Source: Streptomyces sp. B21-083 (lineage in GTDB: Bacteria; Actinomycetota; Actinomycetes; Streptomycetales; Streptomycetaceae). Taken from it: a stretch of DNA of 64,000 bases. Under the pieces are notes generated by a model. The model was not told the origin of the DNA. It worked only from the letters and a program-made list of their open reading frames with translations, and did no database searches. The translations under genes and the position numbers were made by a program. Positions 1-64,000 of the stretch are shown here, piece after piece (the first letter of the stretch is position 1; each line of letters starts with the position of its first letter). The stretch spans positions 2,914,001-2,978,000 of the forward strand of contig NZ_JARUND010000001.1 in assembly GCF_036898825.1 (NCBI RefSeq). Reading direction: 5' to 3'.

Positions 1-457
1 TCCCAAGCTCGCGGCGCAGACACAGCGGGCCCGCGACGCCGGCTGCGTGGTCGGCTTCTACCACTTCCTGTGGCCCGGCAACCTGACCGCCCAGGCCGAG
101 TATTTCCTCGGCAACGCCTCGGCGAGGGACAGCGCCGACATCCTCGCAGTCGACTGGGAGACGACGGGCGACGGCACCCGCGCGCCGAGCGCCGAGAAGG
201 ACGCCTTCATACGCAAGCTCAAGGAGCTGCGGCCGGACATCCGGGTCGTCCTCTACTGCAACAGAAGCTACTGGCTGAACGTCGACACGACCTCCTACGC
301 GGGCGACGGACTGTGGATAGCCGACTACGTGACGGCCGGCGAGCCCCGCATCGAGGCGACGTGGCGCTTCCACCAGTACACCGACGACCCGGTCGACACG
401 AACGTCGGCGACTTCGCCACCAAGAAGGCACTGCAGGAGTGGGCAGCCTTCAACTGA
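1..457 (+). CDS. GH25-family muramidase (lysozyme), 5' end outside the window
   Basis: The frame is open from base 2 at the window edge, so the start codon and any signal peptide lie upstream. The 151 visible codons read as the second half of a glycoside hydrolase 25 domain, which cleaves the MurNAc-GlcNAc bond of peptidoglycan, usually outside the cell. Family marks are the strand DILAVDWE, whose Asp (codon at 152) and Glu (codon at 158) form the DxE catalytic pair, then VVLYCN, WIADY and the closing WRFHQYTDD strand. The protein ends in AAFN with no cell-wall-binding repeats after the domain, so any such module would be N-terminal. It is followed after 55 bp by a Crp-type regulator on the same strand; no functional link is visible. 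Confidence 0.85.
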   Translation, partial: PKLAAQTQRARDAGCVVGFYHFLWPGNLTAQAEYFLGNASARDSADILAVDWETTGDGTRAPSAEKDAFIRKLKELRPDIRVVLYCNRSYWLNVDTTSYAGDGLWIADYVTAGEPRIEATWRFHQYTDDPVDTNVGDFATKKALQEWAAFN

Positions 458-512
458 CGGGTACGGCCGACATATCCTCTGCACAGCCGCACACCTGGAC
501 CGGGGGCACTCC

Positions 513-1208
513 ATGGCCGAGACGGGAACAGGCAGCCGTCGTCCGGCCACCTTCTGGGAGGCGCTGGCGCCCGCGGACCGGGCCGCGGTGGTCCGGGGGG
601 CGACCCGGGTGTCGCTGCCCGCAGACGAGCAGTTCCTGACGCAGGGCGAGGACTCCGACCATCTTGTGGTGCTGCTGCGCGGCTGGGTCAAGGTCGTCGC
701 CCAGTCCCACGCCGGTTACCGCGCGCTGCTCGCCCTGCGGGGTCCCGGCGAACTCCTCGGCGAGCAGGCCGGGTTGGAGCGCAGGCGCCGGTCGGCCTCG
801 CTCCACACGGCGACGACGGTCGACCTGCTGCATCTGCCGGCCGTCCGCTTCCAGGCGCTGGCCCGCTCCAGCGACGGAGTGGCCGCCGCGCTGGAACAGA
901 CACTGTCCGGGCGGCTGCGCGAGGCCGACATCCAGCGCACCGGCATCACCGAACCGGTTCCGATGCGCCTCGCCGCCCTCCTCCTCGACCTGGCCGAACG
1001 CTGCGGCCACCCCGACCCGGACGGCACCGGCGTACGCATCACCCTGCCGCTCTCCCAGGACGACCTGGCGGGCCTGGTGCTCAGCTCGCGCCGTACGGTG
1101 AGCCGGGTGCTGGAGCAATGGCGGGGACAGGGCTGGATCGTGACGGGACGTCAGGCGCTGCTGATCCGATCGGTGGACCACCTGAAGGGACAGGCGTTCG
1201 GCGGCTGA
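513..1208 (+). CDS. Crp/Fnr-family transcriptional regulator
   Basis: A 231-residue protein of normal Crp/Fnr length. Residues about 20-120 form the cyclic-nucleotide-binding beta barrel (the LRGWVKVVAQS and LLALRGPGELLGEQA strands). Residues about 150-220 form the winged helix-turn-helix, with LSQDDLAGLVLSSRRTVSRV as the recognition motif. No cysteine cluster typical of Fnr oxygen sensors is seen, so a nucleotide or another small ligand is more likely than an iron-sulfur cluster; the ligand cannot be told from sequence. The ATG at 513 follows a G-rich stretch (GGGGGCACTCC). Similar solo Crp-like regulators are common in Streptomyces. The gene is convergent with the kinase operon that follows. 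Confidence 0.88.
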   Translation: MAETGTGSRRPATFWEALAPADRAAVVRGATRVSLPADEQFLTQGEDSDHLVVLLRGWVKVVAQSHAGYRALLALRGPGELLGEQAGLERRRRSASLHTATTVDLLHLPAVRFQALARSSDGVAAALEQTLSGRLREADIQRTGITEPVPMRLAALLLDLAERCGHPDPDGTGVRITLPLSQDDLAGLVLSSRRTVSRVLEQWRGQGWIVTGRQALLIRSVDHLKGQAFGG

Positions 1209-1262
1209 GGGGTTTCACGCACAACCGGCCCCGCCCTCAGCGCCATCCTCAACCCCATCCAC

Positions 1263-3125
1263 TCAGCAGGACGTGTAACTCACCCCCTCCTTGGGGGCCT
1301 TGAAGATGCGGTAGCCCTTCGTGTTGGTCAGCTGGTACGTGATCGTCCAGTCGTCGCAGGTGTCTTCGGGGTCCGAGGCGGGCCCGAACCCGGGGTCCTG
1401 GTTGCTGCGGAAGCTGACCGTGGCGAGGGTGTACGTGCCGTCGCCGGACAGACCGGTGAGGGCGATGCCGGACTCCCGTGTGGTGCTCATGTCGTGCGTC
1501 CACCCCTGCCGGCTCTTGGCGGAATCGGTGTTCACCACCTTGGAGTGGGGGTCGTAGCGGCGCATCGCCTTCGCGTAGTCGCGCTCGTTGACCGCCCCGT
1601 AGAAGTGGGCGAACATCGTCGCCACTCCGCGCGCCCTCGGATCGTCGACGACCTGCGAGAAGTCGACGGTCGCTCCGGGAGCCACCGCCCGGTCCACCAC
1701 GACCGGTTTTGCCGGCGTCTCGGACGAAACGGTGGGATCGGGGGCCGACTTGACGGACGTGTCCGACGACGAGCCTGAGGTCGAGCCCGAGCCCGAGGAC
1801 GAGTACGAGTCCGTGGAGGAGTCGCCGGGGGCCGCGGTGTCGCCGAACGGGGAGTACCGCGTCGTGGCCAGCCACGCTCCCGCGACGACGAGCAGGACCA
1901 CGACCACCCCGACCGCACGGGCGGCTGCCGAGAGGCCCGGATGGGAGGCCCGCCGCTGAGGGGCCGGATAGGGGGCGTACGGCGTGTAAGGGGTGGACTG
2001 CGTGGGCTGGTTGGGCTGAGCGGCCGGCTGCGGGAAGGGCGTCACCGGGCTCTGGCGCGGCCGGTTCGACGGAGGGTTCGACCCCGGGGAGGGAAACTGG
2101 AACCCGCCGTTCGGCCGCGTCACCGGCTGCTGCTGAGGCGTGACCGGCGGACCCGGTGGCGACTGCCGCTGACGCGGAGGCGCCGGCGGCCTCTGCTTCA
2201 GCTGACCGCGCGCCTGCTCCAGAACCCGCAGCCACTCCGCCATCGGGGGACGCGCGCCCGGATCGGAGGCCCTGCTGCGTTCGGCGAGGTTCGCCAGAGC
2301 GGACGACACGTTCCGCAGTCCGGTGAGGTCGGTGCTCGTCTGGTGCCGGTTGAAGAGCCTGGTGGCGATCAGGCCGAACTTGTACGTGTCCGAGGCCGGC
2401 GACGCCTTCGCCGCCTCGGGCACCGCCCAGTCGTCAGTCTCCACCTGGGGCAGGACGTCCTTCCCGGCCAGCCGCATCGAGTCGCAGTCGATCAGCAGGC
2501 ACTTGGGAGAGGGGTCCAGCATGAACAGGACGTTCTTCGGCGAGAGGTCGCCCACGGTCACCCGGTGCCGGTGCAGCCGGTTGAGGATCGCCGCGAGGTC
2601 GATGAGCAGCCGCAGCCGGCGCCCGTCGTCGACGTCCAGCCCCAGGGACCGGGTGAACCCGTCGTCGTTGAGCAGGAACTCCATGCCCTGCGGCTTCACC
2701 TTGCCCAGCCGGGTGCTGTCGAGCTCGAACTCCTCGGTGATCCGCTGCATCAGGAACCCGGTCACGGTGGTGCCGGGATTGTCGCGCGGCAGCGGCCGTG
2801 TCGGCCGGGCGCCGGTGTAGACGAGCGCGGTCGGCCAGGTCAGCCGCTTGTCGAGGTAGGAGTGGTCGTGTCGGTCGGTGCGGCCCAACTCGTCGAAGAA
2901 ACTGACCAGTTCGTAGAGCGCGTCGGCATCGCTGGTCACCGCCGGCAGGTACTCCTTGTACGCGAGATACTCGCCGGCGAACTTCCCGGGCGGGTCGGGC
3001 ACCGCGTACACGACGCCCTGTCCGCCGTCGCCCAACCGGTTCGCTGGGAGGTCGCCGAGCCTGTCGCGCCCGACCCAGGAGATCGTCAGCAACTCGGGCC
3101 CCCCGGTGCGTCGTTCCACGGCCAC
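1263..3125 (-). CDS. Membrane-anchored Ser/Thr protein kinase-like protein, last gene of the TerY-type operon
   Basis: A 620-residue protein with a divergent eukaryote-like kinase domain (about 20-310). Visible are a glycine loop GDGGQG (32-37), the ATP Lys57 in AYKEYL, the catalytic loop GDLSPKNVLF with Asp193 and Asn198, and DCD (213-215) in place of DFG. A Pro/Gln-rich linker (310-395) leads to one membrane helix near 404-421 and an external domain of about 200 residues ending in Cys. The topology is therefore kinase inside, sensor or anchor outside. It overlaps the PP2C gene by 40 bp, so the two are probably coupled; GTG3125 has a poor ribosome site and a later TTG (residue 13) is possible. 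In TerY triads, kinase and phosphatase are predicted to set the phosphorylation state of the vWA protein; that role is inferred here. Confidence 0.82.
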   Translation of the reverse strand: MAVERRTGGPELLTISWVGRDRLGDLPANRLGDGGQGVVYAVPDPPGKFAGEYLAYKEYLPAVTSDADALYELVSFFDELGRTDRHDHSYLDKRLTWPTALVYTGARPTRPLPRDNPGTTVTGFLMQRITEEFELDSTRLGKVKPQGMEFLLNDDGFTRSLGLDVDDGRRLRLLIDLAAILNRLHRHRVTVGDLSPKNVLFMLDPSPKCLLIDCDSMRLAGKDVLPQVETDDWAVPEAAKASPASDTYKFGLIATRLFNRHQTSTDLTGLRNVSSALANLAERSRASDPGARPPMAEWLRVLEQARGQLKQRPPAPPRQRQSPPGPPVTPQQQPVTRPNGGFQFPSPGSNPPSNRPRQSPVTPFPQPAAQPNQPTQSTPYTPYAPYPAPQRRASHPGLSAAARAVGVVVVLLVVAGAWLATTRYSPFGDTAAPGDSSTDSYSSSGSGSTSGSSSDTSVKSAPDPTVSSETPAKPVVVDRAVAPGATVDFSQVVDDPRARGVATMFAHFYGAVNERDYAKAMRRYDPHSKVVNTDSAKSRQGWTHDMSTTRESGIALTGLSGDGTYTLATVSFRSNQDPGFGPASDPEDTCDDWTITYQLTNTKGYRIFKAPKEGVSYTSC

Positions 3126-4309
3126 AGGGCGATGAGCGTGCGGTCGTCGTCGTAGGTCTCACGGGAGAAGTCGAGCAGGTGGGCGAAGCCCAACGGCGGT
3201 ACGGGGCTCAGCAGTCCGTAGTAGAAGTGGCGGGCCACGGCCCCCTTTCCGTCGCCGAGCGGGTCGCCGAACCCGTCCGTGCCGACCAGCAGGACCGTCT
3301 GCTGTTCCAGGGCGAAGGAGAGCGGACGGATGACTCCGGGGAGGAAGGGCAGCGGGTCCACCGTCGAGGAGTACAGCCCGTCCGTGCCGGCTCCCTTGCC
3401 GCCTGTCAGCCGGTAGAACGTGTCGTGCTTGATCTGCCAGGCGCCCGAGTCGCCGATCGAGATCAGGTGGACGAAGACGCCCTGGTCGGTGGGCGTCGCC
3501 GTCCCGGCCACCAGGGTGGTCGCCAGCAGTCCGGCCGTCTCCTCGGGGCCCGCGTCGGGACGGTGCAGGATCCGGCGGGCCTGTTCGACGAGCTGCCAGT
3601 GGACCGTGGACAGCAGCTTGTCCCAGTCGGCGACATACCCGGCGCCCTCGCCCCGGACCTGGCTGAGCATCTCGTCCACGGCGCTGCGGCAGGCCAGTTG
3701 GGACCCGATGTGGGGCTGGCGTGCGCTGGAGACCCCGTCGGCGACGGCGAACACCACGGTTCCGGTGCCCTCGTCCCAGGCCGCCGCCGCGTCGTCCTCG
3801 CGGGGGCGGCCCTCGTAACGGTGCTGATAGCCGCGTACGGAGGCGAGGCGCAGGGCCATCTTCCCCGTCTGCCAGCCGTCGCAGACGGTGTCCGGGCGGT
3901 AGGACAGCCCGCGCGGCGGCACAATGTCGAACGGCGGTACGGGTTTGCCGACGACGATGGGCCGCCAGTGCCCGGCGATGTTCATCCCCACCGGTGCCGC
4001 TGCCGGTGCCTCCACCGGTACCGCCACTACCGAGTCGGGGGCCGGCTCCGGTGCCTTCTCCCTGCCGGGGGCCGCGCCAGGGGCCGTTCCGGGGCCGGGG
4101 ACTCCCGTGCCGTTGCCGTGCTGAGCACCGGACTGCCGTACCGGGTAGGGCTGTTGTACCGGATCGGTTTGCTGCGCCGGGTCGGACTGCTGCGCAGGGT
4201 CGGGCCGTTGCAGGGAGTCCGGGCGCTGTACGGAGTCCGGGCGCCGCGCCGGGTCCGACCGGTCGGGTCGTCGCTCCGTCTCGCTCTGCCGCTTGCCGAA
4301 CAGGGCCAC
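3086..4309 (-). CDS. PP2C-family Ser/Thr protein phosphatase
   Basis: A 407-residue protein, GTG start one base after the stop of the vWA gene upstream. The first 110 residues are low-complexity, with repeated RPD and PAQQSDP units. The PP2C domain covers about 150-400: RGYQHRYEGRPREDD carries the first metal-binding acidic residues, VFAVADGVSSA the DG pair, ATTLVAG and SIGDSGAW the core strands, LLVGTDGFGDPLGDG the second DG, and YDDDRTLIAL the final metal Asp. All key acidic residues appear present, so it should be an active Mn/Mg-dependent phosphatase. Its likely substrates are the kinase and vWA proteins of the same operon, as in TerY-PP2C-kinase triads; this is inferred from context. Confidence 0.88.
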   Translation of the reverse strand: MALFGKRQSETERRPDRSDPARRPDSVQRPDSLQRPDPAQQSDPAQQTDPVQQPYPVRQSGAQHGNGTGVPGPGTAPGAAPGREKAPEPAPDSVVAVPVEAPAAAPVGMNIAGHWRPIVVGKPVPPFDIVPPRGLSYRPDTVCDGWQTGKMALRLASVRGYQHRYEGRPREDDAAAAWDEGTGTVVFAVADGVSSARQPHIGSQLACRSAVDEMLSQVRGEGAGYVADWDKLLSTVHWQLVEQARRILHRPDAGPEETAGLLATTLVAGTATPTDQGVFVHLISIGDSGAWQIKHDTFYRLTGGKGAGTDGLYSSTVDPLPFLPGVIRPLSFALEQQTVLLVGTDGFGDPLGDGKGAVARHFYYGLLSPVPPLGFAHLLDFSRETYDDDRTLIALWPWNDAPGGPSC

Positions 4310-4310
4310 G

Positions 4311-4997
4311 TCAGATCACGTCGATCGCGACGGTGAAGCCTTCCGGCTTGTCGACGGTGAGTTGGGGACTGGCCGAACCGAGCGAACGGCCCGAGGCGAT
4401 GACGCTCCTGGTGAGGGCGGTGCAGAACTTGGCGATGGCGTCGCCGACGTCGACACCCTTGTTCACGATGAACCCGAACTCCGGCTGGGTGGCGACCTCG
4501 TTGATGATGTGCGGGTCGGCGTCCACGATGCCGACAGCGATGATGTTGGGCGCCCCGAGGGTCGACTGCCGGTCGGTGAGCCGGCGGTGGGCGCTGCGCC
4601 AGTCCTCCCCTCTGTTGGGCAGTCCGTCGCTGAAGAGGAACACGGCGGGCCGGTGCACCTGGTATCCCTCGGCCTTGAGGCCCTGGATGTCGGCGGGGAT
4701 GCGGGTGATCAGGTCCTCGAAGGCGGTGGCGTAGCTCGTCATACCGCGGGTGGTCAGAAGCGGGAACTCGCCGGCGCCGCGCAGATCGACGAGGTGGACC
4801 CGCTCGATCACGTCGTCCGAGAAGCCCAGTACGGAGAAGCGCACCTTGGCCGCGGCCATCGGCTCACCGAGCAACGCCTGGTGCAGGGACCTCAGGCCGT
4901 CGTTGAGGTCGCCGATGTGGTTGATCATCGACCCCGACTCGTCGGCCAGGACATAGACGGGAAGCAAGTGCCCCCGGTTGCTTTCGATCATCGTCAC
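4311..4997 (-). CDS. TerY-like von Willebrand factor A domain protein with intact MIDAS
   Basis: A 228-residue single-domain vWA protein of the TerY type. The metal-ion-dependent adhesion site is complete: DESGSM (DxSxS) near residue 19, the Thr of GMTSY, and the Asp of FSDGLP. The C-terminal part (NEVATQPEFGFIVN through ASGRSLG) is typical of TerY. It should act in the cytoplasm as a metal-dependent protein-binding scaffold. The start is GTG4997 (four bases after AAGGA) or the in-frame ATG4991. It sits 74 bp after the larger vWA gene and one base before the phosphatase gene, making the vWA-phosphatase-kinase order of a TerY-P triad. Confidence 0.9.
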   Translation of the reverse strand: MTMIESNRGHLLPVYVLADESGSMINHIGDLNDGLRSLHQALLGEPMAAAKVRFSVLGFSDDVIERVHLVDLRGAGEFPLLTTRGMTSYATAFEDLITRIPADIQGLKAEGYQVHRPAVFLFSDGLPNRGEDWRSAHRRLTDRQSTLGAPNIIAVGIVDADPHIINEVATQPEFGFIVNKGVDVGDAIAKFCTALTRSVIASGRSLGSASPQLTVDKPEGFTVAIDVI

Positions 4998-5071
4998 TTG
5001 TCCTTACCTGTGCTTGTCTGATCTTGATCTTGATCTCGAACCGTGCTCTGCCGCGGTTTTCGCCGCCGCCG

Positions 5072-6913
5072 TCACAGCGCGTCCTCCGCCGACCGGAACC
5101 CGTCCGGCGCCGCGAGGGCGAACTGCGGGTCGCCCGCGCCGAGTCGCTGTCCGTAGCCGACGATCGTGTCCCGCAGGAAGGCGGCGACGCTGTGGGCGGC
5201 CGAGGCCGCGTCCTGGTGCGGGGCAGCCATGAAGCCGAACTCGGGACGGGTGGCCAGCGTCCGTACCGTCGATGCCTCGGCGCCGCCCAGTCCGAGGGCG
5301 ATCAGGTGGGGGGCCACCGAGCTGCCGTCCTGGTCGACGAGTTCGGCGTACGCGGTCCGCCAGCCGGTGCCCTCGTCGGGGACACCGCCGGTGAGGAAGA
5401 AGACGATCGGCCGCAGCACCTGCGTACGCTGCGTCTTCACCAGGGCGACGTCCTGCCGCAGCAGCGCCTGGAGGGTGCGGAAGGCGTGGGTGTACGACAG
5501 TCCGGGGCGCCCGGTGAGGATCGGGGTGCGGGTGCTGGGCAGCACCGTGTCCAGGGGCAGCCTCAGTTCCGTGGCGGCGGCCATGCCCAGCACGCACAAC
5601 CGCAGCGCGGCGGAGACGCCCGGGGCGCCGGAGAGCGCGGAGTGCAGCGAGGCGAGGCCCCGGTTGAGTTCGTCGACGGAGCCCCGGTCGAGGGACTCGT
5701 CCAGGACGAGATAGATGAGCGCGGCGCCGGAGAAGGCGGCCGGGGCGGCAGCCGTGTGCGGCTGGACCGGCACCACCAACGTGGGTTCGTACACCTGCGG
5801 CTGTCCCGGAACCGTCTGTCCCGGCTGCGGCTGTCCCGGCGCCGTCTGCTGGTGTGCGGGCGCGGGTGCCGGCGCCTGCTGCGGGGCCCCCGCCGTGAGC
5901 TGGGCCGGGGCCGCCGCCGGGGCGTCCCACGGGCGGGCGCCCGGCAGGGCGGTAGGTGCCGTGGCCGAGAGGGGGACGTGGCCGCCGGTGGCCATGCCGA
6001 CCTGCCCGGTGAGCTGTTGGCGCAGCAGGTCGAGGTCACCGGCGACGATCAGCCCTTTCTCGGCCATCACCTGGAACAGGCCCAGGGCGCGCTGGTTCTG
6101 GAGTTCGGCGGTGGCCATCCGGGCCGACTCCAGCTGGCGGCTCATCTCGAAAGCGCCGGCGGCGTCGCCCGGGTGCGTGACCAGGTAGTGCCGGATCAGG
6201 CCCTCGCTGTTGGTCAGCATGCCGGCGAAGGAGTCGGCCTGCCGTTTCGTGGACTCGATCTCGTAGCCCTGTTTGATGGCGTCGAGCTGGCCACCCCGGT
6301 GGGCGCCGCCGACCGCGGGCATGTGTGCGGCGGCGTCCTGGCGTTCCTTCCAGTCTGCGTCGATCAGCGACTCCAGGAAGGCCAGCGCCTTGGTGTCGGG
6401 GCGTACGGACGCCCGGCAGCCGTCCACGACGAGCCCCTGGGGCAGGTGGGCGGGGGCGGCGCAGAGCTGGTTCAGATGGCGCTGGAGGCCGAAGGAGTCC
6501 TCGATGGAGAACAGTTGGCCGGCGCCGTGGAACAGGCTGATCAGGTGCCCGTGGACGAGGGGCAGCGGGTCGGTGAGGCCCGCCCGTACGAATTCCTCGG
6601 CGCCCGTCCAGCCGTCGACGCGGAAGGTGAAGGAGAGGGTGACCTCGAAGGCGTGGACACCGTCCCGGGAGACCAGCGGGTTGTTGCGCAGGACCGCGCT
6701 GCGGTGCTGGGGGCGCATGTCGACCTCGTACCGCGTGCGGTAACGGGAGAAGACCTGCTGGCCGGGGGTGAGCGGACGGCCGTCGACGCAGACCACTTCG
6801 CCGGAGGCGGTGGCGTAGACGACGGCGAGGTGGGGTTCGCGCGCCTTGGTGGGGCCGACGGCGAAGCGCGGCACCGGGGACTGGTTGACGAATCTGGACA
6901 CCGGCTGGGTCAC
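5072..6913 (-). CDS. Two-part protein: beta-rich/helical N-terminal region plus degenerate vWA domain
   Basis: I place the start at GTG6913, preceded by AGGAGGTG and overlapping the upstream stop as GTGA, giving 613 residues. Residues 1-340 begin with a strand-rich stretch (YATASGEVVCVDGRPL, AFEVTLSFTFRVDGW) followed by long helices, somewhat like SPFH/band-7 proteins; I cannot name the fold. A Pro/Gln/Ala linker follows. The last 200 residues are a vWA domain related to the next gene (TRPEFGFMAAP matches TQPEFGFIVN), but its MIDAS is broken: DESLDRGS replaces DxSxS and FLTGGVP lacks the Asp. It is probably a non-metal-binding partner of the intact TerY-like protein. Function is unknown; operon membership is clear. 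Confidence 0.8.
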   Translation of the reverse strand: MTQPVSRFVNQSPVPRFAVGPTKAREPHLAVVYATASGEVVCVDGRPLTPGQQVFSRYRTRYEVDMRPQHRSAVLRNNPLVSRDGVHAFEVTLSFTFRVDGWTGAEEFVRAGLTDPLPLVHGHLISLFHGAGQLFSIEDSFGLQRHLNQLCAAPAHLPQGLVVDGCRASVRPDTKALAFLESLIDADWKERQDAAAHMPAVGGAHRGGQLDAIKQGYEIESTKRQADSFAGMLTNSEGLIRHYLVTHPGDAAGAFEMSRQLESARMATAELQNQRALGLFQVMAEKGLIVAGDLDLLRQQLTGQVGMATGGHVPLSATAPTALPGARPWDAPAAAPAQLTAGAPQQAPAPAPAHQQTAPGQPQPGQTVPGQPQVYEPTLVVPVQPHTAAAPAAFSGAALIYLVLDESLDRGSVDELNRGLASLHSALSGAPGVSAALRLCVLGMAAATELRLPLDTVLPSTRTPILTGRPGLSYTHAFRTLQALLRQDVALVKTQRTQVLRPIVFFLTGGVPDEGTGWRTAYAELVDQDGSSVAPHLIALGLGGAEASTVRTLATRPEFGFMAAPHQDAASAAHSVAAFLRDTIVGYGQRLGAGDPQFALAAPDGFRSAEDAL

Positions 6914-9225
6914 CGGGCACCTCCTGGCCGAGCGGGCGGAGCGGGCGGTCTCAGTCGTAGAGCGGTGCCGATGACGGCTGCGGAGCGGGGCAGGGGACGG
7001 AAGTTGTCGCGTTCGTTCCAGTGGGTGACATGGCGTTCGAGGAGCCGGCCCGCGCGGGGACTGCGGGCGGCGACGTCGTCGACGAGGATGCGGACCAGGT
7101 CGTCCAGGAGGAGCGGATCGTTCTCGGCCTGGGCGGCCCATTTCTGGAGCACGCTCTCCGCCTCCTCGCCGAAGAGTTCGCCGCCGATCACCTCGGCCCA
7201 CAAGTAGCCGAGCAGCCGCCGCAGTTCACCGCCCGGCGGGTCCTTGGCGGCCAGCCGAAGCAGGGTGGGACAGCTGCGCGGCGCGATGCCGGGGGTCGCG
7301 GGTTCCTCGGAGAGGAGGGTGTCGGCGAGGATCAGGAAGACCAGGTGTCCGCAGGCGCGGCTCTCGGCGGTGTGCGCCATCTCGGCCACGGCGCGCAGTA
7401 CGACGAGGGCGTGCGCGGCGAGGTCCTCCTCCAGCAGGTCGGCGAAGCTGTCGCCGATCGCGATGGCGACCTGGATGTTGTCGACGGTCCCGAGCCGGGT
7501 GAGCGCGGCGACGGCGGCGGTGAGGTCCGCGCCGCCCAGACAGAGCCCGTAGGCGCGGGCGGCAGCCGCCTGGAACTGCCAGACGTCGCTGAGGTACCAG
7601 CCGTCGACGAGTGCCCGGACGCCGCCGCGCAGGGCGGGTTCGCGGGCACAGACCTTGAGTGCGTACCCGATGGCCTCGCGGCGCTGCCAGCCGTTGTCCT
7701 CGTCCATGGCCCAGCCGGCGAAGACCTGGTCGGCGATGTACTCGAAGGCCTCGGTGGCGATCAGTCCAAGGGCGGTCCCGGCGAAGCTGCGCACCTGCAG
7801 GGAGGGCGAGTCGACCAACTCCGCGAGCCAGCCGATGAGTTCGCGCTGGATGCGGTACTCGGACCAGACGTGCCGGATGATCCGGGGCGGGTAGGCGGGG
7901 TCGCGGTACTCGGCGACCGTGCACGGCAGCCGTCCGAGGGCGCCCTTGGTGACCGCGGCGACGGTGCGGGCGCGCAGCTTCTCGGCGAGCAGCCGCCGGG
8001 ACTGCGCGAAGGGATCGTGCCGCAGCGGTACGGGACCGTGCTCGACGCTGGGCGTGAGGATGCCGCGTTCGCTGCGGAACCACTCCAGGAGCAGGGTCGC
8101 GGCGAGTGCCACGTCCTCCTGGGGCAGTCCGCCGAGGACGGCGAGGGCGACGGCCTGGGTGCGCAGCACGGTGTCGCCGAGCCCCTCGAACCACTCCTCG
8201 GGGCTCTCGCCGCCGGCCCGGTCCATCCGGGTGCGCACATGGTCGGTGTCGATGGCGCCGGCCTTGTGCTCGTGCGCCAGCACCTCGGCGAGGCGGGCGG
8301 CGTCCCGGCAGGCGGCGTGGTCGTCGAGGAGTTCGGTGGCGAGGTCGCCGACACCGGTGGCGGCGAGTGCGCGTTCGGCCTCCAACTCACCCAGGAGATG
8401 CGCGAGATGGGCTTCCAGGACGGTGTTCAGGGTGCCGGGGCGGTCGATCCGCCGTACGTACTCGCCTGCACCGCGCCCCAGTTCGGCCTCGGGTCCGGCG
8501 ATCAGGACGAGCCTGGCGTCGGCGAGGCGCAGCAGCTCCTCCAGCCCCTGGAGGAGGGAGCCGCTCAGTTCGTCGAGGTCGGGCGGCCGGTCGAGCAACA
8601 GGCCCGCTCCGCTGCCGAGTTGCCTGAGGTCGGTGAGCCGGCTCAGTTCGGCGACGGAGTCCAGCAGGTACCAGGTCTTCACCTGGGCGGCGATCAGCAG
8701 CCGTACTCCGGCCGCGGTCTTGCCCGCGCCGCCGGGTCCCCGCAGCACGACCGACCGGCGCTGCCAGGCGTCGGCCAGTACGTCGTCCCAGCGGGGCGGT
8801 GCCTGGAAGGCGTGCCGGACGGTCTCGACGGTGGTCGCGGACAGCGCCCGCATGACGACGTCCCGCTCACCGGCCCGCACCTGGACGACGATCTTGTCGC
8901 CCTGGACCCGGTCCCCGCCGATGTGCGTCCACGCCTCGCGCAGTGTCCCGGCGCGCAGACTGCCCTGTCCGGTGCGGTTGGTGGCCCCTCTGGCCCGCGA
9001 TCCGGCGCCGACGTTGTCAGCGCCGCCGCCTCCGTCCCCCGGCTGGGCCCCGCCGTCGCCCGGCGCTCCGCCCGGTCCGTCGCCGCCCGCCGGAGGGGCG
9101 CCGCCGTCACCCGGGGTGCCGCCGGGCGGCGACCCGGGCGCAGCCGCGGGCGTCGGACCGGCGGAGGACGGCGCGGGGGCCGCGGCGGGCGCCGGTCCGG
9201 GCGCCGGGGCGCCGGGGGTGCTCAC
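6910..9225 (-). CDS. P-loop NTPase with C-terminal helical (HEAT-like) region, STAND-like
   Basis: A 771-residue protein. Residues 1-90 are Gly/Pro/Ala-rich and disordered. Residues 100-120 hold a strand motif (HIGGDRVQGDKIVVQV) with the GDxVxGDKI pattern found beside nucleotide-binding scaffolds in predicted conflict systems. A Walker A GPGGAGKT lies at 163-170, with an acidic LLLDRPPDLDEL segment about 50 residues later as a candidate Walker B. The rest, to about 740, is mostly amphipathic helix with repeating Ala/Leu patterns (VRSFAGTALGLIATEAFEYI) resembling HEAT repeats. It could act as a STAND-type switch ATPase. The start overlaps the stop of the cyclase-like gene by four bases (ATGA) and its own stop overlaps the next GTG, so all three are translationally coupled. 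Confidence 0.8.
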   Translation of the reverse strand: MSTPGAPAPGPAPAAAPAPSSAGPTPAAAPGSPPGGTPGDGGAPPAGGDGPGGAPGDGGAQPGDGGGGADNVGAGSRARGATNRTGQGSLRAGTLREAWTHIGGDRVQGDKIVVQVRAGERDVVMRALSATTVETVRHAFQAPPRWDDVLADAWQRRSVVLRGPGGAGKTAAGVRLLIAAQVKTWYLLDSVAELSRLTDLRQLGSGAGLLLDRPPDLDELSGSLLQGLEELLRLADARLVLIAGPEAELGRGAGEYVRRIDRPGTLNTVLEAHLAHLLGELEAERALAATGVGDLATELLDDHAACRDAARLAEVLAHEHKAGAIDTDHVRTRMDRAGGESPEEWFEGLGDTVLRTQAVALAVLGGLPQEDVALAATLLLEWFRSERGILTPSVEHGPVPLRHDPFAQSRRLLAEKLRARTVAAVTKGALGRLPCTVAEYRDPAYPPRIIRHVWSEYRIQRELIGWLAELVDSPSLQVRSFAGTALGLIATEAFEYIADQVFAGWAMDEDNGWQRREAIGYALKVCAREPALRGGVRALVDGWYLSDVWQFQAAAARAYGLCLGGADLTAAVAALTRLGTVDNIQVAIAIGDSFADLLEEDLAAHALVVLRAVAEMAHTAESRACGHLVFLILADTLLSEEPATPGIAPRSCPTLLRLAAKDPPGGELRRLLGYLWAEVIGGELFGEEAESVLQKWAAQAENDPLLLDDLVRILVDDVAARSPRAGRLLERHVTHWNERDNFRPLPRSAAVIGTALRLRPPAPPARPGGAR

Positions 9226-16962: not shown

Positions 16963-17584
16963 TTAAGGGGAGTTGGCCCAGAAAACCGCCGATTAGCCCG
17001 ATCGACGGCCCGCCCACCTCCCCCGGCACCCCCAAAGAAGACAAACCTCAGCCCCGACAACACCGACCCCGACAGTCCCAGGCCCGGCGATCCTGGACCC
17101 GACAGCCCCGGCCCGGCAGTCCCAGGCCCGGCGATCTCGGACCCGGCGGCCTCGGGCCCGACAGCCCCAGGTCCGCCGGCGTACGGCCAGCGGCGGTCCC
17201 AGCCCCAACGATCTCCGACCCGACAGCCATAGCCCGGTATCCCGGACCGGGCAGCGGCAGCGGCAGCGGCAGGCCCGACTGTCCCGGACCGGGCGGTCTC
17301 GGGCCCGGCGGCCTCGCCCAGCAGCCTCGGACCCAGCAGCCTCGGACCCAGCAGCCTCGGGCCCAGCAGCCTCGGGCCCAGCAGCCTCGGGCCCGGCAAT
17401 CTCGGGCCCGGCAATCTCGGGCCCGGTGATCTCGGACCCGACAGCCCCTGGCTCGCCGCGTACGGCCAGCGGCAGTCCTAGCCCCGACGACCTCCGACCC
17501 GACAGCCCCAGCCCGGTATCCCGGACCCGGCAGTCTCAGCCTCGGCCATCTCGGACCCGGCAGCCTCAGGCCCGGTCGTACTGC
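16963..17584. repeat. Degenerate 15-bp minisatellite tract, no supported gene
   Basis: This 622-bp interval is built mostly from a 15-bp unit of the form CAGCCTCGGACCCAG. It is cleanest at about 17320-17450, where some nine units run head to tail, and decayed at 17060-17160 and 17500-17580. A longer block, beginning TACGGCCAGCGGC, appears twice (about 17180 and 17461), so a larger duplication is superimposed. The unit length is a multiple of three and stops are scarce, so open frames exist on both strands (Gly-Pro-Arg-Leu-Leu repeats on the minus strand), but none has a ribosome site or a domain. I treat it as non-coding repeat DNA between two divergent or tandem minus-strand genes. Confidence 0.7.
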
Positions 17585-18247
17585 CTACCGGTCGGCGACC
17601 CTCATCTCGAACCATGTCGTCTTGCCGCGCGGCAGCAGGTCGACGCCCCATCGGTCGGAGAGCTTGTCCACCAGCATCAGCCCTCGCCCGCTGATGTCCA
17701 TCTCCTGAACCGGCATCAGACAGGGCAGTCCTCGCGAGGGGTCCCGGACCTCTACCCGGATCCATCCGCGGCGTCGGTGCATCCGCAGGCCGAACACCCG
17801 CGCGCCGGTGTGGCGGACCGCGTTGCCGACCAGTTCGGAGACGAGCAGGACCGCGTCCTCCGTCATTTTGGGGCTCAGCCCCCACTGGCGCAGCACGATG
17901 ACCTGGGCGAGGCGGCGCGCGGTGGCGGCGGATTCGGGGCGGGACGGCAGCGGAACCTCGGCTTCCGTCGGGTTTCCGAACAACTCGAGCGCCTTGAGTG
18001 CCCGTTCGTCCTCGACCGCAGGCGACCACCGCGCCGCCGTCGCACGGCCGTGTCCCCGCGGCTGTTCCATGCCCTCCAGCCCCGCCATGCCCCCATCATG
18101 GCCGCCCACGCCGTCCTCGGGGGCCGTTCCGGAGGAATACGCCCCCCGGAACGCGTCATTCCGATTAGGCCGTCCGGCATATGTCGATGGCATTTCGGTG
18201 GCTTCCACAGCCCCTTTGACCTGCGGCGGAAGCTCACTTTCGGGCAA
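17585..18247 (-). CDS. ATP-binding anti-sigma-factor-like protein (HATPase, RsbW type)
   Basis: Up to 220 residues; later starts at the MAG or MEQ methionines (near residue 54) would remove a low-complexity N-terminus. Residues about 95-215 are a GHKL ATPase fold: the N-box ELVGNAVRHTGA, VEVRDPSRG as the D-box, and GRGLMLVDKLSDRWG as the G-box and lid, ending in TTWFEMRV. Streptomyces has many such RsbW/SpoIIAB-like proteins that bind sigma factors or anti-anti-sigma proteins and often phosphorylate the latter. No sigma factor or antagonist gene is next to it, so its partner is unknown. Confidence 0.88.
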   Translation of the reverse strand: MPESELPPQVKGAVEATEMPSTYAGRPNRNDAFRGAYSSGTAPEDGVGGHDGGMAGLEGMEQPRGHGRATAARWSPAVEDERALKALELFGNPTEAEVPLPSRPESAATARRLAQVIVLRQWGLSPKMTEDAVLLVSELVGNAVRHTGARVFGLRMHRRRGWIRVEVRDPSRGLPCLMPVQEMDISGRGLMLVDKLSDRWGVDLLPRGKTTWFEMRVADR

Positions 18248-18386
18248 GCGACAGGCCCCCTCGTCATCACAGGCTCAAGACTGGCTCAAGGCTCCCATAA
18301 ACCGCTCCTTCGAGGGACCCGTACAAAACATCGCGTCAACCGCAAGTGCCTTGACGGAACTTACGGAACGCAGAAATCGGCGGAAG

Positions 18387-19154
18387 TCAGAGAAACTTCG
18401 CCTTGCCGGGGCCCTCCTCCACGAAGCTCCGCATCCCGATCTCCCGGTCCTCCGTCGCGAACAGGCCCGCGAACCAGTTCCGTTCGATCGTGAGCCCCGT
18501 CTCCAGGTCCGTCTCCAGACCCGCGTCGATCGACTCCTTCGCCGCGCGCAGTGCGATCGCCGGTCCCTGCGCGAGCTTCGCCGCCCAGGCATGCGCCTCG
18601 GTGTACACGTCGGCGGCCGGTACCACGCGGTCCACCAGACCGAGTGACAGCGCTTCGTCCGCCTTGACCATCCGTCCGGTGAAGATCAGGTCCTTGGCCC
18701 TGGAGGGGCCGATCAGCCGGGAGAGTCGCTGCGTACCGCCCGCGCCGGGGATCACCCCCAGCAGGATCTCCGGCTGACCGAGTTTCGCATTGTCGCCGGC
18801 GATGCGGTAGTCCGCGCAGAGCGCCAACTCGCAGCCGCCGCCGAGCGCGTAGCCGGTCACCGCGGCGACGACGGGCTTGGGGATACGGGCGACGGCGGTG
18901 AAGGAGTCCTGCAGTGCCCGTGCCCGGGCGACCATCGCCGCGTGGTCCATGGCCTGCATCTCCTTGATGTCCGCGCCGGCCGCGAACACCTTCTCCCCGC
19001 CGTACACGACGACCGCCCGTACGTCGTCCCGACGGGTGGCCTCCTCCGCGAGCTCCTTGAGGCGGTCCTGGGTGGCGACGTCCAGCGCGTTCATGGGCGG
19101 CCGGTCCAACCGGAGCGTGCCCACACCTTCGGCGACTTCGAGATTCACGGTCAT
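18387..19154 (-). CDS. Enoyl-CoA hydratase/isomerase family protein
   Basis: A 255-residue crotonase-fold protein of normal length. GEKVFAAGADIKEM forms the first oxyanion-hole strand, VTGYALGGGCELALCADYRIA the second, and PEILLGVIPGAGGTQRLSRL carries a Glu (in PEILLG) at the position of the catalytic glutamate of crotonases. LGLVDRVVP and the C-terminal FVEEGPGKAKFL helix are typical. It probably hydrates trans-2-enoyl-CoA in fatty-acid beta-oxidation in the cytoplasm. It stands alone; the region after its start codon-distal side (upstream) is a repeat tract. Confidence 0.92.
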   Translation of the reverse strand: MTVNLEVAEGVGTLRLDRPPMNALDVATQDRLKELAEEATRRDDVRAVVVYGGEKVFAAGADIKEMQAMDHAAMVARARALQDSFTAVARIPKPVVAAVTGYALGGGCELALCADYRIAGDNAKLGQPEILLGVIPGAGGTQRLSRLIGPSRAKDLIFTGRMVKADEALSLGLVDRVVPAADVYTEAHAWAAKLAQGPAIALRAAKESIDAGLETDLETGLTIERNWFAGLFATEDREIGMRSFVEEGPGKAKFL

Positions 19155-19167
19155 GCAGGCAGGTTAA

Positions 19168-19430
19168 CGGGGACTAACGGCTGCTGACCGATGCGGTCGG
19201 TCACACCCGGCGGGGGTCAGGGGGTTGCCCCCCCAGGCAGACACAGCACGGGGACTAACGGCCACTGGACCGGTGCGGCCCGTCACACCCGGCCGGGGGT
19301 CCGGGGGTTGTCCCCCGGGCAGACACAGCACGGGGACTAACGGCCACTGGACCGGTGCGGCCCGTCACACCCGGCCGGGGGTCCGGGGGTTGTCCCCCGG
19401 GCAGACACAGCACGGGGGCTGACGACAACG
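19168..19430. repeat. Three tandem 82-bp repeats containing a GC hairpin
   Basis: Units begin at 19168, 19249 and 19331 (spacings 81, 82 and 82), each opening CGGGGACTAACGG and closing CAGACACAGCA, with a truncated fourth start at 19413. The second and third units look identical; the first has drifted. Each contains CCGGGGG-TTGT-CCCCCGG (or a variant), a 7-bp stem with a 4-nt loop without a T run. The stretch covers nearly all of 19155-19477 between the enoyl-CoA hydratase promoter side and the L,D-transpeptidase 3' end, so the hairpins could terminate the latter's transcript. No gene is seen. Confidence 0.8.
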
Positions 19431-19477
19431 GGCCCGGTGCTGGCAGTCGCACCGGGCCCGCGACAACGTAACCGGGA

Positions 19478-20749
19478 CTACGCCTTCCACTTCTCCCAGG
19501 ACATGTTCCAGGCGTTGAGGCCGTTGTCCGGGTCGACGATCCGGTCGTTGGAGTTCTTCACGATGACCACGTCGCCGATCATCGACCGGTTGAAGAACCA
19601 GGCCGCCGACACCCCGCTGTCGTAGCCACCGCGCACATCCCGCAGGCCGATGCAGCCGTGGCTGGCGTTGTAGTTGCCGAAGGCGTCGCCGCCCCAGTAG
19701 TTGCCGTGGATGAAGGTGCCGGAGTCGGTCAGGCGCTGGGCGTGCGGGACGTCCTTGATGTCGTACTCGCCGCCGTAGCCGACCGTCTCGCCGTTCATCC
19801 GGGTCACTTCGAGGCGCTCGGTGATGACCATCTGGCCGTTCCAGGTGTCGTAGCCGGGCTTGCCGGTGGTGACGGGGATGGTCTTGACGACCTTGCCGTC
19901 CCGTCGTACGACCATCTTCTTGGTCTTGACGTCGACCGTGGAGACCTGGCTGCGGCCGATGGTGAAGGAGACCTGCTTGGCCTGCTTGCCGTAGACGCCG
20001 GGGCGTCCCTCGACGCCGTCGAGGGCGAGGGTGACGGTGACCTTCGTGCCCGGCGCCCAGTACTTCTCCGGCCGGAAGTCGAGGCGGTCGTTGCCGAACC
20101 AGTGACCCTCGACGTCGACGGCCGGCTCGGTCTTGACGGTGATGGCCTTCTCGACGTCGTCGGGGTGCGTGATGCCCCGGGTGAAGCGGACCGAGAACGG
20201 CATGCCCACGCCGACCTTCGTACCGTCCTCGGGCGTGAACGTACCGACGAACGTGTTCTTCGGGGTGAGGGTGGTGAAGGACGACTCCTCCGCCGCCGTA
20301 CGCCCCTGACTGTCCTTCGCCACGACGTGCACCTTGTACGTGGTCGACGCGGCGAGATGCGTCGCGGGCGCCCACTTGGTGTCACCGGCGGTCAGCGCGC
20401 CCGCGACCGCGTTGCCCTTGGAGTCCTCGACCTTGACCTCGGTCAGCTTGCCCTTCGCGGCGCTGACGGTGAGCGCGCCGCTGGTGTCCACGGACTTCGC
20501 GCCGTCCTTGGGCGCGATGGTGACGACCGCCTGCGACTGCTGGGTCTGCGCTGTGGTGGAGTCCTTGCCCTGGGGCTTGGCGTCGTCGGACCCGGAGTTC
20601 GAGCCGCCGCCCCCGCCGCACGCGGTGACGGCGACGAGCACGACCCCGGCGAGCAGCGCCAGTGGCCCTCTGCTCCCCCGTATCCCGCTTACCCTTGCCC
20701 CGCCCCGTCGTGCCGCAGCCGAAGCCCCCGATATCGGTCGCGCGTTCAA
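19478..20749 (-). CDS. L,D-transpeptidase lipoprotein (Ig-like plus YkuD domains), copy 1
   Basis: I choose TTG20749, six bases after GGGGAG, giving 423 residues; an ATG at 20827 lacks a ribosome site. The signal ends in a lipobox (VAVTAC) followed by a Gly/Ser linker. Two Ig-like domains (about 75-275) precede the YkuD catalytic domain, whose active site HGNYWGGDAFGNYNASHGCI contains the HGx...SHGC signature with the nucleophilic Cys. It makes 3-3 cross-links in peptidoglycan outside the membrane, a linkage abundant in actinomycetes. A paralogue lies 0.2 kb upstream on the same strand. Size and architecture are normal for actinobacterial Ldt proteins. Confidence 0.92.
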   Translation of the reverse strand: MNARPISGASAAARRGGARVSGIRGSRGPLALLAGVVLVAVTACGGGGGSNSGSDDAKPQGKDSTTAQTQQSQAVVTIAPKDGAKSVDTSGALTVSAAKGKLTEVKVEDSKGNAVAGALTAGDTKWAPATHLAASTTYKVHVVAKDSQGRTAAEESSFTTLTPKNTFVGTFTPEDGTKVGVGMPFSVRFTRGITHPDDVEKAITVKTEPAVDVEGHWFGNDRLDFRPEKYWAPGTKVTVTLALDGVEGRPGVYGKQAKQVSFTIGRSQVSTVDVKTKKMVVRRDGKVVKTIPVTTGKPGYDTWNGQMVITERLEVTRMNGETVGYGGEYDIKDVPHAQRLTDSGTFIHGNYWGGDAFGNYNASHGCIGLRDVRGGYDSGVSAAWFFNRSMIGDVVIVKNSNDRIVDPDNGLNAWNMSWEKWKA

Positions 20750-20970
20750 GCTGGTCTCCCCTCCCCGTGGCCTGTTCCAGGCCCGCTTCCCCGGCGCGTC
20801 CCACGCACCCGGGCGCATATTAAGCACAAGGTCACACCCCCCGGCGGCCCCAGAAGGTCACTGTTTCGTCCCAACATCATCAGATTGTCGGACCCGACTG
20901 TTTACGTCACCCCCGTGACCGTCACAGCGCGCCGGCGACCGCCACGAACCTCGACTCCCGCAACTCCCGG

Positions 20971-22212
20971 CTATTTCACGGCAGTGCCCGCCTGCCACTC
21001 CTTCCAGTCCATGTTCCAGCCGCCGAGCCCGTTGTCGGGAGCGACGTTCTTGTCCTTGCTGTGGACGACCTCGATGACGTCGCCGACAAGGCTCCGGTCG
21101 AAGAACCAGCCCGCCGGACTGTCCGAACTCCCGCCCTTCACATCCTTCAGCCCGACGCAGCCGTGACTGACGTTGGTGTTGCCGAAGGCGTCCGGCGCCC
21201 AGTAGTTGCCGTGCAGGAAGGTCCCGGAGGTGGTCAGCCGCATCGCGTGCGGCACGTCCGGGATGTCGTACTCGCCCCTGCCGTCCTTCTTCTTGAAGCC
21301 GACCGTGGCACCGTTCATCCGGGTCAGCTCCAGCATCTCCGTGACCACCATTTTCCCGTTGTACGTCGTGGACTTCGGCGCCCCCGCCGTGATCGGCACC
21401 GTGGCCAGCAGTGCGCCGTCGCGCCGCACCTCCATGGTGTGCGCGGCGGCGTCGACGAGCGAGACCTGACTGCGGCCGACGGTGAACGTGAACGTCTTGC
21501 GCTGGATCCCGTACACCCCCGGCGCCCCCTCGACGTCCCGCAGCGCCAGGTCGACGGTGACCTTGGTACCCGGCGCCCAGTACTCCTCCGGCCGGAAGTC
21601 GAGGCGGTCGTCGCCGAACCAGTGCGGGCGGACCTCGACGGCCGGTTCGGCGGTGACATGGATCGCGCGTTCGACGGCCGCGCGGTTGCGGATCCCCCGG
21701 TTGAACTCCAGCGACACGATCATTCCGGTGCCGACGGTGGCACGGTTCTCCGGGGTGACGTATCCGATGAAACGCTCATCGGGCACGTACGTCGTGAAGG
21801 TCGTGTGCCGGGCCGAACGGCGGCCGTGGGCGTCGAGCGCCACGGCGTCGACCGTGTATCTGGCGGCCAGCGCGAGCCGCGCGTCGTCGGGCCGCCAGGA
21901 CAACCCGTCCTCGGAGATCCGTCCGGCCACCGCCGACTCCTGCGCGTCCTGGGCCCGGACGACCTTCACGGACTCCAGGCGCCCGCTGGGCACCCGTACG
22001 AGAAGGGGGTTGTCGGGGCGCACGGCGCGGCTCCCGTCGTCCGGCGAGACGCGGATCGCGTCCAGCGGTGCCCCGGGTTTCCCGAACACCGAGTCCACTC
22101 CTCCCACCCCCTCCGAAGTGCAGCCGGCTGCTCCGGCCAGCAGTCCTGCCCATGTCAGTACGGCGGCCAGCCCGGCCCTCGCGCGCCGAGCGCGCCCAGT
22201 TACGTGCCTCAC
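20971..22212 (-). CDS. L,D-transpeptidase lipoprotein (Ig-like plus YkuD domains), copy 2
   Basis: The start GTG22212 (VRHVTGRARR) gives 413 residues with a signal peptide ending in the lipobox LAGAAGC. The arrangement matches the neighbouring copy: Ig-like domains (about 60-270), then a YkuD domain with HGNYWAPDAFGNTNVSHGCV including the catalytic Cys. The two proteins align along their length (both have YWAPGTKVTV and VGRSQVS) but differ at many positions, so the duplication is old. It should cross-link peptidoglycan by 3-3 bonds. Divergent from glgX, with about 200 bp between start codons. Confidence 0.92.
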   Translation of the reverse strand: MRHVTGRARRARAGLAAVLTWAGLLAGAAGCTSEGVGGVDSVFGKPGAPLDAIRVSPDDGSRAVRPDNPLLVRVPSGRLESVKVVRAQDAQESAVAGRISEDGLSWRPDDARLALAARYTVDAVALDAHGRRSARHTTFTTYVPDERFIGYVTPENRATVGTGMIVSLEFNRGIRNRAAVERAIHVTAEPAVEVRPHWFGDDRLDFRPEEYWAPGTKVTVDLALRDVEGAPGVYGIQRKTFTFTVGRSQVSLVDAAAHTMEVRRDGALLATVPITAGAPKSTTYNGKMVVTEMLELTRMNGATVGFKKKDGRGEYDIPDVPHAMRLTTSGTFLHGNYWAPDAFGNTNVSHGCVGLKDVKGGSSDSPAGWFFDRSLVGDVIEVVHSKDKNVAPDNGLGGWNMDWKEWQAGTAVK

Positions 22213-22413
22213 GAAGACCCCAACGACGCGGCCCGCCCTGGGGAAACGTGAGTGCGAGCCACGCTCTGGGCAGAACAGGGGGGAGAAACGACGCGAAGAG
22301 CGACGCGACAGGGCTCTGCGGCCGGGACACCGCACACTTGTTCTCGTTGTGCTGGCTCAGTTTCACTCGTTCCACCGGTTTCACCCGTTCCACGAGTCGC
22401 GGGAGGCGGAGAG

Positions 22414-24741
22414 GTGTCCAGCGCAGCCGAGCAGAAGGCGGTCGCGAACGAGCGCGCCGTCGAGGAGAGGCGCCCCGAAGCCGTGTTGCCAGACATCGAT
22501 GCCACCACCGACGTCACCACCGACCCCGCGCGGAACGGCGTGCCACGCGCCGCGCTGCCCTCCGTACCCGTGTGGCCGGGGACGCCCATGCCGCTGGGCG
22601 CGCGTTTTCGCACCGGCCCGGACGGGGTGTCGGGCACCAACTTCGCGCTGTGGGCGGGTGGGGCGGAGGCGGTGGAGCTGTGCCTGTTCGGCGAGGTCGG
22701 GGACGGTGACGGGGGCGGCGGGGAGGTGGAGACCCGCGTCTCCCTCACCGAACTGACGCACGAGATCTGGCACGGCTTCGTGCCCGGGGTCATGCCGGGC
22801 CAGCGGTACGGCTACCGCGTGCACGGCCGCTGGGACCCGTGGACCGGCGCCCGCTGGAACCCGGCGAAGCTGCTCCTGGACCCGTACGCCCGTGCGGTGG
22901 ACGGCGATTTCGAGCTGCCCCCCGAGGTGTACGGGCATGTCCGCGACTGGCCCCAGCAGCAGGTCGCGGACACCGTGCGCGACGACCGGGACTCGGCGCC
23001 GTACGTCCCGAAGGGAGTCGTCGTCCACGACGACGCCCCCGACGACGAGTGGGCGGACGACCGCCGCCCGAAAACGCCGTGGGCGGACTCGGTGATCTAC
23101 GAGGTCCACGTCAAGGGGTTCACCAAGCTGCACCCCGGCATCCCCGAAGAGCTCCGGGGCACCTACGCGGGCCTGGCGCACCCGGCGGCGATCGAGCATC
23201 TGACGAAGCTGGGCGTGACGGCGGTGGAACTGCTGCCCGTGCACCAGTTCGCGCACGAGGACCATCTCCTGCGCCGGGGCATGAAGAACTACTGGGGCTA
23301 CAACTCGATCGGCTACTTCGCCCCGCACGCGGGTTACGCGGCGACGGGTACGGCGGGCCAGCAGGTCGGCGAGTTCAAGCGCATGGTGCGCGCACTGCAC
23401 GCGGCGGGCATCGAGGTCATCCTCGACGTGGTCTACAACCACACGGCGGAGGCCGACGAACACGGCCCGACGCTGTCCCTGCGCGGCATGGACAACCGGG
23501 GTTACTACCGGCTGCAGAACGACGCCCGCCGCTACGCGGACTACACGGGCTGCGGCAACACGCTCCACGTGGTCCAGCCGCACGTACTGCGCCTGATCAC
23601 CGACTCGTTGCGGTACTGGGTGACGGAGATGGGGGTGGACGGCTTCCGGTTCGACCTGGCGGCGGCCCTGGCCCGCTCGATGCACGACGTCGACATGCTC
23701 TCCCCCTTCCTGGCGGTGATCGCCCAGGACCCGGTGCTGAGGAGGGTGAAGCTGATCGCGGAGCCGTGGGACGTCGGTTCGGGCGGCTACCAGGTCGGTG
23801 CGTTCCCACCCCTGTGGACGGAGTGGAACGACCGCTATCGCAACGCGGTACGGGACTTCTGGCGGGGCGCGCTGCCGGACGTACGGGACCTCGGGTACCG
23901 CCTGTCGGGGTCGAGCGACCTGTACGCGTGGGGCGGCCGGCGCCCCTACGCCTCGGTCAACTTCGTCACGGCGCACGACGGTTTCACCCTCCGGGACATG
24001 GTGTCGTACGAGCGCAAGCACAACGAGGCCAACGGGGAGGGGAACCGGGACGGCACGGACGACAACCGCGCCTGGAACTGCGGCACCGAGGGTGAGACGG
24101 ACGACGAGCGCGTACGGGCGCTGCGGCGACGCCAGTTGCGGAACCTGCTGACAACCCTGCTGCTGTCGACGGGCGTTCCGATGCTGGTCGCGGGTGACGA
24201 ACTGGGGCGCACCCAGGGCGGCAACAACAACGCGTACTGCCAGGACAACGAGATCAGCTGGCTGGACTGGAGCCTGCTGGAGGACCCGGGCTGGCGCGCC
24301 CTGACCGAACTCACCGCCCGCCTCATCGAGTTGCGGCACCGGCATCCCGTACTGCGCCGCCGGGCGTTCTTCTCCGGCCGGGCCCGCTCGACGGACGGAC
24401 TCCGGGACCTGGCCTGGTTCACGGCTCGGGGCGCGGAGATGACGGAAGGGGACTGGTACGCGCCGGCGGCGACCCTGGGCATGTACCTCTCGGGCCGCGA
24501 CATCCCGGGCCGGGACGCCCGGGGCGCCCCGATCATCGACGACAGCTTCCTGGCCGTACTCCACGCGGGCGACCGCCCGACGAGCTTCGTACTCCCGGGG
24601 GCACCCTGGGCCGACCGCTACGAGGTCGTCGTCGACACGTCCCGCGAGGACCAGGGGGCGGCACCCCGGGTCGAGTACCGGGCCGGTGAGGAGATCGGGG
24701 TGCCGGGGCGGGCTGTCCTGTTGTTGCGGGTGGTGGGGTGA
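22414..24741 (+). CDS. glgX: Glycogen debranching enzyme GlgX (GH13_11)
   Basis: GTG22414 follows GGAGGCGGAGAG, giving 775 residues. An N-terminal variable stretch (about 45 residues) precedes a CBM48 domain (PLGARFRTGPDGVSGTNFALWAG) and the GH13 barrel: LPVHQF, DVVYNHTAE, DGFRFDLAAAL with the nucleophile Asp, LIAEPWDVG with the acid Glu, and VTAHDGFT with the transition-state Asp. NNAYCQDNEISWLDW is the GlgX/TreX signature. It hydrolyses alpha-1,6 branches of glycogen or limit dextrin in the cytoplasm. It is not next to other glycogen genes here. Confidence 0.95.
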   Translation: MSSAAEQKAVANERAVEERRPEAVLPDIDATTDVTTDPARNGVPRAALPSVPVWPGTPMPLGARFRTGPDGVSGTNFALWAGGAEAVELCLFGEVGDGDGGGGEVETRVSLTELTHEIWHGFVPGVMPGQRYGYRVHGRWDPWTGARWNPAKLLLDPYARAVDGDFELPPEVYGHVRDWPQQQVADTVRDDRDSAPYVPKGVVVHDDAPDDEWADDRRPKTPWADSVIYEVHVKGFTKLHPGIPEELRGTYAGLAHPAAIEHLTKLGVTAVELLPVHQFAHEDHLLRRGMKNYWGYNSIGYFAPHAGYAATGTAGQQVGEFKRMVRALHAAGIEVILDVVYNHTAEADEHGPTLSLRGMDNRGYYRLQNDARRYADYTGCGNTLHVVQPHVLRLITDSLRYWVTEMGVDGFRFDLAAALARSMHDVDMLSPFLAVIAQDPVLRRVKLIAEPWDVGSGGYQVGAFPPLWTEWNDRYRNAVRDFWRGALPDVRDLGYRLSGSSDLYAWGGRRPYASVNFVTAHDGFTLRDMVSYERKHNEANGEGNRDGTDDNRAWNCGTEGETDDERVRALRRRQLRNLLTTLLLSTGVPMLVAGDELGRTQGGNNNAYCQDNEISWLDWSLLEDPGWRALTELTARLIELRHRHPVLRRRAFFSGRARSTDGLRDLAWFTARGAEMTEGDWYAPAATLGMYLSGRDIPGRDARGAPIIDDSFLAVLHAGDRPTSFVLPGAPWADRYEVVVDTSREDQGAAPRVEYRAGEEIGVPGRAVLLLRVVG

Positions 24742-25021
24742 GGGGCGGGGGCTTCGCATGGCACCTTGGCCAATTCCGCGCTCATCAACAGGACCGATGA
24801 CCCCGGCCACACCCTCCTGTCGCAGCCCGTCGGCGACGGGTCGCGGCACAAGCTGTTCTCGCCCCGCTGTATTGCGGTCCCGACGACCATCAAAGTCTTC
24901 CCAGCAAGCGAATTCGAAACTTTCGACGACCCACGCTCGCCTTTACACTTGCCATTTCGGCCATTTTTCGGCGGCCCGGCATTCCAGGCGCTTCACGACA
25001 TGACCGATGCGTCCAGATCAC

Positions 25022-25594
25022 CTATGCACCCGCCCTACGGACACCGACGTGGCGAGCACGATCGGATCTGCCTGCGCCGAGGGATCCGACGGCCCGGTGG
25101 CGGGCTACCGCGTCGTTGTTGGCGCATCTCACCGAACAGTAGGCGCGGCGCCCATTTCGGGACGTGTCCACGAAGGCCATTTTGCATACGCTTCGTGCAC
25201 ATCGACCAAGCCGAGTCGGAGAAGCCGAGCAGACGACGTACGACAGGCCGGTCGCGGTGACTGCCTTGATGTGGGCGGCAGGGGCGGAGCCCGGAGCGCT
25301 GTAGTGCATGTGCGGCGTTCCGTCGTGCAGCGAGATACGCGGCGAACTGGCGGCCTCCGCCAGCAGCATATTGATCATTTCGCACCGTTCGTCCAGCGGC
25401 TGGGCGCCGAAACAGTGGGCGAGCCGCCGGCTCCACTCCCATATCTCTAACGTCTGCGGCGGGTCCAGCACGCGCTGCGCGATGCCGTGCACGGCCAGGA
25501 TCTGCTCCAGTTCGCGTGGCGTCCAGAGGGCGGTGCTGTTGACGAGATCCGCGGCGAGCCGCGCGGCTTCGCCACCGTAAGGGTTGAATTGCAT
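25022..25594 (-). CDS. CGNR-type zinc-finger (ABATE domain) putative regulator
   Basis: A 190-residue protein. The N-terminus (QFNPYGGEAARLAADLVN) and helical middle fit the ABATE domain; the C-terminus has RCARSVCKMAFVDTSRNGRRAYCSVRCAN, a four-Cys zinc finger of the CGNR family, although the name-giving CGNR reads CANN here. These proteins are thought to be transcription regulators. It carries an in-frame TTA codon (complement of 25448-25450), so translation may need bldA. It is divergent from the diiron-protein gene that opens the lanthipeptide locus, with 114 bp between starts, and is the best local candidate for its regulator. Confidence 0.8.
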   Translation of the reverse strand: MQFNPYGGEAARLAADLVNSTALWTPRELEQILAVHGIAQRVLDPPQTLEIWEWSRRLAHCFGAQPLDERCEMINMLLAEAASSPRISLHDGTPHMHYSAPGSAPAAHIKAVTATGLSYVVCSASPTRLGRCARSVCKMAFVDTSRNGRRAYCSVRCANNDAVARHRAVGSLGAGRSDRARHVGVRRAGA

Positions 25595-25708
25595 AGCAGT
25601 AGTAAAGCACGCTCGTTTGCGGGCCGAACGGCTATTACTCGATGAGTGGTGGCAGTCGGTTCAGCACGTGCAGAAGGCAACCGACCGAAGCAGGTGTCAA
25701 CTCAGCAC

Positions 25709-26476
25709 ATGTCTGTTCTCACCCAGGAACACACTCGTCAGTTCATCGATCAGTCCGTGGAGAAACTGGCCGCCTCGGTGCACTCCAGTGAGGCGCTGAA
25801 CAACGAATTCTACGCACGCTGGATGGGTGGGCCACTGACCTACCCCGAAGTCAGTGTGTTTGCCGAGCAGTACCTGGCGCGCACGGTCAACACGAGCGTC
25901 ATGGTGGCCTTGTCGGTGCTCAACACCAGGGATCTTCACGCACGCGTGGAGTGCGTGAAGAACCTCTATTCCGAGTACGGCAACGGAGACGCGTCGAAGG
26001 CCCACCTCGTCCTGCTCGAGACCTTCCTCAGCGACCTGCTGACTCGGCTCAGGGGAGCGCCGGTGTCCGCCGAGGACGTGCGCGGCGCGCCGACGCTGCC
26101 CACCACGCACGCGTTCAGCACCGAACAGCGTGCGCTGTTCGAGTCCGATGACCAGCGCACGGTGCAGGGTGCCCTGCTGGCTCAGGAGCACCTCGCCTAC
26201 TCGATGCTCACCCGCCTGTACGAGGGGGTGCGTAACTACAAGAGCGTCTACGAGACGGACGACGACTTCCACGAGGCCTGCGAGTACTTCTACGTGCACA
26301 TCGGGGAAGCCGAGAAGGACCACAAGGCTCAGGCCGTGATCTCCGCGGCCGCGGTCTGCCAGGATGAGGACGACCTGGCGGTCGTGACCGAGGGCTTCAC
26401 ACAGTTCGTGAACCTCACGGCCGACTACTGGCGCGGTGTCGCCTCGGAGATGACCCGGCGAGCTGCGGCAGCCTGA
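25709..26476 (+). CDS. Heme-oxygenase-like diiron protein (HDO/iron-containing redox enzyme family)
   Basis: ATG25709 gives 255 residues; upstream in-frame codons have no ribosome site. The all-helical fold matches the PqqC/TenA/CADD-like group: EFYARWMGGPLTYPEVSVFAEQYL, NLYSEYGNGDASKAHLVLLETFL (the Glu...His metal helix), LLAQEHLAYSML, and EACEYFYVHIGEAEKDHKA, which supplies the last His/acidic ligands. The ligand spacing in that helix (His, then His eight residues on) is one longer than in textbook members. Such enzymes catalyse oxidative decarboxylation, C-C cleavage or N-oxygenation on diverse small molecules. Being first in the lanthipeptide gene row suggests a tailoring or peptide-modifying role, which is inference. 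Confidence 0.8.
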   Translation: MSVLTQEHTRQFIDQSVEKLAASVHSSEALNNEFYARWMGGPLTYPEVSVFAEQYLARTVNTSVMVALSVLNTRDLHARVECVKNLYSEYGNGDASKAHLVLLETFLSDLLTRLRGAPVSAEDVRGAPTLPTTHAFSTEQRALFESDDQRTVQGALLAQEHLAYSMLTRLYEGVRNYKSVYETDDDFHEACEYFYVHIGEAEKDHKAQAVISAAAVCQDEDDLAVVTEGFTQFVNLTADYWRGVASEMTRRAAAA

Positions 26477-26507
26477 CCGAACGGGCGACGGGGAGCGCGG
26501 AGTTACC

Positions 26508-27422
26508 TTGAAAGCGCAACAGGCCCATCGCGACCGCATGGTTCCTCCGCTGCTGGTGCTGGCACAGATCAGTAGCCTGCAAGTCGGATCGGCGGTTGCC
26601 AAGAGCGCCTACGACGAGGTGGGCGCGACGGCCCTGGCCGGTATGCGCCTGCTCTTCTCCGCCGTCATCGTGTGGGTGCTCGTCCGCCCTCGCCCCAGTG
26701 CGATGTCGAGCCGCCAACGGTGGACCGCCATCGCACTGGGCGTGGTCTTCGCCGCCATGAACGTGGCCTACTTCCAGACGATCAAGTATCTGCCGATCGG
26801 CATCGCCTCGACCATCGAGCTCCTGGGCCCCTTGATCGTGGCCGTCGCGATGTCACGGCACTGGAAGGACCTGGCAGGCACCCTCATGGCCCTGACGGGC
26901 GTCTTGTTGCTCGCCTCTCCCGGCGCCGCTCTTCCCGTGGCCGGTCTGCTGCTGGGGGGTCTGGCTGCCATCTGTCGCGCGTCCTACGTCCTTCTCAGTC
27001 GTCGGGTAGGGCGCCTCTTCGACGACTGGAGCGGACTGGCCGTCGCTCTGGCCATCGGCGCCTGCCTGCTGACCCCGGTGGCAGCCGCCACACAAGGTGC
27101 GGTGATCGCACGGCATCCGCATCTTCTCCTCACCGGCCTTCTCGTGGCCCTCCTCTCCTCATTGATCCCGTACTCCCTCGATCTGACGGCGCTGCGGCGT
27201 ATCGACGTGCGGGCGTTCGGCATTCTGCTGGCCATGAGCCCTGCCGTCGGCGCCGGCGTCGGTTACGTCGTGCTCGGCGAGCACATGACGGCGCGTCAGG
27301 GCGCGGCCATCGCACTGGTCGTCGTCGCCACCGCGTGGTCGGTCCAGTCGCCCAGAGGCAGCACCGGTCGCGCGCAGACGGGATCTCCCACGGAGTCGGA
27401 GGCCGAAACGCCCAACGCCTGA
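26508..27422 (+). CDS. EamA-family (DMT, RhtA-like) membrane transporter
   Basis: A 304-residue protein starting at TTG26508 (GGGAGCGCGGAG upstream) or ATG26538. It has ten predicted membrane segments in two EamA repeats, for example LGVVFAAMNVAYFQTIKYLPIGIASTIELLGPLIVA and LAMSPAVGAGVGYVVLGEHMTARQGAAIALV. RhtA-type members export amino acids and small metabolites. It lies 31 bp after the diiron gene and 59 bp before the nitroreductase, so probably in one transcript. It is the only transporter in the lanthipeptide locus and could export a small molecule, but a peptide exporter role would be unusual for this family. Confidence 0.88.
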   Translation: MKAQQAHRDRMVPPLLVLAQISSLQVGSAVAKSAYDEVGATALAGMRLLFSAVIVWVLVRPRPSAMSSRQRWTAIALGVVFAAMNVAYFQTIKYLPIGIASTIELLGPLIVAVAMSRHWKDLAGTLMALTGVLLLASPGAALPVAGLLLGGLAAICRASYVLLSRRVGRLFDDWSGLAVALAIGACLLTPVAAATQGAVIARHPHLLLTGLLVALLSSLIPYSLDLTALRRIDVRAFGILLAMSPAVGAGVGYVVLGEHMTARQGAAIALVVVATAWSVQSPRGSTGRAQTGSPTESEAETPNA

Positions 27423-27481
27423 CGTTCCACGACAGGCCGTTGAGGGACCGGTATCCATCCGACAGAGAGGAACTGCTTCTC

Positions 27482-28048
27482 ATGGACCTCACCACGGCGA
27501 TGCTGACCCGTCGCAGTGAGCACCACCTGGTCGAACCTGCCCCCAGTGACGAGGAGTTCGCCTACCTGTTGAAGGTGGCCGCGACAGCTCCGGACCACGG
27601 TCTGCTCCGTCCGTGGCGTTGGATACTCATCCGCGGCGACGGCCGCGACGAGCTCGGAGCCCGCTTCGCCGAGGAAGCCCCGGCCGAACGCCGCACCCAG
27701 GCCGCGGCCAAGCCCCAGCGTGCCCCGTTGCTGGCATCGTTGGTGTTCACCCCGACCCAGGGGCACAAGGTTCCCGAATGGGAGCAGTTGGCGGCGACCA
27801 GCGCCGTGACTCACTCGATGATGCTGTTGCTGCACTCGCGGGGCTTCGGCAGCATCTGGCGGACCGGGGCTGCCGTGTGTTCGCCGCAGGTACGGCAGTT
27901 GCTGGGCCTGCGGGACGGGGAGGAACTGCTGGGGTGGCTGTACATCGGTACGGCCGAGATCCGGACATCCGGGCCCCGGCGCCGCCCGCTGTGCGACGTG
28001 TCCAGTCGACTCAGCCGTCTGTCCCTGCCGCACCAAGCGACTGTCTGA
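27482..28048 (+). CDS. Nitroreductase-family FMN oxidoreductase
   Basis: ATG27482 follows GAGAGGAAC and gives 188 residues. The N-terminal MLTRRSEHHLVEPAPSDEEF is the FMN-binding Arg motif; APDHGLLRPWRWILIRG, ATSAVTHSMMLLLHSRGFGSIWRTG and LLGWLYIGTAE are typical of YdjA-like nitroreductases (about 180 residues). It probably uses FMN and NAD(P)H. In some peptide clusters nitroreductase-fold proteins reduce dehydroamino acids or oxidise azolines; here a dehydroalanine-reducing or unrelated detoxifying role is equally possible. Confidence 0.88.
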   Translation: MDLTTAMLTRRSEHHLVEPAPSDEEFAYLLKVAATAPDHGLLRPWRWILIRGDGRDELGARFAEEAPAERRTQAAAKPQRAPLLASLVFTPTQGHKVPEWEQLAATSAVTHSMMLLLHSRGFGSIWRTGAAVCSPQVRQLLGLRDGEELLGWLYIGTAEIRTSGPRRRPLCDVSSRLSRLSLPHQATV

Positions 28049-28110
28049 CACGTGCCACTCGTACGATGTAATGGTTGAAATGACTTAGGCCATTGCGTCA
28101 GCGTGGGTGC

Positions 28111-28422
28111 ATGGATGACACCGGCATCGACTCCTGCCCCGTCTGCTGGTCACCGGTCACGGACAGTGCCCAGTGGGTCCTGCTGTCTCGGCACCGGACT
28201 TCCCAAGGCGACATCGAGTACTGCCTGTCCACTTGCGGTTGTGTGACCGTCCTCCTCGGCGGGAATCTACTGAAATCCGTTCCCGCGGCTGTCCACCGCC
28301 GACCGGCACGCAGCCGCAGGATTTCCGATACGACGCCGGAACCGGCGCACTACGGCAAAGCCGGGTGGCGCCGGCGACTGGCCACGTTCCGGGCGGTATT
28401 GACTGCCACGCCCATCAACTGA
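28111..28422 (+). CDS. Cys-rich small protein of unknown function next to the lanthipeptide precursor
   Basis: From ATG28111 this gives 103 residues; an in-frame start at 28093 is also possible and neither has a strong ribosome site. It contains two Cys clusters, CPVC near residue 9 and CLSTCGC near residue 38, with an Arg-rich C-terminal third, so a small zinc-binding protein is plausible. I recognise no family. Codon third positions are less GC-biased than in the neighbours. It precedes the precursor gene by 128 bp; a role as regulator or leader-binding factor is speculation. Confidence 0.5.
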   Translation: MDDTGIDSCPVCWSPVTDSAQWVLLSRHRTSQGDIEYCLSTCGCVTVLLGGNLLKSVPAAVHRRPARSRRISDTTPEPAHYGKAGWRRRLATFRAVLTATPIN

Positions 28423-28550
28423 CTGCCCCGGCGCGCGAACGGAAAAAGTCCGCCCCCATGTAAGGCTTGTGACGCAACAGGCAGTGGCATCAGGGTGGAT
28501 TCCGCGTCACCGATTGATTGATCCGGCAGATCTCATTCTGGAGGTTGTAT

Positions 28551-28691
28551 ATGCCCACCGTTGTGATCGAAGAGGAATTCGACCTGGATCTGAACGTCGA
28601 AGCACTGGAGAACTCGGTTCAGGTCTCACGTGCGACAAGCGCCACCTTCTGCTGGGTCTCCTGCGGCGGGTTCTGTTTCACCGGTGAGTGA
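28551..28691 (+). CDS. FxLD-type lanthipeptide precursor peptide
   Basis: A 46-residue peptide with an ideal ribosome site (GGAGG at 28541-28545, ATG at 28551). The acidic leader holds FDLDLNVEALE, the FxLD motif of the FxLD lanthipeptide family that recruits the dehydratase. The C-terminal core, roughly TSATFCWVSCGGFCFTGE, has three Cys (34, 38, 42) and several Ser/Thr (29, 30, 32, 37, 44) for up to three thioether rings. It directly precedes lanB and lanC. The leader cleavage site is not evident and no dedicated protease is nearby. No convincing promoter box was seen in the 128 bp before it. Confidence 0.88.
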   Translation: MPTVVIEEEFDLDLNVEALENSVQVSRATSATFCWVSCGGFCFTGE

Positions 28692-28699
28692 ATAACAGT

Positions 28700-28732
28700 G
28701 TGCCGGGCGGGGTGCTGAGCCCCGCCCGGCAC
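28700..28732 (+). terminator. Perfect 13-bp stem hairpin between precursor and lanB
   Basis: The arms GTGCCGGGCGGGG (28700-28712) and its exact complement (28720-28732) enclose a 7-nt loop. It begins 9 bp after the precursor stop and ends before the lanB ribosome site. No T run follows. In lanthipeptide operons such hairpins act as partial terminators or mRNA-stabilising elements that keep the precursor more abundant than its enzymes; that is the likely role here. Confidence 0.75.
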
Positions 28733-28749
28733 CGGCAATGGGGAGAGCT

Positions 28750-31700
28750 GTGGCCGCGCAAGAGGACGCGAGTCCGTCATTCGAGTGTTCTGGGCCAGTA
28801 TTGTTACGTGCTGCGGCTCTGCCTTTTCCACCAGGCAACATCGATTCCGCACTGAAAGAACCCGAAGCATCTTCCCTGCCACCTGTGGCCGGCCCGGACG
28901 ACGAATCAGGAATGCGCGAACGCGTGGCCGCGCTGGCGTCGATTTCCGAACTCATGACGGCAGTCGAACTCGCGAGCCCCAGCCTGGCAGATGACGTGCG
29001 GCGTGTGGCGGAAGGGCGACCGGTCAGGCGCAAGGTTCTGCGGCGCGTCACCACTGCTCTCACCAAATATCACCTGCGTATGGCCCAACGCCCCACGCCC
29101 TTCGGTCTGTTCGCCGGTGTAGCCCTGTCGGATCCAGGACGGCGACCCCAGTTGGACGTCGGCCGTGAACACCGGACTGTGAGCCGGCCGGACGCGGGAT
29201 GGCTGCTCGAGGTCCTGATGTCCGTCCTGACCGTGCGGCCTGTGCTGAGACGTGCTCGCCTGGTGGCCAACAATCTGTGCACTGTGCGCGACGGGCGACT
29301 GGTACTGATCGACTTCCACAACGGTTCTGGGCAGGAGTTGACACCCTCGGTCCGCTACACCTCCGTCGTCGGTGCGGTCCTGGGTGCCACAAGGGAGCCC
29401 GCGACGTGGGAGCACGTACTGAAGACGGTGCGCGACCAGTTCCCGCGGGCTTCCGAGGAAGCGGTCGAGCGTTGTCTCGACCAGCTGGTAGGAAGCCACT
29501 TCCTGCTCACCGACCTGATGCCTCCGCCCGACTGCGGTGATCCCCTCACCTACCTCCTGCACCGGCTGGACGGACTCGACCACCCCGTCGTCCGGGAACT
29601 GCGCGGGATCCAGAAGGCGCTGAACGCCCTCGATTCCGCGGCGCCGGGAGACCGGCTCACCGCGTTGGTCGCTGCCAGGAACAGGATGAGGGCGCTCGTC
29701 CCGGCCGAGCACCCTCTTCAGTGCGATCTGCTGTTCGACGCCCGCGTGACCCTTCCCCCAACTGTGGGGAAAGAGGTGGCCGGTGTCGCGGACGTGTTGT
29801 GGAGGCTCGCGTCCGAGCACCCGGCCAAGGAACGCATGCGTGCCTATCACGGGCGTTTCCTCGAACGGTACGGAACGGAACGCACGGTGCCCGTACTGGA
29901 ACTCCTCGACGAGGTGCGTGGACTCGGTCTGCCACTGACCGAGCAGGGAAGCACCACCGGGCATCGGGCGGTTGCCGCGGACAAGCGGGACCGGCTGCTC
30001 GGTGAACTTCTCTGCGACGCCATGCACCGCGGCGCACAGGAGATCATCCTGGATGACGCGGCCGTACGACGGCTCACCTCTGACAGCCACAGCCAGGGAC
30101 CACGATCAGCGGACATCGGTGCTGAGGTGGTGGCGGCCAGCTGGGAAGCGCTCTGCGCGGGCGACTTCCGCCTCGTGCTGGGGCTGAGCCCGGTCTCCCC
30201 CATGGCTGGGGCAGCCTTCGGACGTTTCCTGTTCGCACTCGCTGCACCCGCGCAGGCCCGAGTACAGCAACTGGTCGACGACGCCGAGGCCATGAACGAC
30301 ACGGAAGAGCTTGCCGCACTCGTCGCCTTCCGCCCCTCGGTGGCTCGCTCGGCCAACGTGACCGGCGTTCCTCAGTGGCTGCGGCACAGGATCCCGCTCG
30401 GCGTGGGCCCGGCCGCGACAGACGCAGTGGATGACCTGAGCCTGGAGCATCTCGGAGTTCGGGCCACCAGCAGCTGCCTGGAACTCGTGTGGACGGCGAC
30501 CGGGCAGCGGGTGCGCCCTGTCACGTACTCCATGATCGATCCGCACAGCGGCCATGTGCCGAACGTGGCCCGTTTTCTGCTCGAACTGGGCCAGCAGGAG
30601 GAGCGGCCTCCCGGGGGCTGGAGCTGGGGCGTCTGGTCGACAACGCCTGCGCTGCCCCGGGTGAGGTACGGCCGGTCGGTGCTGTGCCCCGCGCACTGGA
30701 GGCCCGACGAGGAGCTGTTCGCCGCGTCGTCCGCCTGCGACTCCCAGTGGGCCGCGCAAGTGGCCCGGTGGCGGCAACGGTGGGCTGTCCCCCGGGACGT
30801 CCTGCTGGGCAGGGGGGACCACCGTATCGCCGTGGACCTCGACGACCCGCTCCACCTTCTTGTCTTCCGCGGCGAAGTGCGCCGCGGCTCAGGCCTGGCC
30901 GTCATCGAACGCTTCGGCGGCGCTCCGCGCAACGACTGGTTCCAGAGCCGGGACGGATCGCACGCCTGCGAGTTCGTCTTTCCCGTTCTGAGGAAGGGCC
31001 ACCAGGCCAACCGTGGCTCTCGCCCACGTGCCCCACGGTCGCGAAGCGATGCGGCACCGGCCAAGGATCTCGCACCGTACGGCGTGTCCAGCCACCTGCC
31101 CGGCGGCGAATGGCTGTACGCGAAGCTCTATGTCCCCGAACGCCATCAGCCCGCAGTGCTCACCCGCCACCTCGGCCGACTGATCGACCGGGTCTCAGGC
31201 CCTCTCACCGACACCTGGTTCTTCCTGCGCTACGCAGACCCCGACCCTCATCTACGCCTGCGGTTCCACGGCGGGGCGAAGTCGCTGTGGGGGGAACTGC
31301 TGCCCGAACTGCGTTCCTGGGCAGCAGAACTGGGTGACGCGGGACTTCTGTCCCGACTGGCACTCGACACCTACGAACCCGAGGTCCACCGCTACGGCGG
31401 AGCAGCGGCCATCGTCGGCGCCGAGCAGAGCTTCCACGCCGACAGTCAGGCCGTACTGCGGCAATTGAGCTCCCCGGACGGTCCGTTGGCGGACATCTCC
31501 GACGTGTCGCCGGCCGCCTTGGGCGTCCTGGACATCCTGTCCCATCTCTGCGGCACGACCTCCGAGGTGCTGCGGCAACTCGGCGGCGCGCCCGTCATGG
31601 CCCTCCGAGGTCGCGTACCGAGGGCCGACAAGCAGTCGCTGAGCATGCTGATGGACGAGCACGGCAGAGCGGTGAATTCAGTGGTTGACGATCATTGGCG

Positions 31701-31923
31701 AACTCGGCGCACGGCTCTCCTCGCGCTTCGTGAAACGCTGCGGAACAACACTCCGATTCCGGGGAGATCCGCGGAGGCGGATACCGGAGCCATAGCGATG
31801 AGTTTGGCACACATGCACTGCAACCGGCTCCTAGGAGTGGGCCGGGAAAAAGAGGCTCTTGCCTATGCGACAGCCCGCGAGTCCCTCGCCCTGCGTGTCG
31901 ACAGAGTGCGACACGGTCGATGA
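28750..31923 (+). CDS. Full-length class I lanthipeptide dehydratase (LanB)
   Basis: I prefer GTG28750, preceded by GGGGAGAG, over the ATG at 28738, which lies right against the hairpin; length 1057 residues. The N-terminal glutamylation domain covers about 15-760 (KYHLRMAQRPTPFGLFAGV is its hallmark), and the C-terminal SpaB_C elimination domain about 780-1045 (WLYAKLYVPERHQPAVLTRH, TWFFLRYADPDPHLRLRFHG). Having both makes it a complete LanB, which activates Ser/Thr with glutamyl-tRNA and eliminates to Dha/Dhb. A TTA codon at 28804-28806 (codon 19) suggests bldA control of lanthipeptide production. It overlaps lanC by four bases (ATGA). Confidence 0.93.
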   Translation: MAAQEDASPSFECSGPVLLRAAALPFPPGNIDSALKEPEASSLPPVAGPDDESGMRERVAALASISELMTAVELASPSLADDVRRVAEGRPVRRKVLRRVTTALTKYHLRMAQRPTPFGLFAGVALSDPGRRPQLDVGREHRTVSRPDAGWLLEVLMSVLTVRPVLRRARLVANNLCTVRDGRLVLIDFHNGSGQELTPSVRYTSVVGAVLGATREPATWEHVLKTVRDQFPRASEEAVERCLDQLVGSHFLLTDLMPPPDCGDPLTYLLHRLDGLDHPVVRELRGIQKALNALDSAAPGDRLTALVAARNRMRALVPAEHPLQCDLLFDARVTLPPTVGKEVAGVADVLWRLASEHPAKERMRAYHGRFLERYGTERTVPVLELLDEVRGLGLPLTEQGSTTGHRAVAADKRDRLLGELLCDAMHRGAQEIILDDAAVRRLTSDSHSQGPRSADIGAEVVAASWEALCAGDFRLVLGLSPVSPMAGAAFGRFLFALAAPAQARVQQLVDDAEAMNDTEELAALVAFRPSVARSANVTGVPQWLRHRIPLGVGPAATDAVDDLSLEHLGVRATSSCLELVWTATGQRVRPVTYSMIDPHSGHVPNVARFLLELGQQEERPPGGWSWGVWSTTPALPRVRYGRSVLCPAHWRPDEELFAASSACDSQWAAQVARWRQRWAVPRDVLLGRGDHRIAVDLDDPLHLLVFRGEVRRGSGLAVIERFGGAPRNDWFQSRDGSHACEFVFPVLRKGHQANRGSRPRAPRSRSDAAPAKDLAPYGVSSHLPGGEWLYAKLYVPERHQPAVLTRHLGRLIDRVSGPLTDTWFFLRYADPDPHLRLRFHGGAKSLWGELLPELRSWAAELGDAGLLSRLALDTYEPEVHRYGGAAAIVGAEQSFHADSQAVLRQLSSPDGPLADISDVSPAALGVLDILSHLCGTTSEVLRQLGGAPVMALRGRVPRADKQSLSMLMDEHGRAVNSVVDDHWRTRRTALLALRETLRNNTPIPGRSAEADTGAIAMSLAHMHCNRLLGVGREKEALAYATARESLALRVDRVRHGR

Positions 31924-33248
31924 CCGGCCCACTCGCTTCCGCTCACGCCGTGGCCGAGCGGCTTCGTGTACCGGAAGAGGTGGACCGGCTCACCCGAGAA
32001 TCACGTGCGCGGATTCCTCCCGATGTCCGGTTCCCTGGTTGGCAACCCGCACAGTTGCTCATCGGGCACACCGGTATCGCCATGCTCTACAGTCGTCTCA
32101 CCTCGGACGACGCCGACTGGGGCAGAACGGCCCACGCCCATTTCTCGGCGGCCCTCCAGACCGTCACCACGGACACCGTCGGCGATGTGCTTCTCGCCGC
32201 GTCTCTGCACGCCCAGGAACACGGTGGCTACGCCAATTTCCTGAAACGGGCCGCTCCAGCGCATGTATCCGCGATACGAACGTCTCTTGACGCGATCGGC
32301 CGGCGGTTGCGGGAAAAGGGACCTGGACTGGCGAACGCGGAATACGACTTCGTCAACGGGCTTGCTCGCGGCGGACGCGGCTTGATGGCCGGCGCCACGC
32401 TGGGTCACGCCGAGTCCTCGGACGTCTTGCGGAAGTTGCTCGCCCTGCTGGTCGAGATGGCCCGCCCGATACAGGTCCACGGTGAGTGGGTACCGGGTTG
32501 GTGGACGGACCCAGGACCGGACCTCGCGCCGGAAGCAGACCGCGTGGCCTACCCCCTCGGCGAGTTCAACCTCGGTATCGCGCATGGCATCTGCGGACCC
32601 CTGTCGCTGCTGGCCCTGGCACACCAGGCCGGACATCGCGTCCCTGACATGCTCGACGCCACGCGCACCATGGCGGACTGGGTGATGCGGAAACGCAGGG
32701 CGGGAAGACAAGGCACGTACTGGCCCGGCCGCGTCGCTTTCGAGGACGAGACCGGCCGCTCCCGAAGCCCGGAAGTGCCGGTCGCGCCCAGGTCGGACTG
32801 GTGCTACGGGACTGCCGGCGTGGCACGGTCACTGCAGCTGGCCGGACGTTCGCTCGGCGACCCCGATCTGACAGAGGCCGGCATCGACGCGATGCGGTCC
32901 GTCTTCCAGCGGCCGTACGGAAGTGCTGAGATGCCGGATGCGACCTTCTGCCACGGTCGAGCCGGCGTGTTGCTGACAGCGGTGCGGATGGCAGCGGACA
33001 CGGGGCATTCAGAACTGTGGGAAGGGGCTGACCGACTGGCCACGGACCTCGCTCGGAGCTTCGACCCCAGCACCGCGTTCGGCTATCGCTACCCACTGTC
33101 TCCCGCGGTGAATGCTCCTGCGGTCGACGAGCCCGGGCTGCTTCAAGGGGCCGCTGGTGTAGCTCTGACGTTGCTTTCCTACGTCGATGCCCGGGGCGGG
33201 AGACTCCCGGACCGCGGCGCTTGGGACACGGCACTGCTCATGGCTTGA
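31920..33248 (+). CDS. Lanthionine synthetase C family cyclase (LanC)
   Basis: A 442-residue LanC protein that adds Cys thiols to dehydro residues to form lanthionine rings. The zinc ligands are Cys295 in DWCYGTAGV and the Cys344-His345 pair in FCHGRAG; FNLGIAHGICGPLSLLAL is the usual inner-barrel helix, and EPGLLQGAAGVALTLL the last. The start ATG31920 overlaps the lanB stop. With the FxLD precursor and LanB it completes a class I set. The FxLD-system methyltransferase that often accompanies such precursors is not found here, nor are LanT or LanP. Confidence 0.93.
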   Translation: MTGPLASAHAVAERLRVPEEVDRLTRESRARIPPDVRFPGWQPAQLLIGHTGIAMLYSRLTSDDADWGRTAHAHFSAALQTVTTDTVGDVLLAASLHAQEHGGYANFLKRAAPAHVSAIRTSLDAIGRRLREKGPGLANAEYDFVNGLARGGRGLMAGATLGHAESSDVLRKLLALLVEMARPIQVHGEWVPGWWTDPGPDLAPEADRVAYPLGEFNLGIAHGICGPLSLLALAHQAGHRVPDMLDATRTMADWVMRKRRAGRQGTYWPGRVAFEDETGRSRSPEVPVAPRSDWCYGTAGVARSLQLAGRSLGDPDLTEAGIDAMRSVFQRPYGSAEMPDATFCHGRAGVLLTAVRMAADTGHSELWEGADRLATDLARSFDPSTAFGYRYPLSPAVNAPAVDEPGLLQGAAGVALTLLSYVDARGGRLPDRGAWDTALLMA

Positions 33249-33299
33249 CCTGCGCGGGTACGTGGGGATGTTCAAGCTCAGCTCGGCCGGCGGGCCGGT

Positions 33300-33827
33300 C
33301 TACCCGGTCGGCGAGACGGCGGACTGCGGCTGCCGGAGTGTCAGGTCGCGTTGGTACCAGACGCCTGGCTTTCCGCCGAGGTCGGCCGGGTCGGCTGGGC
33401 CGACCGGGACGAATCCGGCGTTGGTCAGCACCTTCTGGGACGCGGCGTTCTCGTGGGCGGCCGCCGCCCTCAGTGTGCGCAGGCCGTGCCGCGAGGCCGC
33501 CAGGCGGCACAGTTCCCGGACGGTCGCGGTCGCCACGCCACGGCCGGCGACCCGCTGGGCGACCCGGTAGCCGAGTCCGGCAGTGCCGTCCTCCAAGTCG
33601 TACAGGTTGAACCTGCCGAGTACCGAACCGTCCTCGGCGACGAGCACGTAGAAGGCGCAGATGCCGGCCTCCTGCTCGGCCAGCAGAGCGTCGTACCGGT
33701 CGGCGAACCGGTCGAAGTAGGCGTCGCCGCGGTCGGAGACCGAGGCGGCGAAGTAGGTGCGGTTGGCCAGCTCGAAGGCCAGGACCGCCGGCGCATGACC
33801 AGCGTCCAGCCGCTTCAGTTCGGACAT
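33300..33827 (-). CDS. GNAT-family N-acetyltransferase (RimI/RimJ-like), second of a pair
   Basis: From ATG33827 the protein has 175 residues; a TTG at 33851, overlapping the previous stop as TTGA, is an alternative start adding eight residues. Features: LAFELANRTYFAASVSDRGD, GRFNLYDLEDGTAGLGYRVAQ, VAGRGVATATVRELC (acetyl-CoA loop) and AHENAASQKVLTNAGF. It resembles ribosomal-protein or amino-acid acetyltransferases; the substrate is unknown. It lies within 25 bp of another GNAT gene and probably shares its transcript. Confidence 0.85.
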   Translation of the reverse strand: MSELKRLDAGHAPAVLAFELANRTYFAASVSDRGDAYFDRFADRYDALLAEQEAGICAFYVLVAEDGSVLGRFNLYDLEDGTAGLGYRVAQRVAGRGVATATVRELCRLAASRHGLRTLRAAAAHENAASQKVLTNAGFVPVGPADPADLGGKPGVWYQRDLTLRQPQSAVSPTG

Positions 33828-33847
33828 CGCCCGACCGGTGAACTCGG

Positions 33848-34486
33848 TCAACTCGGGCCGCCGTGTTCGCGAGCGCGCGTGATGCGCTGTTCGAGCCCCG
33901 TCCGGCAGGCCGGCCATTCCTCGCTGGTGATCGAGAAGATCGCGGAGTCGCGCAGCCGGCCGTCCTCGCCGGGTGCCCAGGAGCGGGACCAGTTCCGCAG
34001 TACGCCCTCGAAGCGCGCGCCCGTCCTCTCGATCGCGGCCCGTGAACGGCCGTTGCGGGCGTCCGTCTTCAGGTCGACGCGTGCCACGTCCCAGTTCTCG
34101 AACGCGTGCCGGAACAGCAGGTACTTGGCCTCGGTGTTCAGCCCGGTGCCCTGGGCGGAGGCCGCGAGCCAGGTGAAGCCGACCTCGATCGCGGAGAGAC
34201 CGTCGCCCTCCAGCCACCGTCGCGGATCCCAGTAGGCCGTGGCCCCGACCGCGCGGCCCGACGCCCGGTCCACCTGCGCGTACGGAGCCAGTTGCCCCGC
34301 GGCGGCGCGGGCGTGCTGGGCGTCGATGTACTCGCCGACCTCGGCCGCCCTCGGCACCCACGTGAACCGGTACGAGCCGCGGTCCTCCTCCGCCGCGGCG
34401 GCCAGGTCCGGCGCGTGCCGGTGGTCCAGTGGCTCCAGGCGCACGAGTGAGCCCTCCAGGACGGGTCCGTCCAGTGTGGAACTCAT
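33848..34486 (-). CDS. GNAT-family N-acetyltransferase (RimL-like)
   Basis: A 212-residue protein starting [20 protein letters not shown], typical of RimJ/RimL-like GNATs. [24 protein letters not shown] contains the acetyl-CoA binding loop (Q/RGTGxN variant), and [26 protein letters not shown] is the conserved beta-6/alpha-4 segment. It probably acetylates an amino-terminus or a small amine. It overlaps the YqeY-like gene upstream by four bases, indicating coupled translation, and is followed by a second GNAT gene. Confidence 0.88.
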
Positions 34487-34863
34487 CGTTCCCCGATTCC
34501 CTGCGGGCTCACGTCGTCGTCGAGGAAGCGGAGCAGTACGGTGGCCTCCGCCCGGAGGCGCGCGGCCCGGTCGGCATGCGCGGGCGCGGTCAACTGCGCC
34601 GCCGCGTCCAGTCGTTCGGCGGCCTCGGCGCGTACGACGTCGACCACGGCGCCCTCGCTCAGCTCGCGCCGAGCCGCTTCGGTGACGCCGGCGCCCACCG
34701 GCGACAACTCAAGGGCCATGCCTCGCAGTTCGGCCTCGTCCACGGGCACCGCCTCGGCGTTGTCCAGCGCACCGAGTGTCGCGCGCAGGGCACTGACCGC
34801 GACCTTGTCACGAGCGCGCATCGCGTCGGGCAGCGCTTGGCGCATACGAAGACGTAGAGACAT
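34483..34863 (-). CDS. GatB/YqeY-domain protein
   Basis: ATG34863 gives 126 residues, beginning [20 protein letters not shown] as in YqeY proteins, which are related to the tail domain of the GatB amidotransferase subunit. The helical body ([20 protein letters not shown]) fits, although YqeY proteins are usually about 150 residues and the C-terminal third here is shortened. The function of the family is not settled; a tRNA-binding role has been suggested. It is the first gene of a three-gene minus-strand unit with two GNATs. Confidence 0.82.
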
Positions 34864-34942
34864 GCGCCTGACCTTATGGCGGCGCCACGGGACCCTCAAC
34901 GTGATTAGAGATGAGGGATCGGGGCCCGTCCGCCGGGTCGGG

Positions 34943-35578
34943 TCAGCCCAGGATGCCCCGCTGATACGCCGTCGCCACCGCCGCCGCGCGGTCCTTGACG
35001 CCCAACTTGGTGTACAGGTGGGTGAGATGGGTCTTCACCGTGGCCTCGCTGATGAACAGGACGCGGGCGATCTCCCGGTTCGACGTGCCCTTGGCGACCA
35101 GGGCCAGAACCTCGCGTTCGCGGGCCGAGAGGGGCTCGTTGCCCGGGGTGCGCACCGCCGAGACCAGGCGGGAGGCCACCGCCGGGGAGAGGACCGTGCG
35201 GCCCTGGGCAGCCGCCCGTACCGCCGTGAAGAGTTCGTCCCTCGGGGCGTCCTTCAGGAGGTAGCCGGTCGCGCCCGCCTCGATCGCGGGAAGGGTGTCG
35301 GAGTCCGTGTCGTACGTCGTCAGGACGAGGATCTTCGCCCGGGACCGGCGGCGGGTCAGTTCGGCGATCGCGTCGACTCCGCCGCCGCCCGGCATCCGCA
35401 GGTCCATCAGGACGACGTCGGGGGCGAGCGTGGCGGCCAGTTCGACCGCCTCGACGCCGTTCGATGCCTCGCCGAGGACCGTGAAGTCCGGCGCCGACTC
35501 GAACATGCCGCGCAGACCGTCCCGTACGACGGGGTGGTCGTCGACGATCAGGAGGGTGATGGGTGCGTCAGTGGTCAT
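34943..35578 (-). CDS. NarL/LuxR-family response regulator
   Basis: ATG35578 gives 211 residues. The receiver domain (1-120) has the acidic DD pair in LLIVDDHP, the phosphoacceptor Asp in VVLMDLRMP, the Thr of LVLTTYD and Lys of LLKDAP. The LuxR-type helix-turn-helix (145-205) reads LSAREREVLALVAKGTSNREIA. It overlaps the end of the sensor-kinase gene by 11 bp, so the two form a cotranslated pair. By position it probably regulates the adjacent ABC-2 exporter genes, as in DesKR-like or drug-sensing systems; the signal is unknown. Confidence 0.92.
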   Translation of the reverse strand: MTTDAPITLLIVDDHPVVRDGLRGMFESAPDFTVLGEASNGVEAVELAATLAPDVVLMDLRMPGGGGVDAIAELTRRRSRAKILVLTTYDTDSDTLPAIEAGATGYLLKDAPRDELFTAVRAAAQGRTVLSPAVASRLVSAVRTPGNEPLSAREREVLALVAKGTSNREIARVLFISEATVKTHLTHLYTKLGVKDRAAAVATAYQRGILG

Positions 35579-36833
35579 GGGGGACCAACGGTACGCGTGC
35601 CGAGACGGCCGTGCCCTGACCTGGTTCGGACTCCAGGGTGAGGGCGCCCGCGATCCGTTCGGCGCGGGCGCGCATGCCGTCGAGGCCGAAGCCACCGGTG
35701 CCCGTGCGTGCGCGGGCCGCGAGCAGGTCGAAGCCCTCACCGTCGTCGCGGATGTCGAGGATCACCTCGTCGCCGAGGAAGGTCAGGGTGACGCCGGCCC
35801 GTGACGCGCGGGCGTGGCGGGACGTGTTCGACAGGGCTTCCTGGGCGATGCGCAGAAGGGTCGCCGCGAGTTCCGCGTGGAGTTGTTCCGCCGGGCCCGT
35901 GACCGTGAACTCGGCGCGTACGCCCGTCCGTTCGGCCCAGTCGGCGACCGTCTTCTTCAGGGCTTCCGGCAGGTCGTCGCTCTCCAGGGCCACGGGGGCG
36001 AGGTTCTGTACGGAGCGGCGGGCCTCACCGAGGCTGTGGCGGGCCAACTTCATGGCGCGGTCCGTGTGTTCGCGCGCCAGGACGCGGTCCGGGGTGTTCG
36101 TCACCACCTGGAGCTGGGCGATGATCCCGGTCAGGCCCTGGGCGATGGTGTCGTGGATCTCGGCGGCCAGTCGGCGGCGCTCGTCCGCGACGCCCGCTTC
36201 CCTTGCCTGGAGGAGGAGTTGGGCGTGCAGGGCGGCGTTCTCGTCGAGGGCCTGTTGCAACGCCGTGTTGGTGCGTTCGAGTTCGGTGATGGTGAGGTCC
36301 CGGTCGCGGGAGCGCTGCACTTCCTGCTCGGTGGCGTGGGCAACCAGCGCCTGCAGGCCGAAGTTGACGACCAGCAGCCCGGCGAACGCCGCCCACTGCC
36401 CCCCGCTTCCGAACGGCAGCCCGCCAGCCTGTGCGGCGGCCACCGTGACCGCGCTGGCGAACAGCCCGAGCCGCCGCCACATACCCGGGATCAGCTCGTC
36501 GGCGTCCATGTAGCCGGCGGCGGCGTAGAACGCGAAGAACGGGTTGACCCAGGTGAGCAGGAAGGCGATCGCCCAGCGGACGACGTAGTACGCGGTCCCC
36601 GCCCGGGACGGGGTCCGGCCCCGCTCGGCCCGACGGGGGCGGGTGCCGTGCCACCAGAGCTGGAGCGCGAGCGCGGCGCCGACGAGGGCCCCGGCGGCCT
36701 GCCATTCGATGGGGCCGTCGATCAGCTCGGCGGAGACGGCCGCGAGGACCGCGCTGACGCCGAGCAGCCCGTACGGCCCCCAGATGTGCAGTTGCTCCAT
36801 GCGCCGGTCGAGCTGTGAGTCCGCCGCGGTCAT
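35568..36833 (-). CDS. Sensor histidine kinase (HisKA_3 type)
   Basis: ATG36833 gives 421 residues. Five or six membrane segments fill about residues 15-160 (LLGVSAVLAAVSAELI, WAIAFLLTWVNPFFAFYAAAGY, FAGLLVVNFGLQALVAHA). A coiled coil (165-205) leads to the dimerisation domain with the phospho-His in EIHDTIAQGLTGII, then the ATPase domain with RIAQEALSNTSRHA (N-box) and IRDDGEGFD (G1), and FGLDGMRARAERI. It has no large external domain, so the signal is probably sensed in the membrane. It lies 32 bp after the ABC permease gene on the same strand. Confidence 0.92.
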   Translation of the reverse strand: MTAADSQLDRRMEQLHIWGPYGLLGVSAVLAAVSAELIDGPIEWQAAGALVGAALALQLWWHGTRPRRAERGRTPSRAGTAYYVVRWAIAFLLTWVNPFFAFYAAAGYMDADELIPGMWRRLGLFASAVTVAAAQAGGLPFGSGGQWAAFAGLLVVNFGLQALVAHATEQEVQRSRDRDLTITELERTNTALQQALDENAALHAQLLLQAREAGVADERRRLAAEIHDTIAQGLTGIIAQLQVVTNTPDRVLAREHTDRAMKLARHSLGEARRSVQNLAPVALESDDLPEALKKTVADWAERTGVRAEFTVTGPAEQLHAELAATLLRIAQEALSNTSRHARASRAGVTLTFLGDEVILDIRDDGEGFDLLAARARTGTGGFGLDGMRARAERIAGALTLESEPGQGTAVSARVPLVPHDH

Positions 36834-36865
36834 GCCCCCAGTCTGCACGGACCGTCGCCCGTCCC

Positions 36866-37624
36866 CTACTCCCACCGGAACCAGCGTGCGGCACCGGCCG
36901 TCAGCAGTACCGTCCAGGCCACCAGCACGCCCAGGTGGTCCCAGCCGGGCCAGTCCCCCGCCGCCGCCCGGTTCAGCGCCTCGGCCGCCGCGCCGAACGG
37001 GGTCCAGCCGACGATCCTGGCCAGCACGTCCGGCATGGTCTGCACCGGCGCCCACACGCCCGCGGAGAACATCGACGGGAAGAACACGGCCGACCCGATC
37101 GCGCCCGCGACCTTCGTCGTCCGGGACAGCGCGGAGACCACGGCGCCGAGCGCGAGGGCGACCAGCACGGTCAGGACGAGGGCCAGGGCGTAGCCGAGGG
37201 GCTGCCGGGCCAGTCGTACGTCGAAGGCGAGGCGTCCGACCGCGAGGGTGAGAAGCGACGATGTCAGGGCCGCCCCGCCGTACACCAGCATCTGTGCCCG
37301 GAGGAGGGCGGCCGGGCGGACCGGGGTGGTGGACATCCGGCGCAGGATGCCGCGCTCGCGGTAGCCGGTGAGGGTCTGCGGCATGGCCTGGAGGCCGCCG
37401 ACGATCGGGCCGAGCAGCACGGCCACCGGTACGTACACGTCGATCGTCCGTAGGCCGCCCAGGTCGGTCTGGGGGTCGCCGAAGGAGGGGATCGAGCCGA
37501 GGATCACCAGGAGGAGGACCGGGAACAACAGGATCCAGAAGAGGGAGCCGGGTTCGCGGCTCAGGAGCCGGATCTCGGTCCTCAGTACGGCAGTGTCGGC
37601 GATGGATGTGTTCATGGCGCTCAT
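36866..37624 (-). CDS. ABC-2 type transporter permease
   Basis: ATG37624 overlaps the ATPase stop by four bases (ATGA) and gives 252 residues. Six membrane helices are visible (LFWILLFPVLLLVILGSI, VYVPVAVLLGPIVGGLQ, LGYALALVLTVLVALALGAVVSAL, LGVLVAWTVLLTAGAARW), with the ABC-2 signature ERGILRRMSTTPVRP between helices 2 and 3. It forms the membrane channel for the ATPase encoded just upstream. DrrB-like exporters of this type commonly give resistance to drugs or antibiotics. Confidence 0.9.
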   Translation of the reverse strand: MSAMNTSIADTAVLRTEIRLLSREPGSLFWILLFPVLLLVILGSIPSFGDPQTDLGGLRTIDVYVPVAVLLGPIVGGLQAMPQTLTGYRERGILRRMSTTPVRPAALLRAQMLVYGGAALTSSLLTLAVGRLAFDVRLARQPLGYALALVLTVLVALALGAVVSALSRTTKVAGAIGSAVFFPSMFSAGVWAPVQTMPDVLARIVGWTPFGAAAEALNRAAAGDWPGWDHLGVLVAWTVLLTAGAARWFRWE

Positions 37625-38526
37625 GCCGCTTCCTCCTTCGTGAGGTCGAGGAACGCGTCGTCCAACGTGGCTTCGGTGACGCGGAGTTGGAGGGCAGTGA
37701 CATGGCTTCGGGCGAGGAGGCTGATGACGGCGTTGACGGTCTCGTCCGTGCCGGAGAGGGTGACGCGGCTGTCCCGGTACTCGACCGACGCGAGCGCCGG
37801 AAGCGCGCTCAAGGCGTCCTCGGCCAAGGGCTCGGACGGCGTGAAGCTGATCACCGTGGCGCCCGCCGAGCGGCGGATCAGGCCCGCCGGGGTGTCCAGG
37901 GCGGCGATCCGCCCCTTGTCGATCACGGCGATCCGGTCGCACAGCCGTTGCGCCTCCTCCATGAAGTGCGTGACCACAAGGACGGTCACCCCGCTCGCCC
38001 GTACGTCCTCGATGAGCTGCCAGGTGTCCCGGCGGGCGCGGGGGTCGAGGCCCGTGGTCAGCTCGTCGAGGACGACGACCCGGGGGCCGCCGATGAGGGC
38101 GAGCGCGATGAACAGGCGCTGTTTCTGGCCACCGGAGAGCTTGCCGAACCTGGTGTCGAGCCGGTCGGTCAGGCCGAGGCGCTCGGCCAGTGGGCGCCAG
38201 TCGGCGGGGCGTGGATAGAAGGCCGCGTACAGCTCCAGTGCCTCGCGGACCGTCAGCTTGGCCTGCAGTTCGCTCTGCTGGAGCTGGGCGCCGAGGACCC
38301 GGCTGGTGGCCTGGCGGTCGGTGACCGGGTCGAGGCCGGCGACCCGGATCCGGCCGCCGTCGGGCACGCGCAGGCCTTCGACGCATTCGACGGTGGTGGT
38401 CTTGCCGGCGCCGTTCGGGCCGAGGATGCCGAAGATCTCGCCCTCCTCGACGGCGAAGGAGATGCCGTCCACGACGGGACGGCCGCCGTAGGACTTGCGC
38501 AGGTCGTGCACTTCGATGACGGACAT
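37621..38526 (-). CDS. ABC transporter ATP-binding protein (DrrA-like)
   Basis: ATG38526 gives 301 residues. The Walker A is GPNGAGKTTT, signature KLSGGQKQRL, Walker B VVVLDELTTGLD and H-loop VTHF, with an extended C-terminal domain (240-301) as in DrrA. All catalytic residues are present, although the usual DEPT is DELT. It energises the ABC-2 permease in the same operon, and the two-component genes follow on the same strand. The divergent start region contains a perfect palindrome (38585-38602) that may be an operator. Confidence 0.92.
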   Translation of the reverse strand: MSVIEVHDLRKSYGGRPVVDGISFAVEEGEIFGILGPNGAGKTTTVECVEGLRVPDGGRIRVAGLDPVTDRQATSRVLGAQLQQSELQAKLTVREALELYAAFYPRPADWRPLAERLGLTDRLDTRFGKLSGGQKQRLFIALALIGGPRVVVLDELTTGLDPRARRDTWQLIEDVRASGVTVLVVTHFMEEAQRLCDRIAVIDKGRIAALDTPAGLIRRSAGATVISFTPSEPLAEDALSALPALASVEYRDSRVTLSGTDETVNAVISLLARSHVTALQLRVTEATLDDAFLDLTKEEAA

Positions 38527-38584
38527 GCGATCAGCGTCGCGCTGCGGGAGGGGGCGGCACATCGGCCGACGCGCTCGGAACGGC

Positions 38585-38602
38585 ATCAACCGATCGGTTG
38601 AT
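38585..38602. promoter_or_regulatory. Perfect 18-bp palindrome in a divergent promoter region
   Basis: ATCAACCGATCGGTTGAT is its own reverse complement. It lies 59 bp upstream of the DrrA-like ATPase start and 128 bp upstream of the heterodimeric ABC exporter start, in the 203-bp gap between the two divergent exporter units. Its length and symmetry fit a dimeric repressor such as a TetR or PadR protein, but no such gene is adjacent, so the binding protein would be encoded elsewhere. Confidence 0.55.
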
Positions 38603-38729
38603 ACGCATGTACGACCACACGTACGAACGCGTTTACGGTAATTCGAACACGCAGGTCGTAGGACCTGCGCCTGACCCGATCCGGGCCAAAACTCGGTAGG
38701 CACTGTCAGTGGTGGTTTGTAGGCTCGGG

Positions 38730-40619
38730 ATGATGTCCACGACACGTGCAACCGCAAACGACCCCGGGGCCCAGGCCGGCCGTTCCGCCGTACGCACTCT
38801 GCTGCGCCTGTGGCCCTTTGTGCGGCCGGTTCGCGCCCGATTGTCCGTCGCCGCGCTCGTCGCCGTCCTCGCCTCGTGCATGGGGCTGGTGATCCCGCTC
38901 GTCCTGAAATGGATGGTGGACGGGCCGATCGCCGACCGTGACTCCCGCGGTGTGTGGTTCGGGGCGCTGTGGCTGCTGCTGCTCGGGCTCGGAGAGGCGC
39001 TGCTGTTCGGGCTGCGGCGGTGGCTGGTGGCCAGACCGCTGGCCGGGGTCGAGGCGGCGATGCGGGCGGCGCTGTACCGGCGGCTCCAGCGGCTGCCGGT
39101 CGCCTTCCACGACCGGTGGCCGTCCGGTCAGCTGCTGTCCCGGGCGACGTCGGACCTGCAGCTGCTGCGGATGTTCCTCGCCTTTCCGCTGACGTTCCTG
39201 TTCGTCAACGCGGTGACGATCCTGGTCGGCGTGATCATCATGCTGGTCCAGGACTGGTCGCTCGGGCTGGTGATCCTGGGGCCCGCCGTCCCCGTCCTGG
39301 TGGTGTGCATCGTCTTCGAGCGGCGCTACCACCTGGTGGCCCGGCGTGCGCAGGACCAGGTCGGCGACCTGACGACGGTCGTCGAGGAGAGCGTGCTGGG
39401 CATCCGGATCATCAAGGGGTTCGGGCGGCACCGCAGTCAGGCGCGGGCGTTCCGTGAGCTGTCGGGGACCTTGCGCGGGACCGAGTTGCACAAGGCCCGG
39501 CTGCTGTCGGCGATCTGGGCGGCGATCGTCACGCTGCCGGAGCTGGCGATCGGGGCGGCGCTCGTGCTGGGGACCGTGCAGGTCGCGAACGGTGATCTGT
39601 CGGCGGGCACGCTGGTCGCCTTCCTGTCCACGGCTCTGGCCCTGCGCTGGCCCGTCGACTCCATCGGCTTCCTGCTCGCGATGAGCCAGGACGCGGCCAC
39701 CGCCACAGAGCGGTACTTCGAGGTGATGGACGAGGATCCGGAAGGGGATAAGGAGACCGCCCTCCCCGGTGCCGGGTCACCTTCCTCGGATGTGTCCGAT
39801 GTCTCCGGTTCCTCGGGCGCCGACCGTGGGCTGCGCTTCCACGAGGTCTCCTTCCGGTATCCGGACGCGCCCGCCGACTCCCCGCCGGTCCTCGACCGCG
39901 TCGACCTCCACATCCGGTCGGGCGAGTCGCTGGCCCTCGTCGGTACGACCGGCAGCGGCAAGACCACGCTCACGGCGCTCGTCCCCCGGCTGCACGAGGT
40001 GACCTCGGGGCGCATCACCCTCGACGGCCACGACATCTCCGCCCTGCCCAGGGATGAGCTGCGTGCCCTGGTCGCCGTCGCCTTCGAGGAGCCCACCCTC
40101 TTCTCGGCGAGCGTCGGCGAGAACGTCCTCATGGGCGCCGGGGACTCGGCGGGCGAGGCCGAGCTGCGGCACGCCCTTGCCGTGGCGCAGGCCGATTTCG
40201 TGCACGCGCTGCCGCAGGGCTCGGACACCCAGGTCGGTGAACAGGGCCTCAGCCTCTCCGGTGGCCAGCGGCAACGGCTCGCGCTGGCCCGGGCGGTCGT
40301 GGGCGGGCCCAGGTTCCTCGTCCTCGACGACCCGCTGTCCGCGCTGGACGTGCACACGGAGGCCGCCGTCGAGGCCGCGCTGCGCAGGGTCCTCGCCGAC
40401 ACCACGGCCCTGATCGTGGCGCACCGCCCGTCCACGGTCCTGCTCGCCGACCGCGTCGCCCTCCTCTCCGGCGGCCGGATCACCGCCGTGGGCACGCATC
40501 ACGAACTCCTGCGGACGAACGCCGAGTACGCCTGGCTGATGGCCGGCGCGGACGAGGAGACCGACCGCGGCAACTCCCCCCACGGCACCACCGACAGCTT
40601 CGAGGAGGCCGCCCGATGA
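38730..40619 (+). CDS. ABC exporter half-transporter (membrane plus ATPase domains), first subunit
   Basis: ATG38730 (a second ATG follows directly) gives 629 residues. The membrane domain with six helices covers about 45-320, the nucleotide-binding domain about 365-600. Walker A is GTTGSGKTTL, signature SLSGGQRQRLALARA, and the H-loop IVAHRPS. The catalytic Glu after Walker B is replaced by Asp (FLVLDDPLSALD), as in the non-cleaving site of heterodimeric exporters. It overlaps the next half-transporter by four bases (ATGA), which has the normal Glu. Together they form an asymmetric multidrug-type exporter. Confidence 0.9.
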   Translation: MMSTTRATANDPGAQAGRSAVRTLLRLWPFVRPVRARLSVAALVAVLASCMGLVIPLVLKWMVDGPIADRDSRGVWFGALWLLLLGLGEALLFGLRRWLVARPLAGVEAAMRAALYRRLQRLPVAFHDRWPSGQLLSRATSDLQLLRMFLAFPLTFLFVNAVTILVGVIIMLVQDWSLGLVILGPAVPVLVVCIVFERRYHLVARRAQDQVGDLTTVVEESVLGIRIIKGFGRHRSQARAFRELSGTLRGTELHKARLLSAIWAAIVTLPELAIGAALVLGTVQVANGDLSAGTLVAFLSTALALRWPVDSIGFLLAMSQDAATATERYFEVMDEDPEGDKETALPGAGSPSSDVSDVSGSSGADRGLRFHEVSFRYPDAPADSPPVLDRVDLHIRSGESLALVGTTGSGKTTLTALVPRLHEVTSGRITLDGHDISALPRDELRALVAVAFEEPTLFSASVGENVLMGAGDSAGEAELRHALAVAQADFVHALPQGSDTQVGEQGLSLSGGQRQRLALARAVVGGPRFLVLDDPLSALDVHTEAAVEAALRRVLADTTALIVAHRPSTVLLADRVALLSGGRITAVGTHHELLRTNAEYAWLMAGADEETDRGNSPHGTTDSFEEAAR

Positions 40620-42649
40620 CGGCGCCCACAACCACCGCGCCGCCCCCGGACGACGAACAGCCCCCCAACCCGGGCACCGGGCCAGGCAACGGACCCCACG
40701 GGGAATCCAAGGCGGGAGCAGACACCGGACCCCACGCGGAACCTGACGCCGGACCCGACGCCGGACCCCACGCGGAACCGGACGCCGGACCCGACGCCGG
40801 ACCCGACGCCGGACCGGACGCCGAGGCGGCGACTGCGGCTCCCCGGCCCCCCGCCCCCGGTGACCCCTTCGACCAGGACGACCTGCCCACCCCCAAAGGC
40901 GCCACCGCGACCCTGCTTCGCTCCCTCCTCGCCCCGATGAGGGGCCGGGTCGCCCTCACCGCCGTACTTCTGCTGCTGCAGCAGGCGGCCGTCCAGGCGG
41001 GCCCGCTGCTCGTCGCGTACGCCATCGACCGGGGTGTGCCGGCCTTCCGGGACCACGACAACGGGCCGCTGGTCGCCGTCGGCGTCGGCTATCTGCTCTG
41101 CGCGCTGGCGTCGGGCGGGCTGCAGTACTGGTTCATCTCCGCCGCCGCCCGGGTCAGTCAGGACGCGCTGCTCGATCTGCGCGGGCGTATCTTCCGGCAC
41201 GCGCAGGCACTCAGCCTCGACTTCCACGAGCGTTACACCTCGGGCCGGCTCATCTCCCGTTCCACGGCAGACGTCGAGTCGCTGCGCGAGCTGCTGAACG
41301 ACGGGCTCCAGGAACTCGTCACCATCGCCCTGTCCTTCGCCTACATCTCGGCCGTCCTGCTCTGGCTGGATCTGAGCCTCGGCACTCTCGCCATCGTCTC
41401 CTTCGTGCCCCTCTACCTCCTCGTCCGGCTCTACCAGCGCCGGGCCGGCCGGGTGTACGCGCTGCGGTCCACCGCGATCGCGGCCGTCATCGTCAAGTTC
41501 GTCGAGACGATGAACGGCATCCGGCCGGTGCGCGCGTTCCGCCGCGAGGCGGCCAACGACGCGGAGTTCGAGGCCCTCAACCGGGACCACGAGCGGAAGA
41601 ACGGCGACGCGATCCTGGAGATGGCGCGTTACGTCGTCGGCTCCCGGGTGGTGGCCAACTCCGCTGTCGCGGCGATGGTGTTGTGGGGCGCCCACCGGGT
41701 CGCGAACGGCTCGCTGGAGCTGGGTGTGCTGGCCGCCGCCGTGCTGTACCTGCGGCGGCTGTACGACCCCATCGACCGGCTCGGTATGTTCCTCAACTCC
41801 TACCAGTCGGCCACCGCCTCCCTGGAGAAGATCTCCGGTCTCCTCGCCCAGACGCCGTCCGTCCCGGAACCCTCGGCTCCCCGGCCCCTTCCGGTACGTG
41901 AGTCCGAGCACCCGGGCCGCGCGGTCGTCTTCGACGGAGTCCGGTTCGCCTACCGCACCGGCGGCGAGGTGCTGCCCCGCTTCGACCTCAGCCTCCCGGC
42001 CGGGCAGACCGTCGCGGTCGTCGGCTCGACCGGCGCCGGCAAGTCCACCCTGGCCAAGCTGCTCGCCCGCTTCTACGACCCCACCGAGGGGCACGTCCTC
42101 CTCGACGACGTCGATCTGCGCGACCTGGCGGCCACCGATCTGCGGCGCGGGGTCGTGATGGTGACGCAGGAGGCCTTCCTGTTCTCCGGCAGCGTCGCCG
42201 ACAACATCGCCATAGGCCGCCCGGACGCCGAGCGCGAGGAGATCGAGCGTGCGGCGAAGGCGATCGGCGCCCATGACTTCATCACCGCGCTGCCCGACGG
42301 CTACGACACGGACGTACGCAAACGAGGCGGCCGTATCTCCGCTGGGCAGCGCCAACTGGTCGCGTTCGCGCGGGCGTTGCTCGCCGATCCGGCGGTGCTG
42401 ATCCTCGACGAGGCGACCAGTTCGCTCGACATCCCGGGTGAACGGGCCGTGCAGCGTGCGATGTCGACGGTCCTGAAGGGGCGTACGGCCGTCGTGATCG
42501 CGCACCGGCTGTCGACCGTCGAGATCGCCGACCGGGTGCTGGTGATGGAGCACGGGCGGGTCGTCGAGGACGGAGCCCCGGCCGAACTCATCGCCGGTAC
42601 GGGCCGGTTCGCGGATCTGCACCGGGCCTGGCGGGACAGCCTGGCGTGA
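40616..42649 (+). CDS. ABC exporter half-transporter, second subunit, with repetitive N-terminal extension
   Basis: A 677-residue protein. The first 85 residues are disordered and contain GPDAGPDAGPHAEPDAG-type repeats encoded by tandem 12-bp DNA units. The membrane domain is about 105-395 and the ATPase about 435-670: Walker A GSTGAGKSTL, signature RISAGQRQLVAFARA, Walker B VLILDEATSSLD with the catalytic Glu, and VIAHRLSTV. The signature SAGQ deviates from SGGQ, as often in the degenerate site. It pairs with the preceding subunit. The substrate is unknown; its closeness to the bottromycin cluster is probably incidental. Confidence 0.9.
   Translation: MTAPTTTAPPPDDEQPPNPGTGPGNGPHGESKAGADTGPHAEPDAGPDAGPHAEPDAGPDAGPDAGPDAEAATAAPRPPAPGDPFDQDDLPTPKGATATLLRSLLAPMRGRVALTAVLLLLQQAAVQAGPLLVAYAIDRGVPAFRDHDNGPLVAVGVGYLLCALASGGLQYWFISAAARVSQDALLDLRGRIFRHAQALSLDFHERYTSGRLISRSTADVESLRELLNDGLQELVTIALSFAYISAVLLWLDLSLGTLAIVSFVPLYLLVRLYQRRAGRVYALRSTAIAAVIVKFVETMNGIRPVRAFRREAANDAEFEALNRDHERKNGDAILEMARYVVGSRVVANSAVAAMVLWGAHRVANGSLELGVLAAAVLYLRRLYDPIDRLGMFLNSYQSATASLEKISGLLAQTPSVPEPSAPRPLPVRESEHPGRAVVFDGVRFAYRTGGEVLPRFDLSLPAGQTVAVVGSTGAGKSTLAKLLARFYDPTEGHVLLDDVDLRDLAATDLRRGVVMVTQEAFLFSGSVADNIAIGRPDAEREEIERAAKAIGAHDFITALPDGYDTDVRKRGGRISAGQRQLVAFARALLADPAVLILDEATSSLDIPGERAVQRAMSTVLKGRTAVVIAHRLSTVEIADRVLVMEHGRVVEDGAPAELIAGTGRFADLHRAWRDSLA
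40744..40832 (+). repeat. 12-bp tandem repeats inside the ABC subunit gene
   Basis: Units of the type GACGCCGGACCC (some read GAACCGGACGCC or CACGCGGAACC) run head to tail and encode Gly-Pro-Asp-Ala repeats in the disordered N-terminal extension. Unit length is a multiple of three, so copy-number change keeps the frame. Confidence 0.7.
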
Positions 42650-42729
42650 GTTCTCACCAGCCGCGTCGAGACCGGCCCGGACGGCATCACGCCAGCCTGC
42701 CCCGTGCGGGGACGGTGAATTTCCGCCCG

Positions 42730-44160
42730 TCAGTTCTGGACGTCGGCGGCCAGCGCCCGCAGCGCCTCCAACAAGGTGCGCACCCCGAACCCGGTGGCCC
42801 CGTGCGGCACTTCCCCGTACGCCGACTCGTCGTTCCACACCGGTGCGGCGACGTCCAGGTGCGCCCAGCGCGTGCCGGGGGTGACGAAGTCGGCCAGGAA
42901 CAGGGCGGCCTGCACGCTGTCGCCACGACGGTGTGAGCAGTTGACGCGGTCGGCGACTGCCGAGCGCAGGTGCCGTCGCTCGTGCGCGAGCAGGGGCAGC
43001 CGCCACAACGACTCACCGGCCCGCTGTCCGGCCTCCACCAGGAGGTCGGCCAACGCATCGTCGGGTGAGAAGACCGCGCCCGTTCGCGTGCCCAGGGCAT
43101 GGCCGGCCGCCGAGGTGAGCGTGGCCACGTCGATGACGACATCGGCCCGGCCCGGTTCGCTCGCCAGCGACAGAACGTCAGCGAGCAGGACCCGGCCCTC
43201 GTTGTCGGTGTGTGTGACCTCGGTGCTGGTGCCGTCACGGTGCCGCACCACGTCCCCGACGCGCAGAGCCCCACCGTCCGGCATGTTCTCGGCCAGGGGC
43301 AGGTGGGCGCGGACCCGGAGCGGCAGGCCCAGCCGGGGAAGGGCCAGCACCGCACCGACGACGGCTGCGGCTCCGCCCATGTCCGCCTTCATCGTGTGCA
43401 GTTCACCAGAGGGCTTGAGGGACAGCCCGCCGGAGTCGAAGGTGACTCCCTTGCCGATCAGGGCCACGGTGAGCGCCGCCGGGCCGTCGGGTTCGTAGAC
43501 GCATTCCACGTAGCGTGGGGGCTCCGACGATCCCCGGCCGACGGCGGCCAGACCCGCCAGACCCAGCCGTTCCAGTTCGGCTTCTCTGTGGACGGTGTGG
43601 GCCAGCCCGGCCTCGGCGGCGGCCGCCGCGACCCGGTCGGCGAAGACGGTCGGAGTCAGTTCGCAGGCTGGGGCGTTGACGAGGTCCCTGGCCAGGCAGG
43701 TGCCGTCGGCCGCGGCCAGCGCCTCCGCGAGGGCCCCCGGGTCCGCGCCCGTGATCCGGACCTCAGCGGGGGGCGGCAGGCCCTGGGAGCTGCGATAGGC
43801 GTCGTACCGGTACAGGGCCAGCCTGGCACCTTCCGCGACCGCGTGGACCCGATCGTCCGGCGCGAGGCGGCCGCCGACCGGGACCGCGAGATCCATGCGC
43901 ACGGTCCGGGCCGGCCCGAGGGCCCGGGTGGCGACAGCGGCCGCCTCGCGCAGGACGGCCGGGGTGAGCGTGTCGGCGGGCCCCAGGCCGACGTTGAGGA
44001 GGACGCCGCGACCGCTCTCGGCCGGTTCGGCCACCACCTGCCCGGCCCGGGCGAGGAAGCCGCGCCTGCGTACGAAGGCGCTCGCGCCCGCGGCGGAGTG
44101 CCAGGGCCGGACGATCACATCGGCGTGTTCGTCGGGCGTCCCGGCGCGGAAGGTGGTCAC
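42730..44160 (-). CDS. botP: Bottromycin M17 leucyl aminopeptidase BotP
   Basis: GTG44160 gives 476 residues. It is an M17 peptidase: the metal ligands lie in IGKGVTFDSGG (Lys, Asp) and MKADMGGAA, with HTDNEGRVLLAD matching the NTDAEGR signature (Asp and Glu ligands and the Arg). BotP removes the N-terminal Met of the precursor, exposing Gly1 of the core for macroamidine formation. The gene closes the minus-strand cluster, 15 bp after botL, the same place as btmM in S. scabies. The family assignment is certain; the pathway role rests on conserved gene order. Confidence 0.93.
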   Translation of the reverse strand: MTTFRAGTPDEHADVIVRPWHSAAGASAFVRRRGFLARAGQVVAEPAESGRGVLLNVGLGPADTLTPAVLREAAAVATRALGPARTVRMDLAVPVGGRLAPDDRVHAVAEGARLALYRYDAYRSSQGLPPPAEVRITGADPGALAEALAAADGTCLARDLVNAPACELTPTVFADRVAAAAAEAGLAHTVHREAELERLGLAGLAAVGRGSSEPPRYVECVYEPDGPAALTVALIGKGVTFDSGGLSLKPSGELHTMKADMGGAAAVVGAVLALPRLGLPLRVRAHLPLAENMPDGGALRVGDVVRHRDGTSTEVTHTDNEGRVLLADVLSLASEPGRADVVIDVATLTSAAGHALGTRTGAVFSPDDALADLLVEAGQRAGESLWRLPLLAHERRHLRSAVADRVNCSHRRGDSVQAALFLADFVTPGTRWAHLDVAAPVWNDESAYGEVPHGATGFGVRTLLEALRALAADVQN

Positions 44161-44175
44161 GGCGTCGTCACTCTC

Positions 44176-44778
44176 TCAGGCCCGCTCGTAGCGGGCGGTG
44201 CTGTCCCGGGTCAGCAGCCCCTCGTCGACGAGGGCCCGGCGCAGGCTGACCCAGTCGTCCAGCCAACCGCCGCAGATGGCGTTCACCTTGGGCTCGTCAT
44301 AGGTCACGCCCTTCTCGAAGGACTCGGCGACCACTGTCAGCACACGTTTGCGGGTCTTCGCGTTGCCGGGGATGGAAGCCAGACGGCCTTTGCGGAAATA
44401 GGCTCCGGCGCCGTCCCCTGCGTCCCGTCCGGTCAGCCGCACCTCTTCGCGCACTGCCAGCCGGAAGGTGTCGTCGACGAGGTTGTACGTGCCCCGGTCC
44501 GGGTCGTGGGAGGCGATTCGCCCCTGGGCCAACTTCTGCAGTGCCATCGCGGCGGCGGTGGGCCGCAGCCCGGTCCGCTCGGCCACCTCGGCCACGGTGA
44601 CGGCGCCCAGCGCGAGCGCCGCGTAGGCGGACCGGCGGTCCTCCTGCGCGAGAAGTCCGACCAGGTCGCGACAGGACGGCGGTCGCTCGTGTGTCCTGGT
44701 GGCAGACCCGTCGTCGACGGTGTCCCGCTCCGAGGCGATTTCGGAGGTGGCGGATCGGGGGGAGTCGGTGGCAGTCAA
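44176..44778 (-). CDS. botL: Bottromycin cluster regulator BotL (DUF2087)
   Basis: A 200-residue protein from TTG44778 (GAGAGAG upstream); later GTG starts are possible. A helix-turn-helix-like segment lies at about 40-90 (VTVAEVAERTGLRPTAAAMALQKLAQG) and the C-terminal DUF2087 domain at about 130-195 (SIPGNAKTRKRVLTVVAESF, then EPKVNAICGGWLDDWVSLRR and LVDEGLLTRD). The homologue BtmL modulates expression of the bottromycin cluster, as I recall from published work, rather than being a simple on/off switch. Three 10-bp direct repeats lie just upstream of the start (44791-44820) and may be a control element. Confidence 0.85.
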   Translation of the reverse strand: MTATDSPRSATSEIASERDTVDDGSATRTHERPPSCRDLVGLLAQEDRRSAYAALALGAVTVAEVAERTGLRPTAAAMALQKLAQGRIASHDPDRGTYNLVDDTFRLAVREEVRLTGRDAGDGAGAYFRKGRLASIPGNAKTRKRVLTVVAESFEKGVTYDEPKVNAICGGWLDDWVSLRRALVDEGLLTRDSTARYERA

Positions 44779-44790
44779 CTGCTCTCTCTG

Positions 44791-44820
44791 TTCTCTGGGG
44801 TTCTCTGGGGTTCTCTGGGG
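44791..44820. repeat. Three 10-bp direct repeats upstream of botL
   Basis: TTCTCTGGGG occurs three times without gaps in the 114 bp between botRMT3 and botL, 13 bp before the botL start codon. Ten base pairs is one helical turn, so all copies face the same side of the DNA, as in operators for proteins that bind direct repeats. They may equally be slippage products. Confidence 0.6.
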
Positions 44821-44892
44821 TGAATTCCGCAGGGGGTACGGCCCGGGGGCCTCACGACTATCCCGCCCCGGTGGGCTGCGGCAAGGTGCCTA

Positions 44893-46893
44893 TCACGCGC
44901 TTTCGGATGTTTCCGGCCAGTCGGCCGCCGAGGGGTCCCCGAGCCTGTGGACGGGGCCGAGCGACAGCGCCACGGCTGGACGGGCGCGGCGCGGGGTGCC
45001 TTTGGGCGGCGGTGTGCGATAGGCAGAGGGGACGGCCCGGGTGGCCAGGGCGATCACCTTCGTGCCCTCGCTGTGGATCCAGCGTCGGCGCTCCCATTCC
45101 GCGAGGGTCCGTGCGGTCCGGTCCACGTCGGTACCGGGCCCTCCGGGAACGAACAGGTCGCGGTGGCGGGCCCCGCCGATCAGAGCCCGGTACAGGCGGG
45201 CCTCCGCGTCCGTGAGCACCGTCCGACCCGCCGGCAGACCGGGCCTGCCCTCGTCGAGGACCACGGATTCGAAGCCGAGGCGGTAGGTGAAGTGCGCCCG
45301 GCGGTACTGGGCCCGCCACAAGCTGATCCTGGCCGCCAGCAGCCGCCGTAATTCCTCGTTCTCGGCGGCGTCGGTGAAATCACCTTCGAAGTGGTAGGCG
45401 ATGTCCCACAACTCCCCGGGAGTGAGCTGCGGATAGACGTATCGATACCCCGCCAACGGCCTGGTGAGCGTCAGACCGAATTGCTCGGGACGCTCCACGT
45501 ACGGGCTGAACCGGTCGAAGTGCACAGCCAGGATGTCGTTGTCAGGGGCCTGCAGATGAGTCAGCGAGGAAACCAGCTCGACCTGCTCCCGGAGGGATGC
45601 GGGAGTTTCGTCCGGGTAGCCGGTGAGGATGTTCCAGACCGGCAGCACCCCGTACTCGGCGCAGCCCAGGAGGAACCTGATGTTCTGGTAGGCCGTGGCT
45701 CCCTTGCGCAGGAGACGCAGACCCTCCGTGCTGAGACTCTCGATTCCCGGCTGCACCGAACGGATACCCGCCCGCCGCATGGCCCGAATGTCCGCCCACT
45801 CCATGTTCGCCTTCACCTCGAAGAACAAGGAATGATCGGTCCCCAGTTTCTCGATCTTCGGCAACGCCGTGTCCAGATACTTCAGATCAAGAATGTTGTC
45901 CACCGCGAAAAAGTCCAGCACACCATACCGGTTCATCAGGTGACTCAATTCATCCGCCACCGAATCCGGATGCTTACTCCGATAGTTCATCGTCGCACCG
46001 TTCAACCCACAGAACGTGCAATGCGTCTTCGCACCCCACCAACACCCCCGCGAGAACTCCACCGGCAAAGTGATCTCCGGCTCCAGATCCCCCAACCCCG
46101 CATCCGCCAACTGCTCGAAGAACCCGTCATAGTTCGGCACCGGCACCGCCAACGGACCACCCCGACCAGGCACCGCAGGAGCCGACACATCCCCCGCAGC
46201 CGCCCCCGCCCCCGCCCGCGTCCGCAACCGCCCCACGTCCACCACCGGACCACCCGCCGACACCGACCGCAGCAACGACAGGAACGCGTCCTCCCCCGGA
46301 CCGTCCACCACCGCGTCCAACGCCGGATACCGCGCCAGCAACGTCCGCCCCATCGACCCCTCGCAGTTACTGCCCCCCATCACGATCACCCCGCCGTAAC
46401 CGTGCTCCCGCAACCGCTCCGCCACCGCCAACGTCGGCCCGTTCTGGCTGAAAGTGCTGGTGAACCCGATGACGTCGGGCCGACCGGTGAGCAGCCTGCG
46501 TACGGTCCGTTCCACGTGCAGCTCGGCCGGCCCACGGAGCGCGTCCACCAGGGCGATCGTGGTGTCGCCGACACCATGAGCGCGCAACTCGGCGTGGTAG
46601 GCGTCGCGTTCGTCCGCGTCGGCGTGACGCCGTGCGAAGATCCAGTCGCCCACCGCGAGGTGGTACAGCTCCTCGGACACCATCCGGTACGCCTCGGACC
46701 ACTCCTTGCGGTCCATGCCCGGCAGGGGACCCGCCGCGCGCGCGAGCCCGTAGAAGTCGAGGTACGCGTAGTGGGACTCGGCCTCCCAGCCCCCCGCCTC
46801 GGCAACGGCTCGCAGCGCGCCCACCTGGATCGAGGGGCGCCGAACGTTGTTCCAGGGCATGGAGACCAGTGCGACCCGAGGGCGCTCCGTCAT
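44893..46893 (-). CDS. botRMT3: B12-dependent radical SAM C-methyltransferase BotRMT3 (predicted proline methylase)
   Basis: A 666-residue protein of the RiPP-maturation radical SAM C-methyltransferase family. The N-terminal cobalamin-binding part covers about 1-220 (VIVMGGSNCEGSMG), and the radical SAM barrel follows, with its 4Fe-4S site C-x7-C-x2-C in RGCWWGAKTHCTFCGLNG. By gene order it equals BtmK, assigned by earlier mutant work to methylation of Pro2. Residues about 147-416 are encoded by DNA practically identical to that in botRMT1 (45645-46452). A TTA codon (complement of 45349-45351) lies at codon 515. It starts 10 bp after the P450 gene. Confidence 0.92.
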   Translation of the reverse strand: MTERPRVALVSMPWNNVRRPSIQVGALRAVAEAGGWEAESHYAYLDFYGLARAAGPLPGMDRKEWSEAYRMVSEELYHLAVGDWIFARRHADADERDAYHAELRAHGVGDTTIALVDALRGPAELHVERTVRRLLTGRPDVIGFTSTFSQNGPTLAVAERLREHGYGGVIVMGGSNCEGSMGRTLLARYPALDAVVDGPGEDAFLSLLRSVSAGGPVVDVGRLRTRAGAGAAAGDVSAPAVPGRGGPLAVPVPNYDGFFEQLADAGLGDLEPEITLPVEFSRGCWWGAKTHCTFCGLNGATMNYRSKHPDSVADELSHLMNRYGVLDFFAVDNILDLKYLDTALPKIEKLGTDHSLFFEVKANMEWADIRAMRRAGIRSVQPGIESLSTEGLRLLRKGATAYQNIRFLLGCAEYGVLPVWNILTGYPDETPASLREQVELVSSLTHLQAPDNDILAVHFDRFSPYVERPEQFGLTLTRPLAGYRYVYPQLTPGELWDIAYHFEGDFTDAAENEELRRLLAARISLWRAQYRRAHFTYRLGFESVVLDEGRPGLPAGRTVLTDAEARLYRALIGGARHRDLFVPGGPGTDVDRTARTLAEWERRRWIHSEGTKVIALATRAVPSAYRTPPPKGTPRRARPAVALSLGPVHRLGDPSAADWPETSESA
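45645..46452 (-). repeat. 808-bp direct repeat, copy in botRMT3
   Basis: This segment matches 55947-56754 base for base at a constant offset of 10302, apart from two mismatches at 46269 and 46272. Identity continues patchily to 45609. It encodes the cobalamin-binding end and the radical SAM core, while the flanking parts of the two genes are clearly divergent. On the coding strand it uses many G- and T-ending codons (GGT, GGG, TTG, TGT), unlike the neighbouring C-ending style. Confidence 0.92.
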
Positions 46894-46903
46894 GACACCA
46901 CCC

Positions 46904-48115
46904 TCACCAGGTCAGCCGAAGGTCGTAGGAGTTGCGCAGGAACGGCGGCGGGTCCTGGCGGAGCGCGGCCGGCACCTCGTAGCGCGGCACCGCCCGGTGC
47001 CATTCCTCCAGCGCCGTGAGGATCTGGGCGCGGGCGAACGCCGCTCCCAGACACTGGTGGGCACCGGTACCGAAGGCGATGTGGGGGTTGCGTTCCCGGT
47101 CGAAGTCCACCTGCTCCGGACGGTCGAAGACCGCCGGGTCGTGATTGGCGAGGGCCAGGGGCAGCAGCACCGTATCGCCCTGGTCCGTGACCCCCGCTGC
47201 CCCCGGCCGTACCGCCATCCGCCCGGGGTACATACAGGAGTTGACGCGCAGGAACTCCTCCACCGCCACCGGCCTGATGTCCCGCTCGGTCAGGAAGCGG
47301 GTCCGGTCGGCCTCGTGATAGGCGAAGTACTGGACCGCGTTGGCCAGATGATTCACGGTGGAGTCCACGCCTGCCAGGAAGATCACGCACAGCAGCGAGG
47401 CCCGGTCGTCGTCCCCGACCGGCTCGCCGCCGATCGTCCACGTCAGGCTCGCCGTCGTCAGGTCCCCGGCCGGCTCCGCCCTTCGCAGAGCGATGTGCTC
47501 CCGTGCGAACCGTTCCAGGGCGGGCAGGCCCAGTTCTCCGTACGCGGCTTCGCGGGGGTCGGGCTCCGACCGCGAGTCGATCATGGCCCGGTCGATGGCG
47601 AGCAGGAGGTCGAGGCGCTCGGCGGGCCAGCCCACAGCCTCCATCAGATTCTCCATCACGAACGGCCGGGCGAAGTCCTCGTTGAAGGAGATCTCGCCGC
47701 GTTCGAGGAGGCCGCCGATCCGTGCCCGGGCACGGCCACGCACTCCTGGGGTCAGGTCGCGGACCCGCTGCGGGGTGAACCAGGAGGCCAGCCGACGACG
47801 CCACTCCGTGTGCTCGGCACCTTCCACAGTGAGGGGGACCCACCGCTCCTCCTGTGCCCCCTCGGCCGCGCTGACCCGCCCCACGGTGAACGTGTCCTCG
47901 TCCCGGAACGCCTCACAGATGCCCTCGTAGGAGGAGAGCACCCAGAAGCCGGGGCCCCGGTCGCTGTGGAAGGCACCGTCGCGGGCGTACATCGCGGCCG
48001 CGCGCCGGTATTCCTCGGGGGCGTTGAAGAAGTCGAAGTCGACCGACACCGGGCAGCCCCCGGAAGCCCGGGCCGGTGCGTCCGTCTCACTGAGTTGTTC
48101 GTTCCGCAAGGACAC
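46904..48115 (-). CDS. botCYP: Bottromycin cytochrome P450 BotCYP
   Basis: GTG48115 (AAGGGA upstream) gives 403 residues, overlapping the amidohydrolase gene by 29 bp. The heme-binding loop is FGTGAHQCLG with the thiolate Cys, the I-helix has LAGVDSTVN, and EEFLR is the ExxR pair. BotCYP oxidatively decarboxylates the C-terminal thiazoline of the linear intermediate to the thiazole found in bottromycin. Length and motifs are normal for soluble bacterial P450s. It corresponds to btmJ in gene order. Confidence 0.93.
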   Translation of the reverse strand: MSLRNEQLSETDAPARASGGCPVSVDFDFFNAPEEYRRAAAMYARDGAFHSDRGPGFWVLSSYEGICEAFRDEDTFTVGRVSAAEGAQEERWVPLTVEGAEHTEWRRRLASWFTPQRVRDLTPGVRGRARARIGGLLERGEISFNEDFARPFVMENLMEAVGWPAERLDLLLAIDRAMIDSRSEPDPREAAYGELGLPALERFAREHIALRRAEPAGDLTTASLTWTIGGEPVGDDDRASLLCVIFLAGVDSTVNHLANAVQYFAYHEADRTRFLTERDIRPVAVEEFLRVNSCMYPGRMAVRPGAAGVTDQGDTVLLPLALANHDPAVFDRPEQVDFDRERNPHIAFGTGAHQCLGAAFARAQILTALEEWHRAVPRYEVPAALRQDPPPFLRNSYDLRLTW

Positions 48116-49580
48116 TCATCCCTTCGGTCGGTCGATCGCCGGGTATCGGCGGATCGAGTTCGCCACGTGGCCAGTCCGAGGCGGTCAGCCCCGAAACTGA
48201 CAGCCTCAGGGCCCACAAGCGGTCCAGATCCGCCTCGTCGAGCAGGACGCCGTCGATGAGCACCGCGTCCGGCCTCGCCAGCCCCGCCACCCGGTCGTTC
48301 GGATGCCGGCGGTAGAGAACCAGGTCGGAGGAGGCGGGGACGGCCGCGGTCCTGCCCGTTCCCGGCAGGGCGGGGGTCATCGCGCGGTACGCGTTGACCG
48401 TGGCCGCCCGCAGCAGCGCCCCGAAGCTCAACCCGGCCCGCTCGAGCTCCGCCAACTCCTTGTGGAAGGAGGGACCCGCCAGCACGAACGGGTTGCCGCA
48501 GTCGGTGCCGACCAGGAGCCGGGCGGCGACGCCTTCGGTGCGCGCCACCAGCTCGCCCAGACGGTCCACGGTGGCGCCCCGCAGGCGGGCCTCCACGGGG
48601 TCCAGCCGCAGCGCCTCCCGCGCGGCGTGTTGCCAGGCCCGCCGTCTGCTCGGGGTAGCCGCGGCCAGCGCCGTCCGGGAGTGCCTGGTCCTGTGCCGCT
48701 CACCACTGCGGGCACGCCAGCACACCAGGGTCGGGCAGATCAGGTGCCGGTGCGGGCCGGACCCGGCGAGCGCGTCACTCATCTCCGCCGCCCGCTCCCT
48801 GACCCCGGTCGCGGACAACGCACCCGCCAGGGAGGGCCAGCGCCGGTCCTGCGGCAGCCGGAACACGTTCGGCACGACGCCGTAGAGGTGCTCGCTGGTC
48901 CGCAGCACACGGGCCGCCGTCGCGAACGGGACCCGTTCGGGCACATGGCCGACCACCGGGATCCCGGCCCGCCGGCAGGCATTCGCCAGCCGGTCCATGA
49001 CGGCGGGTTCGATGTCGTCGTAGATCTTGAGCCCGTGGTACCCGAACGCGAGCGACTCCTCGATCACTCGGCGGACCGCCTTGTCGTCGGCCAGCACCGT
49101 CACCGCGTCGGGCAGCCTGGTCGCCGGCCCGTCCACGACTCCCGCGGTGACCCACAGCCGGGGCAGCACCACATGCCGGGCCCGCCGCGCGCCTTCCGCC
49201 AGGAGGTGGGCCGGTTCACCCCACAACTGCCGACAGCCCGTCACCCCGTGCACCAGGAGACCGACCAGGTCCGCGAGCGAGGACACGTGCGCGTGGGCGT
49301 CGACCATCCCGGAGACCGCGTACCAGGCGCAGGGCCGTTTGCGCTCCGGCTGCCGGGGGCCCGAGTAGGGCGAGGGCCCCGTCGTGCAGCGGCCGTCGGT
49401 GACGGTCAGATCCTGCACGGGCCCGGGTTCACCCGTGACCGGGTCGACCTGCCGTACCTCCCGGAGGATGTGATTCCGAGGCCGGGCCGCGAACTCCTCC
49501 AGAGCCGTCACCAGGGGATCGCCCTCGGGCAGCAGGTTGCGCCGCCACCGCCACTGGGCCTCTTCCAGTCCGCTGCTCAT
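48087..49580 (-). CDS. botAH: Bottromycin amidohydrolase BotAH
   Basis: ATG49580 overlaps the botH stop (ATGA) and gives 497 residues. It is an amidohydrolase of the imidazolonepropionase-like type: HxH in MVDAHAHVSS, Lys in YHGLKIYDD, His in VVGHVPE, and Asp in LLVGTDCGNPF. In bottromycin maturation it hydrolyses the follower peptide from the thiazoline-bearing intermediate after macroamidine formation, making that step irreversible. It corresponds to btmI. The metal ligands all seem to be present. Confidence 0.92.
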   Translation of the reverse strand: MSSGLEEAQWRWRRNLLPEGDPLVTALEEFAARPRNHILREVRQVDPVTGEPGPVQDLTVTDGRCTTGPSPYSGPRQPERKRPCAWYAVSGMVDAHAHVSSLADLVGLLVHGVTGCRQLWGEPAHLLAEGARRARHVVLPRLWVTAGVVDGPATRLPDAVTVLADDKAVRRVIEESLAFGYHGLKIYDDIEPAVMDRLANACRRAGIPVVGHVPERVPFATAARVLRTSEHLYGVVPNVFRLPQDRRWPSLAGALSATGVRERAAEMSDALAGSGPHRHLICPTLVCWRARSGERHRTRHSRTALAAATPSRRRAWQHAAREALRLDPVEARLRGATVDRLGELVARTEGVAARLLVGTDCGNPFVLAGPSFHKELAELERAGLSFGALLRAATVNAYRAMTPALPGTGRTAAVPASSDLVLYRRHPNDRVAGLARPDAVLIDGVLLDEADLDRLWALRLSVSGLTASDWPRGELDPPIPGDRPTEGMSVLAERTTQ

Positions 49581-50371
49581 CCCGGTGCCCGCCCCGTCGC
49601 CGCGGTGCCGGCCGGTATCACCCGGGCCACTTCCGCGAGCTGTGCCGCCGCCTTCACCCGGCTCTCGGCGTCGAGCAGCCACAGCTGGGCGCCGAGTCGG
49701 CGTTCGCCGGCCCTGAACGGTGCGAGGTCCGCGTCGCCGGAGGCGCCGACCAGGACCACTTCCTGGTCGGGGAAGCCTCTCGGCACCTCTCGTTCACCGC
49801 CGAGCAGCAGGCCCCGGGTGGCGTGTCCCAGTTCCCGGCGGTCCACCCGGTCACAGGCATCGACCATCCAGGGCGGTGCGCCCTTCGCGACGAAGTTGTC
49901 TCTCAGGTACTCGGCGCCGTCAGGCCCTTCGACAGCCCGGGCCTCCTCTTCCACGGCATCGCCCGGGATCACGACGGCCTCCGCGTGGGCGCAGAAGGAC
50001 ACCACTCGGCTGATCCGGGCGTCGGCGGCGGCCACCGACAGCGCGACCCGACCGCCGTAGTACAGGCCGATCACCGTGCAACGGCGATGCCCGAGGTGGT
50101 CCAGGACGGCCCGCAGGTCCGCCGTGTACCGGTGGGGGGCGTGTGCCGCGGCGGCGCCGCCGGGCCCGCTGTCACCGCGTCCGCGCAGATCCACGGAGGT
50201 GACGTCGGCGTCGGCGGGGAGCGCCGCCAGGAAGCCGGAGTCCGTCCACACCCGCCGGTCCATGGCCACGCCGTGCACCAGCAGCACCGCCTGCCCGGGG
50301 CCGGGTCGGCGTTCGGCGGCTATCACCGTGCCGTCCTCCGACACCACGGTGAACTGTTCGACCTCATCCAC
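49577..50371 (-). CDS. botH: Atypical alpha/beta-hydrolase-fold epimerase BotH
   Basis: GTG50371 (GGGGGAG upstream) gives 264 residues and overlaps the preceding stop by 8 bp. The fold is clear (VLLVHGVAMDRRVWTDSG, SVDLRGRGDSG), but the nucleophile elbow reads GLYYGGR in place of GxSxGG, so the catalytic Ser is Tyr and ordinary hydrolysis is impossible. This agrees with BotH, an atypical family member that epimerises the core Asp from L to D without a catalytic triad. The residue replacing Ser is read directly from TAC at about 50060. It corresponds to btmH. Confidence 0.92.
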   Translation of the reverse strand: MDEVEQFTVVSEDGTVIAAERRPGPGQAVLLVHGVAMDRRVWTDSGFLAALPADADVTSVDLRGRGDSGPGGAAAAHAPHRYTADLRAVLDHLGHRRCTVIGLYYGGRVALSVAAADARISRVVSFCAHAEAVVIPGDAVEEEARAVEGPDGAEYLRDNFVAKGAPPWMVDACDRVDRRELGHATRGLLLGGEREVPRGFPDQEVVLVGASGDADLAPFRAGERRLGAQLWLLDAESRVKAAAQLAEVARVIPAGTAATGRAPG

Positions 50372-52382
50372 GCGCGTCTCCCCCTGTCCGGCTGCCGCCT
50401 GCCACGGTGACCTGGTCCGGGCTCGCGTCCTTCGTGTCCGGCGTGTCGCGGTCCCGCAGCTCGTCGGCGAGTCCCTCGTCACGGAGTTCCGCCGCCCTTC
50501 CCAGTTCGTCGGGCATGCCGTCCCGGGTGGCCAGGATCAGTCCCCGGCGGGCCTCGATGTGCAGCCACCCCCGTCGGCTCCAGGTCCGCAGCCGGCCCCG
50601 GAGTTCGGCCTGGGGCACGCCCGTCATGTCGAACACCCTTTCCACGGTCTGGTCGATTCGTCCGCCGTGCGCCATCGACCGGAACAGCTGGTCGTCGGCA
50701 CCGCGCAGCACGTGGCGGCCGGTGGCCACGTGCGGCCGATGGTCCTGCAGGACGGTCAGGTCGGGGCCCAGCCGGTAGGTGAACCGGGACTGCGCGTGCA
50801 GCTTCTTCCACAGCCCCACCCGCGCGCCCAGCCGCCGTCGCAGTGCCAGTAGCTCGTCCGCGTCCGTCCGTTCCTCGGTCTCGGTGTGCGAGAAGGAGTA
50901 GGCGAGCGCGGCCTGGTCGGCGGCGGGGGACGGGTGGATGAACCTGTACTTGGGCTCCGGCCCGTTCAGCGCGATCCGGAATTCGTCGGGCCTCTCGTGG
51001 TACGGGCTGTAACGGTCCACGCGGACCCGGCTGACCGTCGACGGGGGCGCCAGATGGGTGATGAACGGGAACAGTGCGAGCTGTTCCTCCAGCATCCGGG
51101 GCGTCTCCATCGGCATCGCCGACAGAAGGTTCCACCGCGCGTCGATGCCCAGCTCGGCGCAGAGAACCAGGAACCGCAGATTGTGGAAGGCGGTGGCACC
51201 CTTGCGCAGCAGCCGGAGCGCCCCGCTGCTCAGGCTTTCGATGCCGGGTTGCACCATGGTCACTCCGGCGGCCCGCATCTCGCCGACCTCCCGGGGCCCG
51301 AGATTCGCCTTGACCTCGAAGAAGGTCGTGACGTCGACCTCGGACGCGGCCAGCTCGGCCAGACCGTTGTCCCGCTTGGCGAGGATGGTGTCGACCGCGT
51401 AGGTGTCGAACACCCCGTGCTTCTCGGTCAGTTGCCGCAGCGTGTCGGTCAGCCTGCGCCCCGGTTTGCTGCGGTAGACCATCCCGCTGCCGTTCTCGCC
51501 GCAGAAGGTGCACTGGAGCTTCTCGCCCCACCAGCAACCGCGTGACATCTGGAACGGCAGAGCCACATGTGGGGTGATGAGATCGCGCCACGGCAGGTCC
51601 CGCAACCGCGCGAAGTACTCGTCGTAGCGGGGCACCGGGGCCGAGTCCGCGTCCTGAGCCACCGGCAGCCCCGCCCGTATCCCGTCCTCGGCGCGCAGCG
51701 CCAGACCGGGGACGCCCGCGAGATCGGCGAGGCTCCCGGCCGCCCGGAGTGCCGTGACCGCCGCCTCGCCCTCGCCCTGCACCACGGCGTCGACGAACGG
51801 GTAGGCGACCATCACGGCCTGCCCCATCGGCCGGTCGCAGTTGGCGCCTCCGAGCACGACGTGGCGCCGCGGATCCCGTTCCTTCAGGGCTCGCCCGATG
51901 GCCAGCGAAGGGACGAGTTGGCTGAACGAGGTGGTGAACCCGTACATCGGTGCGTCCAGTTCGAGCATCCGCTCGGCGAAACCGGCCACGAAGTCGGGTG
52001 CGATCGCACGCAGGTCCAGGACCCGGCGCACCATCTCCTCCGAGACTCCGCGCGACGTGAGGAAGGCCGCGTAATCGGCTGATGCCGTCTCCTCGGCGTC
52101 GGGACCGGCGTCCGATGCGCGAGGTCCGTCCGCCGGCCCTCCGAAGATCCAGTCGCCGACACCGAAGCCGTACAGTTCCTCACCGATGGTGTCGTAGACC
52201 GACACGAACTCCGTTGGGTCCCACCCGAGGGTCTCCACGGCGTACTGCGACCAGTCCAGGTATCCGTAGACCGGGATGACCGGATCACCCGGAGTGTGGT
52301 CGGCCAGCGCTGCCAGGGTGGCGATCTGGATCGACGGCCGGTACAGGCTGTTCCAGGGCGGTGCGATCAGTACGAGCTTCAC
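50364..52382 (-). CDS. botRMT2: B12-dependent radical SAM C-methyltransferase BotRMT2 (predicted valine methylase)
   Basis: GTG52382 overlaps the botCD stop as GTGA and gives 672 residues. The cobalamin-binding part (VVLGGANCDRPMGQA) covers about 1-220 and the radical SAM site is RGCWWGEKLQCTFCGENG (C-x7-C-x2-C). Unlike the other two radical SAM genes it shares no near-identical DNA with them. By order it equals BtmG, assigned by earlier mutant work to methylation of valines in the core. It should methylate unactivated C-H positions of the precursor in the cytoplasm. Confidence 0.92.
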   Translation of the reverse strand: MKLVLIAPPWNSLYRPSIQIATLAALADHTPGDPVIPVYGYLDWSQYAVETLGWDPTEFVSVYDTIGEELYGFGVGDWIFGGPADGPRASDAGPDAEETASADYAAFLTSRGVSEEMVRRVLDLRAIAPDFVAGFAERMLELDAPMYGFTTSFSQLVPSLAIGRALKERDPRRHVVLGGANCDRPMGQAVMVAYPFVDAVVQGEGEAAVTALRAAGSLADLAGVPGLALRAEDGIRAGLPVAQDADSAPVPRYDEYFARLRDLPWRDLITPHVALPFQMSRGCWWGEKLQCTFCGENGSGMVYRSKPGRRLTDTLRQLTEKHGVFDTYAVDTILAKRDNGLAELAASEVDVTTFFEVKANLGPREVGEMRAAGVTMVQPGIESLSSGALRLLRKGATAFHNLRFLVLCAELGIDARWNLLSAMPMETPRMLEEQLALFPFITHLAPPSTVSRVRVDRYSPYHERPDEFRIALNGPEPKYRFIHPSPAADQAALAYSFSHTETEERTDADELLALRRRLGARVGLWKKLHAQSRFTYRLGPDLTVLQDHRPHVATGRHVLRGADDQLFRSMAHGGRIDQTVERVFDMTGVPQAELRGRLRTWSRRGWLHIEARRGLILATRDGMPDELGRAAELRDEGLADELRDRDTPDTKDASPDQVTVAGGSRTGGDARG

Positions 52383-53704
52383 CGCGGACTGCCCTTCCTG
52401 GGCCGCAGCCGGGCGTCGAGCCGGCCTGTGGGCAGCACCGGGTAACCCGCGCGCGCCTTGTCCAGCATCTCCAGCCCGGGGACGACCACATCGACCACCG
52501 TCACCGGCCCCGGCTCGGTGAGGACTCGGTGGTACGGCTCCAGACCCACCGCGCGCAGCCGCTCGACCAGGCGCCGCAGCAGCTGCTCGGGGGAGGCCGC
52601 GGCGGGCAGTGCGTCGGTGGTGTCGAAGGGCACCGGCCTGTGCGTCAGGGCCCGTACGTCGAACCGGGCCGCCGCCAGATGGCGCGGCCAGCGCGCGAGG
52701 GCGCGGGCGATCTGCTCGGACTCGCTGCCCGCGTCCACCGGGCCGTGCCGGTACATCGTCCTTACCTGGAGGTACTCCAGGAGGGCTCGTTGGAGGGCGT
52801 ATTCGGGCACCGGGGACGAGCCGCTGCCGACCAGCCGGACCGGTTCGTCGGCGACCGCGTCGCAGACCAGGTAGCTGGGTACCCGGGTGTCACAGGTGAG
52901 GGAGACGATCAGGAGCTGGGCGCCACAGGCCCGTGCGACCTCGGCCGTCAGCTCCCGGAGCTCGGCGGGAAGGCTCTCGGGTTCGACGACGGGCAGCGCG
53001 CGGCCGCTCCCGAAGTACACGTCGGCGAGCAGGTGCGACCACGCGTCGCGCTCGATGGCCTCGTTGACCGCGTGCACCAGTGCCTCCGCCAGGGTGGCCC
53101 CCGCGGCGTAGCCGGCGCTGGAGGTGTAGTGCCACAGCGGGGCGAACACCCCCGTGTCCGCGGGGTGGGGCCAGTTGCGGTAGCCACCGTCACGGAGGAA
53201 GACCGGATGGCGATGGACGGCCGGAACGACCGCCTCCCCGAACACCTCGGCGACCGGGCGGTAGGCCCGGGTCAGGATCTCGCCACCGTCGTCGATTCCG
53301 GCCAGCCGTCGCAACAGCGCGGACGGTTCGGCGGACGGCTGACCGGCCACGGCTCCGGCGGTCAGGAACGCCGCCTCGTCCGCCCGGTGATCGCGCCGCC
53401 AGTCCAGGTGGTAGTGCTCGGCACTCTCGTACAGGGCGCTGGCCAGACTGCGGTGGCCGAGCCCCTTGCCCGAACTGCGCGAGCACAGCGCGCCACCGGC
53501 ATCGGTCAGGCGCACTTCGTAGGTGGGGGCGCTGTCGATCCCGTAGCGGTTGATGTCGGCGGTCAGGCTCCGGTCGGCCAGCCAGTCCCCGACCGTGGTC
53601 AGGGCGGTGGTAAGGGAGGTCTCACGCTCGGGTGGTATGTCGTCCGAGTGGGTCGGGCCGGAGATCGCTGCTGTCAGCAGGTCGTGGGGTGCGGTCCGGG
53701 GCAA
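52379..53704 (-). CDS. botCD: Divergent YcaO enzyme BotCD (macroamidine formation)
   Basis: The start is TTG53704, seven bases after GAGGAG, placing the first 83 bp inside the botC frame; length 441 residues. YcaO ATP-binding features are SSGKGLGHRSLASALYESAE and SAGYAAGATLAEALVHAV then NEAIERDAW. As a stand-alone YcaO without a partner E1 protein it activates a backbone amide with ATP so that the N-terminal amine closes the macroamidine ring. The role as macroamidine former follows from its position second after the precursor (BtmF/BmbE). Confidence 0.92.
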   Translation of the reverse strand: MPRTAPHDLLTAAISGPTHSDDIPPERETSLTTALTTVGDWLADRSLTADINRYGIDSAPTYEVRLTDAGGALCSRSSGKGLGHRSLASALYESAEHYHLDWRRDHRADEAAFLTAGAVAGQPSAEPSALLRRLAGIDDGGEILTRAYRPVAEVFGEAVVPAVHRHPVFLRDGGYRNWPHPADTGVFAPLWHYTSSAGYAAGATLAEALVHAVNEAIERDAWSHLLADVYFGSGRALPVVEPESLPAELRELTAEVARACGAQLLIVSLTCDTRVPSYLVCDAVADEPVRLVGSGSSPVPEYALQRALLEYLQVRTMYRHGPVDAGSESEQIARALARWPRHLAAARFDVRALTHRPVPFDTTDALPAAASPEQLLRRLVERLRAVGLEPYHRVLTEPGPVTVVDVVVPGLEMLDKARAGYPVLPTGRLDARLRPRKGSPR

Positions 53705-54836
53705 GGGTTCTCCTCACTTCGCCCGTGTCGAACACGGGAATTCCTGCTCGGACCAGGCCCAGCAGAGGCTGTGGATCCGTCACCACGTGGGCGAGGTGGA
53801 GCCTGGTCGGCGGAAGGTCGGGGCCGAAGAGGTCGACCGAGATCCGGTCGGCCCAGACGGAGAGGGATCGGTCGGTCAGTTCCCGCAGCGGAGCGCGGGG
53901 CGGGACGGCGCGCGGTGTGCCGGCCGGGCCGTCGGGGTCCCGCAGGTCGAAGTCGAGACAGACACACCGCATCAGGGCGGGCCATCTCTCGAACCGGCGG
54001 AGGAACTCCCGTTCAGCGGATTCGGCCGTCAGGTTCAGACGCCACAACGTCCGTGCCTGTTCGAGTTCCATCAGGGCGCGCTCACCGGCCTGTTGGAGGT
54101 CCGGCCCGCTGCCGAGGCCGGTCGCGGGCATCGACCGGTCCTCGCTGCGGGCGACGGCGAGGACCGTGGGCGTCGCGGTGATCCCTCGCAGCAGGATCAG
54201 TTCGGGCTCGGGTTCCGGCGTGACGCGGGAGAGAGTCCTCGCGCCGTCCGTGGGCGGCGCCTGCGAGGCGGGTGGCCGGTACGGCGGTGCCGCCAGCCCG
54301 CGGTACAGGTGCACCCCGTAATCGACGGATTCCGTCAACTCCAGAAGGGCACCGCTGAGTGCCGCCTCGGCATCGGGCGCCGCGGCCCAGCCGATGGTGC
54401 TGGCCAGCCGGGCATCGGTGGAGCGCAGCGTGCCCGTGCGCAGTTCCTCCCCCGCTATCCAGGGTGAGGACCAGAACATCGGCACCTCGCGGTCGCGGCC
54501 GCCGGCCGGCGGGTGATAGCGGCGCAGCAGGCAGTCAGGGGGCGCCGCGCGCAGCCCGGACGGCCCGCTGACGAGCCCTCCACGGTCGCCGACCGTGGGA
54601 GTGGGCGGACGGACGACCGGGGCCAACGGGGAGCAGGCCGCCAGGCGTTCGACGGCCTCGGAGAAGGCCTTTCGGCGGGCCAGGGGCTCCTGCCCGTCCG
54701 TTCCGTGGCCCTCTGCGGTCGCGCCGGACACCGTCCTGATCCGGCACCGCACTGTCACGGTGGCCGGGGCGGGCCATGCCTGGTAATCGACCTCACTCAG
54801 TTCGCACCGGCCGGCCGATGTGCTTCGTACGGTCAC
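53622..54836 (-). CDS. botC: Stand-alone YcaO enzyme BotC (thiazoline formation)
   Basis: GTG54836 gives 404 residues. YcaO traits are EGHGTDGQEPLARRKAFSEA then VERLA (residues about 42-68), and STIGWAAAPDAEAALSGALL then ELTESVDY; the second motif lacks the ERD of typical members. BotC cyclodehydrates Cys8 of the core to a thiazoline using ATP. It lies immediately after the precursor gene, as btmE/bmbD do. About 154 bp with stem-loops separate it from botA, which may lower its expression relative to the precursor. Confidence 0.9.
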   Translation of the reverse strand: MTVRSTSAGRCELSEVDYQAWPAPATVTVRCRIRTVSGATAEGHGTDGQEPLARRKAFSEAVERLAACSPLAPVVRPPTPTVGDRGGLVSGPSGLRAAPPDCLLRRYHPPAGGRDREVPMFWSSPWIAGEELRTGTLRSTDARLASTIGWAAAPDAEAALSGALLELTESVDYGVHLYRGLAAPPYRPPASQAPPTDGARTLSRVTPEPEPELILLRGITATPTVLAVARSEDRSMPATGLGSGPDLQQAGERALMELEQARTLWRLNLTAESAEREFLRRFERWPALMRCVCLDFDLRDPDGPAGTPRAVPPRAPLRELTDRSLSVWADRISVDLFGPDLPPTRLHLAHVVTDPQPLLGLVRAGIPVFDTGEVRRTLAPDRTPRPADSSDLRPDPLGRHTTRA

Positions 54837-54938
54837 CTCTTCGCCCCTCAGTCGCGCTCATCGCCGTGGTCCGCCCACCGGTGTCGAAGTCCGGTGCGGG
54901 GCATGGCCGGCCCGGACGCTGGTGCGCGCCCGGGCCGT

Positions 54939-54961
54939 CGGTCACGGCAGAGCCGTCACCG
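54939..54961 (-). terminator. Stem-loop between botA and botC
   Basis: CGGTCACGGC and GCCGTCACCG pair as a 10-bp stem with one mismatch and a 3-nt loop; a second 6-bp stem (CCGAGT/ACTCGG, 54959-54981) overlaps it. Both lie 10-50 bp after the botA stop. They may act as a partial terminator that keeps precursor mRNA in excess; no T run follows, so efficiency is uncertain. Confidence 0.4.
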
Positions 54962-54990
54962 AGTCCCATGCCGGTACTCGGCGCGGAACA

Positions 54991-55128
54991 TCAGACGCTG
55001 GTGTCGTCCTCGGACCAGACGCCCCAGGACTCCAGCTCCGCGAGTTCGAGGGCGCTGAGTTCCGCGTTGTTCGGGTCGTCGTTGAGGAAGTCAGCCGTCA
55101 TGCAGTCGAAAACGACCACGGGTCCCAT
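54991..55128 (-). CDS. botA: Bottromycin precursor peptide BotA (core GPVVVFDC, C-terminal follower)
   Basis: A 45-residue peptide from ATG55128 (AAAGGA upstream). After Met1 comes GPVVVFDC, the exact bottromycin A2 core, and then a follower MTADFLNDDPNNAELSALE continuing LAELESWGVWSEDDTSV. Bottromycins are unusual in having the core at the N-terminus and a follower instead of a leader. As I remember the S. scabies and S. bottropensis precursors, the follower is the same up to SALE but ends EMEELESWGAWDGEATS, so this one diverges over its last 16 residues. The gene stands between a B12 radical SAM gene and botC. Confidence 0.96.
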   Translation of the reverse strand: MGPVVVFDCMTADFLNDDPNNAELSALELAELESWGVWSEDDTSV

Positions 55129-55251
55129 GAGGGTGTTCCTTTCGTCGGTTCGTGCTGTACGGGCGAACAGGTGTGATCGTGCTCCGCGGGTAGCCCGCGC
55201 TGTGGGCTTCCCTCGGGTCCGCGGGCCCGGGTGCGCGGTGCCGTTGCCTCC
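55129..55251 (-). promoter_or_regulatory. botRMT1-botA intergenic region, probable internal promoter for the precursor
   Basis: This 123-bp gap is the longest but one within the minus-strand cluster. A transcription start inside the cluster ahead of the precursor has been described for the S. scabies homologue, so a promoter is expected here. I see no clear -35/-10 pair; a GTACAG about 24 bp upstream of the botA ATG is the only candidate -10-like element. Confidence 0.4.
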
Positions 55252-57186
55252 CTACGGTCGGGCGGTGAGCGTGAGCGGGACGGGGGTTCGGGCCCGCCGG
55301 GGAGTGCCCTTGGCCGGTGGGGTGCGGTAGGCGGACGGCACAGCCCTGATGGCCAGGGCGATGACCTTGGTGCCTTCCGCGTACACCCATCGGCGCCGCT
55401 GCCAGTCGCGCAGCGTTTCCTGGGCCTGGTCCCAGCGGTCCCCCGACCACCCGAGCTCTTGAAGATCTCGATGGCGGGTTCCGCCGATGACGGCGCGGTA
55501 GAGCCGGGCGTCGTCGCCCGAGAGCCGGATGTCACCGCCGGGCAGTCCGGGGCGCCGGTCGGACAGGGTGACGGAGTCGAAGCCCAGCCGGTAGGTGAAC
55601 GAGGACTCCCCGTGGTGCGCCCGCCAGAGCCTGACCCGGGCAGCGAGCCGCCGCCGGATCGGAGCGTTCGCGGCTCCGTCGGTGAACTCCCCCTCGAAGT
55701 GGTAGGCGATGTCCCACAACTCCCCGGGGGTGAGGTCCGGGTAGACATGCTGGTAGCCGGGCAGGGGGCGGGACAGCGCCAAGCCGTAGCGTTCGGGGTT
55801 TTCCACGTAGGGGCTGAAGCGGTCGAAGCGGATCAGGGTGATGTGCGGCGGTGTGAGGTGCGTCAGCGAGGCCACGGCATCCAACTGCGCGGTGAGCGAC
55901 TCCGGCGTCTCGTCCGGGTAGCCGGTGAGGATGTTCCAGTCCGCCCGCACCCCGTACTCGGCGCAGCCCAGGAGGAACCTGATGTTCTGGTAGGCCGTGG
56001 CTCCCTTGCGCAGGAGACGCAGACCCTCCGTGCTGAGACTCTCGATTCCCGGCTGCACCGAACGGATACCCGCCCGCCGCATGGCCCGAATGTCCGCCCA
56101 CTCCATGTTCGCCTTCACCTCGAAGAACAAGGAATGATCGGTCCCCAGTTTCTCGATCTTCGGCAACGCCGTGTCCAGATACTTCAGATCAAGAATGTTG
56201 TCCACCGCGAAAAAGTCCAGCACACCATACCGGTTCATCAGGTGACTCAATTCATCCGCCACCGAATCCGGATGCTTACTCCGATAGTTCATCGTCGCAC
56301 CGTTCAACCCACAGAACGTGCAATGCGTCTTCGCACCCCACCAACACCCCCGCGAGAACTCCACCGGCAAAGTGATCTCCGGCTCCAGATCCCCCAACCC
56401 CGCATCCGCCAACTGCTCGAAGAACCCGTCATAGTTCGGCACCGGCACCGCCAACGGACCACCCCGACCAGGCACCGCAGGAGCCGACACATCCCCCGCA
56501 GCCGCCCCCGCCCCCGCCCGCGTCCGCAACCGCCCCACGTCCACCACCGGACCACCCGCCGACACCGACCCCAACAACGACAGGAACGCGTCCTCCCCCG
56601 GACCGTCCACCACCGCGTCCAACGCCGGATACCGCGCCAGCAACGTCCGCCCCATCGACCCCTCGCAGTTACTGCCCCCCATCACGATCACCCCGCCGTA
56701 ACCGTGCTCCCGCAACCGCTCCGCCACCGCCAACGTCGGCCCGTTCTGGCTGAACATCGAGGTGAAGCCGATGACGTCGGGGGCGTCCGCCAGCAGGGCG
56801 CGGGCCGTGTGCTCCACATGGGTCTCGGCCACGGACCGCAGGGAGTCGATCAGCGCGATGGAGTGCTCGTCGACCCGATGTTCACGCAACACGGCGTAAT
56901 AGGCGTCGCGTTGGGCCGACACAGCATGACGCCGGGCGAACACCCAATCGCCGGCCGCGAGGTGGTACAGCTTCTCCGACACGGTTTCGTAGGCGTCTGC
57001 CCACACCTCGCCGGAAAGCCCGAGAGCCGACCGGGCGAGACTGTAGAACTTCAGGTATGCGTAATACGGAAAGGCGCTCCACCCGTCAGCCTCGGCCACC
57101 GAACGAAGAATTCCTACTTGAATCGAGGGACGCACTGTGCTGTTCCACGGCATGGAAACCAGCGCGACCTTTCGATCAGCAGACAC
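55252..57186 (-). CDS. botRMT1: B12-dependent radical SAM C-methyltransferase BotRMT1 (predicted phenylalanine methylase)
   Basis: I choose GTG57186, six bases after AAGGGAG, giving 644 residues; GTG57207 lacks a site. The cobalamin region (VIVMGGSNCEGSMG) and the radical SAM site RGCWWGAKTHCTFCGLNG are those of the RiPP C-methyltransferase family. By position it equals BtmC, assigned to beta-methylation of Phe. Residues about 144-413 come from the near-identical DNA shared with botRMT3, while the first 143 and last 230 residues differ, for example in the C-terminal wing. It is the first gene of the minus-strand operon. Confidence 0.92.
   Translation of the reverse strand: MSADRKVALVSMPWNSTVRPSIQVGILRSVAEADGWSAFPYYAYLKFYSLARSALGLSGEVWADAYETVSEKLYHLAAGDWVFARRHAVSAQRDAYYAVLREHRVDEHSIALIDSLRSVAETHVEHTARALLADAPDVIGFTSMFSQNGPTLAVAERLREHGYGGVIVMGGSNCEGSMGRTLLARYPALDAVVDGPGEDAFLSLLGSVSAGGPVVDVGRLRTRAGAGAAAGDVSAPAVPGRGGPLAVPVPNYDGFFEQLADAGLGDLEPEITLPVEFSRGCWWGAKTHCTFCGLNGATMNYRSKHPDSVADELSHLMNRYGVLDFFAVDNILDLKYLDTALPKIEKLGTDHSLFFEVKANMEWADIRAMRRAGIRSVQPGIESLSTEGLRLLRKGATAYQNIRFLLGCAEYGVRADWNILTGYPDETPESLTAQLDAVASLTHLTPPHITLIRFDRFSPYVENPERYGLALSRPLPGYQHVYPDLTPGELWDIAYHFEGEFTDGAANAPIRRRLAARVRLWRAHHGESSFTYRLGFDSVTLSDRRPGLPGGDIRLSGDDARLYRAVIGGTRHRDLQELGWSGDRWDQAQETLRDWQRRRWVYAEGTKVIALAIRAVPSAYRTPPAKGTPRRARTPVPLTLTARP
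55947..56754 (-). repeat. 808-bp direct repeat, copy in botRMT1
   Basis: Partner of 45645-46452, same orientation, 10302 bp away, with two mismatches by eye (56571 and 56574). Both edges are sharp: beyond them the two genes drop to ordinary paralogue similarity. Homologous recombination between the copies would delete about 10.3 kb, from botRMT3 to botRMT1. Confidence 0.92.
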
Positions 57187-57577
57187 GGAATCTCCCTTCG
57201 CAGGCACCGGTTGCGGCTCTGCTAAGAAGCCTCAAATAACGAATGCGTAATGTCAACAACTGGCAAAGGAGTCGCGGGGTTTGGCTGGATATGATCGCAG
57301 CCGCTTGTCGACGTATGTGCGGGAAGCGTGAAGATGGCGCGGTTCGCCCGACTCCGGAACCCCCGCCATCCCCTCGTCTCCCCAGGTCAGACGCCACTGT
57401 AAGTGTGTTCGAGGACGCCCGTGACGAGCTCCCGGGGAGATATGGGGTTGCAAGCCCGAGGAATGCCTCATAGGGTCCACCGGCCGACGCACTACAAGCT
57501 CTCCCTTTACCCTTGCTTTAAGTGCGACTATTTTTCGCCGTCCGCACTCGGCCGGCCATGAGCATGGAGGAGAACTC
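57187..57577. promoter_or_regulatory. Divergent control region of the bottromycin cluster
   Basis: This 391-bp gap separates botRMT1 (minus) from botOMT (plus). For botOMT, TTTACC (57506-57511), a 17-bp spacer and TATTTT (57529-57534) form a plausible sigma70-like promoter about 44 bp before the ATG. For the minus operon, a consensus TTGACA lies at the complement of 57251-57256, 65 bp upstream of the botRMT1 start, without a clear -10. The region is AT-richer than its surroundings. Short open frames here have no ribosome site, so I see no gene. Confidence 0.55.
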
Positions 57578-58486
57578 ATGTCCGAGCCGTTGCGTAGAAG
57601 CCGGTCGGCCGGTGAGAACGACGATCCGTCCGTGTCCCCCTTACGGATCTCCCTGACCGGCGCCGCCGCGACCCTGCTCGCCCCGCTGTACGCACGGGCG
57701 CTGGACGCCCGGTCCCCGCGGCCCCTTCTCGGGGACCGGGCCGCCGCCGCGCTGGTGGCCCGGACGGAGTACGATTTCGGCCGCCTCGGCATCAACGAGA
57801 CCAACGCCGTGGGTGTCGCCCTGCGCACCCGGTGGTTCGACCGTCAGGTCCGGCGCTTCCTCGCGGACCACCCACGCGCCGCCGTCGTCCATCTGGGCTG
57901 CGGCCTCGACGACCGGTTCAGCCGACTCGCGCCCGGCCCGGACGTCCGGTGGTACGACCTCGACCAGCCCGAGGTCATCGACCTTCATCGCACCGTGTAT
58001 CCCGCCCACCCCGCCCGGCAGACCGTCGCCGCGTCGGTCACCGACCCGGACTGGACGGCGCGGATCCCGGCCGACACCCCTGTCTTCGTCGTGGCCGAGG
58101 GCCTGTCCATGTACCTGCGGGCCGAAGACGGCCCGCAGGTTCTGCGTCGGATCGTCGAACGGTTCCCGCAGGGCCAACTCGTGCTCGACACCTACTCCCG
58201 GTTCGCCGTCGGCTCCACCCGCCGCTTCGCCCTCTTCCGCCGCACCGGCGCCCAGCTCGCCTGGGGTGTCGACGACCCGCGTGAACTCGACCGGGAAACA
58301 GCCGGTCTGCGGCTCGTCGAGTCCATCAGCGCCTACGGCACCGCCAAGGGAGTGGATCTCCGTGGACTGCCTCCACGGTTGCGCGCTCGCATACTGCTCG
58401 ACACCCAGGTCATGGCACGGCTGCCGGTGCTGGGCAGCGTCGGTCACCTCTCACGCCACGCGTTCGGCGCGAACACCACCGTCTGA
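57578..58486 (+). CDS. botOMT: Bottromycin O-methyltransferase BotOMT
   Basis: ATG57578 follows GGAGGAGAACTC; 302 residues. It belongs to the leucine carboxyl methyltransferase-like (LCM/TcmP) SAM enzymes: RTRWFDRQVRRFL, VVHLGCGLDDRF (SAM motif I), VRWYDLDQPEVIDL and VFVVAEGLSMYL. BotOMT methylates the side-chain carboxylate of the core Asp to give the methyl ester of mature bottromycin. A TTA codon at 57641-57643 (codon 22) suggests bldA-dependent translation. It is transcribed away from the main operon, together with botT, matching btmB/btmA. Confidence 0.92.
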   Translation: MSEPLRRSRSAGENDDPSVSPLRISLTGAAATLLAPLYARALDARSPRPLLGDRAAAALVARTEYDFGRLGINETNAVGVALRTRWFDRQVRRFLADHPRAAVVHLGCGLDDRFSRLAPGPDVRWYDLDQPEVIDLHRTVYPAHPARQTVAASVTDPDWTARIPADTPVFVVAEGLSMYLRAEDGPQVLRRIVERFPQGQLVLDTYSRFAVGSTRRFALFRRTGAQLAWGVDDPRELDRETAGLRLVESISAYGTAKGVDLRGLPPRLRARILLDTQVMARLPVLGSVGHLSRHAFGANTTV

Positions 58487-58525
58487 CCGGCCACCCTCCG
58501 TTCGCCCCCCTTCGGTATCCCGCCC

Positions 58526-59842
58526 ATGCCCCTCGGCCGTACCCTCAGGCCGCCGATCTCTGGAAAAAACAGATCCATGCTGATCGCATACCTGCTGTCC
58601 CACGGGCTTTCCCTGCTGGGCAACACCGTGGCGGCCATCGCCCTGCCCTGGCTCGTGCTTCAGCGCACCGATGACGCCTCGGCCGTAGGCCTGGTGGCCG
58701 CCGCCTCCGCCGTTCCGGTACTGCTCTCCGCCGTCGTCGGTGGCGTGCTGATCGATCGATTCGGCCGCCGTCGCCTCTCCGTCTGCGCCGACTTCGCCTC
58801 GGCCGCCTGCGTCGCGGCCCTGCCTGTCGTGGACGGCCTGATCGGCCTGACCCTGGCGTGGTTCGTCGTCCTCGGCGTCGCCGGAGCCCTGATCGACGTT
58901 CCCGGCATGACCGCTCGCGAGGCGCTCGCCCCCGACATCGCCAAGGCCAGTGGCATGGACCTGGCCCGCCTGGCCGGGCTGCGCGAGAGTGTCAGCGGCG
59001 CGGTGGTGGTCGTCGCCCCGGCCGCCGCCGGCTTCCTGATCGTCCTGGTCGAGCCGAGCACCGTGCTGTGGGTCACGGCAGCCTGCTCCGCCCTCGCGGG
59101 CATCGGTGGTCTCGTCCTGCCCCGCCGGCTCGGGCGCCGCACCGCGCCGAGCGGCGAGACCCCTCGCGGCCCGTGGGCGGACGTCCGGCACGGGTTCTCC
59201 GTCCTGCGCGGTGACCGCACGGTCACGACCGTCACCCTGCTGTCGTCAGCCGGCATCGCCGTCCTCGCCCCGCTCCAGAACCTGGTCCTCCCGGTCTACC
59301 TGGTGGGTGAGGACTCTCCCGGTGGCTACGGCCTGGTCATCTCCTGCCTGGCCGTAGGCGGCATCGCGGGGTCCATCGCGTATGCGGCGCTCGGGGCGAA
59401 GCTGTCGCGGCGAACCGTCTTCGTGGTGTCCCAGCTGATCTCGTCGGTCGGCGTGGCCGGGATGTCACTGCTTCCGTCGGTACCGGTGCTCGTGGCCTGC
59501 GCCGTCCTCACCGGCATCGGAGCGGGCCCGCTGCCCGCGCTCTTCCTGGTCCTGGTCACCGAGCGTGTGCCCGAGGAGGTCCGGGGCCGCGTTCTCGGTA
59601 TGCAGAATGCCGTCTCCATGTCCGCGGTCCCGGCGAGCACCTTCCTGGCGGGCCTGCTGGTGGAAGGGATCGGGTTGCGCGAGACGGGCCTGATCATCGG
59701 AATCACGTGGGGCGCCGTCTCCCTGCTGCTCCTGGTCGCCCCGGCCATGCGCCAACTGGAGCCCCCGGCTCCCGCCCTCACCGAACCCCCCGGGACCCAG
59801 AACCCCGCCGCCCCTCCCCACCTGGTCCGCCGGCCCGACTGA
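58526..59842 (+). CDS. botT: Bottromycin MFS exporter BotT
   Basis: From ATG58526 the protein has 438 residues; ATG58577, just before the first helix (MLIAYLLSHGLSLLGNTVAA), is a plausible alternative. Twelve membrane helices of the MFS type are visible, with the A-like motif GGVLIDRFGRRRLS after helix 2 and RVPEEVRGRVLGM in the second half. BotT homologues export bottromycin and give self-protection. It starts 40 bp after botOMT and probably shares its transcript. The C-terminal 35 residues are Pro-rich and disordered. Confidence 0.9.
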   Translation: MPLGRTLRPPISGKNRSMLIAYLLSHGLSLLGNTVAAIALPWLVLQRTDDASAVGLVAAASAVPVLLSAVVGGVLIDRFGRRRLSVCADFASAACVAALPVVDGLIGLTLAWFVVLGVAGALIDVPGMTAREALAPDIAKASGMDLARLAGLRESVSGAVVVVAPAAAGFLIVLVEPSTVLWVTAACSALAGIGGLVLPRRLGRRTAPSGETPRGPWADVRHGFSVLRGDRTVTTVTLLSSAGIAVLAPLQNLVLPVYLVGEDSPGGYGLVISCLAVGGIAGSIAYAALGAKLSRRTVFVVSQLISSVGVAGMSLLPSVPVLVACAVLTGIGAGPLPALFLVLVTERVPEEVRGRVLGMQNAVSMSAVPASTFLAGLLVEGIGLRETGLIIGITWGAVSLLLLVAPAMRQLEPPAPALTEPPGTQNPAAPPHLVRRPD

Positions 59843-60021
59843 GCCCGAGGCCGGGCCGACCTACCCGCCCAGGCGCCCAGGTCGAACGTCATAGAATGCC
59901 GATCACGGAGCTGCCGCCACCACAGTGACCGCACTCGACGTTCGTGCTCACGATCCCGCGCTCCCTGCAAGCACCAGAACCGGAACCGGCAACACAGCAC
60001 GGAGCGGGGGACGAGAGAACG

Positions 60022-61821
60022 ATGATCGACGCGTACGAGGATCCCGGCACGCCCGACTCCCGTGGCCCCGCCCGTTATCTGGTGTGGCTGGTGCGGCAGC
60101 AGTGGCGGCGGTGTGCGATGGGGGCGCTGCTCGGCAGCGCCTGGACGACGCTGATGGCGCTGTCGCCGTATCTGCTGTCCCGGGCCGTGGACGACGGTCT
60201 CGAACCGGGCGACCAGGCCGTGCTGGCCGGCTGGGCGGGCGCGATCCTCGCCGCCGGGACGTTCAGCGCGTGGCTGAGCATCATGCGGCACCGCACGATG
60301 ACCCGGGTCCGGATGGACGCCAACTTCCGTACGGTGAAGGTGGTGATCGGGCAGGCCGTGCGGCTGGGGGCCGCGCTGCCCCGGCAGGTCGGGGCCGGGG
60401 AGGTCGTCACGATCGGCGTCGGCGATGTGTCGACGATCGCCCAGTCGCTGACCTTCGTCGGACCGGGCGTCGGCGCGATCGTCTCCTACAGCGTGGTCGC
60501 CGGACTGCTCCTGTCGGTGTCCCCGACGCTGGCCGCCGTGATCCTGCTCGGCGTGCCCGTGGTCGCCGTCCTCATCGGACCGTTGCTCGGCCGGCTGCAG
60601 GGAGTGGAGTCGTCGTACCGTGAGCGTCAGGGTGTCCTGACCGCCCGGATCGGGGACCTCTCGGGCGGACTGCGTGTCCTGAACGGGCTCGGCGGCAAAG
60701 GGCTGTTCGCGGACGCCTTCCGCCATGACTCGCGCCGCCTCCAGGAACAGGGGTACCGGGTCGGGGCGGTGAGCAGCTGGATCCAGGCCCTCGGGGTCGG
60801 GCTGCCGACGCTGTTCCTCGCGGTGGTGACCTGGCTCGCGGCCCGGCTGGCTGCCCAAGGGTCCATCACCGTGGGCGAGTTGGTGTCGGTGTACGGCTAT
60901 GTCGCCGTGCTGGTCGTGCCGGTGGCGTTCTTCATCGAGTGCGGATTCCAGATCAGCCGCGCTCTGGTGGCCGCCCGGCGGGTCGCACGGTTCCTGGCGC
61001 TCGACCCCGACGACGGCGGCGGTGCGGGTGACCGGGGGCTGGACGCGCCCGTGTCCCCCGCCGCGCTCCACGACCCCGACTCCGGTGTGCGAGTCGTACC
61101 GGGGCGGCTGACCGCGCTCGCCGGTGCCCGGTCCGCCGATGCCGCCGCCGTCGTCGACCGGCTCGGCCGGTTCGCGCCGTCGGCGGCGACCTGGGGTGAC
61201 GTACGGCTGGACGAGATCGCCCTCGCCCAGGTGCGCGCCCGCATCCTGGTAGCCGACAACGAGGCCGACCTGTTCGCCGGGACCCTGCGTGAACTGGTCT
61301 CCGGGCGCGGGGAGTTCGGCGAGGAGGCCATCGCGCGGGCGGTGCGAGCGGCCGTCGCCGACGACATCGTCCTCGGGCTGCCGGACGGGCTGGACTCGGC
61401 GATCGACGCCCAGGGCCGCAACCTGTCCGGCGGCCAGCGCCAGCGCGTACGGCTGGTGCGGGCGCTGCTCGCCGATCCCGAGGTGCTGCTCGCCGTCGAG
61501 CCGACGTCGGCACTGGACGCGCACACCGAGGCCGCCGTCGCGGACCGGCTGCGTGCCGAGCGCGGCGAGCGCGCGGACCGCTCGACCGTCGTGGCGTCCA
61601 CCTCGCCGCTGATGCTGGACCGGGCGGACACCGTGTACTACCTGGTCGACGGCAAGACAGCGGCCGTCGGCAGCCACCAGCGGCTGCTCGCGGAGGAACC
61701 GGGCTACCGGGCCCTGGTGGCACGCGACGCGGACGACCCGGACGAGCCGGACAAGGAAGAGCGCCCGGCGGAGCTGACGGGTGAAGAAGGCCTGGAGAAC
61801 GTCGAGGAGTCCGCACGGTGA
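60022..61821 (+). CDS. ABC exporter half-transporter with degenerate ATP site, first subunit
   Basis: ATG60022 (GAGAGAAC upstream) gives 599 residues. The membrane domain covers about 20-320 with six helices. In the ATPase domain the signature LSGGQRQRVRLVRA is intact, but Walker A is gone (ALAGARSADAAAV in place of GxxGxGKS/T) and Walker B reads VLLAVEPTSALD with Val in place of Asp. This subunit can contribute only its signature loop to a shared ATP site. Its partner (62006-63802) has the reverse defects. The stop overlaps the GTG of a 63-codon mini-ORF (GTGA). Confidence 0.88.
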   Translation: MIDAYEDPGTPDSRGPARYLVWLVRQQWRRCAMGALLGSAWTTLMALSPYLLSRAVDDGLEPGDQAVLAGWAGAILAAGTFSAWLSIMRHRTMTRVRMDANFRTVKVVIGQAVRLGAALPRQVGAGEVVTIGVGDVSTIAQSLTFVGPGVGAIVSYSVVAGLLLSVSPTLAAVILLGVPVVAVLIGPLLGRLQGVESSYRERQGVLTARIGDLSGGLRVLNGLGGKGLFADAFRHDSRRLQEQGYRVGAVSSWIQALGVGLPTLFLAVVTWLAARLAAQGSITVGELVSVYGYVAVLVVPVAFFIECGFQISRALVAARRVARFLALDPDDGGGAGDRGLDAPVSPAALHDPDSGVRVVPGRLTALAGARSADAAAVVDRLGRFAPSAATWGDVRLDEIALAQVRARILVADNEADLFAGTLRELVSGRGEFGEEAIARAVRAAVADDIVLGLPDGLDSAIDAQGRNLSGGQRQRVRLVRALLADPEVLLAVEPTSALDAHTEAAVADRLRAERGERADRSTVVASTSPLMLDRADTVYYLVDGKTAAVGSHQRLLAEEPGYRALVARDADDPDEPDKEERPAELTGEEGLENVEESAR

Positions 61822-62009
61822 CTGCGGCCCAACTCCCCGTCGCCACCGCGGCCGACGCACGCCGGGCCGACGCCCGTGCCACCACTCCCGCAACCGGGCT
61901 CGTCGCACCACAACCCCTCGCCCGGATCACCGACCACGCACGGGCCGACACCCGCACCTCGGCCGACAACGACGAAAACCCGGCGAACATCAAGGAGCCC
62001 GTACGGTGA
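61818..62009 (+). pseudogene. Relic mini-ORF duplicating the start of the next ABC gene
   Basis: A 63-residue frame overlaps the preceding stop (GTGA) and the following start (GTGA). Its N-terminus VTAAQLPVATAADARRA copies VSATQLPVATAADVRRA of the next protein, then skips to GLVAPQPLARITDHARAD, matching GLVAPWLLGRIIDEVRAG. Its end (ENPANIKEPVR) echoes the end of the upstream protein (ENVEESAR). It looks like a tandem duplication of the gene junction that shrank while staying in frame. A folded product is unlikely, but it preserves translational coupling between the two transporter genes. Confidence 0.6.
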
Positions 62010-63802
62010 GCGCGACCCAACTCCCCGTCGCCACCGCGGCCGACGTACGCCGGGCCGCCGTCCGGCTGATCCGTGCCGACGTCCGTGCCTTCGTCGCCGT
62101 GCTGCTGCTGAACTCGGCTGCCGCCGGTGCCGGACTCGTCGCGCCGTGGCTGCTCGGGCGGATCATCGACGAGGTGCGGGCGGGCGCCGGGGTCTCGGCC
62201 GTGGACCGGCTCGGGCTGGTCATCGTGGTGTGCGCGGTGGCCCAGTTGCTGCTGGCGCGCTGGGCGCGGTACGTCGGGTACCGGTTCGGGGAGCGGACGC
62301 TCGCGCGGGTGCGGGAGGAGTTCGTGGACCGGGCGCTCGCGCTTCCCGCGTCGGTGGTGGAGCGGGCCGGGACCGGTGATCTGACGGCCCGGGGGACGGC
62401 CGACGTCAGCGCGGTCGGCACGACCTTGCGCGACGCCGGGCCGGAGCTGCTGATCGCCTCGGTGCAGTGTCTGTTCATCATCGGCGCCGTGTTCGCGCTG
62501 GACCCGCTGCTCGGCCTGTCGGCGGTACTCGCGCAGACCGGCATCTGGTTCGCGCTGCGCTGGTATCTGCGCCGGGCGCGCACCGCGTACCTCGCCGAGG
62601 GTTCCGCCAACTCCGAGGTGGCCGAAATTCTCTCGGCGACCGCCTCGGGGGCGCGCACGGTCGAGGCGTTCGGGCTGGCGGAGCGACGGGTCGCGGTGAG
62701 CCGGGATGCGCTGGACAACTCCCGCAGCAGACGCCTGCACACGCTGTATCTGCGGACGGTGTTCTTTCCGCCCGTGGAGGTGTCGTACGTCCTTCCCGTG
62801 GTCGTCGTGCTGGTGGTGGGCGGCGCGTTGCACGGGCAGGGGACGATCAGTCTGGGCGCGGTCGTGGCGGCTGCCCTGTATCTGCGGCAGTTGGAGGCGC
62901 CGCTCGACGAGGTGCTGACCTGGACGGAGCAACTGCAGTCCAGCGGCGCCTCGTTCGCGCGGGTGGAGGGGCTCGGGCGGGCGCCGAGGGGCGGGTCGGA
63001 GGCGTCGCCGGTGCCCGTGCCGGAGGGCGACCGGATCGATGTGACGGGGGTGCGGTACGCGTACGACCGTGGGGGCGAGGTGCTGCGCGGGGTCGATCTG
63101 ACGGTGCGGCCGGGTGAACGGCTCGCGGTGGTGGGGCCGTCGGGTGCGGGCAAGACGACGCTGTGCCGACTGCTCGCCGGGATCGACGAGCCGCGTTCGG
63201 GCACGGTGACCGTGGGCGGAGTGCCGGTCTCCTCACTCGGGCCCGAGGAGCTGCGGAGGCAGGTCGTGCTGGTCACGCAGGAGCACCATGTCTTCCTGGG
63301 CACGGTCCGGGACAATCTGCTGATCGCCGAACCGGCGGCCACGGACGTCGAGTTGTGGGCCGCGCTGGCCGCTGTCGGCGCCGCAGACTGGGTGCGTGAG
63401 CTGCCGGCCGGGCTGGACACCGCGCTGGGCCCCGACGGGGAGTCGACCGACGGTTCACGGGCCCAGCAACTAGCCCTGGCCCGTGTGGTGTTGGCCGACC
63501 CGCACACCCTGATCCTGGACGAGGCGACGGCGTTGCTCGATCCGACGACCGCCCGTCACACGGAGCGCGCGCTGGCCGCCGTACTCGAAGGGCGGACGGT
63601 GATCGCCATCGCGCACCGGCTGCACACCGCGCACGACGCGGACCGGGTGGCCGTGATGGAGGAGGGGCTGATCACCGAACTCGGCACGCACGAGGGGCTG
63701 GTGACGGCGGGCGGGGCGTACGCGGCGCTGTGGCGGTCGTGGCACGGGGAGCAGCAACCGACTTCAACAGAAAAGATCGGTTCGATGCAAAAGAATGAAT
63801 AG
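62006..63802 (+). CDS. ABC exporter half-transporter, second subunit
   Basis: GTG62006, seven bases after AAGGAG, gives 598 residues. Six membrane helices lie in about 20-310; the ATPase domain has Walker A GPSGAGKTTL, Q-loop VTQEHHVFLG, Walker B LILDEATALLD with the catalytic Glu, and IAHRLHT. The signature is degenerate (TDGSRAQQLALAR in place of LSGGQ). With the preceding subunit one complete and one dead ATP site result. It follows the bottromycin genes, but nothing ties it to that pathway. The C-terminal tail STEKIGSMQKNE is short and polar. Confidence 0.9.
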   Translation: MSATQLPVATAADVRRAAVRLIRADVRAFVAVLLLNSAAAGAGLVAPWLLGRIIDEVRAGAGVSAVDRLGLVIVVCAVAQLLLARWARYVGYRFGERTLARVREEFVDRALALPASVVERAGTGDLTARGTADVSAVGTTLRDAGPELLIASVQCLFIIGAVFALDPLLGLSAVLAQTGIWFALRWYLRRARTAYLAEGSANSEVAEILSATASGARTVEAFGLAERRVAVSRDALDNSRSRRLHTLYLRTVFFPPVEVSYVLPVVVVLVVGGALHGQGTISLGAVVAAALYLRQLEAPLDEVLTWTEQLQSSGASFARVEGLGRAPRGGSEASPVPVPEGDRIDVTGVRYAYDRGGEVLRGVDLTVRPGERLAVVGPSGAGKTTLCRLLAGIDEPRSGTVTVGGVPVSSLGPEELRRQVVLVTQEHHVFLGTVRDNLLIAEPAATDVELWAALAAVGAADWVRELPAGLDTALGPDGESTDGSRAQQLALARVVLADPHTLILDEATALLDPTTARHTERALAAVLEGRTVIAIAHRLHTAHDADRVAVMEEGLITELGTHEGLVTAGGAYAALWRSWHGEQQPTSTEKIGSMQKNE

Positions 63803-64000
63803 CCCGTATAGCGAACATGACCAACCGGTCAACGAACCTTTTCCAGCCAACTTCTTGACGCGGTCCTGACAGCGCGTGGGTGCGACTGCCACTCTTCCCA
63901 CGGCACCTTCACAGCGACTCCACAGCCACACCGCTGTGATCTTCGCCGCGCATCCGCACGCACCTGTTCTGCCCCGAACGGACGACCACCGTTCGGTCCC
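63803..64000. other. Unassigned sequence at the right edge
   Basis: These 198 bp contain no recognisable gene. A TTCTTGACGC near 63853 resembles a -35 element for a gene beyond the window, without a visible -10. Confidence 0.4.

What the first reader, a model, noticed from the sequence alone, without database searches (positions are those of the whole stretch)
45645..56754. 808-bp near-identical tract shared by botRMT1 and botRMT3: recent gene conversion
45645-46452 and 55947-56754 differ at two bases by my reading, while the rest of the two genes is clearly divergent. Sharp edges inside coding sequence mean recombination, not recent whole-gene duplication. The two enzymes are assigned different substrates (Phe and Pro), so the identical residues (about 147-416 of RMT3) cannot determine specificity; that must lie in the N-terminal 145 or C-terminal 235 residues.
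Basis: partly seen in the sequence, partly recalled or inferred. Interest (0 to 1): 0.82.

Follow-up and report, generated by a model that had tools for sequence, protein, structure and literature searches.

The report
Twin antibiotic enzymes keep swapping DNA
Two sister enzymes that decorate different spots of the antibiotic bottromycin repeatedly copy each other's DNA, here and in most related gene clusters compared, and a short stretch of about ten residues that stayed different in every pair compared is the best candidate for what tells them which spot to modify.

Summary
Both copies lie in minus-strand genes of a bottromycin cluster: RMT3 at 44893-46893 and RMT1 at 55252-57207. The tract runs from RMT1 codon 152 to the first base of codon 421. 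Gene conversion is right, but it is not a single event. Of 9 clusters with both genes in DNA, 8 carry near-identical RMT1/RMT3 tracts with different footprints. Draft assemblies of two more species break inside both genes at matching places. One chromosome holds what looks like the crossover product, a fused RMT1::RMT3 with the genes between them gone. Across 12 within-cluster pairs the only columns with disjoint RMT1 and RMT3 residues are 423, 452, 455, 457, 458, 460 and a two-residue insertion. In the predicted structure these lie on or beside strands beta5 and beta6 of the radical-SAM barrel. I propose that this segment decides Phe versus Pro; that step is inferred, not tested.

The parts
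55252..57207 (-). RMT1 (BotRMT1/BmbB/BtmC type), B12-dependent radical SAM C-methyltransferase, 651 aa
   Evidence: TIGR03975 E 5.9e-156; Pfam Radical_SAM, and B12-binding just under its cut-off; gene order and better match to S. scabiei RMT1; precursor gene directly downstream
44893..46893 (-). RMT3 (BotRMT3/BmbJ/BtmK type), B12-dependent radical SAM C-methyltransferase, 666 aa
   Evidence: TIGR03975 E 3.7e-155; gene order and better match to S. scabiei RMT3
55947..56754 (-). near-identical (converted) tract, RMT1 copy: codons 152-421
   Evidence: 2 differences in 808 bases
45645..46452 (-). near-identical (converted) tract, RMT3 copy: codons 148-417
   Evidence: 2 differences in 808 bases
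55828..55947 (-). RMT1 unconverted island, codons 421-460; class-fixed residues D423, T452, H455, T457, L458, R460
   Evidence: disjoint RMT1/RMT3 columns in 12 pairs; coordinates checked
45520..45645 (-). RMT3 unconverted island, codons 417-458, with a two-residue insertion (Asp-Asn) and His in place of Arg before FDRFSPY
54991..55128 (-). bottromycin precursor peptide gene, core GPVVVFDC plus follower, 45 aa
50364..52382 (-). RMT2 (Val methyltransferase type), 672 aa; third paralogue, about 39-41% identical to the other two, no near-identical tract
53622..54836 (-). first YcaO enzyme of the cluster
   Evidence: Pfam YcaO 1.4e-10
52379..53704 (-). second YcaO enzyme of the cluster
   Evidence: Pfam YcaO 1.9e-34
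46904..48115 (-). cytochrome P450 of the cluster, directly upstream of RMT3
   Evidence: Pfam p450 2.1e-09
57578..58486 (+). divergent methyltransferase gene (BotOMT position)
   Evidence: Pfam LCM 1.9e-19

Best explanation
RMT1 and RMT3 are old paralogues in direct orientation about 10 kb apart in one gene cluster. Homologous recombination between them keeps copying segments from one to the other. SHOWN by sequence: 8 of 9 clusters with DNA carry near-identical tracts of different extent, mostly over the end of the B12-binding domain and the radical-SAM core, and one genome has a fused gene as crossover would leave it. INFERRED: copies that overwrite residues about 420-460 are removed by selection because that segment, above all the loop and strand at 452-460, decides whether the enzyme methylates Phe6 (RMT1) or Pro2 (RMT3) of the same precursor. 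The cluster would then behave like one shared catalytic core with two selector segments kept apart. In the window the homogenised stretch is 808 bases, from just after class-typical residue 151 to just before 421-423. Which gene was the donor cannot be told.
For: Conversion: 8 of 9 DNA pairs carry tracts under one fixed rule, and 7 of 8 pairs tested by codon shuffling exceed all 2000 shuffles. Silent sites are affected too: in 7 of 8 pairs the best core segment has 92-100% identical third positions. Core-segment tree: RMT1 and RMT3 do not separate (8 label changes, shuffled mean 8.4; one-clade tree rejected, AU p 0.0005); tree of 416-470: clean split, 1 change, support 94. Broken assemblies: S. 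purpureus contigs end at query residues 176 and 374 in both genes and S. sulphureus contigs at 272 and 562 in both, with 77/77 and 184/113 identical bases at the matching ends. Fused gene in Streptomyces sp. HM190. Island: the disjoint columns in 12 pairs are 423, 452, 455, 457, 458, 460 and the insertion, and they persist in all 12 leave-one-out sets. Saccharopolyspora is near-identical up to codon 419 and again from codon 461. Of 42 proteins listed by the two protein searches, 41 cover the loop, and all 41 fall into one of two types, 21 and 20. Pro2 and Phe6 are present in the precursors of all 9 DNA pairs and of S. purpureus and S. sulphureus. In the model the island has block-mean pLDDT 89-94, with 425-428 as strand beta5 and 455-458 as strand beta6.
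Against: No enzyme was assayed; Phe and Pro targets are assumed by orthology. The narrowing leans on two clusters, Saccharopolyspora sp. NFXS83 and Streptomyces sp. ATCC 21386: without both, 25, 111, 151, 533 and 642 are also fixed, and among the 9 DNA pairs alone 111 and 151 are fixed too, so only ATCC 21386, whose precursor and product were not seen, excludes those two. In the ATCC 21386 pair the N-terminal match did not decide which gene is RMT1; the labels rest on the loop and on residues 23 and 25. Nine further columns (15, 23, 25, 44, 79, 98, 111, 151, 421) differ within 11 of 12 pairs, so an N-terminal contribution is not excluded. P0002 has the RMT1-type loop with RMT3-like residues at 421-423, so 423 is not obligatory. 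In the relative CysS the substrate channel is formed by barrel strands beta1-beta3, a C-terminal helix and a residue of the B12 domain, not beta6. The cluster-binding loop 289-306 of the model is below pLDDT 50. The Micromonospora pair has no tract under the strict rule.
Confidence: 0.7

Rival explanations
1. Recurrent gene conversion is real, but the 420-460 island is spared for mechanical reasons: the 6-base insertion and local mismatch block strand exchange, with no selection on specificity.
For: The island contains an insertion and low identity (54-69% at 451-463 in all 8 pairs), which would hinder strand exchange.
Against: The linker at about 216-255 is only 62-86% identical in the other 7 pairs and has insertions, yet is 100% identical in the window, and the elsewhere divergent C-terminal part is homogenised in Saccharopolyspora and ATCC 21386. 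The loop residues are also conserved within each class across genera, which mere lack of conversion does not explain.
Confidence: 0.2
2. A single recent conversion in this strain only.
For: The window tract is nearly perfect, so the last event here is recent.
Against: Tracts with other borders in 7 other DNA pairs, and a protein pair of a S. cavourensis plasmid whose core is identical within the pair but differs from the window's.
Confidence: 0.03
3. Assembly artefact: one tract was copied into both genes by the assembler.
For: Draft assemblies do break in these genes (S. purpureus, S. sulphureus), so the repeat is hard to assemble. No reads of the window were available.
Against: 5.4-Mb contig and two distinguishing bases; patchier tracts of the same kind in single-contig genomes (S. 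scabiei 87.22, G228, G982).
Confidence: 0.04
4. No conversion: strong purifying selection keeps the catalytic core similar.
For: Many invariant columns lie in the radical SAM core, though conversion itself adds to that.
Against: Silent third positions are identical too, 100% in the window, and within-cluster paralogues are each other's nearest rows in the core tree for 6 of 12 clusters.
Confidence: 0.01

Closest known systems
GOT1p1/GOT1p2 paralogues of the copepod Tigriopus californicus (PMC3728101; outline and abstract seen)
   Same: Ongoing gene conversion between paralogues with islands of divergence that persist and may mark regions selected for new functions.
   Different: A eukaryote, compared among populations; here the two enzymes have assigned target residues in one peptide, and tracts recur across genera.
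Gene conversion/concerted evolution and A-domain recombination in NRPS assembly lines (PMC9205934; passages seen)
   Same: Recombination within and between biosynthetic clusters; homogenising conversion is acknowledged there, and part of a domain carries substrate choice.
   Different: There recombination is inferred to have imported a new specificity; here the homogenising copies stop at the putative selector segment and the two classes stay apart.
TIGR03975 RiPP maturation radical SAM C-methyltransferases, with solved B12-radical SAM relatives OxsB, TsrM, TokK, CysS
   Same: Curated family; domain order and fold of B12-binding domain, radical SAM barrel and C-terminal part.
   Different: RMT1 and RMT3 share much of their core within a cluster; RMT3 has His where RMT1, the 10 RMT2 and the 7 distant relatives printed have Arg before the D-R-[FY]-S-P-Y motif.

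Membership tests
Bottromycin biosynthetic gene cluster | Precursor with N-terminal core GPxVVFDC and C-terminal follower | tested here: met
   54991-55128, core GPVVVFDC
Bottromycin biosynthetic gene cluster | Two YcaO enzymes, P450, hydrolase, M17 aminopeptidase, O-methyltransferase, transporter and three radical SAM methyltransferases (set recalled and from passages) | tested here: met
   the 531-aa ORF at 48087-49682 had no Pfam match, so the amidohydrolase of published clusters was not identified
TIGR03975 RiPP maturation radical SAM C-methyltransferase | Score above the curated cut-off (281.85 bits) | tested here: met
   520.5 (RMT1), 431.4 (RMT2), 517.8 (RMT3) bits
B12-dependent radical SAM methyltransferase | B12-binding domain followed by radical SAM barrel, fold like OxsB/TsrM/TokK/CysS | tested here: met
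Interlocus gene conversion | Sharply bounded near-identity between paralogues, including silent sites, against divergent flanks | tested here: met
Interlocus gene conversion | Paralogues of one cluster closer than orthologues in the tract but not in the flanks | tested here: met
   core tree against the N-terminal and 416-470 trees
Interlocus gene conversion | Non-reciprocal transfer with known donor | tested here: inconclusive
   The nearest relative's pair (S. cavourensis) is homogenised in the core as well, so no donor state remains to compare
RMT1 = Phe, RMT3 = Pro methyltransferase | Target residue shown by knock-out or assay of these genes | not testable with these tools
   Taken from passages of papers on other strains

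The most novel reading that the evidence does not exclude
Nature has run a domain-swap series on these enzymes: everything outside residues about 420-460 is interchangeable between the Phe and Pro methyltransferases, and a loop of 6 residues ending in Arg (RMT1, HITLIR before FDRFSPY) or 8 ending in His (RMT3, DNDILAVH before FDRFSPY), against 7 in RMT2, sets which residue of the same precursor is methylated.
Probability: 0.45. Interest if true: 0.78.

Novelty: new member of a known kind. Interest (0 to 1): 0.62.

Why it matters
How radical SAM methyltransferases choose one residue in a peptide is a practical open question for engineering peptide antibiotics. Repeated natural recombination between two enzymes with different assigned targets points to a stretch of roughly ten residues that can be tested by a simple swap. 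It also warns that trees built from whole RMT1 and RMT3 genes mix several histories, and that draft assemblies of bottromycin clusters can break in these genes.

Tried and rejected
Direction of conversion: not decided, because the nearest relative's pair is itself homogenised. Plasmid collection for the S. cavourensis cluster: no near DNA match; the protein search gave 32 records, all below 60% identity. Genome draws with RMT2, besides the window's own genome: 2 of 392 (genus, E 1e-150), 1 of 395 (relatives), 0 of 394 (class) and 2 of 394 (family; the last three at E 1e-200). One of these, G1010, has the same contig number and nearly the same coordinates as S. sulphureus and was not followed. 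Mapping onto solved structures by sequence: the alignments shown end before the residues that match 452-460; two (9ccb, 6wte) reach the first half of the island, so no substrate contacts could be transferred. Model coordinates were not among the files, so distances to SAM, cluster or B12 were not measured; strand positions come from the printed secondary structure. An equivalence of CysS His371 with the RMT3 His was considered and left out as untestable here. S. sulphureus and S. purpureus: only contig ends could be compared; what lies between the breaks is not held, so full identity there is not claimed. P0010 and P0021 also look like RMT1-RMT3 fusions, but their DNA was not seen, so they may be real deletions or assembly errors. 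P0041 and P0042 (incomplete) were left out of the alignment. The precursor patterns used themselves required Pro; since no complete cluster lacked a hit, this hides nothing there, and one chance match at window 3636 was set aside. Papers: the listings show no paper on conversion between bottromycin methyltransferases, but the primary papers of 2012 on the cluster (recalled: Huo, Crone, Gomez-Escribano) were not read, and most subscription journals are not in the library.
Full report
1. The observation. Bases 45645-46452 and 55947-56754 differ at two of 808 positions. The genes are on the minus strand: RMT1 55252-57207 (651 aa), RMT2 50364-52382 (672 aa), RMT3 44893-46893 (666 aa). The tract covers RMT1 codon 152 to the first base of codon 421 and RMT3 codons 148-417. 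The two differences are one silent (Leu) and one Gly/Arg. Identity in 100-base windows drops to 61-62% outside, and third positions drop from 100% to 38-56% in the seven segments wholly outside. The surroundings are a bottromycin set: precursor MGPVVVFDC..., two YcaO enzymes, alpha/beta hydrolase, P450, M17 peptidase, divergent methyltransferase and transporter; a 531-aa ORF at 48087-49682 had no Pfam match.

2. It is not one event. I collected clusters with both RMT1 and RMT3 in DNA: the window, S. scabiei, G228, S. ipomoeae, S. orinoci, Actinosynnema, Micromonospora, Saccharopolyspora, then G982, whose RMT1 and RMT3 match S. bottropensis protein entries at 99.7% and 100%. Under one scoring rule 8 of these 9 carry near-identical tracts, and Micromonospora carries none. 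In window RMT1 numbering: window 152-433 including five mismatches; S. ipomoeae 151-241 and 252-371; S. orinoci 141-225, 279-318 and 328-395; Actinosynnema 279-303 and 307-350; Saccharopolyspora 106-134, 159-219, 274-419 and 461-645; S. scabiei, G228 and G982 have 4, 3 and 5 shorter tracts with more mismatches. In codon shuffles 7 of 8 pairs beat all 2000 shuffles and Micromonospora was reached by 4 of 2000 (G982 was not in that call).

3. Two further species show it indirectly. In S. purpureus both genes are cut by contig ends at query residue 176 and again at 374; in S. sulphureus both are cut at 272 and 562. The matching contig ends are identical over 77 and 77 bases, and 184 and 113 bases. 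That is how a repeat looks when an assembler cannot resolve it. The middle pieces are not held, so full identity between the breaks is not claimed.

4. The crossover form. Streptomyces sp. HM190 (record titled complete genome) has one match to RMT1 at E <= 1e-20 in the whole genome, so RMT2 is absent. Upstream it matches the region before RMT1, downstream the region after RMT3, and nothing of the 8-9 kb between them aligns at this place apart from the shared core. The gene is RMT1-like at its start and RMT3-like from about residue 350 on, with the RMT3-type loop, and no precursor was found in the locus. Recombination between the two direct repeats would explain this; conversion and deletion are then two outcomes of one process.

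5. Segment trees. For 12 within-cluster pairs (8 from DNA; 4 protein pairs taken to share a contig because the listed contig lengths are equal: S. cavourensis plasmid, ATCC 21386, NPDC052396, Actinokineospora) I built quick maximum-likelihood trees. Label changes needed to separate RMT1 from RMT3, with shuffled means of 8.3-8.4: N-terminal 11-140, 3 (exceptions Saccharopolyspora and ATCC 21386; one clade AU p 0.043); core 155-410, 8 (AU p 0.0005); C-terminal 471-640, 6 (AU p 3e-8); segment 416-470, 1 (support 94, under the star limit). In the core tree the window pair groups together and the S. cavourensis pair groups together, so their homogenisation is separate or repeated. Labels of DNA pairs come from gene order. 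For the ATCC 21386 pair the N-terminal match was undecided, so its labels rest on the loop and on residues 23 and 25.

6. What stays different. Columns where the RMT1 and RMT3 residue sets are disjoint in all 12 pairs: 423, 452, 455, 457, 458, 460 and a two-residue insertion of RMT3 after 454. They persist in each of 12 leave-one-out sets; dropping both Saccharopolyspora and ATCC 21386 adds 25, 111, 151, 533 and 642; seven Streptomyces pairs alone give 23 such columns spread over the protein; the 9 DNA pairs alone give 111 and 151 besides. Nine more columns (15, 23, 25, 44, 79, 98, 111, 151, 421) differ within 11 of 12 pairs, and 649 and two columns in the poorly aligned tail differ within all 12 without being disjoint. 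As an after-the-fact check, six random columns drawn from the 127 that differ in six or more pairs span 38 residues or fewer in 7 of 200000 draws. Of 42 proteins listed by the two protein searches, 41 cover the loop: 21 have the RMT1 form and 20 the RMT3 form (one of them is the window's own RMT3). The partial S. purpureus genes also keep one form each. The loop before FDRFSPY has 6 residues in RMT1, 8 in RMT3, and 7 in the 10 RMT2 and the 7 distant relatives printed; the residue before FDR or VDR is Arg in all of these except RMT3, which has His (in RMT2 the Arg is followed by VDRYSPY). P0002 shows that 421-423 alone does not define the class.

7. Why this bears on specificity. Both enzymes act on one precursor; published work assigns Phe to RMT1 and Pro to RMT3 (PMC11285071 passages; PMC5103208 passages for BtmC and Phe6). 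Pro2 and Phe6 are present in all 11 precursors found: 10 (14 sequences scanned; the other 4 are fragments or HM190) and 1. The patterns required Pro, but every complete cluster gave a hit. If both enzymes work in each cluster, residues identical between them cannot choose the target. The window excludes 152-420 except 213. Saccharopolyspora excludes about 461-645. ATCC 21386 would exclude 71-190 and 471-610, but its precursor was not seen. What remains is the island, chiefly 452-460, with residues 23 and 25, and 111 and 151 if ATCC 21386 is set aside, as weaker candidates.

8. Structure. AlphaFold model of RMT1, mean pLDDT 86.8, pTM 0.85; blocks 421-460 have 89-94, the cluster-binding loop 289-306 is below 50. 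Strand 425-428 follows the 421-423 differences, and strand 455-458 carries the loop differences; I count these as the fifth and sixth strands of the radical SAM barrel, with R460 just past the end of the sixth. Nearest solved folds are OxsB, TsrM, TokK and CysS, with AprD4 and MgmA also high. In CysS the substrate channel is formed by strands 1-3, a C-terminal helix and one residue of the B12 domain, which counts somewhat against beta6. I had no coordinates to measure distances.

9. Confidence. Recurrent conversion: about 0.95. Island as the main Phe/Pro selector: about 0.55-0.6. Mechanical sparing of the island is the main rival. Islands of divergence under conversion are known in other genes (PMC3728101, abstract), so the kind is known; the case is new as far as my searches reach, with the primary bottromycin papers unread.

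Noticed in passing
L063:9161-11080 (Streptomyces sp. HM190): A single fused RMT1::RMT3 gene; the stretch that holds precursor, YcaO genes, RMT2 and P450 in relatives is missing at this place, so the bottromycin cluster there looks like a deletion relic.
   Followed up: partly
L010:12018 (Streptomyces orinoci): Precursor core reads GPLVVFDC, a Leu variant; the other precursors found read GPVVVFDC or GPAVVFDC.
   Followed up: no
P0001 and P0013 (protein search rows): The closest relatives of the window's RMT pair are named as plasmid-borne in Streptomyces cavourensis (contig of 175,708 bases), so the cluster may travel on plasmids; no such record turned up in the plasmid collection.
   Followed up: partly
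P0021 and P0010 (protein search rows): Two more proteins with an RMT1-like start and an RMT3-like end, one named as S. scabiei; real deletions or misassemblies.
   Followed up: partly
window 44176-44778 (-): A DUF2087 protein sits between RMT3 and the M17 peptidase, after RMT3 where S. scabies has btmL and btmM; its role was not examined.
   Followed up: no
L056, L057, L058, L059, L060, L061: Draft genomes of S. purpureus and S. sulphureus break inside both RMT1 and RMT3, so genome-mining tools may call these clusters incomplete.
   Followed up: yes
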